Of a stretch of DNA of 38,875 bases, positions 1 through 38,875 are shown piece after piece. The position numbers and the translations under genes are program-made. Under the pieces are notes generated by a model. That model worked only from the letters and a program-made list of their open reading frames with translations. It ran no database searches and had not been told where the DNA came from. The number at the start of each line of letters is the position of its first letter. Position 1 is the stretch's first letter. This DNA is from a virus, in IMG/VR virus record IMGVR_UViG_3300025655_000100, positions 1 through 38,875 of that record; one strand, given 5' to 3'.

Positions 1-2
1 TC

Positions 3-47
3 ATTATAAACTGTGGTTGTGGTAAAGAGGTAGAGTTATCATGGTAG
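3..47 (+). CDS. 3' end of a possible zinc-ribbon protein (partial)
   Basis: The window opens inside a reading frame that ends NCGCGKEVELSW followed by TAG. A CxC pair just before a short beta-like tail resembles the last knuckle of a zinc ribbon, a type very common elsewhere in this window. The stop overlaps the start of the next gene. The 5' part is outside the window and only 14 codons are visible, so this could be a chance frame. Confidence 0.22.
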   Translation: MINCGCGKEVELSW

Positions 48-1123
48 AGTGGTTAGCAGGAAAAAGAGTAAGGGGAACAAGTAGTGAAAGAACACCATTA
101 GGCACAGTATTAGGTGGCACAGGAGTAGGTGGATGGGTAGAACTAGGAAGAACTACGTTGGGTGGAGCAGCAGATTCATTAGAAGTTTCAAGTTTAGCAG
201 ATAAAAGATATTATATGATTTTACATTGGGTTGTTCCTGACACTTATGTTGCTCCAAGATTAAGATTGGGTAATAGTTCAGTAGATACTGGATCAAATTA
301 TGCTAGACGTGGAAATGAAAATGGTGGTACAGATGGAACAGCAACTTCACAAGATCACATTACATTTAGTCCAGAAGGCGGTGGTAATCCTCAATATACA
401 GTAGGTTATATTGCAAATAGTTCAGCAAATGAAAAATTATTTATGAATCACACAGTTCATAGGAAAGCAGCAGGAGAAGCAAATGAGCCAGGTCGTGGAG
501 AGGTAGTTGGCAAATGGAGTAATACATCTAATCCACTTGATTTAATTCATCTTTATAACGGAGATCCGGGTTCAGGGGATTACGCTAGTGGTTCAGAACT
601 TGTCGTACTTGGTTGGGATCCTGATGATACACATACTAACAACTTTTGGGAAGAATTAGCTGATGTTTCATGGAGTTCAGGTAGTAGTTTTGATACAGGA
701 ACATTTACTGCTAAAAAATATCTTTGGGTTCAATTTTGGACAGATTCAGCAACAACAAATTATAGACCACTTATGACAGTTGGAAACTCTACACTAGATA
801 CAGGCACTAATTATGCAACTAGACGTTCTTTTGATGGTGCAACAGATGTTACTTCTGCTTCACGTTCTGATTGGGAAACTGAAATGGATGGAACAGCAAA
901 TATAAAATTCGGAAATATGTTTATTATTAATAATGCAAGTAATGAAAAATTATCAATCGGACATTTTGTATCATCTACAACAGCAGGAGCAGCAGCAGCA
1001 CCTAGTAGAAGGGAAATGGTGGGAAAGTGGGATAATACTTCAAACCAAATTAATATTATTGGATTAACCACATCAACAGGAGATTTCACAGGTGGACAGA
1101 TAAAAGTATGGGGTGCAGATTGA
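41..1123 (+). CDS. Virion surface protein with two tandem copies of a beta-rich domain
   Basis: This 360-residue protein is rich in Gly, Ser, Thr and Asn and has no hydrophobic segment. Two copies of one domain are visible, at about residues 50-195 and 205-360. Each contains a 'TGxNYAxR' stretch (SNYARRG, TNYATRR), a 'SxNEKL' stretch (NSSANEKLF, NNASNEKLS) and ends near 'VGKWxNTSN' followed by an isoleucine/leucine-rich strand. The same domain recurs in the next gene. The composition and position beside fibre-like genes suggest a tail-tip, baseplate or capsid decoration protein made of jelly-roll-like units. That role is inferred; no enzyme motif is visible. A TATA-like TTATAAAC lies about 30 bases before the ATG. 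Confidence 0.6.
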   Translation: MVEWLAGKRVRGTSSERTPLGTVLGGTGVGGWVELGRTTLGGAADSLEVSSLADKRYYMILHWVVPDTYVAPRLRLGNSSVDTGSNYARRGNENGGTDGTATSQDHITFSPEGGGNPQYTVGYIANSSANEKLFMNHTVHRKAAGEANEPGRGEVVGKWSNTSNPLDLIHLYNGDPGSGDYASGSELVVLGWDPDDTHTNNFWEELADVSWSSGSSFDTGTFTAKKYLWVQFWTDSATTNYRPLMTVGNSTLDTGTNYATRRSFDGATDVTSASRSDWETEMDGTANIKFGNMFIINNASNEKLSIGHFVSSTTAGAAAAPSRREMVGKWDNTSNQINIIGLTTSTGDFTGGQIKVWGAD

Positions 1124-1144
1124 GATGAAAGGAGATGAAAAGTA

Positions 1145-1726
1145 ATGGCATGGGCTAAACAGGATTCAGACACATTAACATCTACAGCAAGTGAAATAAA
1201 CTCTACTGTAAATGGTGTAGATTTTAATATGACTATGGCTCATGTAATTGATTCTGGAGCAACAAATATTGATTTAGAATTTAACAATGATTCAGGAAAC
1301 AATTATGCTTCAAGATATTCATTTAATGGTGCAACAGATTCAACTGAAACAAGTCAAGCTATGATACATGGAAACGGATTTACAACTAGAGAAAACTTTG
1401 ATATTGCTTATATTATAGGAATAGATACAAAAGAAAAATTAGTTATTAGATTCACAGTAGATAGGGAAAACGCAGGAGCAGGAGGAGCTCCGAGCAGGCT
1501 AGAAGGAACTGGAAAATGGGCTAATACAAGTGATTCTATAACTGAAATAACTTTAGAGGATAATTTAGCATTAGGGGGAACTTACTCATCTAACTCTAAT
1601 CTTTCAGCATTAACAGGAGATGAAACAGAAACAGTAACACTACAAGACGGAACAATATTTGAAGAAACTGACACTAACAAAGCCTACATCTGGAACGCTT
1701 CTACTAAAACGTGGACACAGTTATAA
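1145..1726 (+). CDS. Virion surface protein, single copy of the same domain plus C-terminal tail motif
   Basis: The protein has 193 residues. Residues 1-150 repeat the domain found twice in the preceding gene: NNYASRYSFNGATDS, DTKEKLVIRFTVDR and TGKWANTSDS occur in the same order. The last 30 residues read as a dense beta-strand tail with 'LQDGTIFEETDTNKAYIW' and a final TW-containing strand. That motif is seen at the C termini of many phage tail and neck-associated structural proteins. It follows the upstream gene by about 20 bases, with GGAGATG before the ATG, so the two are probably co-expressed. Function as a minor virion protein is inferred. Confidence 0.55.
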   Translation: MAWAKQDSDTLTSTASEINSTVNGVDFNMTMAHVIDSGATNIDLEFNNDSGNNYASRYSFNGATDSTETSQAMIHGNGFTTRENFDIAYIIGIDTKEKLVIRFTVDRENAGAGGAPSRLEGTGKWANTSDSITEITLEDNLALGGTYSSNSNLSALTGDETETVTLQDGTIFEETDTNKAYIWNASTKTWTQL

Positions 1727-1754
1727 ATATAAACTATAACAACAGTTATGATTT

Positions 1755-3254
1755 ATGGTCAGTTCATATACGCTAACCTCATATAAAGATACTAGTTTTA
1801 CGGCTAGAGATATAGTAACTGACACAAATACTGTAAGATTTGATATACGTAGTCTTGCTAGTGATACTTTTAGTGGTAGGTTTGATATTAGGCAACTTGC
1901 TCTTTATTACAAATCTTTCTCCCCCAACTCATTCACATCAACATCATACAGAACATTAGATGAAGATATCAACTTAACATCAAGATTTGATATTAGGCAG
2001 GGGGAGATTAATTCACACTTAACAAATAAATTCAATATAAGACAAGCAATAACAGATACACTAACTAACAGGTTTGACATAAGACAAATAGTATCTAATA
2101 CACTTACATTACCATTTGGACTTTTTGTAACAGTTGCAAACACACTTACAAATCTGTTTGACATAAGAGAAGCAACAAGTGATACACTTACAAACAAATT
2201 CCATATTAGAGAACAGATAGGTATTCTAGGTAGTTATCTTGATAACTCATTTACAACAGCATCATACACGATTGCAGACCTATCAAGAACATTTAAATTT
2301 GATATAAGACAGGCAGTTACAGAAACTGTTACATCAAAGTTTGATATAATATCACAGTTAATTGACACATTAACAGCAAGATTTGATATAAGAGAAAAAG
2401 TAGTTGATACTATTACAAACAAGTTTAACATTAGACAGGCAATTACAAAAGCAGTTACAAACAAGTTTGATGTAAGACAGGCTATTCTTCCAACTATCAC
2501 AAGCTTGTTTGACATAAGAGAAAAGGTGGTAGATACAGTTACAAACAAATTCCATATAAGAAATGCAGTAAGCGATACAAGGACATTCCTATTTGACATA
2601 AGAGAAAGAATAGTAAAAGCACTTACAAATAGATTTGACATAAGAGCAATTGCAATTGCATTACCAGGATATACAAGTGACTCTTACACTACAACATCAT
2701 ATACTACACAGATAGGAACTGTTCCACAACTTACAGTTCTGTTTGATATAGCAAGTGTATTAGCAGGAAGAACATTGTCTATTAAATTCGATATAAGAGA
2801 AAAACTAATAGATACGTTAACCAACAGATTTGATATTAGACAGATAGCATCTGACTCAAACACTTTCAAGTTTATTATCAGATCATTAATAGCAGATACT
2901 TTAACAAATAGATTTGACATAAGACAGGCAATTCCAGATACTTTGACTAATAGATTCGATATAAGATCCAAATTAACAGACACATTGAATAACAGATTTG
3001 ATATTAGACAGATAGCATCTGACTCAAACACTTTCAAGTTTATTATCAGATCATTAATAGCAGATACGTTAACAAGCAAGTTTAACATAGTAGGTCAGAT
3101 AGAAAGCACATTAACATCATTATTCCATATAAAATGGCTTTTCTTAAACAAAAGAGTTGTAAAAACTACAGCAAATTCAAGAAGAGTAAGAACAAATTAC
3201 AAGAGTGCAAGGGTGGAAATACCAGATTCAACAAAAGAAGTAGACACACTATAA
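1755..3254 (+). CDS. Fibre-like protein of about 27 repeats of 14 residues
   Basis: Almost the whole of this 499-residue protein is a tandem repeat with consensus DTLTN(R/K)FDIR(Q/E)xxx, 14 residues per unit. About 27 units can be read, with conservative changes (FNI, FHI, FII, LFDI). Four 'S(F/Y)TxxSY' spacer modules, near residues 3-12, 55-65, 165-175 and 300-312, divide the array into blocks. The last 45 residues are basic and not repeated. A regular short period with alternating polar and hydrophobic residues suggests an elongated beta-solenoid or fibrous rod, such as a tail fibre or host adhesin. TTATAAATA at 1721-1729 overlaps the previous stop and sits about 30 bases before the ATG, as expected for a leaderless transcript. 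No known family was recognised. Confidence 0.6.
   Translation: MVSSYTLTSYKDTSFTARDIVTDTNTVRFDIRSLASDTFSGRFDIRQLALYYKSFSPNSFTSTSYRTLDEDINLTSRFDIRQGEINSHLTNKFNIRQAITDTLTNRFDIRQIVSNTLTLPFGLFVTVANTLTNLFDIREATSDTLTNKFHIREQIGILGSYLDNSFTTASYTIADLSRTFKFDIRQAVTETVTSKFDIISQLIDTLTARFDIREKVVDTITNKFNIRQAITKAVTNKFDVRQAILPTITSLFDIREKVVDTVTNKFHIRNAVSDTRTFLFDIRERIVKALTNRFDIRAIAIALPGYTSDSYTTTSYTTQIGTVPQLTVLFDIASVLAGRTLSIKFDIREKLIDTLTNRFDIRQIASDSNTFKFIIRSLIADTLTNRFDIRQAIPDTLTNRFDIRSKLTDTLNNRFDIRQIASDSNTFKFIIRSLIADTLTSKFNIVGQIESTLTSLFHIKWLFLNKRVVKTTANSRRVRTNYKSARVEIPDSTKEVDTL
2823..2899 (+). repeat. 77-bp exact direct repeat, copy 1
   Basis: This 77-bp stretch inside the repeat-protein gene is identical by eye to 2991-3067. 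The offset is 168 bp, which is exactly four 42-bp (14-codon) units. Other units in the gene differ at the DNA level, so this pair looks like a recent in-frame duplication. Confidence 0.85.
2991..3067 (+). repeat. 77-bp exact direct repeat, copy 2
   Basis: Second copy of the 77-bp repeat at 2823-2899. The two copies diverge immediately outside the identical core (ATACT against ATACG at the right edge). Confidence 0.85.
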
Positions 3255-3259
3255 AAAAC

Positions 3260-3267
3260 TATTTAAA
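3260..3267 (+). promoter_or_regulatory. TATA box for the baseplate-like gene
   Basis: TATTTAAA is centred about 26 bases before the ATG at 3289, the spacing of archaeal TATA boxes to a transcription start. It implies a leaderless mRNA. Confidence 0.5.
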
Positions 3268-3288
3268 CCTTAAACTTCAAATTACAGT

Positions 3289-3642
3289 ATGAGTATATCT
3301 ATGAATAAAAGAGCAATAGAATTTAGAGAAAAAGTAGGCTCAAGAAGAACTGTAAGCATAACACTCACAGACAGTACAAATACAGCATTAGACATGTCAT
3401 CAACTACAACATATAATACAGGTAAATGGAAAGTTTGGAAACCAGACGGAACATTATTAATCAATGGTTCTATTACATTTTTAACTAGAGCAAGTGGTCT
3501 TGTTTCATATGATTTATCTGCAACCGACACTGCTGCAGCAAACGCAGGAGTATGGGAGGGAGAAGTTGAAATCTTCAATGACGAGGGAATACTAAGAGAA
3601 CAAAGTGAAACATTTACATTTATAATAGAAGAGTCATATTAG
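3289..3642 (+). CDS. Small beta-rich protein, BppU/Ig-like baseplate candidate
   Basis: The protein has 117 residues. After a short basic N terminus it reads as a beta-sandwich: RRTVSITLTDSTNTALDMS, then a strand with GKWKVWKPDGTLLING, then SGLVSYDLSATDTAAANAG, and finally a hydrophobic strand ending FTFIIEES. Polar 'TxTDxxNxxLD' openings followed by 'W.v..PDG..li.G' resemble the N-terminal domain of phage baseplate upper (BppU-like) proteins. It lies directly after the fibre-like gene with its own promoter. Similarity is by pattern only, so the baseplate role is an inference. Confidence 0.5.
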   Translation: MSISMNKRAIEFREKVGSRRTVSITLTDSTNTALDMSSTTTYNTGKWKVWKPDGTLLINGSITFLTRASGLVSYDLSATDTAAANAGVWEGEVEIFNDEGILREQSETFTFIIEESY

Positions 3643-3678
3643 AACAACACTTATTAGTTACGCATATATACATTTATC

Positions 3679-4440
3679 ATGGTTGTAAATAAAATAGTAC
3701 AAGATAATGCTTATTTTGCATTTAGAAAGTCACAAATGAAAGCAATGCATACTGAACGACTTGGTGTTATTCATGTATCTGATTTGATTAAGGCTTGTAT
3801 TAGAAATGTTATGTATGGTAAATTTACTCCACCCGAGTATAAGACCATGACAACAGAGGATATGAAATCACTTTATTTTGGTCAAGCAATACACTCTGCA
3901 AGTGAAGTTGCTGATCCAGAAAAACATGAGATGTTTCTTGCATATGATTACGAGCAAGACAAAGCATTAACATATGAAGAAGCAAAAAAAATTCCACAAG
4001 ATGATCCAAGACAGTTGGATATTATTTATGGTAGCATAGATGATGTAATTGAAGTAGATGGAGAATTAGTTATCTGTGACAAGAAAACAACAGGATCTAT
4101 TGAATACTTTCAAAAACATAACTCAAGTGCATCTGATTCACATATGGCACAGATTAATTGTTATCGTGCATTATTAAACAAGTGTTATAATCTTGATGCA
4201 AAACGTGGGTGTGTAATATACATATCAAACTCCATATCAAAAGAGAAATATGACAAACCTACACCTATATCATTCCTGTTAAAAAAACCAGAAGAAGTAT
4301 TACAAGAAATGATAGCAAACGCAAAAAAGATCAAAGAATCAATAAAGTCAGATAAACTACCAGAGAGAACAAGATGTTATCTTTGTGATGGTATGTGTCC
4401 GTATGCTAACAAATGTTTTGAGTCATTTGGTGAAGATTAA
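3679..4440 (+). CDS. Cas4-like / RecB-family PD-(D/E)XK nuclease with cysteine cluster
   Basis: This 253-residue protein has the layout of Cas4/AddB-type nucleases. C40 comes early, then H72 in GQAIHSASE, the core YGSIDDVIEVDGELVICDKK (D121/D122, D134, K136) and motif QxxxY (Q158, Y162). At the C terminus are C232, C235, C239 and C245 in CYLCDGMCPYANKC. Together with C40, these could bind an Fe-S cluster as in Cas4 and AddB. Family members are ssDNA exonucleases acting in recombination or spacer capture. No CRISPR array or other cas gene is nearby, so a role in viral DNA recombination or end processing is more likely. The start at 3679 is supported by the first conserved block; a weak TATA-like CTTATTA lies about 26 bases upstream. 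Confidence 0.8.
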   Translation: MVVNKIVQDNAYFAFRKSQMKAMHTERLGVIHVSDLIKACIRNVMYGKFTPPEYKTMTTEDMKSLYFGQAIHSASEVADPEKHEMFLAYDYEQDKALTYEEAKKIPQDDPRQLDIIYGSIDDVIEVDGELVICDKKTTGSIEYFQKHNSSASDSHMAQINCYRALLNKCYNLDAKRGCVIYISNSISKEKYDKPTPISFLLKKPEEVLQEMIANAKKIKESIKSDKLPERTRCYLCDGMCPYANKCFESFGED

Positions 4441-4553
4441 TGGTTTATGTTTATCCTAGTTGTAAACAAGGAAAACACGCAAAATGTCCTAAACAATACG
4501 CAGGTTTAATTAAATGCCAGTGTGCTTGTCATGTGGTGATTGGTACAGGATGA
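4440..4553 (+). CDS. Mini cysteine-rich protein (37 aa)
   Basis: The ATG shares one base with the preceding TAA. The product begins MVYVYPSCKQGKHAKC and continues to CQCACH. Spacing Cx4HxxC ... CxCxCH gives six or seven possible zinc ligands in 30 residues, so a single small zinc knuckle is likely. Its stop TGA lies inside the ATGATAATT start of the next gene, giving a four-gene overlapping cluster from the nuclease onward. Function unknown. Confidence 0.5.
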   Translation: MVYVYPSCKQGKHAKCPKQYAGLIKCQCACHVVIGTG

Positions 4554-4750
4554 TAATTTACGAACCAAAAAACAGCATTAAGGTTTATACTCCAAAAGGT
4601 ATAGCAAGAATATGGCTTGTAACTGAATATGGTATGGAAACACAAAAACTGTTTACTTGTATAACATCATCAGGTCAAGTATGGGAATTTACAAATGATC
4701 AAATTACAGTTCAAGATAACCCTACAGTAACTGGATTTGATGATGATTGA
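4550..4750 (+). CDS. Small beta-rich protein of unknown function (66 aa)
   Basis: The ATG at 4550 overlaps the previous stop (ATGA), which makes it a better start than an in-frame ATG 36 bases earlier that would run through the preceding mini-gene. The product MIIYEPKNSIKVYTPKG... alternates hydrophobic and polar residues, suggesting a small five-strand beta barrel, and ends in an acidic FDDD. Its stop overlaps the TTG start of the next gene. It may be an accessory subunit of that protein, but no family was recognised. Confidence 0.5.
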   Translation: MIIYEPKNSIKVYTPKGIARIWLVTEYGMETQKLFTCITSSGQVWEFTNDQITVQDNPTVTGFDDD

Positions 4751-5511
4751 AAGTATATTTTAACGCAAACAACAAAGCAACAAGACAGGCACTGATAGAT
4801 TGTGGAGTCAAAAATGTCATGGTTGCTCACAAATATACATGGGCTAGTATAGATTCATACAGAGATAATTTTGATTCTGTTTTTGTTGTTGCAGGAGTAA
4901 AAGGAGATCAAGACAAATATTTGAATTGGTTAATTAAAAATAAAGAAAAATATGATTACGCTACTCAATTTGATGTATTTTATGACATGAACGCAACAAT
5001 GAAGAATCTGGAAAAAGAAAGAGAAATGGGAATAGATTGGACACTTCCAGTGTTACAGCAGAATTTTCTACAGCATTTGTCAAAATTAAAACCAAAGAAA
5101 GATGACTATGTATGTTTGGGGGAGATAAAAGGAAAAATAGAAATGGAAGATCAAATAAGAAAACTACCACCATTACAATATCATGGACTAGCAAAAGGTA
5201 ACTTTATACAAAGAAACAGAATGTTCAAATCAATAGACACAAGTGCATGGATATCTGCAGCAGTATCAAAGAAAACAGAAATATGGTTAAACAACAACAC
5301 AATATCAATGTTTTTTGGAAACAAAGGAAAAGGCATGGTATCACAACTACAATTCTATTTAGAAAAATACAAAGACAATATGGAAAAAGTTGGAATAACA
5401 AAACAACAGATACTTGATAATGATTACAATGCATTACTTAAATTTCCAATAGCAACATTGTTTATGCCTATGTGTAAAAGTTTTAACATATATGATGATA
5501 ATTTCAAATAA
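4747..5511 (+). CDS. TGT/DpdA-like transglycosylase family protein
   Basis: The protein has 254 residues and starts with TTG inside the previous stop (TTGA). Recognisable features are an N-terminal 'KNVMVAHKY' strand, a 'YDYATQFDVFYD' strand (70-80), 'YVCLGEIKG' (121-129), 'YHGLAKG' (145-151) and 'SIDTSAW' (163-169). The last three resemble the conserved barrel blocks (vgLGG, HGxG, SxDStsW) of phage proteins in the tRNA-guanine transglycosylase superfamily. Within that superfamily DpdA exchanges guanine in DNA for a 7-deazaguanine. If correct, the virus may modify its DNA with a base derived from preQ0, which archaeal hosts make for archaeosine. The assignment rests on short motifs. A related TIM-barrel protein of unknown activity is the alternative. 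Confidence 0.45.
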   Translation: MKVYFNANNKATRQALIDCGVKNVMVAHKYTWASIDSYRDNFDSVFVVAGVKGDQDKYLNWLIKNKEKYDYATQFDVFYDMNATMKNLEKEREMGIDWTLPVLQQNFLQHLSKLKPKKDDYVCLGEIKGKIEMEDQIRKLPPLQYHGLAKGNFIQRNRMFKSIDTSAWISAAVSKKTEIWLNNNTISMFFGNKGKGMVSQLQFYLEKYKDNMEKVGITKQQILDNDYNALLKFPIATLFMPMCKSFNIYDDNFK

Positions 5512-5520
5512 CTTTAAATA
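5512..5520 (+). promoter_or_regulatory. TATA box for the putative ncRNA
   Basis: CTTTAAATA directly follows the TAA stop of the upstream gene. About 26 bases downstream is the start of the structured region at 5541. No protein start uses this box: the next gene has its own box at 5641. Confidence 0.55.
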
Positions 5521-5540
5521 AAACTATCACATATGCAATA

Positions 5541-5631
5541 CGACTGTCAGGGATTACCCTAATACGGTAGCCCTCTTAAGTCCGTTCTTCCAGGTCGGAA
5601 GTGAGTGAACACGTAAGATTCACTCCTTTCC
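5541..5631 (+). ncRNA. Putative three-stem structured RNA upstream of the terminase genes
   Basis: About 90 bases carry strong nested complementarity and no reading frame. Stem 1: GACT 5542-5545 pairs AGTC 5579-5582, AGGG 5549-5552 pairs CCCT 5571-5574, and TACC 5555-5558 pairs GGTA 5566-5569, with a 7-base loop. Stem 2: CTTCC 5587-5591 pairs GGAAG 5597-5601. Stem 3: GAGTGAA 5603-5609 pairs TTCACTC 5619-5625. GGAAG can instead extend stem 3 by pairing TTTCC 5627-5631, so two alternative folds exist. The element is GC-richer than its flanks and lies between its own TATA box (5512) and that of the next gene (5641). No known RNA family was recognised. Because it sits just before the terminase genes, a packaging-RNA role is a speculation. 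Confidence 0.6.
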
Positions 5632-5640
5632 TTTGGGAAA

Positions 5641-5650
5641 TATTTATATA
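5641..5650 (+). promoter_or_regulatory. TATA box of the terminase operon
   Basis: TATTTATATA is centred about 28 bases before the ATG at 5674, implying a leaderless mRNA that covers the candidate small and large terminase genes. Confidence 0.5.
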
Positions 5651-5673
5651 ATTTGTTTTATTAATTTTCATAT

Positions 5674-6195
5674 ATGCCTGATGATATTAAGTTAAAAGAG
5701 AATAACGGCAAACTAGAAGCGAGTATCGATAAAAGAAAATCTATTAGTTCATTTAACGCAGCAAAGCATTTGAGATCAGCAGAACTTCCTGCACTTTGTA
5801 ACGATTGTATTTACAGATCCATTGATACAGGGGGGAATGGAAAATGCCCAAAATATGAAGCAGATGCAACGTGTGCAATACGAGCAGATATACAAAAAGT
5901 AATAGGAGATATGGACACAAGAGATCCAGAACAACTAAAAGGCATACTTGATTATCTAGTAAAACTATACACAGAACAGATATTTGTAGCACTAGGAGAA
6001 TCCAAGATGGACGGAAACATACCTGATAGAAACACAAACGCACAATTAAACTCACTACTAAAAATTATCAACACTATGATAGAATTATCAGGTAAGGTAG
6101 AGATTAAAGAAACACAGGTATTTGACGAGAAGAATATAATGAAAAGCATCTTTAAAGAAATGACAGCAAAGAAATCTATGATGGAGAATGGCTAG
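5674..6195 (+). CDS. Candidate small terminase subunit (TerS-like position) with cysteine motif
   Basis: The protein has 173 residues and its 3' end overlaps the large terminase by 8 bases, the usual place of the DNA-recognition small subunit. The N-terminal third has CNDCIYRS ... GKCPKYEADATC (C42, C45, C58, C67 approximately), a likely zinc site. The rest is helical: a long amphipathic stretch after 'DPEQLKGILDYLVKLY' and 'NTNAQLNSLLKIINTMIELSG' could form the oligomerising coiled region. Family similarity is not visible by eye, so the call rests on position, size and domain plan. Confidence 0.5.
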   Translation: MPDDIKLKENNGKLEASIDKRKSISSFNAAKHLRSAELPALCNDCIYRSIDTGGNGKCPKYEADATCAIRADIQKVIGDMDTRDPEQLKGILDYLVKLYTEQIFVALGESKMDGNIPDRNTNAQLNSLLKIINTMIELSGKVEIKETQVFDEKNIMKSIFKEMTAKKSMMENG

Positions 6196-7585
6196 ACCAA
6201 CAGAAGATGATATTAAGAAACGAGAAGAGTTTGTAAGAACATTTGTAGAATGTGCTCAGACTCCATCAAAGTTTTCAGAAGTATTTCTTAATCATGGATT
6301 ATTTGAATATAACAAAAGATATGTTAATTGTCTAGATAGATTCATAGTATATCGTAGTGGTAGACAGGTAGGTAAAACCATGTCAACTGCTGTCAAAGCC
6401 ATACATTTTGCTTTCTTTGCTCCTATGCTTTTAGAGACAGTTGATAAGGAATGTACTATTTTGATTGTTGCACCTACCCAAAACCAGGCAAGTATTATGT
6501 ACGATAGAATCAGAGCATTGATTATGGGAAGTGATATTCTTGAAGATTACATTGTAAGAAACACACAAACTGAAATGTGGTTAAGATGGTTAGATGATAG
6601 AGGAACTACAAAGATAGTTACTCGTGCAACAGGTGAATCAGGTACAGGACTTAGAGGTTATTCTCCACACGTTATCATAGTTGACGAATGTTCGTTTGTA
6701 AAAGAAGATATACTTACAGCATTATTCCCTGCAGGTTCTGCAACTAAAGCAAGAGTATGGCTGACATCAACTCCGTTTTCAATGATGGGTTATTTTTACA
6801 ATGCTTGTAATAACTCTAAAACAATTAACGGAGAACCTGTATCAAGTGATGGACAATGGACACAGTTTCATGTAAGATCAACCGACAACCCATTGATTGC
6901 AAATGATCCAGAGTATATGAAATTCCTGGAAAACCAAACAAGAGAAAGTTATGCACTTGAAGTGTTAGGTGAATTCCTGGAAATTGGTAACGCATTGATA
7001 CCACAAAATCTTTTGCAAGATGCAATGGTAGAGAGTCACCCAGATGGTAGCACTAGATATTATGTTGGTGTTGACGTTGCAAGAAGTGGTATGGACGAAA
7101 CAGTATTTACTGTAATTGGATTAGATGAAAAAGATACAGTTCATGTAGTTTGGCAAGAAAAAGAGGGTCAATCAAACATTGTAGATGTAGCAGGTAAGAC
7201 ACAAGAGTTAGCAGAAAAGTTTCACGCAGAAATGGTTTACGTTGATGAAACAGGATTGGGAGCAGGACTATATGATTTGCTACAAGAACGTGCTGTAGTT
7301 GTAAGAGGCATAGTATTTTCACTTAAAGAAAAAGAATCTATATACAAGAATCTTAGAGTGTTGTTTGAACAGAAACGCATTAAGATAGGGGGGAGACAAG
7401 AATTAGCAAAACAACTAGGAATGTTAAGAAGAGAATACACAGAAACAAAACTCATGAAGATAAAATCAGAATACAAAGATGATCATGCAGATTCACTAGC
7501 AATAGCCTGTCAAGCAGTAGCCACAGGAGATCAATGGCACGTAGTTAAGATGTCACAAAAGTTACATGACAGTCTATTCGGTTAA
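6188..7585 (+). CDS. terL: Terminase large subunit (ATPase-nuclease)
   Basis: This 465-residue protein shows both domains of a DNA-packaging motor. The ATPase domain has Walker A SGRQVGKT (57-64), Walker B VIIVDE (162-167) and the coupling motif LTSTP (192-196). The RNase H-like nuclease has D296 in GVDVARSGMDET, D353 in VYVDETGLGAG and D435 in DDHADSLAIA, the three expected metal ligands. Length is typical. It packages viral DNA into proheads through the portal and cuts concatemers. The start ATG overlaps the preceding gene, indicating translational coupling. All key residues are intact. Confidence 0.93.
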   Translation: MARPTEDDIKKREEFVRTFVECAQTPSKFSEVFLNHGLFEYNKRYVNCLDRFIVYRSGRQVGKTMSTAVKAIHFAFFAPMLLETVDKECTILIVAPTQNQASIMYDRIRALIMGSDILEDYIVRNTQTEMWLRWLDDRGTTKIVTRATGESGTGLRGYSPHVIIVDECSFVKEDILTALFPAGSATKARVWLTSTPFSMMGYFYNACNNSKTINGEPVSSDGQWTQFHVRSTDNPLIANDPEYMKFLENQTRESYALEVLGEFLEIGNALIPQNLLQDAMVESHPDGSTRYYVGVDVARSGMDETVFTVIGLDEKDTVHVVWQEKEGQSNIVDVAGKTQELAEKFHAEMVYVDETGLGAGLYDLLQERAVVVRGIVFSLKEKESIYKNLRVLFEQKRIKIGGRQELAKQLGMLRREYTETKLMKIKSEYKDDHADSLAIACQAVATGDQWHVVKMSQKLHDSLFG

Positions 7586-7595
7586 CTTTATATAC
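7586..7595 (+). promoter_or_regulatory. TATA box after terL
   Basis: CTTTATATAC begins directly after the TAA stop of the terminase and is centred 25 bases before the ATG at 7616, implying a separate leaderless transcript. Confidence 0.5.
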
Positions 7596-7615
7596 TAAAA
7601 TCATACATTAAAATC

Positions 7616-8602
7616 ATGGTTGAAGTTACCAAACCAAGAAGAAAACCAGCTATTTTAAACCCAACAACAGGGGAAACTGGACACTTTAGACAGGTTCAAG
7701 GCAGACACGTATTCGTACCATCTGGAGAAGAACCAGCAGAAGAGGTAGGAGAAAAAGAATTAGAACGTTGGGAACATCCTACACCAACATTCAGAGCAGA
7801 AAAAAACACGTATGGATACGGTCAACCAAACGATAACTCTAATCCTAGACCTGATGAAACATGGAGAGGAACAAGAGGAGATGCTATTGAAAGTGAAACT
7901 TATATAGTATCAAGTACAAAAGTTGATATGGACAAGTTAGCAGAAACAAAACTTGGAGATGTAATTAAATATTATATAAATGGTAAACAAGATGAGGGAA
8001 CTGTAGTAAGTATTAGTGGAGAATATGTTAAACTATTAAAAGCAAGTGGTATGTACGAAGACATTCATATCAATGATACATTCCAAGTATCTGAAATTGT
8101 TAAAGGAAAACCATGGAATAAATTAACAATTGAAGAGAAATCAGAAGCATTAACAAAAGCAAGATGTCCATTATCTTATATTACAAGAAGTTGGTATGAC
8201 ATTCCTGCAGAAGCAAGAAAGGTAATTGTTGCAAAATCTGACGTAGAAGAAGGCAACTATGGTGGTGTTCCAACCAATACATTCTTTGATGCTGACGAAG
8301 ACTACGAGGGAGAGAGTCACAGAAAAATTGACAACGAATTTCAACACGTAACAGAGCAACCAAAAACAAGTCAAACAGGTCATAAGAAAAAAGTAGATTC
8401 ACAATTAGAAAGAGGACAAATTGCAGGTGTATCAGATAAAGCAGAAGAGGAGGAAGAAGTAGAAAAAGAAGGATTCTCAACAGCAGATGCAGGAGCATAT
8501 AATGCAGTTCATAATGTTAAACCAGAAGATGATAAGAAAAAGTTTTATGGTGTTCCAGAATCATCAGGCAATGATTATTGGTTCAGACAAACAAAGGGTT
8601 AA
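7616..8602 (+). CDS. Acidic protein of unknown function next to terL (328 aa)
   Basis: No family was recognised. The N terminus is basic and Pro-rich (KPRRKPAILNPTTGETGHFRQ). Residues 95-150 look like a small beta barrel (LGDVIKYYINGKQDEGTVVS and onward). Residues 165-200 contain the compact helical stretch PWNKLTIEEKSEALTKARCP followed by YITRSWYDIP, a pattern reminiscent of short conserved helices in virion-associated phage proteins. The C-terminal third is low-complexity and acidic (EEEEEVEKEG), then ends in an aromatic GNDYWFRQTKG. Position suggests a virion or packaging accessory. Leaderless from the box at 7586. Confidence 0.5.
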   Translation: MVEVTKPRRKPAILNPTTGETGHFRQVQGRHVFVPSGEEPAEEVGEKELERWEHPTPTFRAEKNTYGYGQPNDNSNPRPDETWRGTRGDAIESETYIVSSTKVDMDKLAETKLGDVIKYYINGKQDEGTVVSISGEYVKLLKASGMYEDIHINDTFQVSEIVKGKPWNKLTIEEKSEALTKARCPLSYITRSWYDIPAEARKVIVAKSDVEEGNYGGVPTNTFFDADEDYEGESHRKIDNEFQHVTEQPKTSQTGHKKKVDSQLERGQIAGVSDKAEEEEEVEKEGFSTADAGAYNAVHNVKPEDDKKKFYGVPESSGNDYWFRQTKG

Positions 8603-8627
8603 ATACTAGTTATATAACTAATAGTTG

Positions 8628-8768
8628 TTGAAAAACAACAAAGTATTTTACTGTATAGAATGTGGATCAGAACTACCTCCACGTTATAAAGGAAGACAGA
8701 GAATATATTGTGGTAATATATGTAGAAAAGCATATACAACAAAACACCCAAAGGAGAATAAGAAATGA
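8628..8768 (+). CDS. Mini zinc-ribbon protein (46 aa)
   Basis: TTG start. The product contains FYCIECGSELPPRYKG followed by RIYCGNICRKAY, a classic CxxC...CxxxC zinc ribbon of the type seen in archaeal 'MYM/transposase-like' mini fingers. TTAAATA at 8600-8606 is about 25 bases before the TTG, so the message would be leaderless. The stop overlaps the ATG of the next gene (ATGA). Confidence 0.5.
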   Translation: MKNNKVFYCIECGSELPPRYKGRQRIYCGNICRKAYTTKHPKENKK

Positions 8769-8863
8769 AATACACTTGTAAAATATGTAAGAAAGTAATT
8801 GAAGACACATCATTCGCATTACAAAGAGATGCAATAACAAAACATGAGAGGACACATAAATGA
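8765..8863 (+). CDS. Mini C2H2-type zinc-finger protein (32 aa)
   Basis: The whole protein is one finger: CKICKKVIED, a 14-residue spacer, then KHERTHK. Cys-Cys and His-His spacings (CxxC ... HxxxH) fit a C2H2 finger that could bind DNA, RNA or a host protein. It is preceded by AAAGGAG 9 bases before the ATG, and both ends overlap neighbouring genes by 4 bases, so it is part of a translationally coupled set. Confidence 0.55.
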   Translation: MKYTCKICKKVIEDTSFALQRDAITKHERTHK

Positions 8864-9009
8864 GTAAAGAACAAAATGTCTATGTAAAAATGTGGACTAA
8901 AACAAAATCATATTATGAAAAACTTTTATTAGATTGTACTGTAGAAGAAAAAGAATGGTATCAAAAAAGAATACAATCTTGCGAGAGGTTGTTGGCTAGT
9001 GTGGAATAA
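8860..9009 (+). CDS. Small helical protein of unknown function (49 aa)
   Basis: Starts ATGAGTAAAGAA inside the previous stop and ends within the next gene. The product is mostly amphipathic helix (KSYYEKLLLDC, EEKEWYQKRIQSCERLLASVE) with two cysteines. It resembles no family I know. Coupling at both ends supports it being real. Confidence 0.4.
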   Translation: MSKEQNVYVKMWTKTKSYYEKLLLDCTVEEKEWYQKRIQSCERLLASVE

Positions 9010-9256
9010 ATTCTGGACATGGTACGAAGATAAGATTCTTGGTAGCGTTATACTTATAGCAATTATTCAGTTCATACAAATTCCACATATGATATGGAAT
9101 GCTGATATGATGTTAGAATCTGGAATGGTTTCTAGAATACATCCAGTAATTGATTGGTTTCTATACGGAGTAGACTTGGTAGAAATAGTATCCATAGTAA
9201 ACGTTGGTATGATAATGTATAGCCTTTTAAAGAAAAAATACAGCAAAGCATTATAA
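8999..9256 (+). CDS. Small two-span membrane protein (85 aa)
   Basis: GTG start overlapping the previous gene. Two hydrophobic spans are visible, around residues 15-34 (GSVILIAIIQFIQIPHMIW) and 55-77 (YGVDLVEIVSIVNVGMIMYS), with a basic C-terminal tail KKKYSK that should face the cytoplasm. It could be a small envelope, lysis or host-membrane modulator. No family recognised. Confidence 0.5.
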   Translation: MWNKFWTWYEDKILGSVILIAIIQFIQIPHMIWNADMMLESGMVSRIHPVIDWFLYGVDLVEIVSIVNVGMIMYSLLKKKYSKAL

Positions 9257-9278
9257 GTAAGAACAACCTAATAATATC

Positions 9279-9467
9279 ATGAAAACATGGTGGTGGGTTG
9301 CCAGTGGAATATTGCTATGTGTATTTTTACCAGCAGGTATTATAATGGTAGCAGCAACTATACTTAAAGAAATATCAGAATTCTTTTATAAACTTGAACA
9401 AGAAAATACATATCAACCAATAGAACAAAATACATATTTTGAAGATACTTTAAAAGAATATAAATGA
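9279..9467 (+). CDS. Small single-span membrane protein (62 aa)
   Basis: Residues 4-27 (WWVASGILLCVFLPAGIIMV) form one strong membrane span, followed by a polar helix rich in Glu and Tyr. ATTATAAG overlapping the previous stop is about 25 bases upstream, so this may begin its own leaderless transcript. The stop overlaps the RNase H start (ATGA). Confidence 0.45.
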   Translation: MKTWWWVASGILLCVFLPAGIIMVAATILKEISEFFYKLEQENTYQPIEQNTYFEDTLKEYK

Positions 9468-9844
9468 ACATATATTGTGACGGTGGAACAAGAGGAGGAG
9501 TAATCTGTATTGTCCACGATGATAAGATTATAGTCAAAAAGAGGGGGGTAAAATACACCAATAACGAACTAGAATACCTCGCCCTCATATACGCCATAGA
9601 ATACATAAGGACAAACCAGCTAACAAACGTAACAATATACAGTGATTCTAAACTAATAGTCAATCAAGTCAACGGTAAATGGAGAGTAACTACCGAAGCT
9701 CTAACCAAGTTACATGAGAAAGCAACGACAAAATTATCCAAGTGTTGTAGTGTACAACTTTGTTGGATCAGGCGTGAACGTAATAAAGCAGGTATTCATC
9801 TTGATAGAATCAAGGCTTCACTTCGGGGTCATCACAATTATTAG
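9464..9844 (+). CDS. rnhA: RNase H-like protein (type 1 fold)
   Basis: This 126-residue protein has the RNase HI core in order: D6 in YCDGGTRGG, E35/E37 in NNELEYLALIYAI, D61 in TIYSDSKLIVNQVNGKW, and a final D114 in NKAGIHLDRIKA. The WxxxxN-type helix region is short, as in compact archaeal and viral RNase HI. It would cleave RNA in RNA-DNA hybrids, for example primers or R-loops during viral replication. The overlap with the upstream membrane-protein gene suggests co-translation. The loop carrying the active-site His in E. coli RNase HI is not clear here. Confidence 0.8.
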   Translation: MNIYCDGGTRGGVICIVHDDKIIVKKRGVKYTNNELEYLALIYAIEYIRTNQLTNVTIYSDSKLIVNQVNGKWRVTTEALTKLHEKATTKLSKCCSVQLCWIRRERNKAGIHLDRIKASLRGHHNY

Positions 9845-9931
9845 AATTATTGTGTAAGTGTCTACCTGTCGTTACATTATAAAACTTGAAACATTTGAAA
9901 CAAAATAAATAGCTCATGATAAAAAAAGGAA

Positions 9932-10264
9932 TTATTGTTTAGGAGGAAACATAGATAATGCTAACATTGTACGATTGGTTTTCTCTGCTTGTCTTTCGAC
10001 AACCCAACAGTCAAGTCCATCACTTGCATCTTTCTCTAAACATTTTGCAACTACATCATTCCAATATTCACTCTTTGCTTGACCAATAATGGTTTTACCA
10101 AATGAGTGTCTAGTGCCTTCTGTAGTTTTGATTTCTGCGATATCAGAACCAACACCTTCAACATATTTTACATTAAAACCTTGAATGACAATTTTGTCTC
10201 CTCCTCTTAATGCTGTTGAATTACCGTGTGATTGTTCGATATCCATTACGTCACTAACGTTCAT
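9932..10264 (-). CDS. Unknown protein (110 aa), possible OB-like fold
   Basis: First gene of a leftward group that converges with RNase H. After a short acidic N terminus, residues 15-60 alternate as beta strands (GGDKIVIQGFNVKYV, SDIAEIKTTEGTRHSFG), which could form a small barrel. The remainder is helical (EYWNDVVAKCLEK) and ends FPPKQ. TTTATATT lies roughly 28-30 bases before the ATG, so it is probably leaderless. No family recognised. Confidence 0.5.
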   Translation of the reverse strand: MNVSDVMDIEQSHGNSTALRGGDKIVIQGFNVKYVEGVGSDIAEIKTTEGTRHSFGKTIIGQAKSEYWNDVVAKCLEKDASDGLDCWVVERQAEKTNRTMLALSMFPPKQ

Positions 10265-10326
10265 TGTTTAGTATAGAAAATAGTTGAATATAAAGCTTAA
10301 TAGAAAAAAAAGAAATGTTGTAAAGA

Positions 10327-10455
10327 TTAGTGGATAGTTCTCCCCAAACGGAAATTCTTACCCCTTTTCTCTAATTCTTTACTAACACTAGATGCCTTTT
10401 CAATAGGCACTACTTGTGGAGCATCAAGCCCCTCAATGTGTAATTCAATGAACAT
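10327..10455 (-). CDS. Small unknown protein (42 aa)
   Basis: Opens MFIELHIEGLDAPQVV and ends basic (KRGKNFRLGRTIH). CTTTATTA is centred about 27 bases before the ATG, the standard spacing in this genome, which is the main support for the gene. No function assigned. Confidence 0.4.
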   Translation of the reverse strand: MFIELHIEGLDAPQVVPIEKASSVSKELEKRGKNFRLGRTIH

Positions 10456-10504
10456 AGAGGGAGTTAAACAAATTGTATTAATAAAGTTATTCGATATATG
10501 AGAT

Positions 10505-10576
10505 TTATAAAGTATGTATAGGACAGTTTTTGTGGACTTTGTTTTTTTCGCATTTACATCTCATGTCGTAACACAT
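10505..10576 (-). CDS. Possible 23-residue Cys/His mini-protein
   Basis: Begins MCYDMRCKCEKNKVH and continues to NCPIH. Four Cys and two His in 23 residues resemble the other mini zinc proteins here. A GGTGGAG ribosome site overlapping the stop of the upstream winged-helix gene precedes the ATG. A CATGAG/CTCATG hairpin at 10560-10579 covers the start region and could mask it. Very short, so uncertain. Confidence 0.3.
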   Translation of the reverse strand: MCYDMRCKCEKNKVHKNCPIHTL

Positions 10577-10589
10577 GAGGTCACTCCAC

Positions 10590-10853
10590 CTAGTCAACTC
10601 TGTAAACGTATGAACAGCCACACATACATCTCTCCCTTTTTATATATCCACTATTGGTTAGGTCAGTAAATGCTCTTTCAACAACTCTTCTTGATAGGCT
10701 TTTATCCTTACTGTAGAAATCATTTATGATGGTTGGTTTCCCTTGAGATTTAACAAATGCCAATACTTTTTGTTTTGTTGTTAATTTGGATTTTATTGAT
10801 TTGGTATTGGATATTGTTTTTTTCTTTACCCTTATTGGTTTAGATATGACCAA
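10590..10853 (-). CDS. Winged-helix DNA-binding protein with C-terminal cysteine knuckle
   Basis: The TTG at 10853 is chosen because a GGAGGG ribosome site ends 8 bases before it. An ATG at 10874 would overlap the upstream gene by 35 bases and bury that site. The product (87 aa) has a basic N terminus, then a winged-helix pattern: TTKQKVLAFVKSQGKPTIIND, the recognition helix SLSRRVVERAFTDLTNSGYI, and a wing KRERCMCGCSYVYRV. The CMCGC sequence in the wing may bind metal. A likely transcription regulator, coupled to the phosphoesterase gene. Confidence 0.6.
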   Translation of the reverse strand: MVISKPIRVKKKTISNTKSIKSKLTTKQKVLAFVKSQGKPTIINDFYSKDKSLSRRVVERAFTDLTNSGYIKRERCMCGCSYVYRVD

Positions 10854-11640
10854 CGATCTTACCCTCCAATGCATTGATTGATAGAGTTGCTGTTCCAGTT
10901 TTGGAATATACTACTTCATTTTTTCTATCCATATAACCATCTGTATCATCTACTAATGTTCTGCAGAATGTTCCTGCATTAACTAGATGAATATCTCTTT
11001 CCCATCTTTGACCTGATCTAAAGTCAAAGTCGTTTGCTATTTCAGGTTGGTATCTTTTCTGATGTAGGTGTCCACATATGAAAATATCAGCATAGACATT
11101 CTTCTTCATTTGTTGGAACATTGTTTCAGGTTTTCCACCACCACTTCCATGTATTGCAAGTATTACCCATTGACCTAATACTTTTGACTTGTGTTTAACT
11201 TCAAGTCCAATCAATGCTCTGCTACCAAGAAACTCTATGTTGTTTGGTTCACAGAACTGATTTTCAATGTAGGATCTAGTAATTGCCTGAATATTATATT
11301 CATGATTACCATGCAAAAGCCCCCAGATCTTTTCGTTCTTTGCTTCCTTATGAACATCAATCAAAGGCTGTGTCAGTTTCTGCCATAGTTTTCTTTGATT
11401 ATCTATGTCATGTTCATCTGACATATCTGGATTGAATCTCTTATCATAAGTAGAAATTGCATCTAACTGATCTCCTAGAAACAAAGTATATCTGTTGTCT
11501 TCCTTTGCAATAGCGTTTATTCTATTTTTATACAAATCTTTGTCGAATCCAATATGACCGACATGAATATCGCTCAAAGGTTCAAGATGAATTATATCAT
11601 CTTTTTTTTGTAACTCAATGGTTACTTTCTTGCTGAACAT
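10840..11640 (-). CDS. Calcineurin-like metallophosphoesterase
   Basis: This 266-residue protein carries all five metallophosphoesterase blocks: D24/H26 in LSDIHVGH, D57 in FLGDQLD, N112/H113 in LHGNHEYN, H164 in AIHGSGGG and H191/H193 in CGHLHQ. The family hydrolyses phosphodiesters with two metal ions and includes Mre11 and nucleotide phosphodiesterases. No capping domain of Mre11 is visible, so DNA-repair nuclease and small-molecule phosphodiesterase are both open. CTTTATAA, overlapping the stop of the gene upstream, is about 30 bases before the ATG. Confidence 0.85.
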   Translation of the reverse strand: MFSKKVTIELQKKDDIIHLEPLSDIHVGHIGFDKDLYKNRINAIAKEDNRYTLFLGDQLDAISTYDKRFNPDMSDEHDIDNQRKLWQKLTQPLIDVHKEAKNEKIWGLLHGNHEYNIQAITRSYIENQFCEPNNIEFLGSRALIGLEVKHKSKVLGQWVILAIHGSGGGKPETMFQQMKKNVYADIFICGHLHQKRYQPEIANDFDFRSGQRWERDIHLVNAGTFCRTLVDDTDGYMDRKNEVVYSKTGTATLSINALEGKIVGHI

Positions 11641-11664
11641 AGTATAGTAGAAATATATTGTTGG

Positions 11665-12036
11665 TTATAAAGCTTTTGCATATCTTTCATAATGAGGGTC
11701 ATTTTTCCAATAAATTAACACGGACTTTGGAATTTCATTTACCATCATCATGTAATCAAGATCTGTTAATATCTCATTTGTAGGATGATATTTTTTCAAA
11801 TGCTCTTCTAATTTTTCTATGCTTCTACATAATCCAAAATTTGATTCACTGCATAATTCACATAAGAATACGTCATTCTTTGTAAGTGTTTTATTCATTA
11901 CTTTTTCTGGAACTTTGCCACACCATTTTCCGTATTTGTTTTTGTGTTGCATAAGTTTCCATTTGCCTGTAGCATCGTGATAAGCATGATCCCAATCAAG
12001 GTTCATGGTTCCACAACGATTACAGGTTTTAGGCAT
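11665..12036 (-). CDS. Zinc-binding protein of unknown function (123 aa)
   Basis: Contains TCNRCGTMN at the N terminus, a WCGK in the middle, then CELCSESNFGLC and HLKKYH. The N-terminal CxxC with the central Cys can form a zinc ribbon, and the CxxC...HxxxxH near residues 69-95 resembles a C2H2 finger. The C-terminal 35 residues are helical. The final codons AAAGCTTTATAA double as the TATA box of the downstream phosphoesterase gene. Confidence 0.5.
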   Translation of the reverse strand: MPKTCNRCGTMNLDWDHAYHDATGKWKLMQHKNKYGKWCGKVPEKVMNKTLTKNDVFLCELCSESNFGLCRSIEKLEEHLKKYHPTNEILTDLDYMMMVNEIPKSVLIYWKNDPHYERYAKAL

Positions 12037-12046
12037 TTTAAAAAAA

Positions 12047-12430
12047 TTAAGATTGGGTTAGATATTGTTTTGTCATAAGCAATTGATCTGCTAACTTACT
12101 TCTTATTTGTCCAAATGTGTTTGTATTGGTATCTAGTTCTGGATATAAAGCAACTGCCATGTCATGTGCTTTTGCAATACAACATAGTAAAACATCTTCC
12201 GATTTTTCAAGTGCTTTAAAATATCCATCTTCTTTAACATCTGGTCTAACGGTTACGATCTCTTGTTTATAAGATGAAACAACATTACCTGATTTTTTCT
12301 TTTGCTCATTGAAACATTTTTCATCTACGCAGATGGCTCTTGGTTCTCGACTATAATGAATGTCGAAATCCTTTTCCCATTCTTCTCCACATAATTTACA
12401 ATGTCCAGAGAACTTTGCTTTGATTGTCAT
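12047..12430 (-). CDS. Zinc-binding protein of unknown function (127 aa)
   Basis: The start MTIKAKFSGHCKLCGEEW at 12430 is preferred because TTAATATATAAG lies about 28 bases upstream; a longer reading to 12481 would run into the neighbouring gene. A CxxC (GHCKLCGEEW) and a second pair CVDEKC give a zinc ribbon in the first 45 residues. The remaining part is helical, with LEKSEDVLLCCIAKAHDMAVALY and a final amphipathic helix. This resembles the architecture 'zinc ribbon plus helical bundle' but no family was recognised. Confidence 0.5.
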   Translation of the reverse strand: MTIKAKFSGHCKLCGEEWEKDFDIHYSREPRAICVDEKCFNEQKKKSGNVVSSYKQEIVTVRPDVKEDGYFKALEKSEDVLLCCIAKAHDMAVALYPELDTNTNTFGQIRSKLADQLLMTKQYLTQS

Positions 12431-12456
12431 TGTGGTATTATTATCATACTTATATA

Positions 12457-12606
12457 TTAAGCTTGTGCGACTTCGTAACAAAAAGCAAGTCCTTGATTAA
12501 CTAAGTATATCAACGCGTTAGCAAAAGTCATATGATCTAGTTTATCACTCATAAACATTGTATGTATTTCAACAAACCAGTCAGGTACTTTGCATTCAAC
12601 AATCAT
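12457..12606 (-). CDS. Small protein of unknown function (49 aa)
   Basis: Begins MIVECKVPDWFVEIHTMF and is predicted as one or two helices (LDHMTFANALIYLVNQGLAF). ATATATAAG at 12627-12635 is about 25 bases before the ATG. The stop TAA lies within the TATA box of the downstream gene. It is divergent from the ribbon-helix-helix gene at 12644, with which it shares a 37-bp promoter region. Confidence 0.45.
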   Translation of the reverse strand: MIVECKVPDWFVEIHTMFMSDKLDHMTFANALIYLVNQGLAFCYEVAQA

Positions 12607-12610
12607 AGAT

Positions 12611-12636
12611 ACTTTTATATCAAAGTATATATAAGT
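12611..12636. promoter_or_regulatory. Overlapping divergent promoters (near-palindrome)
   Basis: Arms ACTTTTATAT (12611-12620) and ATATATAAGT (12627-12636) are complementary at nine of ten positions. The left arm is the rightward TATA box (about 27 bases before ATG 12644). The right arm is the leftward box (about 25 bases before ATG 12606). Each transcript therefore starts beyond the other's TATA box. Confidence 0.55.
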
Positions 12637-12643
12637 TTACCTG

Positions 12644-12886
12644 ATGGCAAGAAGAAAACAAAGTTGCACTCACACAACAATAAGCGTAAAGTGGGAAGAC
12701 AAAGAACTATTCAGAAAATACGCAAAGTCAGTAAAAGAAACTAAGAATGGAATCATGAATGAAAGTGACTCTGTTTTGTTTCACAGAATACTTGAAGAAT
12801 ACAAACAGAATCATCCACTAGAAGAAAACGCTACAGCTAAGAAAACTTATCCAGAAAAGCCTACTATCAAAACCCAACTTACGTAA
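12644..12886 (+). CDS. Ribbon-helix-helix-like regulator (80 aa)
   Basis: The basic N terminus MARRKQSCTHTTISVKWED followed by two helices (KELFRKYAKSVKETKNG, ESDSVLFHRILEEYKQNH) is the pattern of MetJ/Arc-type ribbon-helix-helix DNA-binding proteins. The C-terminal 20 residues are polar and probably flexible. Its own stop codon lies inside a perfect 14-bp palindrome at 12876-12889, a likely operator controlling the next gene. Probable transcriptional regulator of the replication module. Confidence 0.6.
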   Translation: MARRKQSCTHTTISVKWEDKELFRKYAKSVKETKNGIMNESDSVLFHRILEEYKQNHPLEENATAKKTYPEKPTIKTQLT

Positions 12887-12912
12887 GTTAACTTAAGTAA
12901 ATTACGTAAGTT
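12876..12912. promoter_or_regulatory. Nested palindromes, candidate operator before the replication genes
   Basis: A perfect 14-bp palindrome AACTTACGTAAGTT (12876-12889) is followed by ACTTAAGT and a second TTACGTAA (12902-12909) with half-site AAGTT. The whole 37-bp block is close to self-complementary. It lies between two ribbon-helix-helix-like genes and just before the second, so autoregulation is likely. A run of eight T bases follows at about 12914-12922. Confidence 0.55.
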
Positions 12913-12959
12913 TCTTTTTTTTGCTAAACATTTAATTACTTAACTTAATTATACAATAC

Positions 12960-13301
12960 ATGGTTAATTTAAACAAGACAATGATAACTTTATCTACGTC
13001 AGAAGATACTAGAAAATCTTTCATAAAGTTAGATAAAATAAGACCTAACAGTATTTCTTTTAGTAGGTTCTTAGGTGTAGCAGCAAAAGAATATGCTGAA
13101 AGACATAGTACAGGAGATTATAAGATTGAGGACTTTGTATCAGAAGAAGTTTCTCTCACACCAAAATTCTTCGCAGAGATTGATATATGGAAAAGACATA
13201 TTCTAGAACTAGATAATGTTAGATATAACGAATTTAGTAAAAGATTAGAACAGTTAAATAATATCAAAAGAATAAAACTAGGAGGAATGTTGACTTGGTA
13301 A
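12960..13301 (+). CDS. Second ribbon-helix-helix-like protein (113 aa)
   Basis: Residues 1-45 (NKTMITLSTSEDTRKSFIKL then SISFSRFLGVAAKEYAERH) fit a ribbon-helix-helix domain: a short strand and two helices. The C-terminal half is a long charged helix (FAEIDIWKRHILELDNVRYNEFSKRLEQLNN) that could dimerise. The gene ends over the start of the MCM gene, and its last codons contain the GGAGG ribosome site for MCM. A regulator or replication accessory tied to MCM expression. Confidence 0.5.
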   Translation: MVNLNKTMITLSTSEDTRKSFIKLDKIRPNSISFSRFLGVAAKEYAERHSTGDYKIEDFVSEEVSLTPKFFAEIDIWKRHILELDNVRYNEFSKRLEQLNNIKRIKLGGMLTW

Positions 13302-15259
13302 CTCATACACAATCTGCAATGGCAGATAGAATCTTTGATTATTTTTATTCAAAGAAACTTGTTGACGTTATTGATAATCTGACTCCAATGAGTACGTTCA
13401 GACTTGATGCTTCTGATGAAGAACTTGTTGACCTGTTTCTTGACAACAGTAAGTTGTTTCAATTTGCAGCAAGAGATGCTGTGATAAGAATCATTCAACA
13501 AAAGTATCCAGAATTAAATGTTGACTTGGAGTTTAAGAATCTTAATGTTGAACTTACAGTTGAGAATGAGATTCAACTTCATTCCATAAGTCCAAAATAT
13601 GAAAACACTCCAATACAATTTGTGTGTGAAATAATAGGAATGGATGAAAGAAAAACATACATGAAAGAAACAGTTTTGGTTTGTCCAAAGTGTTATAGAG
13701 AACAATCTGAGAAAGCAGATTTTTACAAAAGAATAAACAAAGTATATTGTCCAAATTCAAACTGTAAGAAATCAGAAATGTTACCTGATCCTTTGAGAAC
13801 AAAAAATGAATATGTTCAGACTTTGTTGGTTCAGGAACCACTTGATGAAGCGTTAAACAATTCGCCTGTCATATTTGTGTCTAAGGTTTACGATCATCAT
13901 ATAGGCAAAGCATTTGTTGGTCAAAAGAAAAAGGTTACAGGTATATTCAAATCTATTAGAACAAAGACAGAAGAAAATGATATAGTTATACAAATCATAA
14001 GTATGGACGATCTTGATAGGTGTGATGTGATTTATCCAACAGATGATGAAATCATGTCATACAAGGAACAGGTGAAAGACGGAAAGAACTTTATCACAAA
14101 GTTGGTTAACTCTTTTGCTCCTGACATCTATGCAGATCAATTGTATCGTGACATAAAGTATTCCATACTTCTTCAGTTAGTGGGGGGAGTAAAGACAAGA
14201 AAAAGAGGAGACATAAACCAACTACTAGTAGGAGATCCATCAATGGCAAAGTCAGAACTACTCAAAGCATCAAAGCGACTTACACAGAAAAGCATATTCA
14301 CATCAGGTAGAGGAGCAAGTGCCGCAGGTCTAACAATAGGTATAGTAGAATTACCAAACGGAAGAAAGGTAGCACAAGCAGGAGTCATGCCGTTATGTTC
14401 AGGTGGTCATGCTATGATAGATGAGTTTGACAAAATGAATCCAACTGATAGAAGTGCCATGCATGAAGCAATGGAACAGCAAACAGTATCTATTGCAAAG
14501 GCAGGTATCAAGTTGACTTTACCTGCACAGACAAGTGTCATGGCAGCAGCCAATCCAATCTATGGAAACTATGACATGGAAAGAACTCTTGCAGAGAACT
14601 TAAACTTACCACCACCATTGATAACAAGATTCGATTTGATTTGGTTGTTGGTTGACAGAGTGAACCAAGACGATGATACAAAGAAAGCATATCATATACT
14701 TATGTCATATCAGACAGAGAATGATGATGTCATATTTACAGAAGATCAGATGATTGCATATCTAAACTATGCAAGAGATTTGAAACCAACATTGACAGAA
14801 GAAACACATGAGAGATTGATTTCACTCTACAACAAGATGAGAAGTAAATCAAAGAACAACTCAATCACTGTTGGTGTCAGACAGTTAGAAGCACTCGTTC
14901 GTTTGTCAATGGCAAGAGCCAAACTTTTGTTAAAGTCACAAGTTGATGTTGAAGATGTTGACGATGTAACAGAGTTGTTAAAGTCAAGTTATCGTTCACT
15001 AGACTTAGACTTAGACTTGGGAGATAGTATGACTCAGCAGACTTTGTCAGCAAACGCATCAAAGAAACACATAGCCTTGACCATACTTGGCAACATCGCA
15101 GGGGTGGAGAATAGATTCAAAGAGAAAGACTACAAGAAAGAACTAAGTAAACACGAGAAGTTCAGCGACCACGAAGCAGAAAAGATGTGGGTACAACTTG
15201 AGAAAGAAGGCTTAGTAAAGATAAATTCAGACGGAACTTGCAGTCGAACGAATTTATGA
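13295..15259 (+). CDS. mcm: MCM replicative helicase
   Basis: This 654-residue protein is a full-length archaeal-type MCM. The N-terminal domain has a zinc site C130, C133, C152, C157 and an OB-like region. The AAA+ core has Walker A VGDPSMAKS (312-320), Walker B MIDEFDKMN (374-382), sensor 1 N420 in MAAANPIYG and arginine finger R445 in LITRFDLIW. A winged-helix-like C terminus (HEKFSDHEAEKMWVQLEKEGLV) follows. It unwinds DNA as a ring at the viral fork. The TTG start at 13295 is supported by GGAGG nine bases upstream; ATG 13319 is the alternative. Sequence is intact, and the host polymerase is presumably recruited. Confidence 0.93.
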   Translation: MVTHTQSAMADRIFDYFYSKKLVDVIDNLTPMSTFRLDASDEELVDLFLDNSKLFQFAARDAVIRIIQQKYPELNVDLEFKNLNVELTVENEIQLHSISPKYENTPIQFVCEIIGMDERKTYMKETVLVCPKCYREQSEKADFYKRINKVYCPNSNCKKSEMLPDPLRTKNEYVQTLLVQEPLDEALNNSPVIFVSKVYDHHIGKAFVGQKKKVTGIFKSIRTKTEENDIVIQIISMDDLDRCDVIYPTDDEIMSYKEQVKDGKNFITKLVNSFAPDIYADQLYRDIKYSILLQLVGGVKTRKRGDINQLLVGDPSMAKSELLKASKRLTQKSIFTSGRGASAAGLTIGIVELPNGRKVAQAGVMPLCSGGHAMIDEFDKMNPTDRSAMHEAMEQQTVSIAKAGIKLTLPAQTSVMAAANPIYGNYDMERTLAENLNLPPPLITRFDLIWLLVDRVNQDDDTKKAYHILMSYQTENDDVIFTEDQMIAYLNYARDLKPTLTEETHERLISLYNKMRSKSKNNSITVGVRQLEALVRLSMARAKLLLKSQVDVEDVDDVTELLKSSYRSLDLDLDLGDSMTQQTLSANASKKHIALTILGNIAGVENRFKEKDYKKELSKHEKFSDHEAEKMWVQLEKEGLVKINSDGTCSRTNL

Positions 15260-15293
15260 TAAGACTTTTATTCTTCCTCCCCATTTTATATAC

Positions 15294-16304
15294 ATGGAAT
15301 CTGAACTAGATTTAGAAAGACAAGAACAGGAATCAGAGATTGAACCTGAACTTGATATTTCCATCTCACAACTAAAAGGACTTGGAGCAGTTTCCGAAAA
15401 GAAACTCAATACTTTTGGTGTGTTCACTTTGTATGATTTGTGTGTCAGAGGCTCACAAGAACTACAAGAAATAACAGGAGCCAATAAAGAAACAGCAGAC
15501 TCTTGGGTATTCAAAGCAAAAGATATGTTAGAGGAAAAAGGACTTATTCGAAAAACGGATATGGACTGCATTGAATTGTTAGAGTATCAGGAGAAGCAAC
15601 ATAGACTTACACTTAATGTAGAGTCTATTGATAATCTGTTTGGTGGTGGATTGCGACCTGAATCTTTGTATGAGATATACGGAGAATTTGGTAGTGGTAA
15701 AACACAATTCTGTTATTCATTAACAGCAGAAGTTATAGCACAAGGAGATAATGTAATATGGATTGATTGTGAAGATACATTCAAACCTAAACGACTTGTG
15801 GAAATTCTTATTGCAAAAGGACACGCAACAGATATTGAATCAAGTAAGGATATGTTAAGACGTGTTACTTACTTATACGCTCCAAACACAGAAAACTTGA
15901 TGGGTATCATCAACAATATGTCAGAAAGAATGTTGAAAGATAGACCAAAGTTAGTAGTTGTAGATGGTTCGGTAGGTCAGTTTCGTGAAGAATACTTGGG
16001 TAGAGGAACTTTAGCTGCAAGACAAAATCAGTTAGCAAGACTTATGACACACTTAAAGAATGTTTCATATTATTTTGTATGCACTGTTCTATTTACAAAC
16101 CAAGTGCAGACCGATCCTAGTGTTATGTTTGGAGATCCTGTCAAACCTATTGGTGGCAATGTTGTAGGACACGCAAGTACTTATAGACTTTACTTCAAGA
16201 AAGCAGGTAAGAAACACATTGCTAGAATGGTTGATAGTGCTGAAGATGCAACACAAGACGTTGAATTCGTCCTAGATGCAAAAGGCATATCCGAAATTGA
16301 ATAA
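15294..16304 (+). CDS. radA: RadA recombinase
   Basis: The protein has 336 residues. The N-terminal helix-hairpin-helix domain (ISQLKGLGAVSEKKLNTFGV, residues 24-43, then 45-84) is typical of RadA. The RecA core has Walker A GEFGSGKT (130-137), Walker B LVVVD (220-224), the L1/L2 loop region around GRGTLAARQNQLARL, and the ATP-cap-like TNQVQTDPSVMFGDPVKPIGGNVVGH. It forms filaments on ssDNA and catalyses strand exchange. ACTTTTATT about 26 bases before the ATG suggests its own leaderless transcript. It probably serves recombination-dependent viral replication or repair. Confidence 0.92.
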   Translation: MESELDLERQEQESEIEPELDISISQLKGLGAVSEKKLNTFGVFTLYDLCVRGSQELQEITGANKETADSWVFKAKDMLEEKGLIRKTDMDCIELLEYQEKQHRLTLNVESIDNLFGGGLRPESLYEIYGEFGSGKTQFCYSLTAEVIAQGDNVIWIDCEDTFKPKRLVEILIAKGHATDIESSKDMLRRVTYLYAPNTENLMGIINNMSERMLKDRPKLVVVDGSVGQFREEYLGRGTLAARQNQLARLMTHLKNVSYYFVCTVLFTNQVQTDPSVMFGDPVKPIGGNVVGHASTYRLYFKKAGKKHIARMVDSAEDATQDVEFVLDAKGISEIE

Positions 16305-16335
16305 CACTTAAATACTTATTTTTTTATTATAGTAT

Positions 16336-16431
16336 ATGGAATGGCTAGACTTTGGTCATATCTGCAAAGAAAAAACCAAGCAGGGTTTCTTGAATTTTCC
16401 CTCATTGATGCCATTCCACTTATACTCATGA
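16336..16431 (+). CDS. Possible short leader gene before the nuclease (31 aa)
   Basis: CTTAAATAC at 16307-16315 is about 25 bases before this ATG, and the stop overlaps an in-frame ATG of the nuclease (ATGA at 16428). The product starts MEWLDFGHICKEKTKQG. The same DNA in the nuclease frame is also open back to 16341, so either this mini-gene or a longer nuclease N terminus is real, not both. Confidence 0.3.
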   Translation: MEWLDFGHICKEKTKQGFLNFPSLMPFHLYS

Positions 16432-16781
16432 ACAATAGACAGAAGATGCGAAACAGCAATCGAAAGGCTGTAGAACATCTACTTAGTTTAGGCTATGATG
16501 ACATTTGGTTAAAGCCACATACTAGAAGACATGACCTTAATTATTGTCAGGGAGCATGGTATAGATCCCTAGACCTTTGGAATCTCTTTGATGGTATCTG
16601 CATATCTCCTAGTGGTCTTATTACTTTTCTTCAGATTAAAACAAACGCTTGGGCGAAAGCAGAACCTATACTTAAGTGGGTGGCAAGAGTCAAAGGCATA
16701 GAAGTCCTAGTAATCAATGTCAAGCATACATATCGCAAATACGAAGTTTTACTTAGGTGTTATAAGTGTACAACTTTATAG
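16428..16781 (+). CDS. PD-(D/E)XK nuclease-like protein (117 aa)
   Basis: The start at 16428 is chosen because the typical first helix (SNRKAVEHLLSLGYDDI) begins just after it; an in-frame ATG at 16341 would add 29 residues. The core LWNLFDGICISPSGLITFLQIKTNAW gives the D55...Q69-x-K71 pattern of small PD-(D/E)XK/VRR-type nucleases, with helix-strand order preserved. Such proteins act as Holliday-junction or branched-DNA nucleases. Lying directly downstream of RadA, it is a candidate junction resolvase. The acidic second metal ligand is replaced by Gln, as in some active members of the fold. Confidence 0.55.
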   Translation: MNNRQKMRNSNRKAVEHLLSLGYDDIWLKPHTRRHDLNYCQGAWYRSLDLWNLFDGICISPSGLITFLQIKTNAWAKAEPILKWVARVKGIEVLVINVKHTYRKYEVLLRCYKCTTL

Positions 16782-17173
16782 GTCGTGGCGAACGTACTTG
16801 CCTTAAGATACTTAAGTCATGGTTTCCTAGTGCCGAGTTTGTCATACAGTATCCCCTAAGTAAACTTATAGATAAGTCGTGGGGATTATCCGACAGGCAA
16901 CAAAAAGAAACCCTTGACATAGTATACTTCTTAGATAATAAGACATACATAGTAAGAGTTCAAGATCCACACCATGATGGTTTAGGTATGCAGAAAGTCG
17001 ATAGAGTTCAGCGAACTACTTTAGAGTGTCACGATTGCATAGTCATAGATGTATGGCATTATGATTGCCCTACCCTATTTGATGATAAGTATAATGACTT
17101 AAGTATAAAAGAACTTAAGTTAGTATATAAAGACAATAATATACCCACGCCTAGCGAGGTGGGAAATAAATAA
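16766..17173 (+). CDS. Nuclease-fold-like protein with SAP-like tail (135 aa)
   Basis: GTG start overlapping the previous gene by 16 bases. Residues 7-30 (GERTCLKILKSWFPSAEF) and 48-70 (TLDIVYFLDNKTYIVRVQDPHHD) resemble the first helix and the D...QxD strand pair of a restriction-endonuclease-like fold, but the catalytic Lys is replaced by Asp. It may therefore be inactive or partner the preceding nuclease. The C-terminal LSIKELKLVYKDNNIPTPSE looks like a SAP-type DNA-binding helix pair. Assignment is by pattern only. Confidence 0.45.
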   Translation: MYNFIGRGERTCLKILKSWFPSAEFVIQYPLSKLIDKSWGLSDRQQKETLDIVYFLDNKTYIVRVQDPHHDGLGMQKVDRVQRTTLECHDCIVIDVWHYDCPTLFDDKYNDLSIKELKLVYKDNNIPTPSEVGNK

Positions 17174-17198
17174 TAACCACTACAACAACACTAGATTA

Positions 17199-17423
17199 AT
17201 GCACTTTATCATAGATAGAGAAAAGGAAATGTCCTGCTCATTCGGAGATTACCACCCCTATGACGGACACATTACAATCAACCTAGCATTAATGGATAGT
17301 CCAGAAGAATTGATTATTACTATTATCCATGAGCAACTACACGAACTAATAGATTGGGGATTAGATCCCCATAGTTCTAAAGAAGAAGAAGATCACTATA
17401 TCATTCCACGTCTTTTATTTTGA
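17199..17423 (+). CDS. Mini HExxH metallopeptidase-like protein (74 aa)
   Basis: Contains the zinc motif IIHEQLHELIDWG (HExxH at about residues 44-48) followed by an acidic EEEEDH, with an upstream strand GHITINLAL. This is the core of minimal zincin domains. At 74 residues it is far shorter than usual peptidases, so it may be a domain fragment, a regulator or an unusual small peptidase. Its 3' end overlaps the opposing gene at 17401 by 23 bases. Confidence 0.5.
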   Translation: MHFIIDREKEMSCSFGDYHPYDGHITINLALMDSPEELIITIIHEQLHELIDWGLDPHSSKEEEDHYIIPRLLF

Positions 17424-17820
17424 TGTAATATCCACCAATACAAATAATATTATGCTTATCTCTAAGTTTATGTATTACCTGCTTAAAGGATCTAGGATTA
17501 CAACCTGACCTTTCTATTAGTTCTTCCTTTGTCAAGTTATAGTTTGTGACTAGGTTTTCCATCTTATCTTGTATAGTTTCTTTCTTCACAAAGTTATTCT
17601 TTACCTTTCTTACACAGTGATTACCGTATTTGTATTTACAACTAATCTGACAAAACTTTGGAAGTTGTGAATTAAGTCCATACTTTTCAAATGTGTTTCC
17701 ACATTGGACACATTTAAAAACAAACGGATATTTACTAAGTATACATGATCTACAAAAGTATCCTTTAGTTCCCTTGAGTTTGCTGTTCTCGTTCTCACAT
17801 CTTAGGTTATAACATTTCAT
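17401..17820 (-). CDS. Zinc-ribbon and winged-helix protein, last gene of the leftward operon
   Basis: This 139-residue protein has two treble-clef-like zinc sites: C8 with C23/C26 (RCENE, FCRSC), and C37/C40 with C57/C61 (KCVQCGNTF, FCQISCKYK). Then comes a helix-turn-helix region with LTKEELIERSGCNPRSFKQV and wing IICIGGYYIKI. Zinc ribbons plus a winged helix suggest a sequence-specific DNA-binding regulator. The start ATG overlaps the stop of the upstream gene (ATGA). It converges with the mini-metallopeptidase gene. Confidence 0.6.
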   Translation of the reverse strand: MKCYNLRCENENSKLKGTKGYFCRSCILSKYPFVFKCVQCGNTFEKYGLNSQLPKFCQISCKYKYGNHCVRKVKNNFVKKETIQDKMENLVTNYNLTKEELIERSGCNPRSFKQVIHKLRDKHNIICIGGYYIKIKDVE

Positions 17821-17963
17821 TTTTCTAATTCCTCCAATGTTTCATAATGCAAACATGATCTACAAACTAGATTTATAGGCATGATTAGTTTGTTTTTTTC
17901 TCTTAGTGAATCAAGAACAATATCAAAAGATCCACAATTTGAACATTTAAACAAAGTGTTCAT
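17817..17963 (-). CDS. Mini zinc-ribbon protein (48 aa)
   Basis: FKCSNCGSFD near the N terminus and LVCRSCLHYE near the C terminus give the CxxC-x26-CxxC spacing of a rubredoxin-type zinc ribbon. The ATG follows a GGAGG(T) ribosome site, and the stop overlaps the next ATG. Role unknown; one of many similar ribbons in this operon. Confidence 0.55.
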   Translation of the reverse strand: MNTLFKCSNCGSFDIVLDSLREKNKLIMPINLVCRSCLHYETLEELEK

Positions 17964-18065
17964 TTACAAGACCTCCAAATATTGACAATTTGGACATTCA
18001 AAACCATTTCTATTTTCCACATAGAAATAACAACCACAGTCCATACACTCAAATTTTACTTTCAT
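17964..18065 (-). CDS. Mini zinc-ribbon protein (33 aa)
   Basis: KFECMDCGCYF ... FECPNCQYLE is almost nothing but one zinc ribbon. A GGAGG site 10 bases before the ATG lies in the preceding gene, and the stop TAA abuts the next ATG. Among the shortest convincing zinc-ribbon genes in the window. Confidence 0.55.
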   Translation of the reverse strand: MKVKFECMDCGCYFYVENRNGFECPNCQYLEVL

Positions 18066-18214
18066 TCTTCATCTACCTCCTTTTCTTTTAGTCGTTTAGA
18101 CCATTCTCTCATATTTGGTGGGAGTGTAAGGTCATTTAAATGTCGTTCCATCTTTATCATAATGTCACGCATTTCTATTAATGTCTTTTGTATTTCTATA
18201 AACACTTCAAACAT
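18062..18214 (-). CDS. Small coiled-coil protein (50 aa)
   Basis: MFEVFIEIQKTLIEMRDIMIKMERHL forms a heptad-like amphipathic helix, followed by a polar, charged tail. The tail codons carry the AAAGGAGGT site for the next gene. Could be an oligomerisation or antagonist peptide; no family recognised. Confidence 0.5.
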   Translation of the reverse strand: MFEVFIEIQKTLIEMRDIMIKMERHLNDLTLPPNMREWSKRLKEKEVDEE

Positions 18215-18431
18215 TTAACCCTACAACTCCTAATCTCTTTCTTATCTGATAAGCCTTACTTCTACATCTAGGAGAACAATAAAGTTTCTCCATACCTATT
18301 GTAGTAGTGTAGGTCATATCACATATTCTACATTGGGCAACTACATTGTTGCATGAATGTAAACAGTTTAAACAATAACCTCTCCTACCTTTGGCTTGAT
18401 TATTGCAAACATAATTTCTACACTTCGTCAT
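18207..18431 (-). CDS. Zinc-finger protein (74 aa)
   Basis: Two zinc-binding units are visible: KCRNYVCNN ... YCLNCLHSC and AQCRICDMTY ... YCSPRCRSKAY. The second (CxxC...CxxxC with a basic RKR tail) is the 'MYM-like' finger often found in phage and transposon DNA-binding proteins. GGGGGTGG precedes the ATG. A nucleic-acid-binding role is likely. Confidence 0.55.
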   Translation of the reverse strand: MTKCRNYVCNNQAKGRRGYCLNCLHSCNNVVAQCRICDMTYTTTIGMEKLYCSPRCRSKAYQIRKRLGVVGLNV

Positions 18432-18696
18432 AAGACCACCCCCTTTTTGTAAATGTACTCTCCCAACATTTCATACATAGTCTATTACTATCTGATATAA
18501 AAGTGTCGCCCTCTAATTTAACTTTGCACTCTTGACACTTCTTAAGTTTAAGTAATTTAATGTATGAATAGTTTTTTAGTTTAGGGCATTTGATATGTTT
18601 TATCCCTACACCTTTTTCCCAATCAACATCTGTTCCAATCTTGATTGTTCTATTACATTCAATACACTTGTTCTCATACTTGTTCTTGATTATCAT
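18418..18696 (-). CDS. Zinc-binding protein with two CxxC pairs (92 aa)
   Basis: NKCIECNRTIKIG at the N terminus, an IKHIKCPK in the middle, then KKCQECKVKLEG and RLCMKCWEST. The first part resembles the PARP-like finger that recognises a small-domain 'C..C..H..C' site (WEKGVGIKHIKC), and the second is a zinc ribbon. The ATG at 18696 is taken; a TTG at 18708 is possible. It overlaps neighbours at both ends. Confidence 0.5.
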   Translation of the reverse strand: MIIKNKYENKCIECNRTIKIGTDVDWEKGVGIKHIKCPKLKNYSYIKLLKLKKCQECKVKLEGDTFISDSNRLCMKCWESTFTKRGWSYDEV

Positions 18697-18880
18697 CAGG
18701 CATTTCAAGACTATCTAATACAGATGGATCGGATAGATCTCTCATTCTACAATCAATGATGTAGTCGAAATCAACTTCATTCATATCTTCTCCCTCGTCT
18801 TTAGTTTCTTTCATTATCCTTAGAGTTCTGATAATTGTTGCTGTAACAATATCATTAATCTGTTGGTCGCTCATTTCCAT
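18674..18880 (-). CDS. Acidic helical protein (68 aa)
   Basis: The second of three closely spaced ATGs (18880) is chosen because it lies 8 bases after GGAGG. The product has a helix (DQQINDIVTATIIRTLRIMKE) followed by a strongly acidic stretch (DEGEDMNEVDFDYIID). Highly acidic small viral proteins often mimic DNA or bind basic host proteins, but no direct evidence exists here. Confidence 0.5.
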   Translation of the reverse strand: MEMSDQQINDIVTATIIRTLRIMKETKDEGEDMNEVDFDYIIDCRMRDLSDPSVLDSLEMPDDNQEQV

Positions 18881-19067
18881 TTTCATTTCCTCCTTTGTTA
18901 TCTGATGTTTGATCTACCTCATCAATTAAATCCCATGCTGATAAATCAAATTCAGGTATGTTATACTTTAGTCTAATCTCTAATCTCTTTAGCCGATTAG
19001 ATTCCTTAAACTCTTTTGCTATATCTTCGAGAGCAATTTGTATTCTCTCTGCTATCCATTCATTCAT
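18855..19067 (-). CDS. Small helical protein (70 aa)
   Basis: Start MNEWIAERIQIALEDIAKEF at 19067 is chosen from GAGGAGGAAAG just upstream. It continues with a charged helix (NRLKRLEIRLKYNIPEFDLS) and a polar Gly/Asn-rich tail that contains the ribosome site of the next gene. No family recognised. Confidence 0.5.
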   Translation of the reverse strand: MNEWIAERIQIALEDIAKEFKESNRLKRLEIRLKYNIPEFDLSAWDLIDEVDQTSDNKGGNENGNERPTD

Positions 19068-19398
19068 TTCTTTCCTCCTCGTATTTGCAATACAAATACA
19101 CAATATAATTTACCATATCAACAACTGTATCTTTAACAGATTCAGTTTTGATTTCTGGATTTTCTTTAGGGTTTGATGTTAGTGATATTAATCTCATCAT
19201 CTTGTCAGATATTCTAACAAGTATGGATTGAGTTGTAGTATCTACTATCCCTAGTTGTTTTGCAACTGTCATGTTGAATAATGTATCTCCATCATTCTGT
19301 TGCTTTCTATTATAGTCACGACCTTTTCTCGCAACAAGATTCAATGCACTTGCGCATATATCTGTGTGAGTGTCAATGACCTTATACAATGTTGTCAT
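19060..19398 (-). CDS. MazG-like / nucleotide-modification-associated helical protein (112 aa)
   Basis: The pattern LVARKGRDYNRKQQ ... LFNMTVAKQLG ... VRISDKMMRLISL ... ESVKDTVVDMVNYIVYLY matches the all-alpha NTP pyrophosphohydrolase superfamily, in the branch seen in phages (the Nmad1/DUF1599-like group). 'KG.DY', 'DK..RL' and 'D...D..NY' are its hallmark positions. Such proteins hydrolyse or sense modified or noncanonical nucleotides. GGAGGT before the ATG is a strong ribosome site. If the TGT-like gene at 4747 modifies DNA, this could belong to the same chemistry, which is speculation. Confidence 0.6.
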   Translation of the reverse strand: MTTLYKVIDTHTDICASALNLVARKGRDYNRKQQNDGDTLFNMTVAKQLGIVDTTTQSILVRISDKMMRLISLTSNPKENPEIKTESVKDTVVDMVNYIVYLYCKYEEERNE

Positions 19399-19413
19399 AA
19401 TTTACCTCCTGTC

Positions 19414-19542
19414 CTAATAAGCAGGACTACATTTTCTTGGGTTCTGTTTTTCAACAGCAACCAATTTTACACAGCTAACACAAAGATCAACTTGATCTTC
19501 TTTGTTAGTTGCATTATCTTCTAGACATATATTACAGATCAT
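19414..19542 (-). CDS. Mini zinc-binding protein (42 aa)
   Basis: MICNICLEDNA ... DLCVSCVKL gives CxxC-x17-CxxC, a compact zinc ribbon, plus one further Cys near the C terminus (RKCSPAY). Starts in the ATGA overlap with the upstream gene and is followed by GGACAGGAGGT of the next gene. Confidence 0.5.
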   Translation of the reverse strand: MICNICLEDNATNKEDQVDLCVSCVKLVAVEKQNPRKCSPAY

Positions 19543-19721
19543 GGTGGATTGTTCTCCACTTCCTGTAACATTCTTATATTTCTTAGTAGATCACTATCTG
19601 ACATTTTTTCCCAATGTTCTCTTGGTTCAACGTGCATAGGAATCCATAATTTATTTTCTAATGCAACAATCATGTCGATATACTTTTCTCTTTCTTCTCC
19701 TAAGAAATTATCTTCTGACAC
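19539..19721 (-). CDS. Small helical protein (60 aa)
   Basis: GTG start. The product MSEDNFLGEEREKYIDMIVAL then LWIPMHVEPREHWEKMSDSD reads as two helices with a Pro-His-rich turn, ending ENNPP. The 4-base stop/start overlap with the next gene supports it. No function assigned. Confidence 0.45.
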   Translation of the reverse strand: MSEDNFLGEEREKYIDMIVALENKLWIPMHVEPREHWEKMSDSDLLRNIRMLQEVENNPP

Positions 19722-19759
19722 ATACGAACCTTGTTTTAATACCTAATAAACCTTTGTAG

Positions 19760-20122
19760 TTAATAAAGAGAATAAACTGTTTTAGAGTTTATATTCTTAT
19801 AGACTTCATCAGGTTCTAAGTATGATGTCTTTGCTATGATCTCATCAATAATATCTTTCTTGATATAGCCTTTCTCAAATATGGCAACTGCCATACAATG
19901 TTTGCATATCTTTTCTGGAAATGTTTTATCCGAGAATTGATAAGCTGGGCAACCACAACCATATCTAGTATTACCATTATCATTAATGAAAGACACAACT
20001 TCATACTTGTTTTTAGATTCGACAGAATCAACTTCCCATACTCCATTCATCACTTTCCTTACTAATCCTTTTTCGTTTATATCTAAAGCCTTTTCTATAT
20101 GGGCTTCAAACTTTGGGTTCAT
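19760..20122 (-). CDS. SWIM-type zinc-finger protein (120 aa)
   Basis: The SWIM pattern CxC...CxH is complete: C56 and C58 in RYGCGCPAYQFS, then C73 and H75 in EKICKHCMAVA. A beta-hairpin (GVWEVDSVESKNKYEVVSF) precedes it, as in other SWIM domains. These fingers bind DNA or proteins in recombination and RNA-polymerase-associated factors. The ATG at 20122 is used because a longer start at 20170 would overlap the previous gene by 41 bases. Confidence 0.75.
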   Translation of the reverse strand: MNPKFEAHIEKALDINEKGLVRKVMNGVWEVDSVESKNKYEVVSFINDNGNTRYGCGCPAYQFSDKTFPEKICKHCMAVAIFEKGYIKKDIIDEIIAKTSYLEPDEVYKNINSKTVYSLY

Positions 20123-20129
20123 AGTTATC

Positions 20130-20336
20130 TCACTCAACCTGAGATTCGATACTAATACAGATTTTTTCATACCAGTCTTGAAACTCTTTACCTTTGCCCT
20201 CAGATTTACAGATCCATTCCATAGTCTCGTTTTCTGTTTTCATTTCTTTGTAAGACTCCATTTCATAACAAGTATCCATATTTCTGAGATTTTCTTCAAG
20301 TTGATCTTTTATCATTTTCCATGTTTGAGGCTTCAA
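20130..20336 (-). CDS. Small helical acidic protein (68 aa)
   Basis: TTG start with AAAGGAGAGA upstream and a TTGA overlap with the preceding mini-gene. Product is helical (MIKDQLEENLRNMDTCYEM) with an aromatic C-terminal half (EWICKSEGKGKEFQDWYEKI). No family recognised. Confidence 0.45.
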   Translation of the reverse strand: MKPQTWKMIKDQLEENLRNMDTCYEMESYKEMKTENETMEWICKSEGKGKEFQDWYEKICISIESQVE

Positions 20337-20413
20337 TTTTCTCTCTCCTTTTCTACTACTGTTTTCATCTGTAAGAATGAATCCTCAACTGTTTGAATTA
20401 TTTTTTCAATCAA
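20333..20413 (-). CDS. Possible 26-residue peptide
   Basis: TTG start 8 bases after GAGGAGG, ending in a TTGA overlap with the next gene. MIEKIIQTVEDSFLQMKTVV is a clean amphipathic helix. The overlap-coupled TTG at both ends argues that it is translated, but its size keeps confidence low. Confidence 0.35.
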   Translation of the reverse strand: MIEKIIQTVEDSFLQMKTVVEKEREN

Positions 20414-20532
20414 TTAATCATCCTCCTCATATTCAAGTATATACAGTCCGTTGTCATTTCCATGTTGCTCATATCATTAAAACTACTTGCTTCAATAATA
20501 TATTTATTTTTCATTAGGTATTTAGCTTTCAT
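20410..20532 (-). CDS. Small protein of unknown function (40 aa)
   Basis: MKAKYLMKNKYIIEASSFND... starts 2 bases after the preceding stop (TTTAAAATG), and ends in a TTGA overlap. Rich in Met and Asn. No clear domain; supported by its tight packing in the operon. Confidence 0.4.
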   Translation of the reverse strand: MKAKYLMKNKYIIEASSFNDMSNMEMTTDCIYLNMRRMIN

Positions 20533-20533
20533 T

Positions 20534-20686
20534 TTAAACGCCAACACCATTATGAAAATGACTTAATGAATGTTCTTCTATACAATCATCACATATATCT
20601 TCAGAACATACTTTACATACATCTATGTGTTCTCCACTATCTATTCTGCCACACCAATCACATTCCCAACTATATATTTTAGCCAT
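20534..20686 (-). CDS. Mini zinc-binding protein (50 aa)
   Basis: WECDWCGRIDSGEH ... DVCKVCSEDICDDCIEEH contains six Cys and several His, spaced like a B-box or UBP-type cross-brace site with two zinc ions. The ending LSHFHNGVGV adds two His. Protein-protein binding rather than DNA binding is the usual role of cross-brace fingers. Confidence 0.5.
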   Translation of the reverse strand: MAKIYSWECDWCGRIDSGEHIDVCKVCSEDICDDCIEEHSLSHFHNGVGV

Positions 20687-20689
20687 TTT

Positions 20690-21079
20690 TTACGCTACCT
20701 CTTTTAAAGAGTTTAATAACTCTCCTTCATATCTTTTATCATTCCAATACTTTTCTCCTATAAAGAATTCTTCTACTTCATATTCCTTGAATAGTTTCTT
20801 CATGTTCTTGATAACATTACCATGATGTCCACCTATACTCCAACGATTAGTAATTCCATACCAATCATATAGAGTTGCAAATGTTCCATCTTCAAATAGT
20901 ATGATCCATTCGATATGGGTTTTATCATCAATGTTATCATCACTTGTAGGATAACCTAATTTATCCAACAGTTCTGTATACTCTACGTCAAGTAGAGTTC
21001 CTTTCTTTGAAGTTCCATTTATATATGAACTTTCAAATTTTTCTTTATTTTCTTCTTCTGTTAATACTTTGTATTTCAT
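20690..21079 (-). CDS. Unknown protein with viral 'W-ILFEDGT-A-LYDW' motif (129 aa)
   Basis: The second ATG (21079) is used because it sits about 10 bases after GGAGG. After a helix of charged residues, the core THIEWIILFEDGTFATLYDWYG ... WSIGGHHGNVI resembles a conserved block in small hypothetical proteins of many phages, in which an F-x-DGT-x-A-x-(I/L)YDW strand pair is followed by W.(I/V)GG. Function of that family is not established. Protein is intact and single-domain. Confidence 0.5.
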   Translation of the reverse strand: MKYKVLTEEENKEKFESSYINGTSKKGTLLDVEYTELLDKLGYPTSDDNIDDKTHIEWIILFEDGTFATLYDWYGITNRWSIGGHHGNVIKNMKKLFKEYEVEEFFIGEKYWNDKRYEGELLNSLKEVA

Positions 21080-21107
21080 TTTCATTTACCTCCTTTATTT
21101 TATATAT

Positions 21108-21758
21108 CTAATGCAGATGATAAGAAACGTTGCTCTCTCTTGACCAACAAGTTCTACAAGATCCACATTCGTTTCCTTGTTCTCTTGCAGGACAACTAGG
21201 ATTCTCTTTTACTACTGTGCTAGTTCCTATAAAACCTTTTACGTTTTCAAAGGAATCTAGTTTGTTAGCAAACTTTGTGGGGGGAAGTCCATCAATCATA
21301 TAAGCAGAAAGCCTAACATACATATTAACAGGAACTTCCTTACCACTCTCTACATAAGCCTGAACATATGCATACTCTTTAGTAGGTAGCCAATGCTTTG
21401 TATCAGGTGTTCTCTTTGCAACTTCCATTATATTACAAAGATGAATCATAGAATGTATATCCCCACTATCATGCCATCTGAAATAAGATTTATCTCTACG
21501 ATTATTTAATAAATGAACCATAGCTTCAACCCATTTCTCATGGTATATGTTTACCAATCTTCTATCCCTTGCTTCTATACCTTGCTTGAATCTATACATT
21601 CCTTTGAACGCATAGCAATCCTCACATACAGAACCTTTTATATTGACTAACTTGCTACCCATTTGACAGGCTTGTGCAGGTATGCTAATACTAGGGCAAG
21701 GCATTTTACTTGTGTAGGTAAGACCACCTACAATATTTTTTGCTTCTAATGTATTCAA
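21108..21758 (-). CDS. Gp88-like phage protein (cysteine-rich)
   Basis: The TTG at 21758 is preferred: GGAGG lies nine bases upstream, whereas a GTG at 21767 directly touches that site. The pattern KMPCPSISIPAQACQMGSK ... GSVCEDCYAFKGMYRF ... RDRRLVNIYHEKW ... YFRWHDSGDI is the gene-product-88 family of phages. A C-terminal CGSCRTCWSR resembles a metal-cluster site. Members are widespread in viruses and of unknown biochemical role; the conserved Cys and RWHDSGD suggest a metal-dependent enzyme. Confidence 0.65.
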   Translation of the reverse strand: MNTLEAKNIVGGLTYTSKMPCPSISIPAQACQMGSKLVNIKGSVCEDCYAFKGMYRFKQGIEARDRRLVNIYHEKWVEAMVHLLNNRRDKSYFRWHDSGDIHSMIHLCNIMEVAKRTPDTKHWLPTKEYAYVQAYVESGKEVPVNMYVRLSAYMIDGLPPTKFANKLDSFENVKGFIGTSTVVKENPSCPAREQGNECGSCRTCWSRESNVSYHLH

Positions 21759-21770
21759 ATCATACACCTC

Positions 21771-22034
21771 CTATTCTTTGTTTTCCATATATGAAATCAT
21801 CTGTTCCACCATCTTTAAATGGCTTTCAGATTCTTCACTACAATCATCTAACAACGCTAGAAATTCTTCTTCTGGTAATCCATAGAATTGTGACACTCTA
21901 GCATGGTCTAACATTCTTGCCCATGAATCATGTAGTTCATCATGTGACAATGATTTATTCTCAAGACCTAAGTGTCTTACGTATCCATCAACTGCAACAA
22001 TATAATATATTGCTTTTTCTCTTTCTGATAACAT
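21771..22034 (-). CDS. Helical protein of unknown function (87 aa)
   Basis: GGAGGTG seven bases before the ATG. The product is all helix (EREKAIYYIVAVDGYVRHLGL, LHDSWARMLDHARVS, EEEFLALLDDCSEE, LKMVEQMISYMENKE) with many His. Strong translation signal but no recognised family. Confidence 0.5.
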   Translation of the reverse strand: MLSEREKAIYYIVAVDGYVRHLGLENKSLSHDELHDSWARMLDHARVSQFYGLPEEEFLALLDDCSEESESHLKMVEQMISYMENKE

Positions 22035-22092
22035 TTTTTAACACCTCCATATTACAATACCATTTGTGGTATTTCTTTTATCTCTCCATGCG

Positions 22093-22212
22093 TTAGCATG
22101 AAACTTTTCGGTCATCTTTTCTAATCTCTCTTACATAAGATGTGCAACAATCACACCATGTCCATGTTCTACCTTGTCCATCTACCTTATCAGGTATGTT
22201 TCTCATATTCAT
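22093..22212 (-). CDS. Mini cysteine protein (39 aa)
   Basis: Starts in the ATGA overlap with the upstream gene, after GGAGGTG. Product MNMRNIPDKVDGQGRTW... has a WCDCCTSYV triplet and a final Cys. A 25-codon frame (22038-22115) overlapping its end and running to the next ribosome site is also open, so a further peptide is possible. Confidence 0.4.
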   Translation of the reverse strand: MNMRNIPDKVDGQGRTWTWCDCCTSYVREIRKDDRKVSC

Positions 22213-22898
22213 TTTCTAACACCTCCATATTCATCACGTAATAATTTCTGAATCTTGTTTGGTAATTGATCCATAAATACACGATCTTCTATATTTGGAT
22301 TGCAGAAGAATCCTATCTTTGCTAGAATCGTCATACAAGTTTCATCTAGTTCTAAGACACCTACTTCTGTATCCATTGTAATTTTTCTTACACCTTTTTG
22401 TGCAACTGTGCATAAGAAATTCCATTCATTCTTATCTCTAAAATGTTTTAATTTTCTTTGTTGGGATTGGTTTTTGTAATAACTTGTTCCCTTATCATCT
22501 ACCATGAATATATCATCTATGACATATCCACCTTTGATTTTTACTACACGATCTCCATAGGTATCAAGAATCTTTTCTAGTAATTCTATTCTATGTGCAG
22601 TATAGTAATGTTGTTTTACTAACTCAACAAAACCTGCCTCATTCTTATCCCTGATTAGTCTTGCTATTGCATTACCATCACGAACATTAATGATAACATT
22701 GTATAGATGACAATTAAAAATTCTGTCATCATAGGTTTCTTGAACTCTTATACCATCAGAAAATTCATAGAAGATTCTATTGCCATTGTAATGCTCTAGT
22801 TTCAATTCCATGTAATCATCTTTACTGACAGTAAAGACCTTGCTATTACGCATGACGATATACACGCCATCACGTTTATCTAATACTTGATATTCCAT
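22209..22898 (-). CDS. Partner protein of the GHKL ATPase, unknown function (229 aa)
   Basis: AAGGAGGT precedes the ATG, and the gene begins only 2 bases after the GHKL ATPase stop. The N-terminal 90 residues are beta-rich (QVLDKRDGVYIVMRNSKVFTV, RIFYEFSDGIRVQ). A helical segment (RIELLEKILDTYGD) and a mixed C-terminal domain with several aromatic residues follow. No family recognised. Tight coupling suggests a complex with the ATPase. Confidence 0.5.
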   Translation of the reverse strand: MEYQVLDKRDGVYIVMRNSKVFTVSKDDYMELKLEHYNGNRIFYEFSDGIRVQETYDDRIFNCHLYNVIINVRDGNAIARLIRDKNEAGFVELVKQHYYTAHRIELLEKILDTYGDRVVKIKGGYVIDDIFMVDDKGTSYYKNQSQQRKLKHFRDKNEWNFLCTVAQKGVRKITMDTEVGVLELDETCMTILAKIGFFCNPNIEDRVFMDQLPNKIQKLLRDEYGGVRK

Positions 22899-22900
22899 AT

Positions 22901-25162
22901 CTATACCTCCTTCTCAACATAGTTGAGTAATGTATCTGCAAAAGATTCTACCTTATCATCATTGTTATGTATTGCTTTAAGATAAATTTCTTTTACATCT
23001 TTAGGTAATGCAAGACATACTTTATGTATGTATGGTATTCTTTCATATTTATCTTTGATACGATAATCAAGATTAAACATCTCGGCAATCATAATATTTA
23101 ATTCGTTATCTATATCTTTTATACCATGATCTACATTCATGATAAATGCCTCATTACTACCATCAACAAATACATAAAAGTTTCTTAACTCATATTGTTG
23201 TAAAATTTCTGACAACTCTTTTTGTTTTTCTTTATCAGAACATACGATTGTGTTATGATAACCATATCCTAACTTTTTTTCCTCAATATCTTTTAGTTTT
23301 AATTTGCCTTTAGATGTGTAGTATTCTTTTTCATTCATCTTCTTTTCCAATTCACTTATTGTTGGAATTATAGATGAAATTTTCTTGTTGCCTTTCATAA
23401 TGACACAATCATAATAACTACTGAGATAACTACTGTATTTGCTAAAAGAAGATGATGTGTCCATTTGTATCATGTTTGTTGAACTAGCATTGTCGTTTAG
23501 TTCTTTTATTGTGGTTGAGTAATAACTCTTATAACCCTCCATTCCAAAAGTTCTTAAACTATAACAATCATTAGGCTTCCACAAACGAATGGGAACATTT
23601 AGTGAGTGAGAATCTTGTTTTGATACACTGCTATTTTTAGAAGAACCTAGTGTCTTTACCTTGTGTTCTTTTATATATGATTCTCCTAGAATACCACCTA
23701 CACTTTGAATCAACTCAAGCATTTCAGTATATCTTGTTTCATTGAAAGTTCTTGGTGTGATTCTAATAAATTGTAGTTTAGATGAATCCATTCCTTTTAC
23801 ATCTACTAGATGTCTTTCTAATCTTTCTATTGTATCTGATTTAAGAGATTTCAATGCGATAATTTGCTTACCCTCTTTGAGCAATTCTCTCAACTTAACT
23901 CTAAAACGTTGAGTGTCGAAATAATGTCCTAAAATATTTACAACATTATGCATTCTATTAAATTCTTCTTCACTAAATGCCTCTTTAAATGAATGAATGT
24001 ATTCTAACATTGGTTTGTTTAATGATGTCATGTATTCATCTATTGATGTAATGATTATATCAGTAAAGAATGTTGGTAATTGTTTATCAAATTCTTCTTG
24101 TAATGATACCATTGATTCATCTTTCATTCTATCTCTATCAGCAGTAGGCATGAACTTTCTTTCATTCTTGATGTTTAGATAGTATGTTGCAAATGGTATA
24201 CGTGTATCGAATCTCATTGCAATAGGAGTATTTACTAGGTTGAGAGAACATTCAGTTGTAGAACCATAATGATATTTGACTAATCTTTCAGCGTTGTATC
24301 TAGGATTCTTTTCAAATGCTATGATACCAAAGAACTCCATATCATCATTGTCAATGTGAACTTCTTTATACCAACTTACTTTCGCATCAGGATTTGGTAA
24401 TGAAACAAATTGATCTCTACACCAATTTATGCATGAATTATATACATCACATTCTATTTCTTCTGTAACAGAATATACATCATCGCTGTCATCACTCACA
24501 ATAACACTAATTGTGGTATCAACGTTTGAGAATCTTGCACAATCTTTTACCTTGTCAATGATTCTATCTCCTATAACACCATCTTTGTATGTAAGAGTAA
24601 TCTTTGTGCCATAGGTATCTCTATCAGGTTTGGGTAGAATCTTGAAATCAATACCTCTATCTCCTAGAAATGCAAACTGTTGGTTATCTTCTCTAGCATA
24701 GGTTTCTACTGTAATGACTTCTGATAGGGTGGTATAAGAAGCAAAACCCATACCAAACATACCAATCTCATCTCCACCTTGAACATTACCAGATACACCT
24801 AACTTTCTAAATACCTTATCAAAGATACGAACAGATATACCTAGAGAATCAACACCCTCAATACTAAATGTTCTATTGTCCTTATCAACTATGACATGAA
24901 CTTTAGGTCTAGCATTATATAACTTTCTAGCCTGACGACAGGCACGATACTCATTGTTGATTAACTCTCTAACGCCTGATTCATAATTGCTATAAATCTC
25001 ATGTGAGATACGCTGAATAATAACATCATTGTCCAACTGAACACGAATAGTATTACCCTCTTTTAGCAAATTAAGATCAGTGTTATAATCTGTTCCATCT
25101 ATTTGGAGATCTTTTTTCTCCATTAATATTGGTCTATAAAATTCATCATTTTGTTCTGACAT
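22901..25162 (-). CDS. GHKL-fold ATPase (Hsp90/TopoVIB-like), 753 aa
   Basis: AGGAGG lies 8 bases before the ATG at 25162. The N-terminal ATPase has an N-box VRELINNEYRACRQA (E66, N70), a G1 region GVDSLGIS (D105) and a G2 loop IGMFGMGFASYTTLS (133-146), then the KITLTY strand carrying a T residue typical of the ATP-lid end. G1 lacks the first Gly of the canonical DxGxG. A transducer-like domain with a 'NERKFMPTADRDRM' stretch follows, then 350 residues of mostly helical sequence with a Ser/Tyr-rich linker. Canonical TopoVIB is about 530 residues and needs a TopoVIA partner, not seen here. A virus-specific GHKL motor or chaperone is likely. Confidence 0.75.
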   Translation of the reverse strand: MSEQNDEFYRPILMEKKDLQIDGTDYNTDLNLLKEGNTIRVQLDNDVIIQRISHEIYSNYESGVRELINNEYRACRQARKLYNARPKVHVIVDKDNRTFSIEGVDSLGISVRIFDKVFRKLGVSGNVQGGDEIGMFGMGFASYTTLSEVITVETYAREDNQQFAFLGDRGIDFKILPKPDRDTYGTKITLTYKDGVIGDRIIDKVKDCARFSNVDTTISVIVSDDSDDVYSVTEEIECDVYNSCINWCRDQFVSLPNPDAKVSWYKEVHIDNDDMEFFGIIAFEKNPRYNAERLVKYHYGSTTECSLNLVNTPIAMRFDTRIPFATYYLNIKNERKFMPTADRDRMKDESMVSLQEEFDKQLPTFFTDIIITSIDEYMTSLNKPMLEYIHSFKEAFSEEEFNRMHNVVNILGHYFDTQRFRVKLRELLKEGKQIIALKSLKSDTIERLERHLVDVKGMDSSKLQFIRITPRTFNETRYTEMLELIQSVGGILGESYIKEHKVKTLGSSKNSSVSKQDSHSLNVPIRLWKPNDCYSLRTFGMEGYKSYYSTTIKELNDNASSTNMIQMDTSSSFSKYSSYLSSYYDCVIMKGNKKISSIIPTISELEKKMNEKEYYTSKGKLKLKDIEEKKLGYGYHNTIVCSDKEKQKELSEILQQYELRNFYVFVDGSNEAFIMNVDHGIKDIDNELNIMIAEMFNLDYRIKDKYERIPYIHKVCLALPKDVKEIYLKAIHNNDDKVESFADTLLNYVEKEV

Positions 25163-25174
25163 ATTAAACACCTC

Positions 25175-25324
25175 CTAATCTAAATCGTATTTTAGTTCTT
25201 GATATTCAGGATTATATACTTCTGCATTGTATTCATCTGCATACTCGTTTAACCAATCCTTGAAGTATCTTTCAATAAAATTACTCCAAATGAATAGTCT
25301 TATACTATGTGTTAGTGATCGCAT
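25175..25324 (-). CDS. Small helical aromatic protein (49 aa)
   Basis: The ATG at 25324 overlaps the preceding zinc-ribbon gene by 20 bases; earlier starts in this frame would run deeper into it. MRSLTHSIRLFIWSNFIERYF is followed by acidic Tyr-rich sequence (EYADEYNAEVYNPEYQ). Its last codons lie next to the GGAGG of the GHKL gene. No function assigned. Confidence 0.4.
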   Translation of the reverse strand: MRSLTHSIRLFIWSNFIERYFKDWLNEYADEYNAEVYNPEYQELKYDLD

Positions 25325-25451
25325 AGTTATCTTTAGTACATTTCTTGCAGATATACTGCGTAAGCTTTCCTGTTCCAACTACTAAATCCTTATGTCTAAT
25401 GGTCTTTTCTTTACCACAGATATAACAATTAAATGCTCGTCTTTTAATCAT
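25305..25451 (-). CDS. Mini zinc-ribbon protein (48 aa)
   Basis: FNCYICGKEKTIRHKD ... YICKKCTKDNY: CxxC-x23-CxxC with a basic loop, a standard zinc ribbon. It directly follows the 86-residue gene at 25464. Nucleic-acid or protein binding is likely. Confidence 0.55.
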   Translation of the reverse strand: MIKRRAFNCYICGKEKTIRHKDLVVGTGKLTQYICKKCTKDNYAITNT

Positions 25452-25463
25452 AATAAAAAAAGA

Positions 25464-25724
25464 TTAGCCACCAGCTACTGCTGGTATGCCAACTAACTGT
25501 TGTTTTGAATCCCTAACTAATTCTGCATTAGCTGGAATTTGTGCGTTAAGTTGATTGCCAATTCTAATAAATTGTCCATCTAATTCAGCAAGAATTACAG
25601 CAAAAGTTTTTGCGTGTAATTTATCTGAAGCAGATAATTTACTAGATAAGGCTACTAACTCAACGTTAGTTAATTCATTACTATCTTTAGCAGATAGTAT
25701 TCTACTGTCAATTTTACAAGACAT
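25464..25724 (-). CDS. Small helical protein at the head of the leftward operon (86 aa)
   Basis: MSCKIDSRILSAKDSNELTNVELVALSSKLSAS... is low in aromatics and rich in Ala, Leu and Ser: helical with a Gln/Asn-rich second half and a GIPAVAGG tail. AGGAGG lies nine bases before the ATG. A TATA-like box lies about 35 bases upstream. No family recognised. Confidence 0.5.
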   Translation of the reverse strand: MSCKIDSRILSAKDSNELTNVELVALSSKLSASDKLHAKTFAVILAELDGQFIRIGNQLNAQIPANAELVRDSKQQLVGIPAVAGG

Positions 25725-25754
25725 TATAATACACCTCCTATTATAACCATTAGG

Positions 25755-25766
25755 TTATTTATATAT
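25755..25766 (-). promoter_or_regulatory. TATA box, probable promoter of the large leftward operon
   Basis: On the minus strand this reads ATATATAAATAA, followed by a few GC bases and then AGGAGG. The predicted transcription start falls near 25735, at the edge of the ribosome site. The roughly 100-bp gap before the gene at 25817 also holds a hairpin-forming GTTTCGGGAAAC. Confidence 0.45.
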
Positions 25767-25816
25767 GACGTGGCTCAGTTTCCCGAAACCACTCTATCAC
25801 ATTTGGAAGCAGGGCT

Positions 25817-26335
25817 TTATAAATCTTTGCTGGTTTTGACTTTCAGAAATTTTGGTTTGTTGCGTTTTGTATATTGAAGTATGTGTTGTTTATTAGTTCT
25901 GTAATAGTTTTGGTAGGAATATATAACATTGCTAAACCTATTATTACTGCTATCAATCTTTACTTCATCAGGCATAGCCCTAGCGAATGGCGTTAAACCA
26001 ATATCAGGTATGTTAGGCATAGGTAAATTACCAATAGCATTATATGATTTGTGATTGTCTACTTTATTATACCTGTATTTATATTCCTTGTTTAGTTCTT
26101 CAACGAGTGATAGTAACCATTTGTAATTGCCTAGACTATCTCTAATCCATTTATTACATGGGTGGTTTTTATGTGTCATCTTATATGGTATCTCATAATT
26201 TACTTGTTTGTTAGGCATAAGATGATGAGTAGTGCATACCATTTGTGCTGATTCTAGTATCATCTTTACAACGTGCTTATCACAATGCCACCTAGCACAC
26301 TCTTTGGGAGAGAGAGATAAAGCAAAAATATTCAT
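25817..26335 (-). CDS. Conserved phage protein with 'CDKHVVKMILE' signature (172 aa)
   Basis: Opening MNIFALSLSPKECARWHCDKHVVKMILESAQMV, then HPCNKWIRDSLGNYKWLLSLVEELNKEYKYRYNK with an H-rich stretch, matches a family common in tailed phages. Members are sometimes compared with pyrimidine-dimer glycosylases because of their helical fold and conserved His/Glu residues. That enzymatic role is not shown by anything visible here. The ATG overlaps the upstream mini-gene. All conserved blocks are present. Confidence 0.55.
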   Translation of the reverse strand: MNIFALSLSPKECARWHCDKHVVKMILESAQMVCTTHHLMPNKQVNYEIPYKMTHKNHPCNKWIRDSLGNYKWLLSLVEELNKEYKYRYNKVDNHKSYNAIGNLPMPNIPDIGLTPFARAMPDEVKIDSSNNRFSNVIYSYQNYYRTNKQHILQYTKRNKPKFLKVKTSKDL

Positions 26336-26442
26336 ATCTCTAACTCCAATACTTCCATTATGAAATCGTCAGGGTGTATATTCCTATCACGACAAAAGTC
26401 TATGAACTCTTGCTGTAATTTCTCTCTATCTTCTTCGGTCAT
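26332..26442 (-). CDS. Small acidic helical protein (36 aa)
   Basis: GGAGGTGGAAAT before the ATG and an ATGA overlap with the next gene. MTEEDREKLQQEFIDFCRD then HPDDFIMEVLELEI: two short acidic helices. Probably an expressed mini-protein; function unknown. Confidence 0.45.
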   Translation of the reverse strand: MTEEDREKLQQEFIDFCRDRNIHPDDFIMEVLELEI

Positions 26443-26461
26443 ATTTCCACCTCCTAAAAAA

Positions 26462-26668
26462 TTAAGATGATAGGATATACCTATCTCTTAAACCTTTTAT
26501 ATACTTGTTGAAACAATGTGTGGTATTAATGGTTTCTTGAAACTCACTAACAACACCATCATATTTCATTGGCAAATTACTCATGCCAAACTTCTCTCTA
26601 TATATATTAGAGATTTCGTTAGCCCTGTAATACAGGTCTATACGTTTGTTTATATCTTCTGTGGTCAT
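26462..26668 (-). CDS. Small helical protein (68 aa)
   Basis: GGAGGTGTTGTAAT before the ATG. MTTEDINKRIDLYYRANEISN... is helical with Tyr-rich surfaces and no visible motif. It starts 1 base after the preceding stop, so it is co-translated with the basic protein upstream. Confidence 0.45.
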   Translation of the reverse strand: MTTEDINKRIDLYYRANEISNIYREKFGMSNLPMKYDGVVSEFQETINTTHCFNKYIKGLRDRYILSS

Positions 26669-26669
26669 A

Positions 26670-27161
26670 TTACAACACCTCCTTTAATGGTATATGAATA
26701 CGCTGTCCATTGAGAACTTTTGGTTCTTGCTTTATGGTTTCAGGAACGCGTAGATTATATCTCTTTGATTTTGAGATATGGTATTTTGATTTGGTTCTGT
26801 CAACTACGAACTGTAATTTAGATACCAATTTACGTGTTGCTGAGTTAGGCTTGTCGTTCTTATGTGTCTTGATGAATCGTATGAGTTTCTCATACTGTGC
26901 AATAACATATTGCTCATCTTTACTAGGTAGACCATGTCGCATGACGTGGTTCATTTTACCATCACTCGATATACCTTTTGGATATATATCCATCAGGTTA
27001 CGATAAGCCTGTATAATACGCTTGACGTATTTAGGATTTGAGTATTTACGTTGTAAATACGTATCACGAGATATTTGCCTTTGAATATCTCCAATAGTTC
27101 TACCTCTAAAAAATCTGGTATTACTATTTCTATTTGCATTCTGATGTTGAGATTGCAACAA
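26670..27161 (-). CDS. Basic helical protein of unknown function (163 aa)
   Basis: TTG start (two consecutive TTG codons), with CTTTTATT about 22 bases upstream. Strongly basic throughout (GRTIGDIQRQISRDTYLQRKY, RKLVSKLQFVVDRTKSKYHISKSKRYN), with a Tyr-rich helical middle, and ends IHIPLKEVL. This composition fits a nucleic-acid-binding protein. It heads the second leftward transcript group beside the long noncoding region. No family recognised. Confidence 0.5.
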   Translation of the reverse strand: MLQSQHQNANRNSNTRFFRGRTIGDIQRQISRDTYLQRKYSNPKYVKRIIQAYRNLMDIYPKGISSDGKMNHVMRHGLPSKDEQYVIAQYEKLIRFIKTHKNDKPNSATRKLVSKLQFVVDRTKSKYHISKSKRYNLRVPETIKQEPKVLNGQRIHIPLKEVL

Positions 27162-27744
27162 AACTCAATTTTTTTTGTGGAATAAAAGCATTTCCCAACA
27201 AAACACCGTTGGAAAGGTGGGAGAATACATAAATAAAATACACATAGACATACTTATCCAATAAATATACTATCTAATCTAATATATACCATAATACGAG
27301 GTGGGAAAGTAATAAAAATACCTACATAACCACATACAATAACCTAGTAATAACCCTAATAGAAACACTAATTGTCATATATACTTCTTATTTGTTTTAC
27401 TCTTTAGGCACGACTATAACACCCTAACTCTAGCCACCTATATATAAATCCTACTAAATAATTATTTTTAAGATACAAATATATATGGGCAATATTAGGC
27501 ACGAAATAGATAGATATATATAACCCTGCTTAAGTGTACAACTTAATCACTTATAGTAAGACTTTAGTTTATATACTTAATATTATAAGTAGACTTATAT
27601 ACTTAGTGTACAACTTAAGTAAGTGAAACTAAGTGGCATCAATGCCGAGTTATCCTCTCGCTGTAAGTATTCACACTTTGTTAAGTGCTTATTCCTTATT
27701 CTAGCCACTTAGACAAAATTGATTAGTAAAAAGAAAAAAAGGGA
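27162..27744. other. AT-rich noncoding region with hairpins and repeats
   Basis: No supported gene was found in 580 bases. It contains a hairpin CCAAC/GTTGG (about 27196-27212), several TATA-like TATATA runs, two copies of the 9-mer GTACAACTT (27536-27544, 27608-27616), and a putative structured RNA at 27629-27712. It may be a control region together with 28105-28448. Confidence 0.5.
27629..27712 (+). ncRNA. Second putative structured RNA
   Basis: CTAAGTGGC (27629-27637) is perfectly complementary to GCCACTTAG (27704-27712), closing an 84-base domain. Inside are CACTT/AAGTG around a TGTT loop (27673-27686) with TAAG/CTTA below it, and a competing GGCAT/ATGCC hairpin. TTATATAC at 27593-27600 is about 30 bases upstream. 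GC content of the inner part is higher than the surroundings. Direction and expression are not proven; a plasmid-like control RNA or protein-binding site would also fit. Confidence 0.4.
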
Positions 27745-28104
27745 TTAAATCCCTGTTGTATTGCCATAAGGCGTCATGGTTAATACGGCAATACCGTGTT
27801 TTTCCATGTCTTTTACGGCTTTTGTCCAATGCTCTTTTTTAATACCTTTGTTAAAGTATTTTCCAGATGGAAAGGCATAACCATTTGACTTTATCCAGCT
27901 TGTGAATTCTGGAGTTGTGAAACTAGTTATGTTATAGTTTCCTGCTTTGGACACACTAAAAACAATTTGACTCATGCCATCAGCCAATTTCTTAGTTAAT
28001 GGACTATATGTCTTATTGTTTGTTGGAGCTTTTTTCGCATTGTTCAATTCTTGTTGAAGTCTTGCAATTTCTTGCTCCATGTCTTTTTTTGTCATTTTTG
28101 TCAT
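27745..28104 (-). CDS. Coiled-coil protein of unknown function (119 aa)
   Basis: The N terminus MTKMTKKDMEQEIARLQQELNNAKK is a two- to three-heptad coiled coil. Residues 40-119 form a compact mixed domain with aromatic pairs (NYNITSFTTPEFTSWIKSNGY, KEHWTKAVKDMEKHG, AVLTMTPYG). GTTATATATAC is centred about 29 bases before the ATG, so this is a leaderless gene reading away from the candidate origin. No family recognised. A DNA-binding or origin-binding role is possible because of location only. Confidence 0.5.
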   Translation of the reverse strand: MTKMTKKDMEQEIARLQQELNNAKKAPTNNKTYSPLTKKLADGMSQIVFSVSKAGNYNITSFTTPEFTSWIKSNGYAFPSGKYFNKGIKKEHWTKAVKDMEKHGIAVLTMTPYGNTTGI

Positions 28105-28191
28105 TACCTACCTAATCTCACGCTTTGTATATATAACTTGTCTATACGAACTATATAGTTCTATATAGTCAATATAGTTCCTATGTTTCTA

Positions 28192-28210
28192 GTACGGTAC
28201 GGTACGGTAC
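28192..28210 (+). repeat. Tandem GTACG repeats
   Basis: GTACG three times followed by GTAC, giving overlapping versions of the same GTACGGTAC iteron found at 28417-28447. Confidence 0.75.
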
Positions 28211-28416
28211 TGCATGGTGGCGTACAACTTATACACTTAGCGTACAACTTATAATATAATACTTTAAATAACTTATTTCTACTTAATTAAAAAAACCTCA
28301 ACTTAAAGGGGGAGAAATTAATATCAATAAAACTAACAATACTTACTATAATAAACTTAAAAAAATATACTTAATATATACTTATATACTTATACTTACC
28401 ATATATATATCTTTCG

Positions 28417-28447
28417 GTACGGTACTAGTACGGTACGAGTACGGTAC
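28417..28447 (+). repeat. Three 11-bp iterons (GTACGGTAC plus TA/GA)
   Basis: Exact GTACGGTAC copies at 28417-28425, 28428-28436 and 28439-28447, one per helical turn. All three are in the same orientation. Confidence 0.8.
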
Positions 28448-28448
28448 T

Positions 28449-28499
28449 AAAAAAAGGATATTTAACCTTTTCCCTACTTTTCATAGTAGGAAAAGGGTT
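28449..28499 (-). terminator. Hairpin plus T-run terminator of the leftward small gene
   Basis: AACC/GGTT, TTTTCC/GGAAAA and TACT/AGTA pair between 28464 and 28499, with two single-base bulges. On the minus strand the hairpin is followed by seven T bases (28449-28455). It lies just after the stop at 28506. The shape is like a bacterial intrinsic terminator. Confidence 0.5.
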
Positions 28500-28505
28500 G
28501 TGGAC

Positions 28506-28629
28506 TTAGTCAAATTCTGGGTCTAATTTGCCAAGTCCTAACTTTTTCCATTTTCTAATTGTTTGTTTTTTGTTCAATTTCTTTTATTTCCTTGTCAATT
28601 TCTTTTATCGATTTTTCGATTTCTGTCAT
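28506..28629 (-). pseudogene. Small coiled-coil gene broken by a one-base shift in an A6 run
   Basis: From ATG 28629 the frame reads MTEIEKSIKEIDKEIKEIEQK and then hits TAG soon after a run of six A (28566-28571 on the plus strand, T6). If one A is removed, the frame continues as QTIRKWKKLGLGKLDPEFD to a stop at 28506, giving a sensible 40-residue protein. This may be an assembly or sequencing slip, a recent mutation, or programmed +1 shifting. The run is not in the frame needed for a canonical -1 slippery heptamer. Confidence 0.5.
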
Positions 28630-28667
28630 TATCGTATTTTCGATTTCGTCAAAAATAGAAAAAAGGG

Positions 28668-29114
28668 TCAAGATTGGGATATCTCCCAACCGTGCTTTTT
28701 TGCGTGAGTTTTTGCAAGACCGTTTAGAGTAGTTCTGTTATGAAACACTCTTGTTTTTCCATCTTTCGTATTTGAAACTACAAAAAACTTTGTCGATTTG
28801 GCATATTTAATAAACTCGTCAATATTACCTTTGTCAGCATGTAAGAAGTCATTGTTTTTGTTTTTTGCAAAATAAATTTTGTTTCCGAATTTTTTACTTA
28901 CTTCGTCTTGTGTCATCTGTTTTGTTTTATTGTTAATTGATTCTGTGACTTTATCAGAATCAACTTTGGAATCATTAAAAAATTTAGATTCTAGTTTGGA
29001 TTTTTGGTTATTGAGTTTTTCAATTTTTGCATTGATTTTCTCAATTTTTCTAGTGGCAATTTTTTTGCCTAGTGCTGAAATTGGGTTAACAATTTCAAAT
29101 GTGATTTTTACCAT
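28668..29114 (-). CDS. Coiled-coil basic protein (148 aa)
   Basis: Residues 14-50 form a strong Lys-rich coiled coil (KKIATRKIEKINAKIEKLNNQ). The C-terminal 60 residues are a compact domain with alternating strands (KFFVVSNTKDGKTRVFHNRT) and a final helix LNGLAKTHAKKHGWEIS, reminiscent of small nucleic-acid-binding modules. CTTATTAT is about 26 bases before the ATG. No family recognised. Confidence 0.5.
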   Translation of the reverse strand: MVKITFEIVNPISALGKKIATRKIEKINAKIEKLNNQKSKLESKFFNDSKVDSDKVTESINNKTKQMTQDEVSKKFGNKIYFAKNKNNDFLHADKGNIDEFIKYAKSTKFFVVSNTKDGKTRVFHNRTTLNGLAKTHAKKHGWEISQS

Positions 29115-29239
29115 ATTTAGAGAAAGATATATTCATTATAATAAGCTTTCGTTTTTTTATTTTAGTATTTAAACCCCCATTTTTTGTCTATTATGATAAA
29201 ACGATTCTACATATAAATCTTTAAAATTTTGCAGACTTA

Positions 29240-29599
29240 GTGAAATTTTTGAAAAAAAATGAGCAATTCGAAACATTAATAAAGCGAAAATATCCTTCAC
29301 TTTTCATGCAAAAACAAACAACCGAATTAAACGCAGTGGCACAAGCCTACTGTGACAACTTCCCTGAGGCTTCAGCTACCAGAAACCTTTTAGATGGTTT
29401 CAACGGTGGTCATTTTTGTGAAGCCCTTAGAAGTGGAGATTTTGAGGAAGCAATCATGAGAGCAGATTCTAACAATTCCATGATTCTTTATTTCCTTAGT
29501 CACAAAAACCTCATGGGGTTTAGTGCATCTACACATGCATGGAATGTACTTGAGTCAAGAGCAATCCAATACATCAAAGAATCCAAAATGATTTATTAA
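29240..29599 (+). CDS. Helical protein of unknown function (119 aa)
   Basis: GTG start with CATATAAAT about 28 bases upstream. All-helical by eye (NEQFETLIKRKYPSLFMQKQ, AVAQAYCDNFPEAS, GFNGGHFCEALRSGDFEEA, ASTHAWNVLESRAIQYIKES). GC content is slightly higher than its flanks. A T-rich run at 29605-29624 follows the stop and is a likely archaeal terminator. No family recognised. Confidence 0.5.
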   Translation: MKFLKKNEQFETLIKRKYPSLFMQKQTTELNAVAQAYCDNFPEASATRNLLDGFNGGHFCEALRSGDFEEAIMRADSNNSMILYFLSHKNLMGFSASTHAWNVLESRAIQYIKESKMIY

Positions 29600-29604
29600 A
29601 ATCA

Positions 29605-29624
29605 TTTTTTTTATTTTTTTTAAA
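29605..29624 (+). terminator. T-rich archaeal-type terminator
   Basis: Two runs of eight T separated by TA/A lie 6 bases after the stop of the upstream gene. Archaeal transcription often ends at such runs without a hairpin. Confidence 0.4.
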
Positions 29625-29760
29625 AGTATTTTCACGAAGTTTGAAAATGGAAAACTGTCAGCTAAGTACTCAGAGAAAAAAACTCATTTTTGGCTTCTTC
29701 GGGGGGATACAAAAAAATAACAACTAAACTATAAATAATCACTAGTACAAATACCATCAC

Positions 29761-29985
29761 ATGAATAAGGATCTTATCTTTCCAAACAACTTATACATCT
29801 TTGATAAAGATGGAATTCAGATTGATCCTAACTCAAGGGAGGGGAAAGAAATCACCAAAGTATTCAAACTCCAGGAGCAGATAAAGAAAGACAACGAGGA
29901 GCAAAATCTGAAATGGATAATGAGCACATTCCCTAACGACAAAGAGTTGCAGGAAAAATACAAAAAGAAATTTGGATTAACCTAG
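29761..29985 (+). CDS. Small charged protein (74 aa)
   Basis: ACTATAAATAA is centred about 30 bases before the ATG. The product starts MNKDLIFPNNLYIFDKDGIQ and then is a charged helix (EITKVFKLQEQIKKDNEEQNLK) with basic C terminus. The 3' end overlaps the convergent gene at 29977 by 9 bases. No function assigned. Confidence 0.45.
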   Translation: MNKDLIFPNNLYIFDKDGIQIDPNSREGKEITKVFKLQEQIKKDNEEQNLKWIMSTFPNDKELQEKYKKKFGLT

Positions 29986-30132
29986 ATCTATTTCAATAAT
30001 TTCATTATTGCCTTTAACAATTACACTACCGGAAGTTTTTGTTCGTATAAAATTCATTAGTCCTTCAATACTTTCTATGTCTAGATTGACATGATCGCTT
30101 ATCTTAATGCGGGGTTTATATTCAAAATCCAT
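29977..30132 (-). CDS. Small beta-rich protein (51 aa)
   Basis: MDFEYKPRIKISDHVNLDIES... VIVKGNNEIIEIDLG has regular strand alternation. TTTTTATAC is about 26 bases before the ATG, giving a leaderless message. Convergent overlap with the plus-strand gene. Confidence 0.45.
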   Translation of the reverse strand: MDFEYKPRIKISDHVNLDIESIEGLMNFIRTKTSGSVIVKGNNEIIEIDLG

Positions 30133-30162
30133 ATCAAGAATAGTTGACACTTGTATAAAAAT

Positions 30163-30312
30163 CTATTCAGAGTTGGCTGCAGATATATCGTTCATTGCAA
30201 TCGTTCCCTGTAATCTAAACAAACATTTCATCCAACCGTTTTTTGAATGATCGCCAAATTTTTCCATGCAAACAACACAAACCATCTTTTTAAGATCGTT
30301 GTTAGAAATCAA
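30163..30312 (-). CDS. Small CxxC protein (49 aa)
   Basis: The TTG at 30312 is about 11 bases after a GAAGGAGGTT site; an ATG at 30285 is the alternative. Product contains KKMVCVVCMEKFGDHSKNGWMKC, a CxxC with a nearby His and Cys. It overlaps the cysteine-rich peptide upstream by 11 bases. Confidence 0.4.
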   Translation of the reverse strand: MISNNDLKKMVCVVCMEKFGDHSKNGWMKCLFRLQGTIAMNDISAANSE

Positions 30313-30406
30313 TACTGCATGAACCTCCTTCACATTGGAGGTGGCATTTACATTTACATCCTTTATCACAAGGATTTTCTATTGACTTACAGTTAGAGCA
30401 ACTCAA
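30302..30406 (-). CDS. Cysteine-rich 34-residue peptide (eight Cys)
   Basis: TTG start inside the metallopeptidase gene's last codons. Product begins MSCSNCKSIENPCDKGCKC and continues KCHLQCEGGSC: eight Cys and one His in 28 residues, a metallothionein-like density. Codons also carry the GAAGGAGG site of the next gene. The start and stop overlap with both neighbours support it. Confidence 0.45.
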   Translation of the reverse strand: MSCSNCKSIENPCDKGCKCKCHLQCEGGSCSIDF

Positions 30407-30923
30407 TTATATCACGTATCTCCAATACTTTACAAGTCAAACGCTTGTTTTTAAAGGTTTTCCAATCCCAAAAATTACAATCCATAGTCCAGAAATTGTT
30501 CTCTGTATGCCTGTCGTGAACCTCTGCGGTGGAAAAATTAAGAAAAGAACCCTTTCTATGACCAGAATAATCATCATTACGTAATACAGTTCTATGCATT
30601 TGATCAAGATGTATGAGCATACCATGACATAACTCGTGAGTAATCACTACCATATTCATGCGATAATAGGGGAGGAGGTCAGAATTATCATCAACATCAT
30701 GTACATATACAACAATCTCATCAATTCCAGTAACGCCACCTATGCCTTTTTGACCGTGAAAGAATGGGTCGTTTACTGCCTGTTCGCTAGGTCTGAATTT
30801 AATCTTCCAATTGTTTGTAAAACTCATATATTTTCTAATTCCAAGAGTTTTCCAAAGGTAATATCTTACTGCTCTTTGATATAATCGTGGATTAATGTTT
30901 TGAGTTTCAAATATAAATTTCAT
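30393..30923 (-). CDS. Zinc metallopeptidase-like protein (176 aa)
   Basis: The motif VVITHELCHGMLIHLDQMH gives HExxH at 96-100 with further His at 105 and 110. Upstream strand GIDEIVVYVHDVD and downstream HRKGSFLNFSTAEVHDRH complete a zincin-like layout. The spacing to the third His (H105) is one residue shorter than in metzincins, so a gluzincin or minimal family is possible. Could process a virion or host protein. TATA-like AATAAATACT lies about 28 bases upstream. Confidence 0.65.
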   Translation of the reverse strand: MKFIFETQNINPRLYQRAVRYYLWKTLGIRKYMSFTNNWKIKFRPSEQAVNDPFFHGQKGIGGVTGIDEIVVYVHDVDDNSDLLPYYRMNMVVITHELCHGMLIHLDQMHRTVLRNDDYSGHRKGSFLNFSTAEVHDRHTENNFWTMDCNFWDWKTFKNKRLTCKVLEIRDIIELL

Positions 30924-30947
30924 ACAAATATAAAAAAACTAAAGTAT

Positions 30948-31145
30948 TTATTTATTCTCCATGACTGTTAATGCTTCACATATAGTAAGATATGTATCAG
31001 GGCAATTCTCCTTTATCACTTCAGCAGTTCCCTTTATCAATCCAATCAACGTGGCATTGAAATCACTCTTTGTATTGTCATACTTGTCGCTTAAATGAAA
31101 GCACTTGTTGTAAAACTCTGTTGCTTTATGAATGTCGTCTTTCAT
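30948..31145 (-). CDS. Small helical protein (65 aa)
   Basis: MKDDIHKATEFYNKCFHLSDKYD... is all helix with two Cys. ATG at 31145; TTATAAA on the minus strand (31168-31174) is 26 bases upstream. Divergent from the mini-zinc gene at 31180, sharing one compact promoter region. Confidence 0.45.
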   Translation of the reverse strand: MKDDIHKATEFYNKCFHLSDKYDNTKSDFNATLIGLIKGTAEVIKENCPDTYLTICEALTVMENK

Positions 31146-31150
31146 CAATA

Positions 31151-31174
31151 TTTAAATAATACAGTAGTTTATAA
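31151..31174. promoter_or_regulatory. Overlapping divergent promoters before the head genes
   Basis: TTTAAATA (31151-31158) is 25 bases before the rightward ATG at 31180. TTTATAA (31168-31174, read on the other strand) is 26 bases before the leftward ATG at 31145. The two promoters face through each other, as at 12611-12636. Confidence 0.55.
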
Positions 31175-31179
31175 GTTAT

Positions 31180-31305
31180 ATGGATTGTAAATGCACTAAA
31201 AGCTCCAGAGATATATACTGTTCTCAACATGGAGATGAAGATAAAAAGGTTGTTACAAAAGTAGACAAAAAAATTACAAAACCAGACACGAGTGACAAAG
31301 TTTAA
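31180..31305 (+). CDS. Mini Cys/His protein upstream of portal (41 aa)
   Basis: MDCKCTKSSRDIYCSQHGDE has CxC...CxxH, then a Lys-rich tail. Leaderless from the box at 31151. Its stop (GTTTAAATAAG) is part of the TATA box of the portal gene. Probably a small zinc-binding factor. Confidence 0.45.
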   Translation: MDCKCTKSSRDIYCSQHGDEDKKVVTKVDKKITKPDTSDKV

Positions 31306-31329
31306 ATAAGTACAATATATTAGATTATC

Positions 31330-33264
31330 ATGGGTTTTCTGGGTAATATCAAGTCTTCCTTTTCCGGATTTATATCAAAAGCAACAGTCGGTGAAACTGG
31401 AAAGACTGTAAGACCTAGCATTACTCAACCTTATATGAGCACTGATACAGGTGCAAAACTACCTATTTTCCCATTCCCACTCATAATGATCTATGAGTTG
31501 GCTAACAACATAGATGCATTACGTATTCCTATCGAGACTATTAATCGTGAAATGTTCAAGAATGGCTTTGAAGTTGTTGAGAAATTCAAATACAAGTGCA
31601 ATAATTGCTCCAAAGAATTTCAATACCCCCCTTTACCAGAGGACGATCCAGAAACTCCAGAGGATGAAAGCAAGGGAACCATGCGCTGTGACACCTGTAA
31701 CAGCACAGATTTGGTAAGACCTATACCTGAAAACAGAAAAATCCTTGAAGATTTGATGATAAACTCTGTAAATGGTAACGAGCAGACTCTTGAAGACATC
31801 ATGAGAATGGTTGAAAGAGATCTGGAGATAGCAGATAACGGTTACATTTTGGTATTAAAATCATATGCTTTTAACGAAAAAGGAGAAATTTTAGATAAAA
31901 AGAACAAGATTAAGGAGTTAATTAGAGCCGATCCTACTCAAGTTGCAATGATTGCAGACTCTGATGGTAGAATTGGATATGATGATAAAGGTCATAAAGT
32001 ACGTGTTTGTCCTCATGCAGAGCATAGAGAACACAGAATTTTGGACGAAGAATATTGTAACGTCACTTCTGACGGAAGGCACTCCGTGCCATTAAGAGCT
32101 TTGAAAGCAATCTGCGAAGTAAACTCCGTTTACAGTCTAGGTATTCCTAACCCTAAACGATATGTATACGCAGAGGGAGAAGTGATTTGGAAAGCAGGAA
32201 AGTATAGACCAGACTTGGTTTATGGTTTCTCTCCCGTTTATTCAGTATGGTCAAAGGTTATGGCACTGTCACACATGGACGAGTACATTAGAAAGTACTT
32301 TGACAAGATGCGACCACCAAGAGGTATGCTAGTTATTTCATCAAGAAACTATGAGACTTTTAGAAAGTCTTGGGATGCTCTTGAAGAGGCTGCGACTGAG
32401 GATCCTTACAGGATCCATCCATTGCTTGTCGAGTCGGACAGAGGTGGCAACGCAGGCAAAATGGCACAATGGTTAGACTTTACAGGCAGTTTGAAAGAGT
32501 TAGAGTTTACAACTGTTAGACGTGAACTTAGAATGATTATCGGTGCAACATTTGGTGTGCTCCCCCTTTACTTTGGTGAACTTCCAACAGGTTGGTCACA
32601 GGAAGGTCTGCAAGTTACAATTACAAACAGAGCAGTAAAGTGGGGTCAAGACTTTTTGTATAAAGGATTTTTATACAAGATTGCTAGACTTGTTAACGTT
32701 GATGATTGGATATTGAGATTAAAGACCGGAGAAGAAACTGACAAACTTAGAAACTTACAAATCGATGGTGTTGAAATTGAAAACATGAGAGCAATGCAAT
32801 CACTAGGATTTGAAGTAACAAGAACTCACACCGGAGAGTTCCAAGTTTCAAAAGATCCAGTTATGACACTAAGAGAACAAATCGAAGAGGAAACAAACAA
32901 CGGTGGCACTGTAAAGAATCCTGGAAAAAGAGGAAGAGGTACTGCACCAAAAGAAGAACAACAAAGAATGCAAGGAGAACCAATGAATCAAAGACCATCA
33001 GATACAGGTGGAACTGCGCAAGGTAGCACAGCATCAGGCAGAGGAACTAGTATGTCAAGAAAAGCATACCCAGATGGAATTACACCTGCAAACTTTGAAA
33101 TTGTAAAGACAACTTTGCAAACTGCAGTTGACTTTGGTTGGACTAAAACTAAAACAGTAGAAGAATTAAGAAAGAGCGGTATGACAGTAAGACAAGCAAG
33201 AGATATAGTTAAGAACGAATTTGAAGGAACTAAAGGTTGGGAAAATGACGAAGAAACATCATAA
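31330..33264 (+). CDS. Portal protein with inserted zinc ribbon (644 aa)
   Basis: Long helical and mixed domains match phage portal proteins: early IDALRIPIETINREMFKNGFE, the core YGFSPVYSVWSKVMALSHMDEYIRKYF, then RGMLVISSRNYE and LRMIIGATFGVLPLYFGELPTGW, and a low-complexity C terminus. It forms the dodecameric channel through which terminase packages DNA and to which the tail attaches. Unusually, residues 88-124 insert a four-Cys zinc ribbon (CNNC ... CDTC: C90, C93, C120, C123) with an acidic loop. The last 120 residues, rich in Gly, Arg and Gln, end in a helix-turn-helix-like VEELRKSGMTVRQARDIVK. Identity is by domain pattern; no other protein in the cluster fits. Confidence 0.82.
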   Translation: MGFLGNIKSSFSGFISKATVGETGKTVRPSITQPYMSTDTGAKLPIFPFPLIMIYELANNIDALRIPIETINREMFKNGFEVVEKFKYKCNNCSKEFQYPPLPEDDPETPEDESKGTMRCDTCNSTDLVRPIPENRKILEDLMINSVNGNEQTLEDIMRMVERDLEIADNGYILVLKSYAFNEKGEILDKKNKIKELIRADPTQVAMIADSDGRIGYDDKGHKVRVCPHAEHREHRILDEEYCNVTSDGRHSVPLRALKAICEVNSVYSLGIPNPKRYVYAEGEVIWKAGKYRPDLVYGFSPVYSVWSKVMALSHMDEYIRKYFDKMRPPRGMLVISSRNYETFRKSWDALEEAATEDPYRIHPLLVESDRGGNAGKMAQWLDFTGSLKELEFTTVRRELRMIIGATFGVLPLYFGELPTGWSQEGLQVTITNRAVKWGQDFLYKGFLYKIARLVNVDDWILRLKTGEETDKLRNLQIDGVEIENMRAMQSLGFEVTRTHTGEFQVSKDPVMTLREQIEEETNNGGTVKNPGKRGRGTAPKEEQQRMQGEPMNQRPSDTGGTAQGSTASGRGTSMSRKAYPDGITPANFEIVKTTLQTAVDFGWTKTKTVEELRKSGMTVRQARDIVKNEFEGTKGWENDEETS

Positions 33265-33293
33265 GTGTGAAAAGTGCAAGGATGAGGATGAAG

Positions 33294-33503
33294 ATGAGTG
33301 AAGTTAGAAAACGAGGAAGAAAACCAAAAGAAACAAAGTCAGTGGAAACTAAACAAGAAAAGAAACAAACAAGAATAGAATATACAATGTCAGAGATTGA
33401 CAGGTTACTTAATTTTTGCAACAGCGAAGAACAAGAGTTCTACGCATTTACAGCAGTTGACCAATGTCTAAAGAGGATAGTGAGCATATGCCGACAGAGT
33501 TAG
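33294..33503 (+). CDS. Small basic protein (69 aa)
   Basis: Start MSEVRKRGRKPKETKSVETK at 33294, within ATGAGTGA, which overlaps the stop of a tiny frame at 33245-33301 (MTKKHHKCEKCKDEDEDE). An AT-hook-like RKRGRKPK near the N terminus suggests DNA binding. A helical C terminus (SEIDRLLNFCNSEEQEF) follows. It overlaps the next gene by 40 bases. Confidence 0.45.
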   Translation: MSEVRKRGRKPKETKSVETKQEKKQTRIEYTMSEIDRLLNFCNSEEQEFYAFTAVDQCLKRIVSICRQS

Positions 33504-33931
33504 ATACTAACAAAGATGCAAACGTCTACACAAAAAAATTGTGGGAGAATCATCAGAAGAATGAATACACAAGAGTCAACAATTACAAAGAAGCATTATG
33601 TTTTGGTTGTCTAAAAAATAAAGCAGCAAATGCTACAGTAGTAGATGTATGTGGTGACTGTGCAGGAAAGAAAGGAAGAGAAACATTACTTGCAGTAGTA
33701 AAACAAAAACACTATGGACTTTGTTTTTTCTGTAATGAATACAGATTTGGTTTAGAACAAGTCAACTGTAGACTATGTAACAACTGTCATAGAAGAGTTG
33801 CAAATGTAACTAAAGAGTATAATAGAAAAGGTGGTATTCTAGGAACTGATCCATTCTGGCAAAGAATGAGAAAGAAACACGGTAAAGATTGGAAGCAAAT
33901 CTTCTTTACTCCTGAGAAGGTAAGGCTATAA
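33464..33931 (+). CDS. Zinc-finger protein in the head gene cluster (155 aa)
   Basis: Four Cys pairs: LCFGCLKNK, VCGDCAGKK, LCFFCNEYR and CRLCNNCHRR, arranged as two zinc ribbons. The N terminus is polar, and the C terminus is aromatic-basic (DPFWQRMRKKHGKDWKQIFF). Sits between portal and membrane-protein genes. Might be a virion- or DNA-associated zinc protein. It overlaps the preceding gene by 40 bases and the convergent gene by 26. Confidence 0.55.
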   Translation: MSKEDSEHMPTELDTNKDANVYTKKLWENHQKNEYTRVNNYKEALCFGCLKNKAANATVVDVCGDCAGKKGRETLLAVVKQKHYGLCFFCNEYRFGLEQVNCRLCNNCHRRVANVTKEYNRKGGILGTDPFWQRMRKKHGKDWKQIFFTPEKVRL

Positions 33932-34343
33932 GATTAATTCTATCCCTTACAAAGTCATATTTCATATTAGATAAATCAATAAATGTCTTACCTATATCTC
34001 CACCAAGACATCTATCTATTTTAAATTTAAGCAAAGGTTTGCGTAAAAATCGTGGAAAGAACTCCAAATAACCCTTTTTGTAACGTAATTTCTTGTGTGT
34101 AACTAGTAAACAGTCTTCATTTATGTATTCTTGTTTAAAGTTTTCATTGCGTATATGGGTGATTGTTCTTTGATTTACCCTCTCCTTTTCACTGTTTGTA
34201 TTGGTAATAACGTATATTTTCTGTGTTTTTGGGTCTATGTATAGGTCAATTAGTACGCATTCATATATTATATCTTCTCTTTCTCGCCCATAATACTTGT
34301 CATATGTATCAAAATCTGGATATATGTAAATTGATGAAGCCAC
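33906..34343 (-). CDS. Unknown protein (145 aa), leftward in the head cluster
   Basis: GTG start. MASSIYIYPDFDTYDKYYGRE... alternates Tyr and acidic residues, then a beta-rich core (IYECVLIDLYIDPKTQKIYVITNT) and a basic middle (FFPRFLRKPLLKFKID). No family recognised. It shares a symmetric TATA palindrome with the divergent gene at 34390, which places a single opposite-strand gene in an otherwise rightward block. Confidence 0.5.
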   Translation of the reverse strand: MASSIYIYPDFDTYDKYYGREREDIIYECVLIDLYIDPKTQKIYVITNTNSEKERVNQRTITHIRNENFKQEYINEDCLLVTHKKLRYKKGYLEFFPRFLRKPLLKFKIDRCLGGDIGKTFIDLSNMKYDFVRDRINLIALPSQE

Positions 34344-34361
34344 AACAAATGAAACAAAACC

Positions 34362-34371
34362 TTATTAATAA
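34362..34371. promoter_or_regulatory. Bidirectional symmetric TATA box
   Basis: TTATTAATAA is a perfect palindrome with centre at 34366.5. The leftward start codon (first base 34343) and the rightward one (34390) are each 23.5 bases from that centre. One box can therefore serve both leaderless genes. Confidence 0.6.
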
Positions 34372-34389
34372 ACGCTTTCAACACAAATT

Positions 34390-34593
34390 ATGACTGATAT
34401 ATATCCAAAATGTGACAAATGTAAGAAAGTAATGTATGGTTATATGAATGATGAAGTTATTTTTTGGCTTTGTCCTCCTTGTGGTTACTTTCAAGGTTCA
34501 GCTAATGACCAGGAATTAGTAGACATGATCTACGATGATCCTTTTGTTGCACTCGATATGATCAAAGAAAAAGAACTTATTCCTATAAATTAA
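34390..34593 (+). CDS. Zinc-ribbon protein (67 aa)
   Basis: PKCDKCKKVMYG ... FWLCPPCGYFQG gives CxxC-x17-CxxC, a zinc ribbon of the rubredoxin/TFIIS type, followed by an acidic helix (DQELVDMIYDDPFVALDMI). Leaderless from the symmetric TATA box. Its TAA stop is followed at once by the TATA box of the next gene. Confidence 0.55.
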   Translation: MTDIYPKCDKCKKVMYGYMNDEVIFWLCPPCGYFQGSANDQELVDMIYDDPFVALDMIKEKELIPIN

Positions 34594-34603
34594 CTTTAAA
34601 TAA
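34594..34603 (+). promoter_or_regulatory. TATA box abutting a stop codon
   Basis: CTTTAAATAA follows the TAA at 34591-34593 and is centred about 25 bases before the ATG at 34624. Same TAA-CTTTAAATA arrangement as at 5509-5520 and 34892-34903. Confidence 0.5.
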
Positions 34604-34623
34604 GTTATTATTGTATAACTGAC

Positions 34624-34824
34624 ATGATAAGAGCAATAGCAAGAATAGGTGGTAATTTTGGAGTATCATTTTTTTCTCCATTAGTTTCTGGAAATGTAGC
34701 AGATACATTATTTGATATAGGCATGACGTTTGAGCAAACTTTAATTATTGCATTAATCTCATCATTATTTGTGACAGGACTTACAATTTCTAGAGAGTTG
34801 GAGAAATTTGGAAAGAAAGAATAA
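34624..34824 (+). CDS. Small membrane protein (66 aa)
   Basis: One or two hydrophobic spans: GGNFGVSFFSPLVSGNVADTL (weaker) and TLIIALISSLFVTGLTI (stronger), then a charged tail ELEKFGKKE. Next to a three-span holin-like gene, so a lysis or virion-membrane role is possible. Leaderless. Confidence 0.5.
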   Translation: MIRAIARIGGNFGVSFFSPLVSGNVADTLFDIGMTFEQTLIIALISSLFVTGLTISRELEKFGKKE

Positions 34825-34840
34825 ATCAACTCTCCAAAAA

Positions 34841-34894
34841 ATGTGTGAAATTTTGTGCCCATTATGCACTGAAGAAGATTCAGAATACAAATAA
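34841..34894 (+). CDS. Possible 17-residue CxxC peptide
   Basis: MCEILCPLCTEEDSEYK between two membrane-protein genes; the stop overlaps the TAA of the TATA block at 34892. Too short to be sure, but it repeats the CxxC theme. Confidence 0.2.
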   Translation: MCEILCPLCTEEDSEYK

Positions 34895-34904
34895 CTTTAA
34901 ATAC
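34895..34904 (+). promoter_or_regulatory. TATA box of the holin-like gene
   Basis: CTTTAAATAC centred about 25 bases before ATG 34925, again directly after a TAA. Confidence 0.5.
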
Positions 34905-34924
34905 TTACATTATCGCAAATTCGT

Positions 34925-35236
34925 ATGAGCGAACTATCAGTTCTAGCAGTCGTCCTTGCTGCAGTAATCGCAGGTCTAGGATGGTCTACGTTAGGAATCT
35001 GGCAAAGATTCCGATCTGGAGAAAGCGCAGCACCAGATGGTAAGAAACTCGCAAAGAATCTTATCATAGGTGTTGGTCTAGGAATCGCAACTTTTGCATA
35101 CACAACAGCAGTTGGTGATGCTGCTCCAGTTATCGACTCTACACAGGACTTTTTCGTGGCAGTAGGACTTTACTTCCCACTGATAGTCTTAGTAGATAAG
35201 ATTATTGCCAAAACTTCTACAGAAATAGAGGTTTAA
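34925..35236 (+). CDS. Holin-like three-span membrane protein (103 aa)
   Basis: Hydrophobic spans at about residues 4-26 (LSVLAVVLAAVIAGLGWSTL), 44-65 (LIIGVGLGIATFAYTTAVG) and 78-95 (FFVAVGLYFPLIVLVDKI). The basic loop between spans 1 and 2 (WQRFRSGE ... DGKKLAK) fits the inside-positive rule. Size and three spans match class I holins, which permeabilise the membrane, but membrane-embedded virion proteins look the same. A run of T bases after the stop (35244-35251) is a likely terminator. Confidence 0.5.
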   Translation: MSELSVLAVVLAAVIAGLGWSTLGIWQRFRSGESAAPDGKKLAKNLIIGVGLGIATFAYTTAVGDAAPVIDSTQDFFVAVGLYFPLIVLVDKIIAKTSTEIEV

Positions 35237-35260
35237 CCTCCTTTCTTTTTTATTCAAAAT

Positions 35261-35269
35261 ATTTATATG
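35261..35269 (+). promoter_or_regulatory. TATA box of the protease-scaffold gene
   Basis: ATTTATATG is centred about 30 bases before ATG 35295. A TTTATATATAATG nearer the start is too close to be the box. Confidence 0.4.
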
Positions 35270-35294
35270 CGAATAAAAGTTTAATTTATATATA

Positions 35295-37487
35295 ATGAGT
35301 GATTTGGTTACAGACAGATTCGTTACTAAAAATTTAGTATTCAAAGAAGAATCTGGCGAAAGATTTTTTGAAGGCATACTTTCTGTTGAGATGTTAGACA
35401 GACAAGGAGAGGTAACTGTCGTAGATTCATTATACAAATGCCTACCAATCTGGATGGACAGGGGTGGAGCAATATCAGATACACATTCAAACAGAATAGT
35501 AGGAAAAGGAATCAATTATGCTAAAACATCACTTACAGATGAAACAGGAAATCAATTACCTGCAATTAAGATCATTGGTAAAATATTTAATCATACAAAA
35601 CTAGACGATGAGATATGGCAAAAGATAAAGTCAGGGGAATACAAGGGTCTTTCATTTGGTGGTGCAACTACCTCGGATGCAATACCAATTCAGCAATCGG
35701 ACGGAAGTATAGCATATCATTTAAAGGATATAGAAATGTATGAAGTTGCAGTATGTGAAGAACCTGCAGTACCATTTGCTTTAATTACAGAATTTAATCC
35801 AATAGCAAAAGCAGATGCATACAAAGTAAAAGAAGAAGACACAGATGTTTTAATCAAATGTGAAGAGAAAGGTTGTTATGTTTCTAGAAAAAACAAAGCT
35901 TGTTGGGATGGATATGAACAAGTTGGAATGAAAGAACAAGATGGTAAACAAGTTCCAAACTGTGTAAAGAAAGAAGAAGAGGTAGAGAAAGCAGAATATC
36001 AAGGAGAACAAGTTACATTAAACAAACCAATGAGAGACAGTGATGGAGATAAGAAATTCAAAGTTTACGTTAAAGATCCTAGCACTGGCAATGTAAAGAT
36101 TGTAAGATTTGGAGATCCTAATATGGAAATTCGAAGAGATGATGATGAAGCAAGAAACTCATTCCGTGCAAGACATAAATGTGATCAGCAAAAAGATATT
36201 ACATCAGCAGCATATTGGTCATGCAAGATGTGGGAGAAAGGAACATCAGTAACAGAATACACAAGCAAAGAATCAGAATTAGATAGAGGTATTAAAGTAG
36301 AAATGGAACACACAGATGATCCAAAGATTGCAGAACAAATTGCAAGAGATCATTTGAATGAAGATGAACATTACTATACTAAACTTGAACAAGTTCATTT
36401 AGATAAATCAGAAATCACAAAACCATTGCCTACCAAATGGGGAAAAGTTGAATTTGAAACGTGTGAACAAAGAGCAAGAAATGATGATGATGTTAGAGAT
36501 CCTGCAGGTTATTGTGGATCAATACAAAACAGAGTTGATAATAAAGCAGAAGAAGAAAACAAAGAAATGTTTGATGGTAGAGTTGGAGTAAATCCAATTG
36601 ATGACAAAGATCTTAAAGAAATTTCAATAGCAAAAGAATGTGGTTGTAAAAACAAAGAATCAAATCCTGGATTAAATGATGGTGCAAGAGGATTGGGTGC
36701 AGGAAATACAGCACAACAAGGATCAAATGAAACAGCACAAATAACAGAAGAGAAAAAAGAAAGAAATGAAGTAAAACCAGAATCACTTGGAGATCCATCA
36801 AAACTAAAGAAACCAGGAAACGTAATGACAGACAGTGCTCCATCAATGAAAAACGAAATCTATATAAACCCTGAAAAGATTAAATTTGATAATAACATGG
36901 CTATCGAAGATATGAAAGAAGAAGAGAAAGTCGAACAAGCTCCTAAAGAAGAGGAAAAAACCTCCCATGAAGAAGAGCAAAAGGCTGAAAATGAAGACGG
37001 ATCAGAAAAAGAAGAGGCTATGAAATCTCTAGCAACATCTATGAAATCAATTTCTGACAGCATTAAAACTGTATCAGAGACTGTAAAATCATTAGATGCA
37101 AGAGTTAAAGCATTAGAGACTCCAACCGACTTGCCTTTGAAACCAAAAGTTTCAGACAATGACGATATTGGAGCTGATGTCAAAGTTCCAGATACTTATC
37201 AAAGCAACTCTGTACAAGCAGGTTTGCATGATGACCAATCTGGAGAAAAGAAACCAGAATCTGATAGTGGAAACTTATCTATGCAAGAGAAATCACTCGG
37301 AACTGATTATACATTCACTTCTGAAACACCAAGACCATCTGCCAACATAACCAAAGCCGGAGGACAAACTTCTGCAGTCAATCCAGTATTGAAAGCAGCA
37401 AGATCTAGAGGACACCAATATATGGATACTCTAGCAAGAGAAATCCTTTCAGGTAAATTTGGTAACGAAGAAGAGGTATACTATTAA
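35295..37487 (+). CDS. Prohead protease fused to scaffold, multi-domain (730 aa)
   Basis: Residues 1-165 are an HK97-type (U35) head maturation protease: H64 in SDTHSNRIVG, S120 in YKGLSFGGA and acidic E150 in YEVAVCEEPA. Residues 188-225 hold a Cys-rich insert (KCEEKGCYV, KACWDGYE). Residues 254-315 contain KKFKVYVKDPSTGNVK and FRARHKCDQQ ... YWSCKMW, a block known from marine phage head proteins. Residues 328-370 (VEMEHTDDPKIAEQIA) resemble DUF5661. FETCEQR...AGYCGSI follows. The C-terminal 200 residues are acidic and coiled coil (SMKSISDSIKTVSETVKSLDARV), a scaffold. The protease cleaves scaffold and capsid after assembly. Stop is one base before the major capsid start. Confidence 0.82.
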   Translation: MSDLVTDRFVTKNLVFKEESGERFFEGILSVEMLDRQGEVTVVDSLYKCLPIWMDRGGAISDTHSNRIVGKGINYAKTSLTDETGNQLPAIKIIGKIFNHTKLDDEIWQKIKSGEYKGLSFGGATTSDAIPIQQSDGSIAYHLKDIEMYEVAVCEEPAVPFALITEFNPIAKADAYKVKEEDTDVLIKCEEKGCYVSRKNKACWDGYEQVGMKEQDGKQVPNCVKKEEEVEKAEYQGEQVTLNKPMRDSDGDKKFKVYVKDPSTGNVKIVRFGDPNMEIRRDDDEARNSFRARHKCDQQKDITSAAYWSCKMWEKGTSVTEYTSKESELDRGIKVEMEHTDDPKIAEQIARDHLNEDEHYYTKLEQVHLDKSEITKPLPTKWGKVEFETCEQRARNDDDVRDPAGYCGSIQNRVDNKAEEENKEMFDGRVGVNPIDDKDLKEISIAKECGCKNKESNPGLNDGARGLGAGNTAQQGSNETAQITEEKKERNEVKPESLGDPSKLKKPGNVMTDSAPSMKNEIYINPEKIKFDNNMAIEDMKEEEKVEQAPKEEEKTSHEEEQKAENEDGSEKEEAMKSLATSMKSISDSIKTVSETVKSLDARVKALETPTDLPLKPKVSDNDDIGADVKVPDTYQSNSVQAGLHDDQSGEKKPESDSGNLSMQEKSLGTDYTFTSETPRPSANITKAGGQTSAVNPVLKAARSRGHQYMDTLAREILSGKFGNEEEVYY
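36862..36869 (+). promoter_or_regulatory. Possible internal promoter for a separate scaffold product
   Basis: TATATAAA inside the protease-scaffold gene is about 32 bases before an in-frame ATG at 36897 (MAIEDMKEEEKVEQ). From there a 196-residue scaffold-only protein could be made, as in many phages with nested scaffold genes. Confidence 0.3.
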
Positions 37488-37488
37488 A

Positions 37489-38712
37489 ATGGCTCCATCA
37501 ATCAAAACTATTGACGAATTGGAGGCACTTTACTATGGTTACAACCGAAACCTTCTTAGAAAAGCAGACAGTCCTGTAACTACTTCAACCACAGGTGTAT
37601 TCAACGCTATCTTTGGCGCATATGCATGGGCTCAACTAAACCTTGAAGCAAATGCATTTGGTATCTTGCCAAAGTATCCTTGGGATAAATCTGGTTGGAG
37701 GGTCATCACAGCAAAACCAACAGTCGATACTACACAAGGTAACACTAACTTAGGTGGTGTATCCGAAGGTGGTACTATTCCTGATGAGGTAAAACCAACC
37801 GTAGCAGAACTAGATGTTAGACCAAAGACTATGTCATTGGTATTCTCAGCATCTGAAGTTATGGAATGGCTTGCAACTCATTCTAAGGACGACATTTGGG
37901 GAGGATTAGGTTCCTTACGTTTGTACATGGCAGTTCAACACAAAGAGTTGATCAACAGAGCATTACTTGCTGATGTTGAAAACGATGCAGCCAATGCAAG
38001 TGCAAACCACTCTGGTACAACCAACTTTGAAACATTAGATAGAATTATTTCTTCTGATGCTGAAGAGGATGCACTAGGCGGTTCTTACACTGGATTCTAT
38101 GATCCATGGGCTGCAAACGCAACTGTCGACCGTGATTCAGGTACTACCTACGATTCAACCGTAGAATCTGCTTCAGGCACTATTGGTACAAATGGTGTTT
38201 TGACCGATGATACCATCAGAACATTCTTACGTAAAATAAGAATTGCTGCTGGTAAAGATCCAAATGTCTTGTTAGGTTCACACGAAGTTTACAGCGAAAT
38301 CCAAGGTATTTACACACCTCAAGTCCGTGTAAAGAACCCATATGGAGAACAAGTTGTTCAAATCGATGTTAACGGTATCAAGACCTTTGAGGGAACAGGA
38401 GTCGGTCTGCACGTAGATTCACTCTATGGAATTCCTTTCATTCCATCAAAAGATGCCCCAAGCAACTCTGCTGATTCATCAGAAGTTGGTAGATTATTTG
38501 CTTTGGACACAAGTGATGCTGAAGGATACGGATATCCAAGACTCGGATTGCAAATTGCAATTCCAACAGAATACTACGAAGCAACAAGAAGATCACCAGG
38601 TTATCCATTCATCAACAATGCATTTGTTGAGAAAGGATTATTCAGAACCATGGGTGAAGTCGTCTGTCGTCACTTCAAATCTCAAGGTAAAATTAGAGAC
38701 ATTAAACTCTAA
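37489..38712 (+). CDS. HK97-fold major capsid protein (407 aa)
   Basis: The ATG at 37489 follows the protease stop by one base; an in-frame start at 37459 would add 10 residues inside the protease gene. The sequence has an N-terminal helical arm (IDELEALYYGYNRNLL), the E-loop-like region (GVSEGGTIPDEVKPT) with conserved strand KTMSLVFSASEVM, the spine helix (QHKELINRALLAD) and a C-terminal P-domain strand with YGIPFIPSKDAP and PFINNAFVEKGLFRTM. Gly/Thr-rich loops around residues 180-240 could form surface insertions. It is probably the main shell protein. GC is higher than in accessory genes, as expected for a highly expressed gene. Confidence 0.88.
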   Translation: MAPSIKTIDELEALYYGYNRNLLRKADSPVTTSTTGVFNAIFGAYAWAQLNLEANAFGILPKYPWDKSGWRVITAKPTVDTTQGNTNLGGVSEGGTIPDEVKPTVAELDVRPKTMSLVFSASEVMEWLATHSKDDIWGGLGSLRLYMAVQHKELINRALLADVENDAANASANHSGTTNFETLDRIISSDAEEDALGGSYTGFYDPWAANATVDRDSGTTYDSTVESASGTIGTNGVLTDDTIRTFLRKIRIAAGKDPNVLLGSHEVYSEIQGIYTPQVRVKNPYGEQVVQIDVNGIKTFEGTGVGLHVDSLYGIPFIPSKDAPSNSADSSEVGRLFALDTSDAEGYGYPRLGLQIAIPTEYYEATRRSPGYPFINNAFVEKGLFRTMGEVVCRHFKSQGKIRDIKL

Positions 38713-38728
38713 AAGTAACCACAACCCT

Positions 38729-38741
38729 ATTTTTTATTTTT
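38729..38741 (+). terminator. T-rich archaeal-type terminator after the capsid gene
   Basis: TTTTTTATTTTT about 17 bases after the stop of the major capsid gene. It probably ends the head transcript, although an open frame begins just beyond it. Confidence 0.4.
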
Positions 38742-38749
38742 GATGGTTT

Positions 38750-38875
38750 ATGGTAACGCTACCAGTTTACATTTTTTCAATGTGTGCAGTATTAGCAGGT
38801 GGAAGTGTTGATTGTAATGAACATTGGGCAGTTTATGTTTATGAAGATATAGATGTTTTCAAATATTGTTATCCA
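38750..38875 (+). CDS. Start of a possible secreted or virion protein (partial)
   Basis: Open to the end of the window from ATG 38750. The first 42 residues begin MVTLPVYIFSMCAVLAGGS, a signal-peptide-like hydrophobic stretch, then VDCNEHWAVYVYED with Cys and His. Upstream alternatives exist. The remainder is outside the window, so identity is unknown. Confidence 0.35.
   Translation, partial: MVTLPVYIFSMCAVLAGGSVDCNEHWAVYVYEDIDVFKYCYP

Follow-up and report, generated by a model that had tools for sequence, protein, structure and literature searches.

A short spacer directly before the terminase genes of an archaeal tailed virus (positions 5512-5640) folds into consecutive hairpins, which raises the question of whether an RNA gene of its own stands there and, if so, what its product does for the virus. 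The window, by which we mean the whole stretch of DNA analysed, comprises the 38,875 bases of an IMG/VR virus record, a metagenomic contig. An initial annotation had read the spacer as a free-standing structured RNA with its own TATA box and had offered a packaging RNA, a host-targeting sRNA or a switch as candidate functions. Judged from sequence comparison, it is nearly certain that positions 5542-5640 represent a small structured RNA of a new family.

The locus and its neighbouring genes

The virus of the window carries the archaeal replication genes MCM and RadA together with the tailed-virus head genes TerL and prohead protease. These genes, with the AmoC homologues of related carriers, bear out its assignment to archaeal tailed viruses. 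The RNA stretch is placed between an open reading frame (ORF) at 4747-5511 and a TerS-like ORF (Table 1) for which no informative Pfam or PHROG match was obtained. The spacer had been described as non-coding and as lying between two separate TATA boxes, and both statements hold: no ORF of at least 60 amino acids occurs within 5512-5640, and the boxes TTTAAAT and TTTATAT are found on either side. The search for tRNA and tmRNA genes returned none. The second TATA box probably serves the terminase operon, with a predicted start near 5672 that would leave the TerS mRNA nearly leaderless.

Table 1. Features of the RNA gene and the adjoining terminase genes in the window
Feature	Position	Strand	Remarks
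TATA box of the RNA gene, TTTAAAT	5513-5519	+	29 nt before the first paired base
Module A	5542-5582	+	covariance model R1, window 5539-5585, 61.1 bits
Closing stem P1 of module A	5542-5545 with 5579-5582	+	two-sided changes
Conserved internal loop of module A	GUC 5546-5548 / CUUA 5575-5578	+	unpaired, constant
Inner helix P2/P3 of module A	5549-5552 with 5571-5574; 5554-5558 with 5566-5570	+	
Linker CGUU of module B	5583-5586	+	CGU without variation in 21 homologues, the U after it nearly so
Hairpin B1, 5 bp, loop ARGUC (AGGUC here, 5592-5596)	5587-5601	+	
Hairpin B2, 7 bp, loop CACGUAAGA (5610-5618)	5603-5625	+	
Small hairpin B3 (UUUCC/GGAAA)	5627-5640	+	short hairpin predicted here in most of 22 B-bearing loci
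TATA box of the terminase operon, TTTATAT	5643-5649	+	sequence; spacing inferred from that of the RNA-gene TATA box
Probable small terminase subunit (TerS)	5674-6195	+	precedes TerL; family common to seven related genomes; outside RNA
Large terminase subunit (TerL), ATPase and nuclease domain	6188-7585	+	PF03237, PF17289; phrog_2, 1.5e-44; outside RNA

Fold and covariation of modules A and B

The spacer folds with a free energy of -33.7 kcal/mol (z = -2.79), a value not matched by any of 200 dinucleotide shuffles. The three stems first proposed were recovered at their positions, namely a closing stem with its hairpin at 5542-5582 and hairpins at 5587-5601 and 5603-5625, and a fourth, small hairpin at 5627-5640 is additional to them. 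The RNA gene as delimited here has approximately 99 nt (5542-5640) and consists of two parts, module A (5542-5582) and module B (5583-5640).

Homologues of module A were sought in IMG/VR with a pattern of its constant core, CAGGGATTACC-N(2-32)-GTAGCCCTCT, which matched 61 stretches; a relaxed pattern matched 60, several of them new, and both searches together gave approximately 50 distinct versions. Six loci were retrieved by means of the TerL of the window, and the spacer of close relatives is altered in sequence with its structure retained. Two-sided changes were found at all seven P1 pairs and at two inner pairs of module A (47 sequences), and P1 varies freely in sequence while pairing in nearly all of them, as in GGUU/AACC, GACU/AGUC, GGCUU/AAGCC and AGUC/GACU. 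The inner core is near-constant, which is partly owed to search patterns that require it. Among the sequences from the relaxed search, column pair 12-75 changes from G-C to A-U in five and pair 11-76 from A-U to G-U in two, and a later scan yielded U-A at pair 11-76 in three further loci (L355, L357 and L361). The apical loop ranges from a few to approximately 30 bases and may hold an extra hairpin.

For module B (20 distinct sequences), 99.6% of alignment cells are paired and two-sided changes occur at 10 of 12 pairs, giving a covariation score that was reached by no shuffle. Hairpin B1 is paired in 100% of cells with two-sided changes at four of its five pairs, and hairpin B2 in 99.3% with such changes at six of seven; the B2 loop of the homologues is CACGUAAGA or near to it. 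The check for compensatory changes proposed with the initial annotation was run, and these changes proved strong in the helices across homologues. The suggestion that GGAAG (5597-5601) might pair alternatively with TTTCC (5627-5631) held in part. The alternative is real for the window sequence, where it is the computed minimum, but it is not conserved, given that relatives (L004, L005, L006 and L166) form local hairpins rather than the alternative pairing in free folds and that B1 is paired in every alignment cell.

The last hairpin, B3, is the probable 3' end of the RNA or its terminator. In four loci (L130, L139, L152 and L166) an inverted repeat, GGGTGCGAAGCACCC or near to it, lies just 3' of module B and is followed by an A/T-rich stretch; it is possibly a terminator or a repeat element. 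A further complex hairpin, module D, stands between A and B in L088, L132 and L153 (TACCCTACAATAACGTTGCAACGTG...GGGTAG in L088). A kissing contact between the A loop UCUUA and the B2 loop UAAGA, possible in approximately 16 of 21 B sequences, was also considered and rejected, as A stays unchanged when the B2 base changes.

Promoter and predicted transcript start

Counted from the first P1 base, a TATA-like heptamer begins at exactly -29 in 35 of 49 homologous loci and between -33 and -27 in 48 of them, as against 2-12 of 49 in control windows. Given that the spacing of the archaeal TATA box determines where transcription starts, the conserved spacing indicates that the RNA most likely begins at P1, position 5542 in the window, and its fixity points to an independent transcript. 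The host RNA polymerase would transcribe it during infection from the promoter at 5513-5519. Taken as tests for an independent viral ncRNA family, compensatory base changes were found in A, B and the hairpin C described below, and a promoter of its own was found at fixed spacing, so that the description as a free-standing structured RNA with its own TATA box is upheld. At L131, L136, L138, L174, L195 and other loci, module B is separated from A and has a TATA box to itself, approximately 29-30 nt before a small closing hairpin of its own; the existence of such stand-alone B elements indicates that A and B are two RNAs that are fused in the virus of the window.

Hairpin C

In loci without B, A usually has a third covarying hairpin, C, on its 3' side. 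Among its 35 distinct sequences, 95.8% of cells are paired, and the inner pair 14-23 occurs as U-A (20 sequences) or C-G (15) and is never mismatched. The C core AAAG-NRYGU-NGAU-ACRUC-AU inside a free stem was found in 67 IMG/VR stretches. Hairpin C also occurs without A, including in a third virus lineage, where approximately 93 nt separate it from a downstream homologue of G017:33016 (probable protease/capsid region). In L353, L366, L400, L346, L349 and others C stands without module A, in some of them with a preceding TATA box and a small closing hairpin. A C-like match in the window itself (26312-26342, E 0.012) has the stem only and no loop, and was taken as chance.

Distribution and genomic place

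Module A is present in one copy per genome in all 48 virus records, and module B in 23 of the 48, always adjoining A. No match at gathering score was obtained for the whole window against all families of Rfam 15 (cmscan), nor was any at the curated threshold when the element and its homologues were searched at a relaxed E-value. The exact core pattern was absent from 84,980 GTDB cellular genomes apart from one match in Desulfotomaculum, which lacks the flanking UCUUA motif, and we therefore regard the RNA as a viral trait. The A core pattern also had no match in the GenBank phage set. Mimicry of a host RNA with the same core was considered and rejected, the core being absent from the GTDB species genomes except for the flank-less Desulfotomaculum match.

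Among 23 contigs of at least 40 kb retrieved by TerL alone, module A is present in 14 and absent from nine, which are linear contigs, so that absence may reflect incompleteness or divergence beyond the model; five of the nine (57-68 kb) were negative in a relaxed search too. Absence or loss of structure in close relatives had been named as evidence against the element; the closest relatives do retain the structure, whereas some more distant ones are without the RNA.

The position of the RNA varies as well. The window and six related genomes (G012, G022, G023, G034, G039 and G047) have the terminase, the portal and many other genes in common and differ in where A is located. It stands directly before TerS/TerL in the clade of the window, beside the portal gene (directly before or divergent from it) in other groups, and near MCM/RadA or a CobT-like gene in others again, and in most large contigs of the same terminase lineage it is approximately 15-30 kb away from TerL. 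In a second virus group, A precedes TerS by 0.1-1.5 kb and the TerL is very different from that of the window; the only relative of this TerL in the phage set is that of a Nitrososphaera viennensis provirus (Pro-Nvie1), in which no module A was found. Absence from nine of 23 same-terminase contigs and the variable genomic place together suggest that the RNA is accessory and probably acts in trans.

In several groups, group IV among them, the gene closely downstream is often on the opposite strand; in several loci it is a conserved zinc-protein gene 66-109 nt downstream of the RNA. Many small paired-CxxC proteins (families 4, 6, 16, 17 and others) are encoded near A in many loci, with several copies per genome; they are also found in genomes without the RNA.

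Host and putative partner

AmoC, a marker of ammonia-oxidizing archaea, has homologues in six A-bearing records (G004, G007, G012, G022, G033 and G057), three of the six matches having one internal stop codon. AmoC thus points to ammonia-oxidizing archaea as the hosts of the RNA carriers, and kinship with the AmoC carriers suggests the same host group for the virus of the window. Ammonia-oxidizing archaea rank among the ocean's most abundant cells, and their tailed viruses are, to our knowledge, known almost only from metagenomes.

Fixed loops on freely varying stems imply that some partner reads the loops. We give an even chance to a joint reading in which the RNA gene is the accessory member of a new family with its own promoter, and its constant loops bind a host factor, so that the RNA serves as a decoy or regulator in trans. 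The constant loops GUC/CUUA, ARGUC and CACGUAAGA (or NGAU of C elsewhere) would be binding surfaces for a partner common to many viruses; a host protein or RNP is the most likely candidate, and infection would be favoured by the RNA acting in trans as decoy or regulator. A host partner is favoured because the surrounding virus genes differ, some relatives are without the RNA, and no protein family tracks it; the presence of an accessory, mobile RNA in distant virus groups with a common host group likewise favours both a host partner and action in trans. A viral partner that was itself accessory would be expected to track the RNA, and none was found in a co-occurrence analysis of protein families in 13 large genomes, an analysis that is blind to a partner among core proteins present in all of them. 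A viral partner among these core proteins is possible, and the recurrent place before terminase, portal or capsid operons hints at a function connected with late genes and not with the host.

Viral decoy RNAs of eukaryotic DNA viruses, such as adenovirus VA RNA and EBV EBER, are short, folded, independently promoted and non-coding, with constant binding loops. The likeness to the archaeal-virus RNA is one of working only, and no kinship is claimed; they belong to another domain of life and another polymerase. RNA anti-CRISPRs (Racrs) mimic CRISPR repeats (PMC10651486); they are similar in being small, accessory viral RNAs aimed at a host system, as the present RNA would be, but are single repeats whereas the archaeal-virus RNA has multiple hairpins.

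Alternative functions

The short invariant loops on variable stems also resemble a seed region, as would be expected if the constant loops paired with host or viral mRNAs or with another RNA, in the manner of bacterial phage sRNAs. The host-targeting sRNA suggested initially is a possible function. A conserved complementary site is, however, absent from 13 large viral genomes, and the invariance of the loops across distant viruses exceeds the need of most antisense seeds; we regard antisense action as unlikely. The phi29 pRNA (174/120 nt), which is essential to a five-copy p16 motor, invites another comparison, since the prohead RNAs of Salasmaviridae are small structured viral RNAs (PMC11476376) and the window RNA adjoins packaging genes. 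A functional analogue of pRNA in packaging or head assembly, or a regulator linked to late genes, would agree with the place of the RNA directly before TerS/TerL in the window clade, with its recurrence 0.1-1.5 kb from TerS beside a very different TerL, with its position next to the portal gene, either directly preceding it or divergent from it, in further groups, and with that of C some 93 nt before the G017:33016 homologue in the third lineage. Unlike phi29 with its p16-type motor, the window virus has a TerS-like protein and a TerL with a nuclease domain (PF03237, PF17289), and its RNA of approximately 99 nt gives no match to the pRNA family (cmscan, Rfam 15). This archaeal-virus RNA is also missing from nine of 23 same-motor contigs of at least 40 kb (which may be incomplete), is separated from TerL by 15-30 kb in the majority of the lineage's large contigs and is found elsewhere in the neighbourhood of MCM/RadA or a CobT-like gene. 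The ordinary TerS/TerL motor and the same-terminase relatives without the RNA weaken the link to packaging and late genes. We consider this alternative quite improbable. Packaging as a general function, one of the original suggestions, is thus unlikely; from the recurrent place beside head genes, a weaker connection with late genes is conceivable.

A promoter-proximal element that often stands upstream of late operons could also be a cis-acting 5' leader or switch of the operon that follows. A second TATA box separates the RNA from TerS, however, the downstream gene differs in identity between virus groups, and a same-strand gene directly downstream is not found in all homologues, the next gene running on the opposite strand in several groups. 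The switch proposed earlier, understood as the leader of the next gene, is for this last reason unlikely, and we accord a cis-acting role very little probability. Single-stranded DNA can form hairpins too, and the element changes loci and lies near the GC-skew minimum in two genomes, as might a recombination, replication or packaging site acting at the DNA level. The fixed TATA spacing and the G-U pairs in the stems speak against such a site, as does the inconsistent skew position over the genomes, for which a link to a replication origin through GC skew was rejected; a DNA-level element is accordingly highly improbable in our estimation.

A possible wider RNA class

Small RNAs of a wider class may be built around hairpin C. 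The hairpin in L158 has a form intermediate between C and B2, which suggests that the two may share an origin. More tentatively, and with somewhat less than even confidence, we propose a modular RNA class of viruses of ammonia-oxidizing archaea, extending over at least three lineages, in which a CGUA(A)GA hairpin (C/B2) would form the core, A, B1 and other domains would be fused to it or split from it, and the RNAs would target a conserved host machine in trans. Our searches of Rfam and of open-access papers revealed no conserved RNA family of archaeal viruses that acts in trans, and the modular class, if real, would be the first such family known for these viruses. The fixed loops, predicted 5' end, single copy and covariation support of the RNA could potentially be exploited as a handle on the host machine that these viruses target. 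A relative of the window (G047) carries a second, separate C-type hairpin (L217:6155-6188) approximately 28 kb from its A-B RNA, with a TATA box upstream.

Follow-up and report, generated by a model that had tools for sequence, protein, structure and literature searches.

A conserved, helically phased iteron array beside low-stability DNA as the probable replication origin of a putative marine archaeal tailed virus

Where does a virus that carries its own MCM helicase begin to copy its DNA? The question is raised by a repeat-bearing stretch between two small genes of a virus record of 38,875 bases, the whole of which was analysed (the window, G000), and which an initial annotation had put forward as a candidate origin of replication. 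The MCM gene reported in that annotation was recovered, as were genes for a recombinase and the large terminase:

6188-7585: large terminase gene
13295-15259, plus strand: MCM replicative helicase gene (PF00493, E 4.2e-70)
15294-16304, plus strand: RadA/Rad51 recombinase gene (PF08423, E 6.6e-50)

The window also encodes a portal, a protease and a major capsid protein. The portal is distantly similar to those of haloarchaeal tailed viruses (24% identity) and the MCM has its matches among archaeal viruses and archaea; judged from its sequence, the source is probably a marine archaeal tailed virus. It possibly belongs to the Marthavirus type, the Marthavirus-like viruses of ammonia-oxidising archaea being likewise aquatic archaeal tailed viruses with radA, a gene named as typical of them in the sections of PMC7678222 covered, where an origin is not mentioned. 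Neither Rfam matches nor tRNAs were found in the window. Other features of its coding complement are a tandem repeat of about three 84-bp copies (2810-3075) within a 499-codon ORF (1755-3254), a Cas4-like/exonuclease PHROG match (3679-4440, best E 1.4e-13), a gene kept in relatives that matches Pfam Gene product 88 (21108-21767, PF17338, E 9e-27), and a protein matching the phrog_624 DNA-binding protein (25817-26335, E 2e-53), with an additional weak Pyr_excise match.

All six copies of GTACGGTAC in the window occur on one strand within 256 bp (28192-28447), against 0.04 expected, a number reached in none of 100 shuffles. They form two arrays that flank an AT-rich region:

28148-28161, no strand assigned: perfect 14-bp palindrome GAACTATATAGTTC, left of the left array
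28192-28210, plus strand: left array GTACGGTACGGTACGGTAC, three overlapping copies of GTACGGTAC in 5-bp steps
28211-28414, plus strand: melting-prone stretch, proposed unwinding element, 78% A+T
28222-28251, plus strand: two repeats with GTACAACTTA, at 28222 and 28242
28417-28447, plus strand: right array, three copies of GTACGGTAC starting at 28417, 28428 and 28439, an array type conserved in relatives

The exact 11-bp spacing of three copies, as first described, is borne out by the right array, and so is the AT-rich stretch between the repeats. This stretch has the lowest nearest-neighbour stability in the window at both 100 bp and 150 bp, and carries 12 ACTTA on the plus strand and none on the minus strand. 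The left block had been read as four tandem GTACG copies; the block exists, but it consists of three GTACG and a final GTAC. The palindrome is likewise real, being one of five of at least 14 bp in the window, although it lies outside the arrays and not in the spacer to which it had been assigned. Both copies of GTACAACTTA stand as claimed, with two further copies at 27536 and 27608, outside the interval proposed for the element; when one mismatch was allowed, GTACAACTTA was not enriched window-wide (7 found, 4.3 expected). Two contigs nearly identical to the window (L002 and L082) end before the array, and the window array is thus known from one assembly.

Matches to GTACGGTAC were obtained at least once in 13 of 49 virus records of a first set and in 3 of 30 of a second. 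Since a pattern read backward as a control gave four hits in each set, the single matches (six in the first set, two in the second) are near chance. Arrays at the place equivalent to that of the window were read directly in G003 (contig L006), G001 (L004), G043 (L097), G044 (L098) and G066 (L254). G001 was kept despite having one exact GTACGGTAC, its near copies being in register and its place syntenic, whereas G047 (L092) and G049 (L096), having been recruited through the pattern, were excluded from the relatives. Contig L096, a virus contig of 14.9 kb which shares one detected protein stretch with the window, has four phased TACGGTA by tandem AGTATGGAT repeats (1696-1746).

The array-bearing relatives share 58-81% portal identity with the window and 43-67% MCM identity where an MCM is present, the G001 contig ending before that gene. 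Wherever the MCM and portal genes are present, the array is oriented along their strand; it lies about 2.9-5.8 kb before the portal and, by contig coordinates in the window, G003, G043, G044 and G066, about 15-22 kb downstream of MCM on the same strand. Counting against an origin, the two copies in G048 (L094), about 2.2 kb ahead of the portal, run opposite to it. The recurrence of the iterons in related genomes, which the initial annotation had suggested looking for, is found: place, strand and helical phase are the same in five further genomes.

The arrays of the six genomes contain 27 exact TACGGTA and none on the opposite strand. The 43 pairwise distances in five arrays (the right array of the window, L006, L097, L098 and L254) fall near multiples of about 10.4 bp with a mean cosine of 0.91, a value to be read with the caveat that any tandem repeat with a unit of 10-11 bp is necessarily in phase. 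Gaps that lack a site also span whole helical turns (20-22 bp), a stronger argument for phasing than the tandem spacing. The array copies occupy one face of the helix. In G043 three more TACGGTA, inverted, occur beyond the far side of the AT-rich stretch, so that sites flank it as they do in the window.

The least stable 100 bp adjoins the array in five of the six genomes (window, G003, G043, G044 and G001), the DNA scanned being 38.9 of 38.9 kb, 53 of 56, about 37 of 53, about 35 of 44 and 13.5 of 17, respectively; the result for G044 holds by a very small margin at 100 bp and fails at 150 bp. In the same five genomes ACTTA occurs 12, 9, 13, 13 and 13 times on the array strand and 0, 0, 0, 0 and 1 times on the opposite one, giving totals of 60 ACTTA and 1 TAAGT. 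Shuffled sequences average 1.8-3.3 ACTTA, and none of 200 reached the array-strand count in any of the five. G066 weighs against an origin, its least stable 100 bp not being beside the array and ACTTA repeats being absent from that side of it. Directly by the G066 iterons are three copies of a repeat resembling TTTGAGCGACTACTTAAACATTACCC (L254:7640-7745).

The locus is therefore built like an iteron origin, with direct repeats that share one orientation and helical phase, adjacent AT-rich DNA of low stability, and repeats confined to one strand. With a probability that we put at roughly 0.7, it is the replication origin of the virus, of the iteron kind. The candidate origin first proposed is thus supported by conservation and by the position of the least stable DNA in five of six genomes, and is the best-supported reading rather than a demonstrated one.

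The surroundings of the arrays bear on a different role, that of a transcription control region in which a regulator on the phased sites and ACTTA clusters would switch leftward early and rightward late genes:

12876-12912, no strand assigned: ACTTA/TAAGT cluster, with the palindrome AACTTACGTAAGTT, ahead of the pair formed by a ribbon-helix-helix (RHH)-like gene and MCM
27529-27624, no strand assigned: ACTTA/TAAGT cluster, the window's densest (11 in 120 bp), together with two GTGTACAACTTA
27745-28104, minus strand: small gene adjoining the element
28464-28499, minus strand: hairpin then T run, possible transcription terminator (z -2.4)
28668-29114, minus strand: small gene with homologs at the equivalent place in four close relatives

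Gene direction changes close to this region. On the minus strand the hairpin comes before it, separating the array from the leftward genes upstream, although the hairpin was not one of the four terminator-like sites identified. ACTTA/TAAGT clusters are densest at three positions (27531, 28281 and 12845), which lie on either side of gene 27745 and ahead of the RHH-MCM pair, whose promoter region shares the ACTTA/TTAACT motif; the cluster at 12876-12912 is proposed to be an autoregulatory site, and DNA resembling that at 27529-27624 occurs at the equivalent place in L006, L097 and L098. ACTTA-rich DNA could contain archaeal TATA boxes, and the G066 array is upstream of a rightward gene. Such features would suit transcriptional switching. 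Nevertheless, both neighbours are leftward in the window and in G003, which does not fit one conserved promoter, and an operator would need neither the least stable DNA of the genome nor repeats on one strand.

The neighbours themselves add a further argument. In the close group the array is found between two leftward genes with homologs of 28668 on one side, whereas in G066 no homolog of 26670, 27745 or 28668 was detected and the gene right of the array points the opposite way, yet the array is retained. Because neighbours are exchanged while the array persists, a genome-level element is favoured over the operator of a single gene, and we regard a transcription switch as an unlikely account of the locus. 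Binding of the site by the products of 27745 and 28668, as initially suggested, is also weakened, both being poor candidates given that G066 keeps the iterons with no detectable homolog of either. Searches and alignments of the two proteins gave weak, uninformative matches, their structure models are too poor to use (pLDDT 49 and 53, respectively), and the viral contig scan revealed no relatives of 27745.

The change in GC skew that the initial annotation had expected at an origin gave no independent support. Cumulative skew is lowest near 31 kb, which is where the genes change direction, and tracks their orientation; third-position GC skew in the window shows no difference between leading and lagging strands, and skew was discarded as a line of evidence. 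A host chromosome was also considered as the source of the sites and rejected: a two-copy match occurred in one of 300 genomes of one archaeal class, with no array or origin gene there, and the phased triple in none of the 300, among which the true host group may not be represented.

In a search for a virus-encoded DNA-binding partner, attention centres on the gene that precedes the helicase:

12960-13301, plus strand: ribbon-helix-helix-like gene, overlapping the MCM start

A gene of this type, of about 100-115 codons, is directly upstream of MCM in 24 of 24 loci, that is, the window and all 23 relatives, hand-picked from MCM loci, in the alignment of 24 rows. Its assignment to the ribbon-helix-helix proteins is weakly indicated by an in-register CopG match (E 0.56; pairwise hhalign P 4e-4, probability 34%) and by other weak matches to ORF56 (one member, E 0.075) and VAPB_antitox (two members, E 0.015); the N-terminal profile had no match in the PDB. 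The DNA upstream of the gene ranks in the top 5% of 200-bp windows of the locus for ACTTA in 14 of 24 cases and for TTAACT in 17 of 24. As a reader of GTACGGTAC, this protein is weakened as a candidate by the comparison of G028 and G066, which have the same strand residues, KKTTTISIS; because G028 shares them but lacks GTACGGTAC, the protein is probably not the sole reader. It is nonetheless the leading virus-encoded DNA-binding candidate for some step, perhaps by way of ACTTA/TTAACT rather than GTACGGTAC.

A partition site is another structure that such a protein might bind. The parC locus of plasmid R1 is an RHH-bound partition site with 11-bp iterons, and the element could be a similar centromere, having an AT-rich stretch between two blocks of 11-bp phased iterons in a genome with an RHH-like protein. 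No partition NTPase, however, was identified among the window proteins searched, which were a subset of the ORFs, and the RHH-like gene lies about 15 kb from the array and is linked to MCM instead. We consider a role in partition very improbable.

Phased sites of this kind are not restricted to these viruses. A pattern scan of viral contigs recovered 16 stretches, most of them in phages unrelated by gene content, so that the motif alone does not identify this virus family; an exact three-copy scan returned a sole match, L090, apparently a bacterial phage. Phased TACGGTA triples were observed inside or beside initiator-like genes at L263:11604-12377, L271:4935-5936, L262:2672-3215 and L259:14042-14560, the genes in question matching replisome organizer, DnaD-like or O-like initiator families, and those of L270 and L260 are likewise in or beside initiator genes. 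The linkage of phased triples to replication genes in L263, L271 and L262 is a likeness to the present locus, but these phages are unrelated by gene content, their sites lie in or next to the initiator gene, and the origin role there is putative.

Other phased triples occur near matches to terminase small subunits, at L264:8152-8770, L267:12101-12865 (also L258) and L261:1174-2245. Such proximity in unrelated phages would be compatible with a packaging (pac) site that the terminase small subunit recognises, the orientation of the array setting the direction of packaging; the conserved orientation agrees with this, and contig ends scattered round the genome fit permuted genomes. The large terminase gene of the window is, on the other hand, about 21 kb from the array, the window proteins searched included no recognisable small subunit, and a pac site does not need an unwinding element. 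Packaging appears to us a quite improbable explanation.

Repeats of other sequence occupy a similar place across the family. Lineage-specific short repeats in non-coding DNA 2-6 kb before the portal were seen in L065, L062, L031, L076, L043 and L074, examples being ACGCGTA in L065 (twelve times), CTATCGA in L031 and GCGATCA in L074; these examples come from a comparison of the portal loci with at least 2.6 kb upstream. At 27 of 38 portal loci the 300-bp segment richest in repeats is located 2-6 kb ahead of the portal, with 11 exceptions; this survey comprised 32 portal loci hand-chosen from 80, the window and a further five loci, and omitted near-duplicates, among them L032, L033, L054, L055 and L079. 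The pattern fits a turnover of both site and reader, but it is given little weight because non-coding DNA collects repeats anyway.

With the locus taken as an origin, we infer a course of events at the element in which a sequence-specific protein would bind to adjacent phased TACGGTA sites along the same face of the helix, the resulting strain would open the adjacent AT-rich stretch, the one-strand ACTTA repeats may hold protein on the exposed single strand, and the virus's own MCM would then be loaded at the opened stretch, the host supplying the polymerase and the rest of the replisome. In the sections of PMC4081077 covered, plasmid origins of the RK2 oriV/TrfA type similarly have direct repeats by an AT-rich unwinding element with strand-specific repeats, and plasmid Rep proteins bind those repeats. 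The present case differs in that it concerns an archaeal tailed virus, that MCM takes the place of a DnaB-type helicase, that no winged-helix Rep gene was found beside the viral array, and that binding is here only putative.

Archaeal Orc1/Cdc6 origins with ORB elements, as presented in the sections of PMC4010727 covered, also have an AT-rich region flanked by repeated motifs, with MCM loading expected, but the viral repeats are short phased iterons and neither PolB nor Cdc6_C was found in any of 15 family records, several of them incomplete. The Cdc6_C search (PF09079), whose controls were positive in 3 named genomes, revealed no linked orc1/cdc6 gene in those 15; that neither a Cdc6 gene nor a proven initiator gene stands beside the array counts against an origin. 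We infer that the virus uses the host polymerase and that the loader is either viral and unrecognised or the host's.

A more specific proposal, which we hold tentatively and consider rather doubtful, is that MCM loading here is virus-specific and dispenses with Orc1/Cdc6, taking place at an iteron origin with one-strand ACTTA, that the RHH-like partner controls both its own operon and the origin through ACTTA/TTAACT, and that the iterons turn over while their place is kept. No description of how MCM is loaded at a specific viral site in the absence of an Orc1/Cdc6 gene was found in the part of the open-licence PMC literature covered. As a compact and conserved element, such an origin would offer a handle for studying in vitro how it is bound and opened and how MCM is loaded, and in read-depth data it could serve as a marker of marine archaeal viruses that are replicating.
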